DNA of 11,739 bases from contig JAJYYW010000010.1 of NCBI GenBank assembly GCA_021800575.1, forward strand, positions 1 to 11,739, read 5' to 3'. Shown here one piece after another: positions 1-11,739 of the stretch. Every line of letters begins with the position of its first letter. The first letter of the stretch is position 1. Source of the stretch: a bacterium. GTDB lineage: Bacteria; JAMCPX01. The notes beneath the pieces are model-generated. The model saw nothing but the letters and a program-made list of their open reading frames with translations, searched no databases and was not told the DNA's origin. The position numbers were made by a program, and so were the translations under genes.

Positions 1-563
1 CAATGGAAGGCATGGGCAAACGCTGGGTATCGCACCCCATTTCTCCGACACCCGAGGTTTTGAACCTGGCACGGAAGGCGGGCTGCTGGTATGTCTATCA
101 TGCCATTTACACGATTTCGGACAAGATCAAGGATAGGATAAAGATGTTTCACGATTACGGCATCGGCGTTGAAGGCACCATTCTCCTCGGTATGGACGAA
201 CACACGGAAGACTTTATTAAAAGATTCGTTGACTTCCTTCTAACCGTAGAGCTCGATCTCGCCGAATTCACAGTCCTTACCCCATTCCCGGGCACTCAGG
301 TCTACGAACAAATGAAATCGGAAGGCAGGATATTCGACACCGATTGGAACCACTACAACGCGTCTACCGTGGTCTTCCAGCCGAAACAGATGTCTCCGGA
401 TACCCTCCAGCGGTTGTATTATGATGCATGGGACAACTTCTACAAGGAGGAATCCCAATCCGTCAAGATGAGCAAGCTGTTCCTTCAAATTTACCGGGAC
501 AAGCGAAAGGACAATCCGGTAATCGCTGAAAATAACAGGCACGCGCAGCCGGTACGGCCCTGA
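1..563 (+). CDS. B12-binding-type radical SAM protein, C-terminal part (partial)
   Basis: The 5' end lies outside the window and the reading frame is open from the first base, so the Met at position 3 is probably internal. The visible part matches the end of the radical SAM barrel (GIGVEGTILLGMDEHTEDF, then TVLTPFPGTQVYEQM) followed by the C-terminal region usual in B12-binding radical SAM proteins (DUF4070 type, with WNHYNASTVVFQPKQMSP). The CxxxCxxC cluster motif and the cobalamin-binding domain would be upstream and cannot be checked. Related enzymes methylate or rearrange unactivated carbons of lipids and polyketides; HpnP is a hopanoid example. The stop lies about 84 nt before the first ACP, so this gene may belong to the same pathway but is not tightly coupled to it. 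Family assignment is fairly secure; the substrate is unknown. Confidence 0.85.
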   Translation, partial: MEGMGKRWVSHPISPTPEVLNLARKAGCWYVYHAIYTISDKIKDRIKMFHDYGIGVEGTILLGMDEHTEDFIKRFVDFLLTVELDLAEFTVLTPFPGTQVYEQMKSEGRIFDTDWNHYNASTVVFQPKQMSPDTLQRLYYDAWDNFYKEESQSVKMSKLFLQIYRDKRKDNPVIAENNRHAQPVRP

Positions 564-577
564 GAATGGCTCAAGGG
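558..577 (+). other. small imperfect hairpin at the end of the radical SAM gene
   Basis: CCCTGAG (558-564) pairs with CTC-A-AGGG (570-577) with one bulged A and a 5-nt loop. It overlaps the TGA stop codon. No T-run follows, so it is a poor candidate for an intrinsic terminator; it could stabilise the mRNA end or be chance. Confidence 0.2.
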
Positions 578-581
578 TAGC

Positions 582-611
582 TTGACAACGCCGTGCAATT
601 TTAATTAACAT
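582..611 (+). promoter_or_regulatory. sigma-70-like promoter for the ACP-to-kinase operon
   Basis: A perfect TTGACA (582-587) is followed after 18 nt by TAACAT (606-611), which matches four of the six -10 consensus bases. It lies in the only real gap of the biosynthetic block, about 35 nt before the first ACP start. Nothing downstream until 8610 has room for another promoter of this kind. The weak -10 box is the main doubt. Confidence 0.4.
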
Positions 612-634
612 TGTCTATCACCACTCGTAACGAT

Positions 635-641
635 AAGGAGG
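635..641 (+). promoter_or_regulatory. strong Shine-Dalgarno that decides the ACP1 start
   Basis: AAGGAGG ends 2 nt before a first ATG (644) and 5 nt before a second ATG (647). The second has the better spacing. It rules out the far upstream TTG at 611, which has no such site. The ammonia-lyase gene has a similar arrangement (AAGGAG, two nt, then ATGATG). Confidence 0.6.
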
Positions 642-646
642 TAATG

Positions 647-952
647 ATGATAACAAATACCAAAGACCTGACGCTCGAAGACATTCAGAGGAGGGTTTCG
701 GAGATATTCATTAACGAACTCAAGCTCGAAGATGTCACTCCCGAGACGCTGGATCCGGACATGCACCTGATGGAGGAACTCGGTATTGATAGCATGGATC
801 TCATAACGGTTGTTCTTGTTCTTAAGGATGAGTTTTCGGTCAACATAGCAGAAGCGGACTATCCAAAACTCACCACGATCAGACTTGTATCAGAATACTT
901 GAAGGAGAAAATCGAACATGGCAGACTCACAGACCGGAAAGCAGCAAGCTGA
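647..952 (+). CDS. acyl carrier protein 1
   Basis: A protein of about 101 residues with the usual four-helix acyl carrier pattern. The phosphopantetheine attachment site is Ser49 in LGIDSMDL, and an acidic helix II follows. It should hold the growing chain as a thioester after modification by a phosphopantetheinyl transferase encoded elsewhere. The start is chosen from the strong Shine-Dalgarno just upstream; ATG 644 adds one Met and cannot be excluded. The last 35 nt overlap the next ACP gene in another frame, so the charged tail (GRLTDRKAAS) is written in sequence shared with the start of ACP2. Family assignment is secure; specificity (starter or extender) cannot be read from the sequence. 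Confidence 0.9.
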   Translation: MITNTKDLTLEDIQRRVSEIFINELKLEDVTPETLDPDMHLMEELGIDSMDLITVVLVLKDEFSVNIAEADYPKLTTIRLVSEYLKEKIEHGRLTDRKAAS

Positions 953-1238
953 AAAGCCGTCCGTCGGCACATTGTCAGTCGATCAATTGACCGATGAACT
1001 CAAAAAAAAGGTACTTGATCTCCTCAACATACGAGATATCCGTCCCGACCAGATCGACAACGATGCTCCGCTGGTCGGCAATGAACTTGGTATGGATTCT
1101 ATCGACATCCTGGAACTGGTTACCGTAATCGAGAAAGACTACGGGGTAAAAATAGATAACAAGGAATTAGGGGAAAAGGTATTTGCTTCATTCAATGCTC
1201 TGGCACATTACCTTCATGATAACAGTACCTTAGTTTAA
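918..1238 (+). CDS. acyl carrier protein 2
   Basis: A 106-residue acyl carrier protein with attachment site Ser61 in LGMDSIDI. An N-terminal extension of about 18 residues, rich in Gln, Ser and Lys, precedes the first helix. AAGGAG lies about 10 nt before the ATG, inside the end of ACP1. It is clearly different in sequence from ACP1, so the pair is not a recent duplication. Paired ACPs are common in aryl polyene and flexirubin clusters, where one may take the aromatic starter and the other the malonyl extender; that division of labour is inference here. The stop codon is one base before the ketosynthase start, which suggests translational coupling. Confidence 0.9.
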   Translation: MADSQTGKQQAEKPSVGTLSVDQLTDELKKKVLDLLNIRDIRPDQIDNDAPLVGNELGMDSIDILELVTVIEKDYGVKIDNKELGEKVFASFNALAHYLHDNSTLV

Positions 1239-1239
1239 T

Positions 1240-3420
1240 GTGCCCCAGATGCCGCTGCCGGGTATTTTTATCACAGGTTTGGGTATTATCAGCCCCTTGG
1301 GAAGGGGATCCGGCGCAACACTCGATGCACTCAAACAGGGCGTATCCGGCATACGGTCAGCCAACCTTTTTGGCGTAAGCCCTGACCAGCACGTACCTCT
1401 TGCACCGGTTGATGTATCCTTTGCGACCGAGGATGGCGTTCCCCGGACCCATGCGCTTGCGCTTGCCGCGGCACACGATGCACTGGCGGGAAAACAGGGC
1501 GCACCGGATGCCATAGTCATTGGAGTCACCACCGGCGGCATGCCAAAAACCGAGGTCCTGCTCAGGGAAAGATCAACATCTGCCGGGGCATACGCATACC
1601 ATGGAGCGGGAACCGTGGCTACCTATCTGGCCCGGCACCTCGGGTGCACGGGCCCGGCGATTGCCCTGTCGACCGCGTGCTCCAGCGGCACAGCAGCCAT
1701 CAAGATAGCACTCGAGATGATCCGGCAGAAGAAAGCAGACAAGGTGCTTGTCGGCGGTGTCGATGCCCTGTGCCGGTTCACCTATTTCGGATTTCTTTCC
1801 CTGCAATTGCTGGATCCTGCAGGCGCACGTCCGCTTGACAGGGACCGCGCCGGAATAACGCTGGGAGAAGGCGCAGCGATGCTCCTGCTCGAAGCGGCAC
1901 CGAGCCCGCCCCCGGATTCTGTAGCCCGGATTTTGGGCGCCGGTGTTTCGTGCGATGCGTATCATCCGACAGCCCCCCACCCCACGGGAGACGGTGCGCT
2001 CAAGGCCATGCGGGACGCACTATCGGATGCAGGGCTGGCGGCGGGCGATATCGGATACATCAATCTCCACGGAACGGCAACGAGGGACAACGATGCTTCC
2101 GAGGCAGCGGCCCTGCGGTCACTGTTCGGAGATCACGTACCGCCCCTTTCATCCACCAAGGGCATGACCGGGCATTCACTCGGTGCAGCCGGTGCTGTTG
2201 AGGCCGCTCTGTGTGCACTGTCCATAGCAGAAGGCATGATGCCCGGCACTACCGGGTGTACCAATCCCGACCCCTCCCTCGGCATCGTTCCCCTGCATGC
2301 AACCGAATCCGCCCCGGTAAAAACAGCTCTGTCGAACTCGTTCGGCTTCGGCGGCAATAATGCCGCGGTTGTTATCGGATCCGCGGGTGCGGCATTCGGG
2401 CAGCAGCCCCCGGCGCGGCCAAAGCGGCTGGTTATCACCGGGCTTGCATGCCTGACCGGATATGGTGATCTGTCCGCTTCGTTCGGGCGGTTTTCACAGG
2501 GTAATCCGGTCGCGGGTATGCTGTCCGACGAGGAGATATCGAAAGACCTTCCCCAACGCCAGGTCCGCCGCCTCAAGAGGCTGCCGCGCATGGCGCTTGC
2601 GCTCGCAACAGCTGCACAGAAACACGCCGGGACATCAGCCAGGCCTTCCTCGGTATTCTTCGGTACCGGGTGGGGGCCGCTTTCGGAAACGTACGATTTT
2701 CTGACCAAGCTGTTCGAATCGGATATGAAATTTTCCAGTCCAACCGATTTCATCAATTCGGTTCACAATGCACCCGCAGGCCAGGTTGCCATGGAGTTTA
2801 AGTCCATGGGCGCCAACATCACGGCGACCGGCGGGGATTACTCCTTCGAGCAGGCCCTCTATAGTGCGAGTCTCCTTGCTTCCGAAGAAGAAGAGCTGCT
2901 CCTCTTCGGTGCGGACGAGACGCACCATGTGCTGACTCCGATCCTGGACCCTTCTGCCGCACTCGATCCGGTACCCTCGGACGGCGGCGGGGCCATCAGG
3001 GCGGTTGCGTCTTCTCTTCCATCGGCCGGACCGGCAATAACGGTCCTCGGATACGGCAGGTCGCCTGACGATTCGGGACAGGCAGCTGCGAACAGCCTCG
3101 GATCAGGGGGTGACCTCAGGGCAGACTACGGCGCGATTTTTGCCGGCATCCCCGCTGCGCACGAAGCGCTGGCTCGAAGGCAGCTGTCCGGTTTTCTCGC
3201 CCGTTCAGGGTTCAGCGGACCGGTCATCGATTACCGGAAGTACACGGGACAGTATGCGGCAGCCTCTGCAGTCGCGACCGTGTTGGCTGTTCAATCAATC
3301 AAGGCAGGGTTCCTTGCAGGAGGGTTGACCGGCACCGGAGACGTTTCTCTGGGCAACCGGGGCATCCTCGTGATGGGCTTCGGTCCCTCCTGGACCGCGC
3401 TGGGTATTCATCCGTCATGA
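1240..3420 (+). CDS. ketosynthase-chain length factor fusion (active KS + inactive KS-like)
   Basis: A 726-residue protein of two ketosynthase folds. Residues 1 to about 385 are a complete FabF-type KS with Cys147 (STACSSG), His277 (NLHGTAT), Lys307 and His312 (KGMTGHSLG), so it should catalyse decarboxylative condensation on ACP-bound substrates. Residues about 392-726 resemble the Ketoacyl-synt_2 family of aryl polyene clusters (FINSVHNAPAGQVAMEF). In this half the Cys position is Thr530 (ITATGGDYS), the final His is Gln671 (YTGQYAA), and no HGT motif is seen. It therefore looks like a built-in chain length factor. These partners are normally separate proteins forming a heterodimer. The start is GTG one base after the ACP2 stop; ATG at 1249 is an equally reasonable start, and neither has a clear Shine-Dalgarno. 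Confidence 0.88.
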   Translation: MPQMPLPGIFITGLGIISPLGRGSGATLDALKQGVSGIRSANLFGVSPDQHVPLAPVDVSFATEDGVPRTHALALAAAHDALAGKQGAPDAIVIGVTTGGMPKTEVLLRERSTSAGAYAYHGAGTVATYLARHLGCTGPAIALSTACSSGTAAIKIALEMIRQKKADKVLVGGVDALCRFTYFGFLSLQLLDPAGARPLDRDRAGITLGEGAAMLLLEAAPSPPPDSVARILGAGVSCDAYHPTAPHPTGDGALKAMRDALSDAGLAAGDIGYINLHGTATRDNDASEAAALRSLFGDHVPPLSSTKGMTGHSLGAAGAVEAALCALSIAEGMMPGTTGCTNPDPSLGIVPLHATESAPVKTALSNSFGFGGNNAAVVIGSAGAAFGQQPPARPKRLVITGLACLTGYGDLSASFGRFSQGNPVAGMLSDEEISKDLPQRQVRRLKRLPRMALALATAAQKHAGTSARPSSVFFGTGWGPLSETYDFLTKLFESDMKFSSPTDFINSVHNAPAGQVAMEFKSMGANITATGGDYSFEQALYSASLLASEEEELLLFGADETHHVLTPILDPSAALDPVPSDGGGAIRAVASSLPSAGPAITVLGYGRSPDDSGQAAANSLGSGGDLRADYGAIFAGIPAAHEALARRQLSGFLARSGFSGPVIDYRKYTGQYAAASAVATVLAVQSIKAGFLAGGLTGTGDVSLGNRGILVMGFGPSWTALGIHPS

Positions 3421-3427
3421 GGAATCC

Positions 3428-4903
3428 ATGAACGACCGTGATTCTGTCATTATTATCGGCTCGGGCATCGGCGGTATGACTGCGGGGATCGTTCTTGCAA
3501 AGCTGGGCTACCGGGTAACGGTTGTAGAGAAAAACAAACTTCCCGGAGGGCTCATGAGGAGCTATACCAGGAAGGGAATCGAGTGCGAAGTCGGTATCCA
3601 TTATGTTGGAGCCCTGGATGCAGGACAGCCGCTGCGCCAGATCTTTGACCTCCTCGGTGTTTCCTCGCGCCTGCCCTGCGTGCGTATGGGAGACGACGGC
3701 ATTGTCGACAAGTACGTACTACCGGACACGACTTTCCATTTTCCCCCGGGCATCGGCCAGTTCGAAGAAAACCTCCATCGTGCATTTCCCGCAGAACCAC
3801 GGCAGGTACGGGAGATCGTTTCCCTGCTGCGCAGCACCCTGCAGCAGTTTTCCCTGAAACAACTCCTCTTTGAAAAAAACCAGGAATTCGACCTGTCGCT
3901 CCACCTGCAGCCCCTTGAACATTATTTCGACACGCTCGGATGCTCGCACAGGCTGCGCGGTCTCCTGTCCATACCCCTCGGATGGATCGGTGTCGGTCCG
4001 GACGAATGTCCCCTGTACCTGTGGAGTTCCTCCCTCGCATCGTATCTTATGTCTTCATGGAAGCACGAGAGCAGCGGTGCGGCATGGGCAGACGCCTTTG
4101 CCGGCAGGTTCCGTGAGCTCGGAGGCGAGATCATCTGCGATGACCGGGTGACGAACATCCTCGTGCAGGATAAGGTCGTCCAGGGTGTCCTGTTGAAATC
4201 AGGCAGGCAGTTGAACGCCCCGGTGGTGATCGCCGGCATACATCCGAAACTGATGCTCCGCATGCTCCCGGATCATGCGCTGAAGCCATCGTTCAGAAAC
4301 AGGATCTCCTCATTGGAAGAAACGCACGGCATCGTGGGCATCCATCTGGCGGTGCCCGAACAGGCGGTCCCCTACCATTCGTACAACACGTTTTTCGTGG
4401 AAGACAAGCAGCCGCCGCGGAGCGGGGTGACCTTCTTCAATGTCAGGAGAACTTCGAAACCCGGCTACAATGTGATCTCCCTGATCGCAGACGGGCCGTA
4501 TGACAAATGGAGGCAATGGGAACAAACGACCAGGGAACACCGCCCGGCGGATTACCGCGAGGCGAAGGAGCGGGAGACGGCCGTACTCCTGGACCGGGCA
4601 CACCGGGCATTCGGTCCCCTGCCCGGCGCCAACCTTGTAGACGCCTACACGCCGCTCTCGTTTCTTGCATGGATGGACAGCCCTGAAGGAGGTGCGTATG
4701 GCGTTTCCCGCTCTGTCCGCCAGAAGTTCAAAACTGCGGCGCTGCATCGTACCCCCATCGGCGGATTACACGCGGTGGGACAGAGCATTTTCGCGCCGGG
4801 TATCCTGGGTACTGCACTGGGGACCCTGCGCGTGCTTGCGCAGATAGTAGGACCGTCTGTTTTACAAAAACAATTTACAGACCTGAAGATAGAAGGAATC
4901 TAA
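3428..4903 (+). CDS. FAD-dependent phytoene desaturase/retinol saturase-like oxidoreductase
   Basis: A 491-residue flavoprotein. The N-terminus has the dinucleotide-binding motif GSGIGG (residues 11-16) ending in Glu34 (VVEKN), and the C-terminus has the FAD-closing pattern GLHAVGQSIFAPGILGTALG. The GQ..PGILG form is closer to carotenoid isomerases and all-trans-retinol 13,14-reductases than to classical CrtI. Such enzymes desaturate, saturate or isomerise long conjugated polyenes, often at a membrane. Similar genes occur in flexirubin-type clusters and in clusters proposed for ladderane lipids. The Shine-Dalgarno GAGGA overlaps the ketosynthase stop, with the ATG 7 nt after that stop. The direction of the reaction cannot be told from the sequence. 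Family assignment is strong. Confidence 0.85.
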   Translation: MNDRDSVIIIGSGIGGMTAGIVLAKLGYRVTVVEKNKLPGGLMRSYTRKGIECEVGIHYVGALDAGQPLRQIFDLLGVSSRLPCVRMGDDGIVDKYVLPDTTFHFPPGIGQFEENLHRAFPAEPRQVREIVSLLRSTLQQFSLKQLLFEKNQEFDLSLHLQPLEHYFDTLGCSHRLRGLLSIPLGWIGVGPDECPLYLWSSSLASYLMSSWKHESSGAAWADAFAGRFRELGGEIICDDRVTNILVQDKVVQGVLLKSGRQLNAPVVIAGIHPKLMLRMLPDHALKPSFRNRISSLEETHGIVGIHLAVPEQAVPYHSYNTFFVEDKQPPRSGVTFFNVRRTSKPGYNVISLIADGPYDKWRQWEQTTREHRPADYREAKERETAVLLDRAHRAFGPLPGANLVDAYTPLSFLAWMDSPEGGAYGVSRSVRQKFKTAALHRTPIGGLHAVGQSIFAPGILGTALGTLRVLAQIVGPSVLQKQFTDLKIEGI

Positions 4904-4916
4904 CCAGGAAGGAGTT

Positions 4917-6473
4917 ATGATGATTATAAAGAAATCCAGAACCGGGGATTCCCGGGCACTGGTCACCATAGGAGAAGAGGACCTCACGGTAGACCAGGTT
5001 GCCGCTGTTGCATGCGGCAGTGCCCGGGTGGCAATCAGCACACGGAAAGACTTCCTCGGGAGGCTGAAGAGGTCGCAGGAGGTGCTCATGCGCACCCTCG
5101 ACGCGGGCGATCCCATCTACGGCGTTACCACAGGATACGGCGCTGCATGCGGCAACAGGATCAAGAAGCACAACACGGAAGAACTCGGAAACAACCTCAT
5201 CAAATACCACGGCTGCGGAACCGGACAGCCGCTCGGCGAAGAGGAGACGCGCGCCGCCATGGTCTGCAGACTGGCGTGCTTTGCACGCGGGTACTCGGGC
5301 GTTTCCGCAGGCCTGATGCGGGCATTGGCCCAACTGCTCAACAAAGGAATAACACCCGTCGTTCCTTCCCTCGGCTCTGTCGGTGCGTCCGGGGATCTGA
5401 CCCCCATGTCCTACATTGCCGCCTGCCTTGCCGGGGACCGGGACGTTCTGTACAATGGGCGCAGGATGAACGCTGGCAGGGCCCTCGCGCATGCAGGACT
5501 CAGGCCATACCGCTTCCTTCCCAAGGAGCCCCTTGGCATGATGAACGGAACATCCGTCATGACCGGTATTGCAGCACTTGTCCTGCAGAAAAGCCGGGTG
5601 ATTGCGGACGCGGCGGTTGCGGCAAGCGCACTCTCGCTCCACGCCCTGATGGGTCATGAGCGGCATTTCCACCCGACCGTAACGGATTCGAAACAGCACC
5701 CCGGACAGGCGCTGACCGGCAGGAAACTGCGGGATCTTCTGGCATGCACGGATTGTCCCGAAGAATCGAGCAGGCAAGACGATCTGCAGGATCCCTACTC
5801 CGTACGATGTTCTCCCCAGGTTCTCGGCGTTGCGTACGATGCCCTGGACTGGATAGAGCAATGGGTGGCGCGCGAGATCAACAGTGCCAACGATAACCCG
5901 CTGGCAGACGGCGACATTAACCAGATGTTCATGGGAGGAAATTTCTACGGGGGCCATATCGCCTATGCCATGGATGCGCTCAAGAGTGCACTGGCCTCGG
6001 TTGCCGACATGGCCGACCGGCAAATGGCCCTCCTGGTCGATCCCCGGTTTAACCGCGGACTGCCGGCAAATCTGGTCAATGTGAACGGGGAAAAGCAGGT
6101 CCTCAACCACGGGTTTAAAGGGATGCAGATCACCGCATCTGCGCTCACGGCTGAGGCCTTAAAAAATACCATGCCCGCGTCGTCGTTTTCCCGTTCCACC
6201 GAATCCCACAACCAGGACAAGGTCAGTATGGGTACCATCGCCGCGCGCGACGCCGCACTCCAGTGTGAACTTGCAGGCCGCGTCGTCGCTATCCACCTGA
6301 TGGCGTCCGTCCAGGCATGCGAACTGCGGGGGGACTTGGCCAGCAGACCCAACCTCGCCTCCATCGTCAGGTCGGTACGGAGCGTTGTCCGTCCAACGGT
6401 ATTCGACCGGACCATGGACAAGGACATCGAGGCACTCACCCGTGCACTCCCGGACGTGGTATCCTCCTTATGA
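4917..6473 (+). CDS. MIO-dependent aromatic amino acid ammonia-lyase (TAL/PAL-like)
   Basis: A 518-residue enzyme of the HAL/PAL/TAL family, which eliminates ammonia from an aromatic amino acid. Ala157-Ser158-Gly159 (VGASGDLTP) forms the MIO electrophile. Tyr68 (IYGVTTGYG), QDPYSVRC, NSANDNP and GGNFYG are all intact. The C-terminal motif is SHNQDKVSMG, closer to PAL/TAL (HNQD) than to histidine lyases (NQEDHVSM). The selectivity loop reads Tyr97-His98, where histidine lyases have Ser-His. With ACPs, ketosynthase and thioesterase beside it, cinnamate or p-coumarate as a polyene starter is the likeliest product. AAGGAG precedes ATGATG; the first ATG is used here. The stop overlaps the thioesterase start in ATGA. 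Tyr versus Phe cannot be decided. Confidence 0.88.
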   Translation: MMIIKKSRTGDSRALVTIGEEDLTVDQVAAVACGSARVAISTRKDFLGRLKRSQEVLMRTLDAGDPIYGVTTGYGAACGNRIKKHNTEELGNNLIKYHGCGTGQPLGEEETRAAMVCRLACFARGYSGVSAGLMRALAQLLNKGITPVVPSLGSVGASGDLTPMSYIAACLAGDRDVLYNGRRMNAGRALAHAGLRPYRFLPKEPLGMMNGTSVMTGIAALVLQKSRVIADAAVAASALSLHALMGHERHFHPTVTDSKQHPGQALTGRKLRDLLACTDCPEESSRQDDLQDPYSVRCSPQVLGVAYDALDWIEQWVAREINSANDNPLADGDINQMFMGGNFYGGHIAYAMDALKSALASVADMADRQMALLVDPRFNRGLPANLVNVNGEKQVLNHGFKGMQITASALTAEALKNTMPASSFSRSTESHNQDKVSMGTIAARDAALQCELAGRVVAIHLMASVQACELRGDLASRPNLASIVRSVRSVVRPTVFDRTMDKDIEALTRALPDVVSSL

Positions 6474-6895
6474 CAGATAACGTACTCCGGACATTCTCGG
6501 TCAGACTGAAGGTACCGTTCCATCACGTGGATCCTATGCAGGTGGTCTGGCATGGACATTATTTCGAGTACTTCGAAGCAGCACGGGACGGCTTGTTCGA
6601 CAGCATTGGTATCGGTCTCGAAGATTTTTACGGCCGCTATGGCTACCTGTTCCCGGTCATCCGGGGTTCTGTCAAATTCATCCGTCCGCTCCGGTACAAA
6701 GATGCGTTCGTGTGTACGGCGAAGGTCCTCGAGGCAAAACGCAAGATCGTGGTGGACTACGAAATTACCATGGAAGCCGGGAACGTCCGGTGTACCGCCG
6801 GACGTACCGAACAGGTCGTGCTCAAGATGCCGGAAGCGGTCATCGAATACAACATCCCGAAGGAAATCTGCGATGCGCTGGGGATCGCACAATGA
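6470..6895 (+). CDS. hotdog-fold acyl thioesterase (4-hydroxybenzoyl-CoA thioesterase-like)
   Basis: A 141-residue protein with the 4HBT signature HVDPMQVVWHGHYFEYFEAAR, including candidate catalytic Asp21 and the following HG. Relatives hydrolyse acyl-CoA or acyl-ACP thioesters; aryl polyene and flexirubin clusters usually carry one. The start is fixed by the ATGA overlap with the lyase stop; the frame is open further upstream, but that part is shadow inside the lyase gene. No Shine-Dalgarno is visible before it (the bases there are TCCTCCTT), so translation probably depends on coupling. Its own stop overlaps the kinase start in the same ATGA way, placing acid release and acid activation in coupled genes. 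Whether the substrate is the finished chain or a stalled intermediate is unknown. Confidence 0.87.
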   Translation: MTDNVLRTFSVRLKVPFHHVDPMQVVWHGHYFEYFEAARDGLFDSIGIGLEDFYGRYGYLFPVIRGSVKFIRPLRYKDAFVCTAKVLEAKRKIVVDYEITMEAGNVRCTAGRTEQVVLKMPEAVIEYNIPKEICDALGIAQ

Positions 6896-8610
6896 CAGGG
6901 GACCTTTTCAGCGCGCTGCGTGCCGGTACCGAGAGAATATCTGTGTGGGCAGACCTCCTCGATAGTATCAACGTGTACCCTGTTGCAGACGGCGACACGG
7001 GCCGTAATTTAACCATAAGCCTGATGCCTTTGAAATCTCCTGCCGGGGACCGGTCTGTTCTGATTGAAAGACTCTTTCTGACAGCACGAGGCAATTCGGG
7101 AAACATCGCATCGCAATTTTTCACCGGACTCCTGTCCGGCGATACCGGGGCCGGGCTTATCGATGCCGTGCGGGAGGGAACACAACGTGCATGGCAGGCC
7201 ATAGCGGACCCGCGGCCCGGGACCATGCTCAGCGTATTCAGCGAGCTGGAGCGCGCACTCCGGGAAACTACCGGAGACACCGATGCCGCACGGGTATCGA
7301 TCGTGCTCGGCCGCCTGCGGGACACGGTGCTTAAAACAACCGGCGAACTGACACCGCTGCAGGACGCCCACGTCGTTGATGCAGGCGCGCTGGGCATGTT
7401 TATATTTTTTGATGCCTTTTTCAATGTGCTGTACCTCGATGAGCCGCTGTTTGCCCCGGTCCACGATCTGTTCCGGGATTACCTCACGGTTCACGATACC
7501 CGGCCGGGCGGCATAGAATCGGGTTCGTGCGTCGACGCCGTGGTCCGGTTGAACATCCCGTCACCGGACTCCCTCAAAAACCTTTCCCTGATCGGCGAAA
7601 GCATCGTATCCCGGGAATACGGGGGCCGTCTCAAGCTGCACATCCATACGAAGGACCAGTCGTCCCTGCGGGACATTCTCTCCCGCGAAGGTACCATCGT
7701 CCAATGGGCGTCCGATGACCTCGAAGCACAGACGAAGACGTTTTCCGCGGTCCCTGCCTCCCGGACCATCCATATCATGACCGATGCCGCGGGAAGCCTG
7801 ACCAGGGACGACGCACACACGCTCGGCATAACCCTGCTCGACAGCTACATCACCATCGGCACGAAAGACTACCCCGAGACCCGCGTGGACAGCCAAGAGC
7901 TGTATGAAGCAATGTCCGGGGGAATAAAGGTGACCACATCCCAGGCATCTATCTCAGAGCGAAACCAGCACTACGAAAAAGTGCTGGGCCTGTACGGCAC
8001 TGCCCTGTACCTGTGTGTCGGTTCTGTCTACACCGGAAATTACAGCGCGGTCATGGAGTGGAAAAAAACCAACGATCCCGGCGACCGGCTCAAGGTCATC
8101 GACTCCGGGTCGGCTTCCGGAAGGCTGGGGCTTGCAGCGCTGGCGACCGCGGAAGTCTCAAGAACAGCCTCCGATGGAGCGGCGGTCGTGGATTTTGCAG
8201 GACGTGCCGCAGCTGCATGCGAGGAATACATCTTCCTGGACACCCTCTCGTACCTGGCAGCCAGCGGCAGGATGTCGAAGACAGGCGCTGTCTTCGGAGA
8301 CATGCTGAGCCTCAAACCTGTGGTCAGCCCTCTGCCGGAAGGGGCAAAAAAGGTCGGCATGGTAAGAAACAGGAAAGACCAGATCGCCTTTGCCCTGAAA
8401 AAGCTGGACACATGCGCCGACAGCGGTGACCATCCGCTCGTTATGCTCGAGTACACGGACAATCAGTCATGGGTGGCCGGAGAGATCGCTCCCCTGGTAC
8501 AAAACAGGCTCCCGGACGCGAAGATAATCATACATCCTCTCTCCCTGACAACCGGCGTTCACACCGGTCCCGGAACCTGGGGCATAGCCTTTCTGCCCGT
8601 AACCTCATAG
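6892..8610 (+). CDS. FakA-FakB-like fusion (DAK2 kinase + DegV fatty-acid-binding protein)
   Basis: A 572-residue protein joining the two parts of bacterial fatty acid kinase. Residues 1 to about 190 are a DAK2/DhaL-type ATP domain: INVYPVADGDTGRN (Asp33, Asp35), ARGNSGNI (67-70) and VDAGALG (163 on). Residues about 210-275 match the C-terminal region of FakA (LKLHIHTKD, His250 and His252). Residues about 290-572 are a full DegV domain: IHIMTDAAGS, TSQAS (349-353), YLAASGRMSKTGAVFG and GVHTGPG with His557, the positions that hold the carboxylate in FakB. In Firmicutes, separate FakA and FakB phosphorylate free fatty acids to acyl phosphates. Coupled to the thioesterase, it probably acts on an acid of this pathway. 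The frame is open upstream, but ATG 6892 gives the correct domain N-terminus. Confidence 0.9.
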   Translation: MTGDLFSALRAGTERISVWADLLDSINVYPVADGDTGRNLTISLMPLKSPAGDRSVLIERLFLTARGNSGNIASQFFTGLLSGDTGAGLIDAVREGTQRAWQAIADPRPGTMLSVFSELERALRETTGDTDAARVSIVLGRLRDTVLKTTGELTPLQDAHVVDAGALGMFIFFDAFFNVLYLDEPLFAPVHDLFRDYLTVHDTRPGGIESGSCVDAVVRLNIPSPDSLKNLSLIGESIVSREYGGRLKLHIHTKDQSSLRDILSREGTIVQWASDDLEAQTKTFSAVPASRTIHIMTDAAGSLTRDDAHTLGITLLDSYITIGTKDYPETRVDSQELYEAMSGGIKVTTSQASISERNQHYEKVLGLYGTALYLCVGSVYTGNYSAVMEWKKTNDPGDRLKVIDSGSASGRLGLAALATAEVSRTASDGAAVVDFAGRAAAACEEYIFLDTLSYLAASGRMSKTGAVFGDMLSLKPVVSPLPEGAKKVGMVRNRKDQIAFALKKLDTCADSGDHPLVMLEYTDNQSWVAGEIAPLVQNRLPDAKIIIHPLSLTTGVHTGPGTWGIAFLPVTS

Positions 8611-8659
8611 AAAAAAGGGGATTCTTACGGTAAATCGGAAATCTTGAACCTAACATTAT

Positions 8660-8860
8660 TTATGCAGTTTCATATTGAAGGACTTTGAGCTGTTCAGGTT
8701 TTATTCTTGTGCTCAGATTGAGTATCTCAACACCAACTACTTTGCCGTCTGCATTGAGATCCAAGATAACGCCGGGTTGTACTTCCTCGGATTCCACGAT
8801 AGAAGATTCATCCAATCGGAAGTAAAGGGCGTCATTTTCGTTATCAATCTTTAGTCTCAT
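8660..8860 (-). CDS. DUF2283 protein, likely antitoxin partner
   Basis: A 66-residue protein matching DUF2283: N-terminal NENDALYFRLDES, then GVILDLNADGKVVGVEILN. It follows the DUF4258 gene with a 4-nt ATGA overlap. Its Shine-Dalgarno AAGGAGG is made of the last codons of that gene, so the two are translated as a unit. DUF2283 genes are often found next to DUF4258 or RelE-like genes and are predicted antitoxins; no DNA-binding domain is evident in the 66 residues. The gene converges on the biosynthetic operon with only 49 nt between stop codons and no clear hairpin terminator there. Family assignment is firm; function is inferred from context. Confidence 0.85.
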   Translation of the reverse strand: MRLKIDNENDALYFRLDESSIVESEEVQPGVILDLNADGKVVGVEILNLSTRIKPEQLKVLQYETA

Positions 8861-9114
8861 TTTTGCCTCCTTGCTCTCCGGTCAAAAAATACCGTAATCA
8901 CTTTTTGTGGCAAAACATGCGGATTCACTACCACATGAAGGATTCGTCCGCCACGCTCCTCGATACTTCTAAAATAATGTACATTGTTGTCTTTTTCAAC
9001 GTTTTCCCATTCAGGGTTATCAAGAGTACGTTGTACCCATTCTTCCGGAATTTCTCGTTCTTTCAGCATGTCTGTAGTATGTGCCGATAATTTAAAGTCC
9101 ATCCTTGACCACAT
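8857..9114 (-). CDS. DUF4258 protein, likely RelE/ParE-like toxin
   Basis: An 85-residue protein with the DUF4258 pattern: FKLSAHTTDMLKEREIPEEWVQRTLDNPEW at the N-terminus and the strand-rich KVITVFFDRRARR at the basic C-terminus. This family is related to RelE/ParE-type toxins, some of which cut mRNA on the ribosome. It is the first gene of a two-gene unit with DUF2283. The start is uncertain: ATG 9114 gives MWSRMDFK, while the internal ATG 9102 gives MDFK, closer to the usual family N-terminus; neither has a well-placed Shine-Dalgarno. A perfect inverted repeat lies 11-26 nt upstream. Toxicity is inference from family and arrangement. Confidence 0.8.
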   Translation of the reverse strand: MWSRMDFKLSAHTTDMLKEREIPEEWVQRTLDNPEWENVEKDNNVHYFRSIEERGGRILHVVVNPHVLPQKVITVFFDRRARRQK

Positions 9115-9124
9115 CTCGAATTAC

Positions 9125-9140
9125 TTTAACACAGGTTAAA
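9125..9140 (-). promoter_or_regulatory. operator-like inverted repeat of the DUF4258/DUF2283 unit
   Basis: TTTAAC (9125-9130), spacer ACAG, GTTAAA (9135-9140) is a perfect 6-bp dyad. It lies between the predicted promoter and the DUF4258 start, where autoregulatory operators of toxin-antitoxin units are usually found. Confidence 0.4.
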
Positions 9141-9154
9141 CTCTATTACTACAG

Positions 9155-9160
9155 ATTATA
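9155..9160 (-). promoter_or_regulatory. -10 box for the DUF4258/DUF2283 unit
   Basis: The minus strand reads a perfect TATAAT here, about 40 nt before the DUF4258 start and just upstream of the dyad. There is no good TTGACA 16-18 nt further upstream, so the promoter is weak or needs help. Confidence 0.35.
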
Positions 9161-9169
9161 CCGAACGCA

Positions 9170-9313
9170 TTATAAATTTGCATGTTTTATAGCGGCATCC
9201 AAAAGCTCCTGCCTGATCTCGGCCCTGAGCCGGTCCGGTTTTACGACTTGAAATACGGTACCCACGAGTATAATCACTACACAGGTTTTCCAGTTAAAAT
9301 AGAGGCCCAAATC
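9170..9313 (-). pseudogene. possible remnant of a nucleotidyltransferase (MNT type), C-terminal end
   Basis: An open stretch of about 47 codons between two stops on the minus strand ends in VVKPDRLRAEIRQELLDAA. This resembles the C-terminal end of minimal nucleotidyltransferases, which typically read like VDLVTPEALKPRIRERILKEA. There is no ATG start, and the upstream part of the domain with its GSxAxG motif is absent; a second frame nearby (LENLCSDYTRGYR) hints at a frameshift. This is recognised by eye from a short match and could be wrong. If real, it is a decayed toxin or antitoxin gene of the MNT/HEPN kind. Confidence 0.25.
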
Positions 9314-9352
9314 TTAGTCAACAACCAGACCTCAAATCTAAACCTTCTTCAT

Positions 9353-10243
9353 TTATTCTTTTGCACCCGCTTTTTTGAGTAAATTAATAACTTCCCTGTA
9401 TCCGTAATGCTGTGCGACACTCAATGCCGTTGCACCTTGATTATCTTTGATATTCACGTCGGCACCATGCTCTATCAAATACCGTATAATTTTAGAATCC
9501 TCAATAATAGTGGCCTCGATAAGGGCTGAATGACCATAATCGTCTTGAGCATTTACGTTGGCCCCTTTCCCTATAAAATATTCAATCATGTCCATGCGAC
9601 CTGTCATGCCTGCTGTGTTAATGAGGGCTGGTTCAATGTTATCGTCTTTAGCTCCGGCATTTTTTAGAGTCCTTACAATATCCGTGTATCCATTTTTATC
9701 GGCATACATCAATGCCGTATGCCCCTCCTCAGTCCGGGCATTTATGTCGCTCATCTCCGAAATATGCTCCAAAAGAACATACGCAGTGTCCAGACATTCA
9801 GCATCCAATGCCGATGCTAAAACAGTGTAACCCTGAGTGTCTTTGGCGTTCATATCTGCCCCATGTTGTAAAAAAAGTCTGGTAATGTCCGGATAACCTA
9901 TTGTATAGAATAAAATGGAATCCGGCCTACAGTCCTTTGAAGTATTTTCTGATGTAATATCGATCACTGCTCCATGATCCAAAAGAAATTTCACCATCTC
10001 AATATGACCTTCAGCCGCTGCAAAAAGTAAAGCTGACCGACCTGTTCGATCGTGGGTGTTTATGTCTTCTCCGTTTTCCGAAAGAAGTTTAACAACATCC
10101 ATATAACCTTTGCTTGATGCTTCGAATAAAGCTTGCCAGCCCTGACCATCTGTTTCATTTACATCGGCACCTTCTGCAATTAACCGTTTTAACCGATATA
10201 AATCCTTGTTCCTGATGGCCTTTATTAATTCAGTCGTTTGCAT
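9353..10243 (-). CDS. ankyrin-repeat protein
   Basis: A 296-residue protein made almost entirely of about nine ankyrin units of roughly 33 residues, recognisable by GxTALxxAxxxGxxxIVxxLLxxGADVNxxD variants such as YGHSALIEATI and IEHGADVNIKDNQG. The unit around residues 100-135 and the EPALINTAG unit are more degenerate. There is no signal peptide or membrane segment, so it should be cytoplasmic and bind a protein partner. AAGGAG lies 7 nt before the ATG, so the start is well supported. It is AT-rich compared with the biosynthetic operon. In bacteria such stand-alone ankyrin proteins have varied roles, including partners of effectors or toxins; nothing nearby fixes its role. Confidence 0.9.
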   Translation of the reverse strand: MQTTELIKAIRNKDLYRLKRLIAEGADVNETDGQGWQALFEASSKGYMDVVKLLSENGEDINTHDRTGRSALLFAAAEGHIEMVKFLLDHGAVIDITSENTSKDCRPDSILFYTIGYPDITRLFLQHGADMNAKDTQGYTVLASALDAECLDTAYVLLEHISEMSDINARTEEGHTALMYADKNGYTDIVRTLKNAGAKDDNIEPALINTAGMTGRMDMIEYFIGKGANVNAQDDYGHSALIEATIIEDSKIIRYLIEHGADVNIKDNQGATALSVAQHYGYREVINLLKKAGAKE

Positions 10244-10663
10244 TGTTACTCTCCTTTTTGCCCTTTAGCTACCTTAATGAGATAATAACCTAAGAGTATG
10301 CATGTCGTCAGGACTGGCTATTATATGAATGCTTCAGAAGGCACCTGAATCAGTTGCCAGATTATATCAGCAAAACTACCCACATCTTCCTCCTTCCATT
10401 GTTAAGCCTCTTTGTCTCTATAAGCTGTCGAAAATGCTTAACTGGATAAGATTTCGTGTAAAATTTTTCATTCCCTGAATATACCAGACTGGAGTGACAG
10501 CAGTATGTCAGGGGGAGAGATTATTTTGGTTCTGTCCTATAACACAACAAGCGGGATTCTTCTACGTTGCTCTTCTTAGGTTAAGCGGGCGGGGCACCCA
10601 AGCTAAGCCAAGGGACTTATCAGTCTCAAGCTAACGGGCTTTGTCCGATGATTATTCCGCATA
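10244..10663. other. non-coding accessory stretch with imperfect palindromes
   Basis: About 420 nt without a convincing gene on either strand. It begins with the ankyrin Shine-Dalgarno. It contains a hairpin with arms CCCTGAATATAC (10473-10484) and GTATGTCAGGG (10503-10513), one mismatch and one bulge, around an 18-nt loop. That hairpin sits inside a perfect 7-bp inverted pair, GCTTAAC (10436-10442) and GTTAAGC (10580-10586). Another GTTAAGC is at 10401-10407, and CAAGCTAA occurs twice (10599 and 10627). No promoter or coding signal is clear. Confidence 0.4.
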
Positions 10664-10684
10664 CCCCTCTTAGACTAAGCGGGG
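10664..10684. repeat. palindrome at the 3' end of the DUF559 gene
   Basis: CCCCTCTTAG (10664-10673), one-base loop, CTAAGCGGGG (10675-10684): a 10-bp stem with one mismatch. The TAG stop codon of the DUF559 gene (10677-10675 on the minus strand) lies inside it. The core CCCCTCTTA is shared with the palindrome on the other side of the gene. No T-run follows on the minus strand, so it does not look like a terminator. Confidence 0.6.
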
Positions 10685-11046
10685 ACAGGGGAGTTACAAT
10701 TTTCTTTTATTTTATCCAATACACCTTCAATGCTTTGTATTACATCGTTGTTCCAGAATCTCATCACTTTTATGCCTTGTGATTTCAAATAATCAGATCG
10801 TATTTGATCGTACGATTTTTTATTTTCTTCAGCATGTTGCCCTCCGTCCAGTTCAATAGCGCGTTTTAACTCTGAGCAATAAAGATCAAGAATGTATTTC
10901 CCTATACTATATTGCCTATAAAATTTTAGTCCGTAGAACTGTTTGTTCCTTAAATGATTCCATAGAAATCTTTCCACGTCTGTTTGATTATTTCTCAATG
11001 TACGACGTGTTCTTTTTAATGATGGGTCATTGTATTTGAATTTCAT
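10675..11046 (-). CDS. DUF559 domain endonuclease (Vsr-like, PD-(D/E)xK fold)
   Basis: A 123-residue protein spanning a whole DUF559 domain: TDVERFLWNHLRN, then FYRQYSIGKYILDLYC, IELDGGQH and GIKVMRFWNNDV. Candidate catalytic residues are Asp54, Glu65, Asp67 and His71, as in the very-short-patch-repair nuclease fold. Small DUF559 proteins are widespread and mostly uncharacterised. AGGGGG about 4 nt before the ATG may serve as a Shine-Dalgarno and is itself a partial copy of the adjoining palindrome. The protein ends NSPVPA, and its last codon and stop are inside a second palindrome. This suggests that gene and repeats move or were inserted as one unit. Family assignment is strong; activity and mobility are inference. 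Confidence 0.87.
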   Translation of the reverse strand: MKFKYNDPSLKRTRRTLRNNQTDVERFLWNHLRNKQFYGLKFYRQYSIGKYILDLYCSELKRAIELDGGQHAEENKKSYDQIRSDYLKSQGIKVMRFWNNDVIQSIEGVLDKIKENCNSPVPA

Positions 11047-11056
11047 AACGCCCCCT

Positions 11057-11081
11057 GCCCCCTCTTATCTTAAGAGGGGGC
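11057..11081. repeat. perfect palindrome upstream of the DUF559 gene
   Basis: GCCCCCTCTTA (11057-11067), loop TCT, TAAGAGGGGGC (11071-11081): a perfect 11-bp stem, 10 nt from the DUF559 start codon. A further CCCCCT (11051-11056) on the gene side repeats part of the arm. It shares the core CCCCTCTTA/TAAG with the palindrome at the other end of the gene. Confidence 0.75.
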
Positions 11082-11190
11082 ATATTTCAATCGCCACCAA
11101 CCTCTGATGTATCTTTAGGGAACAGGTAAAGAAAAGGAGAGCTTTGGTCCGCTTCTATATTAGAAGACATAATTATATCGATTACCGCTG

Positions 11191-11248
11191 TTGTAGGGGC
11201 GGTTTATGAACCGCTCAATGCAGGGCAATTCATGAATTGCCCCTACAA
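11191..11248. repeat. 58-bp composite palindromic element (MITE-like)
   Basis: The ends TTGTAGGGGC (11191-11200) and GCCCCTACAA (11239-11248) are perfect 10-bp inverted repeats. Inside are two hairpins: GCGGTT-TATG-AACCGC (11199-11214) and the perfect 20-bp palindrome running 11223-11242 (GGGCAATTCA and its mirror). It has no coding capacity and no clear target-site duplication. Elements of this look are dispersed in many environmental bacterial genomes. Whether this one is mobile cannot be told from a single copy. Confidence 0.7.
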
Positions 11249-11306
11249 AGCATACTCGACGCTGGTTAAAGGGATATATTGAAAACCGGTTGCGGCATTA
11301 CTTCCT

Positions 11307-11600
11307 TCAAATTTGATCTTTCACTCCTTTAACTCTTAATAAAGCAGCACCAATTTTATCTTTACAATATACCTTGTCGTTAGCTGTTATAGGTTCAAGC
11401 TCTATTAATCCTTTTCTAAGTTCGTGCTCTTCTCCCGTCAACCCAAAATATTTCAGAGCGATATCGACACCGTCACTCCACCTTAGATAAATTTTTAGAA
11501 AATTCTCAATATTCCACTCATTATATTTCAGATAAGAGTTTAAATAATCGGGTTTAATAAATATCTTTTCAAATATCTCAATTATTTCTTTTTGTAACAA
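11307..11600 (-). CDS. unrecognised small protein, start uncertain
   Basis: I do not recognise this protein. It has 97 residues from a TTG start, is rich in Ile, Leu, Lys and Glu, and looks soluble and mainly helical (EIIEIFEKIFIKP, YLNSYLKYNEWNIENFLKIYLRW, then GEEHELRKGLIELEP). There is no other Met in the frame. The TTG lacks a Shine-Dalgarno. The frame stays open about 20 codons further upstream (NKFVLFFFETKES) through a run of nine T on the coding strand, until a stop near 11660. The gene may therefore be a 5'-truncated or frameshifted copy rather than an intact one. AT content matches the rest of the accessory region. Size and charge would fit an immunity or antitoxin protein, but nothing supports that directly. 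Confidence 0.4.
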   Translation of the reverse strand: MLQKEIIEIFEKIFIKPDYLNSYLKYNEWNIENFLKIYLRWSDGVDIALKYFGLTGEEHELRKGLIELEPITANDKVYCKDKIGAALLRVKGVKDQI

Positions 11601-11739
11601 AGATTCTTTAGTTTCAAAAAAAAATAATACAAATTTGTTGTAGCCTACATTTTTGGTTCATCGTGGAAGAGTGTGGGTAAATTGATGAGGGCGGGAAGAC
11701 TTAACGGGCTATAAAATAAAGATAAAAAGATGTTTTCAA

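Follow-up and report, generated by a model that had tools for sequence, protein, structure and literature searches.

A one-chain fatty-acid-kinase-like protein that travels with aryl-polyene-type lipid genes and may activate their acids as acyl phosphates

The window, a stretch of bacterial DNA of 11,739 nt (contig JAJYYW010000010.1), encodes a one-chain protein of the fatty acid kinase type within a run of aryl-polyene-type biosynthetic genes. Fusions of this kind travel with genes resembling those that make and anchor aryl polyene lipids. Acyl phosphates may thus be the activated form of aryl polyene acids in some bacteria. We propose that the fusion may phosphorylate a released aryl-polyene-type acid for attachment to a lipid, a reading to which we give an even chance of being correct. 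The genes of the window are as follows:

3..563, + strand: radical SAM protein (DUF4070), C-terminal part, truncated by the contig start (PF13282, 9.4e-6)
641..952, + strand: acyl carrier protein 1 (PF00550, 4.9e-9); start codon uncertain, the ORF being listed from 611
918..1238, + strand: acyl carrier protein 2 (NF006617 PRK09184, 70.5 bits against a cut-off of 70)
1240..3420, + strand: ketosynthase fused to a chain-length-factor-like half (NF006618 PRK09185, Ketoacyl-synt_2)
3428..4903, + strand: CrtD/CrtI-like FAD-dependent oxidoreductase (TIGR02733, 6.6e-32, below its cut-off; NAD_binding_8)
4917..6473, + strand: aromatic amino acid ammonia-lyase (PF00221, 1.2e-156)
6470..6895, + strand: 4HBT (YbgC/FadM-like) thioesterase (PF03061, 6.4e-9; TIGR00051, 2.5e-12)
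6892..8610, + strand: fused fatty-acid-kinase-like protein of 572 aa, FakA_N (Dak2) + FakA_L + FakB (DegV)

A ketosynthase/chain-length factor (KS/CLF) with a dedicated acyl carrier protein (ACP) of the PRK09185/PRK09184 type is present at 918-3420, the ACP match lying at its model's cut-off and the ketosynthase match below its own: the first half of the 1240..3420 protein matches NF006618 at 6.5e-97 with 325 bits (cut-off 407), and Ketoacyl-synt_2 is found in the second half, at 435-560. We take both PRK models to be markers of aryl polyene clusters. A ladderane cluster, suggested by the radical SAM and CrtI-like genes, was set aside, the aryl polyene gene set being preferred. The closest solved relatives of the lyase are PAL, HAL and TAM chains. 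An ordinary histidine-degradation enzyme was ruled out, as the protein scores 436.7 bits against the hutH cut-off of 539.15 and its gene lies inside a biosynthetic run. Its N-L-I-K-Y-H motif and a Gln at the position of the Glu of histidine lyases, presumably diagnostic when read against alignments to the solved relatives, point to a PAL/TAL-like pocket for Phe or Tyr.

The initial annotation described the kinase as a 572-residue fusion of DAK2, FakA C-terminal and DegV regions. Its Dak2 and DegV assignments stand, as do the 4-nt overlaps between the lyase and thioesterase genes and between the thioesterase and fusion genes; the middle region, however, is FakA_L, and FakA_C, the domain that recruits a separate FakB, is absent by Pfam profile search. 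By Pfam, the chain consists of Dak2, this middle domain and DegV, the last from residue 293, while the N-terminal half also matches the YloV/DAK2 family TIGR03599 with 127.5 bits (cut-off 396.1). In Staphylococcus aureus, FakA_C is the domain that binds FakB, yet FakA_NL lacking it still shows activity together with FakB (PMC9136124, in part); the fusion therefore appears to have everything that catalysis needs.

Residues of the FakA_N nucleotide and Mg sites are present in the fusion. FakA residues N32, D38, D40, T41, N82, D185, C240, H282 and H284 show no variation across all 40 homologues of one alignment, and the same nine are kept in 50-52 of 52 sequences of a wider alignment, for which 6 of 60 candidates were dropped (3 fragments and 3 lost in simple ORF calling). 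The FakA_L residues Cys240, His282 and His284 correspond to C213, H250 and H252 of the fusion (40/40; then 52, 51 and 50 of 52). The DegV half has the same fold as FakB, and FakB T62, R173 and H270 are kept in 51-52 of the 52 homologues, with FakB numbering transferred by motif rather than from a printed direct alignment to S. aureus FakB1. This conservation of kinase catalytic residues, which extends to divergent members, would be superfluous in a mere carrier. It argues against a fusion that serves to bind or ferry the finished lipid acid, its kinase function being dispensable, or that salvages acids lost through hydrolysis; we consider this reading very improbable, although DegV proteins are lipid carriers and a proof-reading role has been proposed for the thioesterase ApeK (PMC8253772, in part).

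The FakB carboxylate residue Ser95 is Gly in 40/40 and 52/52 homologues. FakB Ser171 is Ser in the window's fusion and Gly in 38/40 and 50/52 homologues. The clade-wide change of Ser95 to Gly at the carboxylate site hints, as far as sequence can tell, at a changed ligand.

Gene neighbourhoods were compared at 56 kinase loci. A wider search matched 30 of 395 genomes; 20 of these 30 loci were added, 9 were already covered, and G281, a partial match, was omitted. Well-flanked loci, with at least 5 kb on either side, number 34, none from the window's phylum. A GT2, LpxL or PlsC gene lies within 12 kb of the kinase in all 34, some of which match partly by construction, the neighbour queries having been taken from L008, L010, L012, L016, L029, L039 (the source of the GT2 and LpxL queries) and the window; in 20 control stretches, for which 10 of the 20 newly added genomes were used, the count was 0. 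These glycosyltransferase and acyltransferase genes are of the aryl-polyene attachment type, and their presence supports the initial proposal that a fatty-acid-kinase-like protein in a single chain is linked to a pathway of the aryl polyene type. The downstream neighbour, taken as the closest same-strand gene among those recognised within 1.5 kb, so that an unrecognised ORF may intervene, is GT2 at 34, PlsC at 6 and LpxL at 3 of 50 loci. In the kinase tree (support values not considered), the window groups with L016 and L060, at both of which lyase, thioesterase, kinase and PlsC genes are consecutive. Of the 34 well-flanked loci, 28 also have a radical SAM homologue close to the kinase.

The kinase had further been expected to replace the AMP-ligase. 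As a general substitution this is not supported, and we set it aside: 20 of the 34 well-flanked loci have an AMP-ligase-like gene within 12 kb, and at 11 of 53 loci such a gene is the closest recognised upstream neighbour (within 1.5 kb, same strand). At those 11 ligase-kinase loci, no lyase or thioesterase turned up in the sequence covered, and 10 of them carry GT2 and LpxL behind the kinase, so the kinase tracks the attachment genes more faithfully than it tracks the lyase. The lyase is missing within 12 kb of the kinase in 15 of the 34 loci, and no lyase match was found in the whole genomes of two kinase carriers, G010 and G011; in G012 (L034) the lyase is not near the kinase, and a 34% lyase match lies on another contig.

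Within one class of 155 genomes, mostly metagenome bins of varying completeness, the fusion was found in 81, the lyase in 74 and both in 71. Thus, the fusion does not occur mostly away from such clusters, the outcome that a genome count had been meant to reveal, and the frequent link to a thioesterase was confirmed, this gene lying no more than 1 kb upstream of the kinase in 64 of the 81 genomes and the lyase no more than 10 kb upstream in 65. The 81 include G028 and G107, which have only a distant fusion (25% identity); 83 of 91 kinase matches were used, the other 8 being split-gene fragments that leave the genome counts unchanged. A lyase match is missing in 10 of the 81, three genomes of the class (G020, G069 and G131) have the lyase without the kinase, and five have a thioesterase match without it. 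One sample of relatives was drawn by patterns from the query itself and is biased to close relatives.

In the window's phylum (nine genomes), the fusion has the same distribution as the lyase and a specific PlsC-like acyltransferase: all three are found in one set of six genomes, with PlsC adjoining the kinase in only two of the six carriers (G004 and G005). No attachment gene was found in the 3.1 kb downstream of the window's kinase, and at G007 (L044) none of the neighbour queries matches the 2.8 kb behind it. A second locus in the phylum carries LpxL, KR, LolA, a weakly DUF3261-like protein, KS and PlsC; the second KS was seen in L120, from the window's own genome, and in L123, and KS and PlsC are the only genes of this locus seen in L120. 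Ketoreductase, dehydratase, LolA/LolB-like and acyltransferase genes are found in relatives, with the ApeP-like dehydratase and DUF3261 matches weak and below Pfam cut-offs. No DegV protein other than the fusion was found in the nine genomes, and no DegV match at all in the cluster-free genomes G001, G003 and G008. With PlsX present in 9/9, this rules out the fusion as a host housekeeping fatty acid kinase.

The fusion could instead phosphorylate an ordinary fatty acid, either as the second, aliphatic chain of the polyene lipid or in salvage after the thioesterase. The titles of many matched DegV/FakB chains name common fatty acids as ligands, the DegV half shares their fold, and such a role would account for the kinase being kept where the lyase is absent. 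Nevertheless, the fusion tracks the polyene cluster rather than general lipid synthesis, DegV being absent from the three cluster-free genomes, and the Ser95-to-Gly change hints at an altered ligand; we regard this reading as a real but minor possibility.

Another reading, already raised in the initial annotation, is that cinnamate or coumarate from the lyase is converted by the fusion to an acyl phosphate, which PlsX would pass to ACP as a starter. The overlapping lyase, thioesterase and kinase genes of the window fit this idea, and in Enterococcus faecalis FakAB/PlsX feed short and medium acids into elongation (PMC11586512, in part). Both ligase queries are also without a match in the 20 kb read at the G007 operon, and the ligase-like proteins of the phylum, found in 9/9 genomes, are for that reason not cluster-specific. 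The reading is weakened by kinases without the lyase (15/34 loci, genomes G010 and G011, and 10/81 class genomes), by the ligase-like genes coexisting in 20/34 loci, and by an AMP-binding gene in G006 (L045), about 7 kb upstream on the opposite strand. We therefore consider it rather improbable overall, with some plausibility kept in the window's own lineage because no cluster-specific ligase was found there.

In the preferred reading, phosphorylation of a released aryl-polyene-type acid, the lyase would supply an arylacrylic acid, which the ketosynthase/CLF and ACPs, a reductase and a dehydratase would extend, and the thioesterase would free the finished acid. The fusion would be an ATP-dependent acyl kinase, with a FakB-like (DegV) carrier tethered to a minimal FakA (FakA_N + FakA_L), so that the acid may be held in the DegV tunnel and phosphorylated there. 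Co-encoded LpxL-type, GT2 and PlsC-type enzymes would then attach it to a (sugar) lipid, using the acyl phosphate directly or after PlsX returns the acyl group to ACP. LpxL- and PlsC-type enzymes normally take acyl-ACP as donor, which counts against the proposal, as do the 11 ligase-kinase loci with no thioesterase in the sequence covered, the lack of such a kinase in the E. coli aryl polyene gene table (PMC8253772, in part) and the scarcity of attachment genes next to the kinase in the window's phylum. It is unlikely, though conceivable, that the acyl phosphates of this dedicated one-chain kinase go directly to LpxL/PlsC-type enzymes that have become acyl-phosphate-dependent; if true, specialised outer-membrane lipids would have an acyl-phosphate branch of their own.

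Our literature search, which covered no preprints and few subscription papers, found neither such a fusion nor its place in these clusters. Compared with S. aureus FakA/FakB, the nucleotide site, the FakA_L Cys-His-His triad, the FakB fold and Thr62, Arg173 and His270 are shared (PMC9136124, in part; PMC8892158), whereas the fusion is one chain without FakA_C, has Gly for Ser95 and lies among polyene-lipid-type genes. YloV/DAK2 proteins (TIGR03599) resemble its N-terminal half, but its C-terminal half is DegV instead. As a natural one-chain FakA-FakB, it would be useful for structural work on the contact between the halves.

The release-and-reactivate logic put forward at the outset has a precedent in the ordinary metabolism of E. 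faecalis, where TesE is followed by Fak (PMC12288450, in part). Similarly to TesE/TesS and Fak in Enterococcus and Streptococcus, an acid freed by a thioesterase would be re-activated as an acyl phosphate; those systems handle ordinary fatty acids, whereas here the genes overlap in a specialised pathway (PMC12288450, in part). Acyl-phosphate chemistry would thereby move from phospholipid synthesis into specialised lipids.

The celluxanthene cluster differs in using a type I PKS (PMC12144888, in part). The aryl polyene cluster apeA-R of Escherichia coli CFT073, compared by family name rather than alignment and with counterparts drawn from relatives' loci, shares KS, KS/CLF, ACPs, KR, dehydratase, thioesterase, LolA-/LolB-like proteins, an RND-type transporter, GT/acyltransferase and lysophospholipid acyltransferase (PMC8253772, in part). 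In contrast, kinase, lyase, radical SAM and CrtD-like genes are all absent from the apeA-R table in that source, and in the window's phylum the pathway is divided between two or more loci. Attachment of the aryl polyene acid in E. coli is itself only proposed: the thioesterase may release the acid, which acyltransferases then attach, with no activation route for the free acid given in those passages (PMC8253772, in part). In the branch described here, the activation chemistry would come from a kinase conserved next to the thioesterase and acyltransferase genes.

The window carries, on the + strand, an operon-like run comprising the C-terminus of a radical SAM protein, two ACPs, a ketosynthase/chain-length-factor fusion, a CrtD-like oxidoreductase, an aromatic ammonia-lyase, a 4HBT thioesterase and a 572-residue fusion. 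Consecutive lyase, thioesterase and fusion genes are joined by 4-nt overlaps. The host genome is small and fragmented (1.86 Mb, 359 contigs, 80% complete).

4917..6473, +, aromatic ammonia-lyase
6470..6895, +, 4HBT thioesterase
6892..8610, +, 572-residue fusion
Fusion residues 30-176, Dak2 (Pfam)
Fusion residues 213-282, FakA-like middle domain (slightly below the Pfam cut-off)
Fusion residues 293-569, DegV (Pfam)
8660-9114, -, two small overlapping genes directly behind the kinase gene, which we take to resemble a DUF2283/DUF4258 pair
9353-10243, -, ankyrin-repeat protein, 296 aa

Judged by its domains, the fusion looks like a fatty acid kinase. The initial annotation was right about the fusion and the overlapping genes; the region it called FakA C-terminal is the FakA-like middle domain, and the Pfam domain search found no FakA_C, the FakB-recruiting domain of Staphylococcus aureus FakA, in the protein. 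Two distant Dak2-DegV fusions (L080 and L081, 25% identity) retain the canonical carboxylate Ser, and the other cluster queries had no match on their contigs (6.6 and 9.2 kb). Around the ankyrin-repeat gene, G+C drops to ~0.41 vs 0.57-0.61 over most of the cluster; this stretch is therefore perhaps of different origin.

Among nine genomes of the window's phylum, the same six carry fusion and lyase. The DegV family search matched five of the nine, always in the fusion and nowhere else (G006, whose fusion is truncated by a contig end, was unmatched), while PlsX was found in 9/9. The fusion, present in 6/9, therefore does not serve as the general fatty acid kinase of the host. In the class of the Smithella genome G009 (155 genomes), 81 carry the fusion and 74 the lyase (both in 71, fusion alone in 10, lyase alone in 3). 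The lyase lies <=10 kb upstream of the fusion on the same strand in 65/81 fusion genomes, the thioesterase <=1 kb upstream in 64/81, and both in 57/81.

Sampled across the phylum of G010, the fusion occurs in 30/395 genomes; 20 of these 30 loci were read, and all had at least one of GT2, LpxL-type, PlsC-type, MMPL and LolA genes, with the lyase at only three. Of 56 loci, 34 are well-flanked, with at least 5 kb on either side of the kinase; the window's phylum contributes none of these. At all 34, GT2, LpxL or PlsC lies <=12 kb from the kinase, and the same distance takes in a ketosynthase at 29, radical SAM at 28, thioesterase at 25, AMP-ligase at 20, lyase at 19, MMPL at 17 and LolA at 14. 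For comparison, ten of the genomes concerned supplied 20 control stretches, each 20 kb long, which contained none of these genes and only a weak SDR match in two. The nearest recognised gene downstream of the kinase (50 loci) is GT2 in 34, PlsC in 6, LpxL in 3, another in 3 and none in 4; upstream (53 loci), it is thioesterase in 37, ligase in 11, LpxL in 4 and lyase in 1. Twenty loci, most of them Smithella-type, encode an MMPL transporter whose C-terminus is a methyltransferase domain (~1,020 aa; L012:13708-16782 and homologues), located downstream of both kinase and GT2, and repeated BtrH_N/DUF4872 genes end Smithella-type clusters (L010:18221-21180, L014:17100-21000).

Eleven loci (L033, L039, L070-L075, L077-L079) form a ligase lineage with the order ApeP-like, SDR, LolA, DUF3261-like, radical SAM, ligase, kinase, GT2, LpxL, wherever the stretches extend far enough (L078 stops at the kinase); the ApeP and DUF3261 labels rest on weak matches. 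Lyase and thioesterase are absent within these stretches, and searches of two whole genomes from this group (G010, G011) gave no match to the lyase.

In two genomes of the window's phylum, G004 and G005 (L008, L009), the kinase gene is followed by one for a PlsC-like acyltransferase. This PlsC-like query has close relatives (67-92%, plus the query itself) in exactly the six kinase genomes, and matches of only 26-32% in the other three. Around this gene, G007 holds LpxL, B12 radical SAM, a deacetylase-methyltransferase fusion, radical SAM with DUF4070, KR, LolA, a DUF3261-like gene and KS; part of this set is visible in G002, and the window's own genome has KS and PlsC on contig C116. The pathway in this phylum therefore looks divided over at least two loci. 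A single ligase query found no ligase restricted to the six kinase genomes, and none matched in the 20 kb read around the lyase-kinase operon of G007; G006 has an AMP-binding gene ~7 kb from the kinase operon, on the opposite strand. Within the second locus of G007, the polysaccharide deacetylase-methyltransferase fusion (L123:2459-3955) hints, speculatively, at an amino-sugar acceptor. A DAHP synthase adjoining that of G002 (L121:3490-4368, -) perhaps feeds aromatic amino acid supply.

Passages of PMC8253772 state that in aryl polyene clusters a thioesterase may free the acid and acyltransferases attach it, and by family names the gene set described here matches the one in its gene table. In Enterococcus, according to passages of PMC12288450, the TesE thioesterase releases ordinary acids and Fak re-activates them. 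On this gene set and precedent, we read the fusion as a step that would activate the released acid before attachment; the main rival is that it acts on a fatty acid for the same lipid. The initial interpretation is thus partly supported. Activation before attachment fits both lineages, though no releasing enzyme is seen in the ligase lineage. The alternative offered initially, activation of the lyase product as starter, suits only the lyase-bearing lineage. The literature searched, with preprints and most subscription papers outside it, gave no description of such a fusion; the new part is its place in aryl-polyene-type clusters. The protein probably works as a fatty acid kinase, differing from the known enzyme in being a single fused chain, in lacking FakA_C and in its altered carboxylate site.
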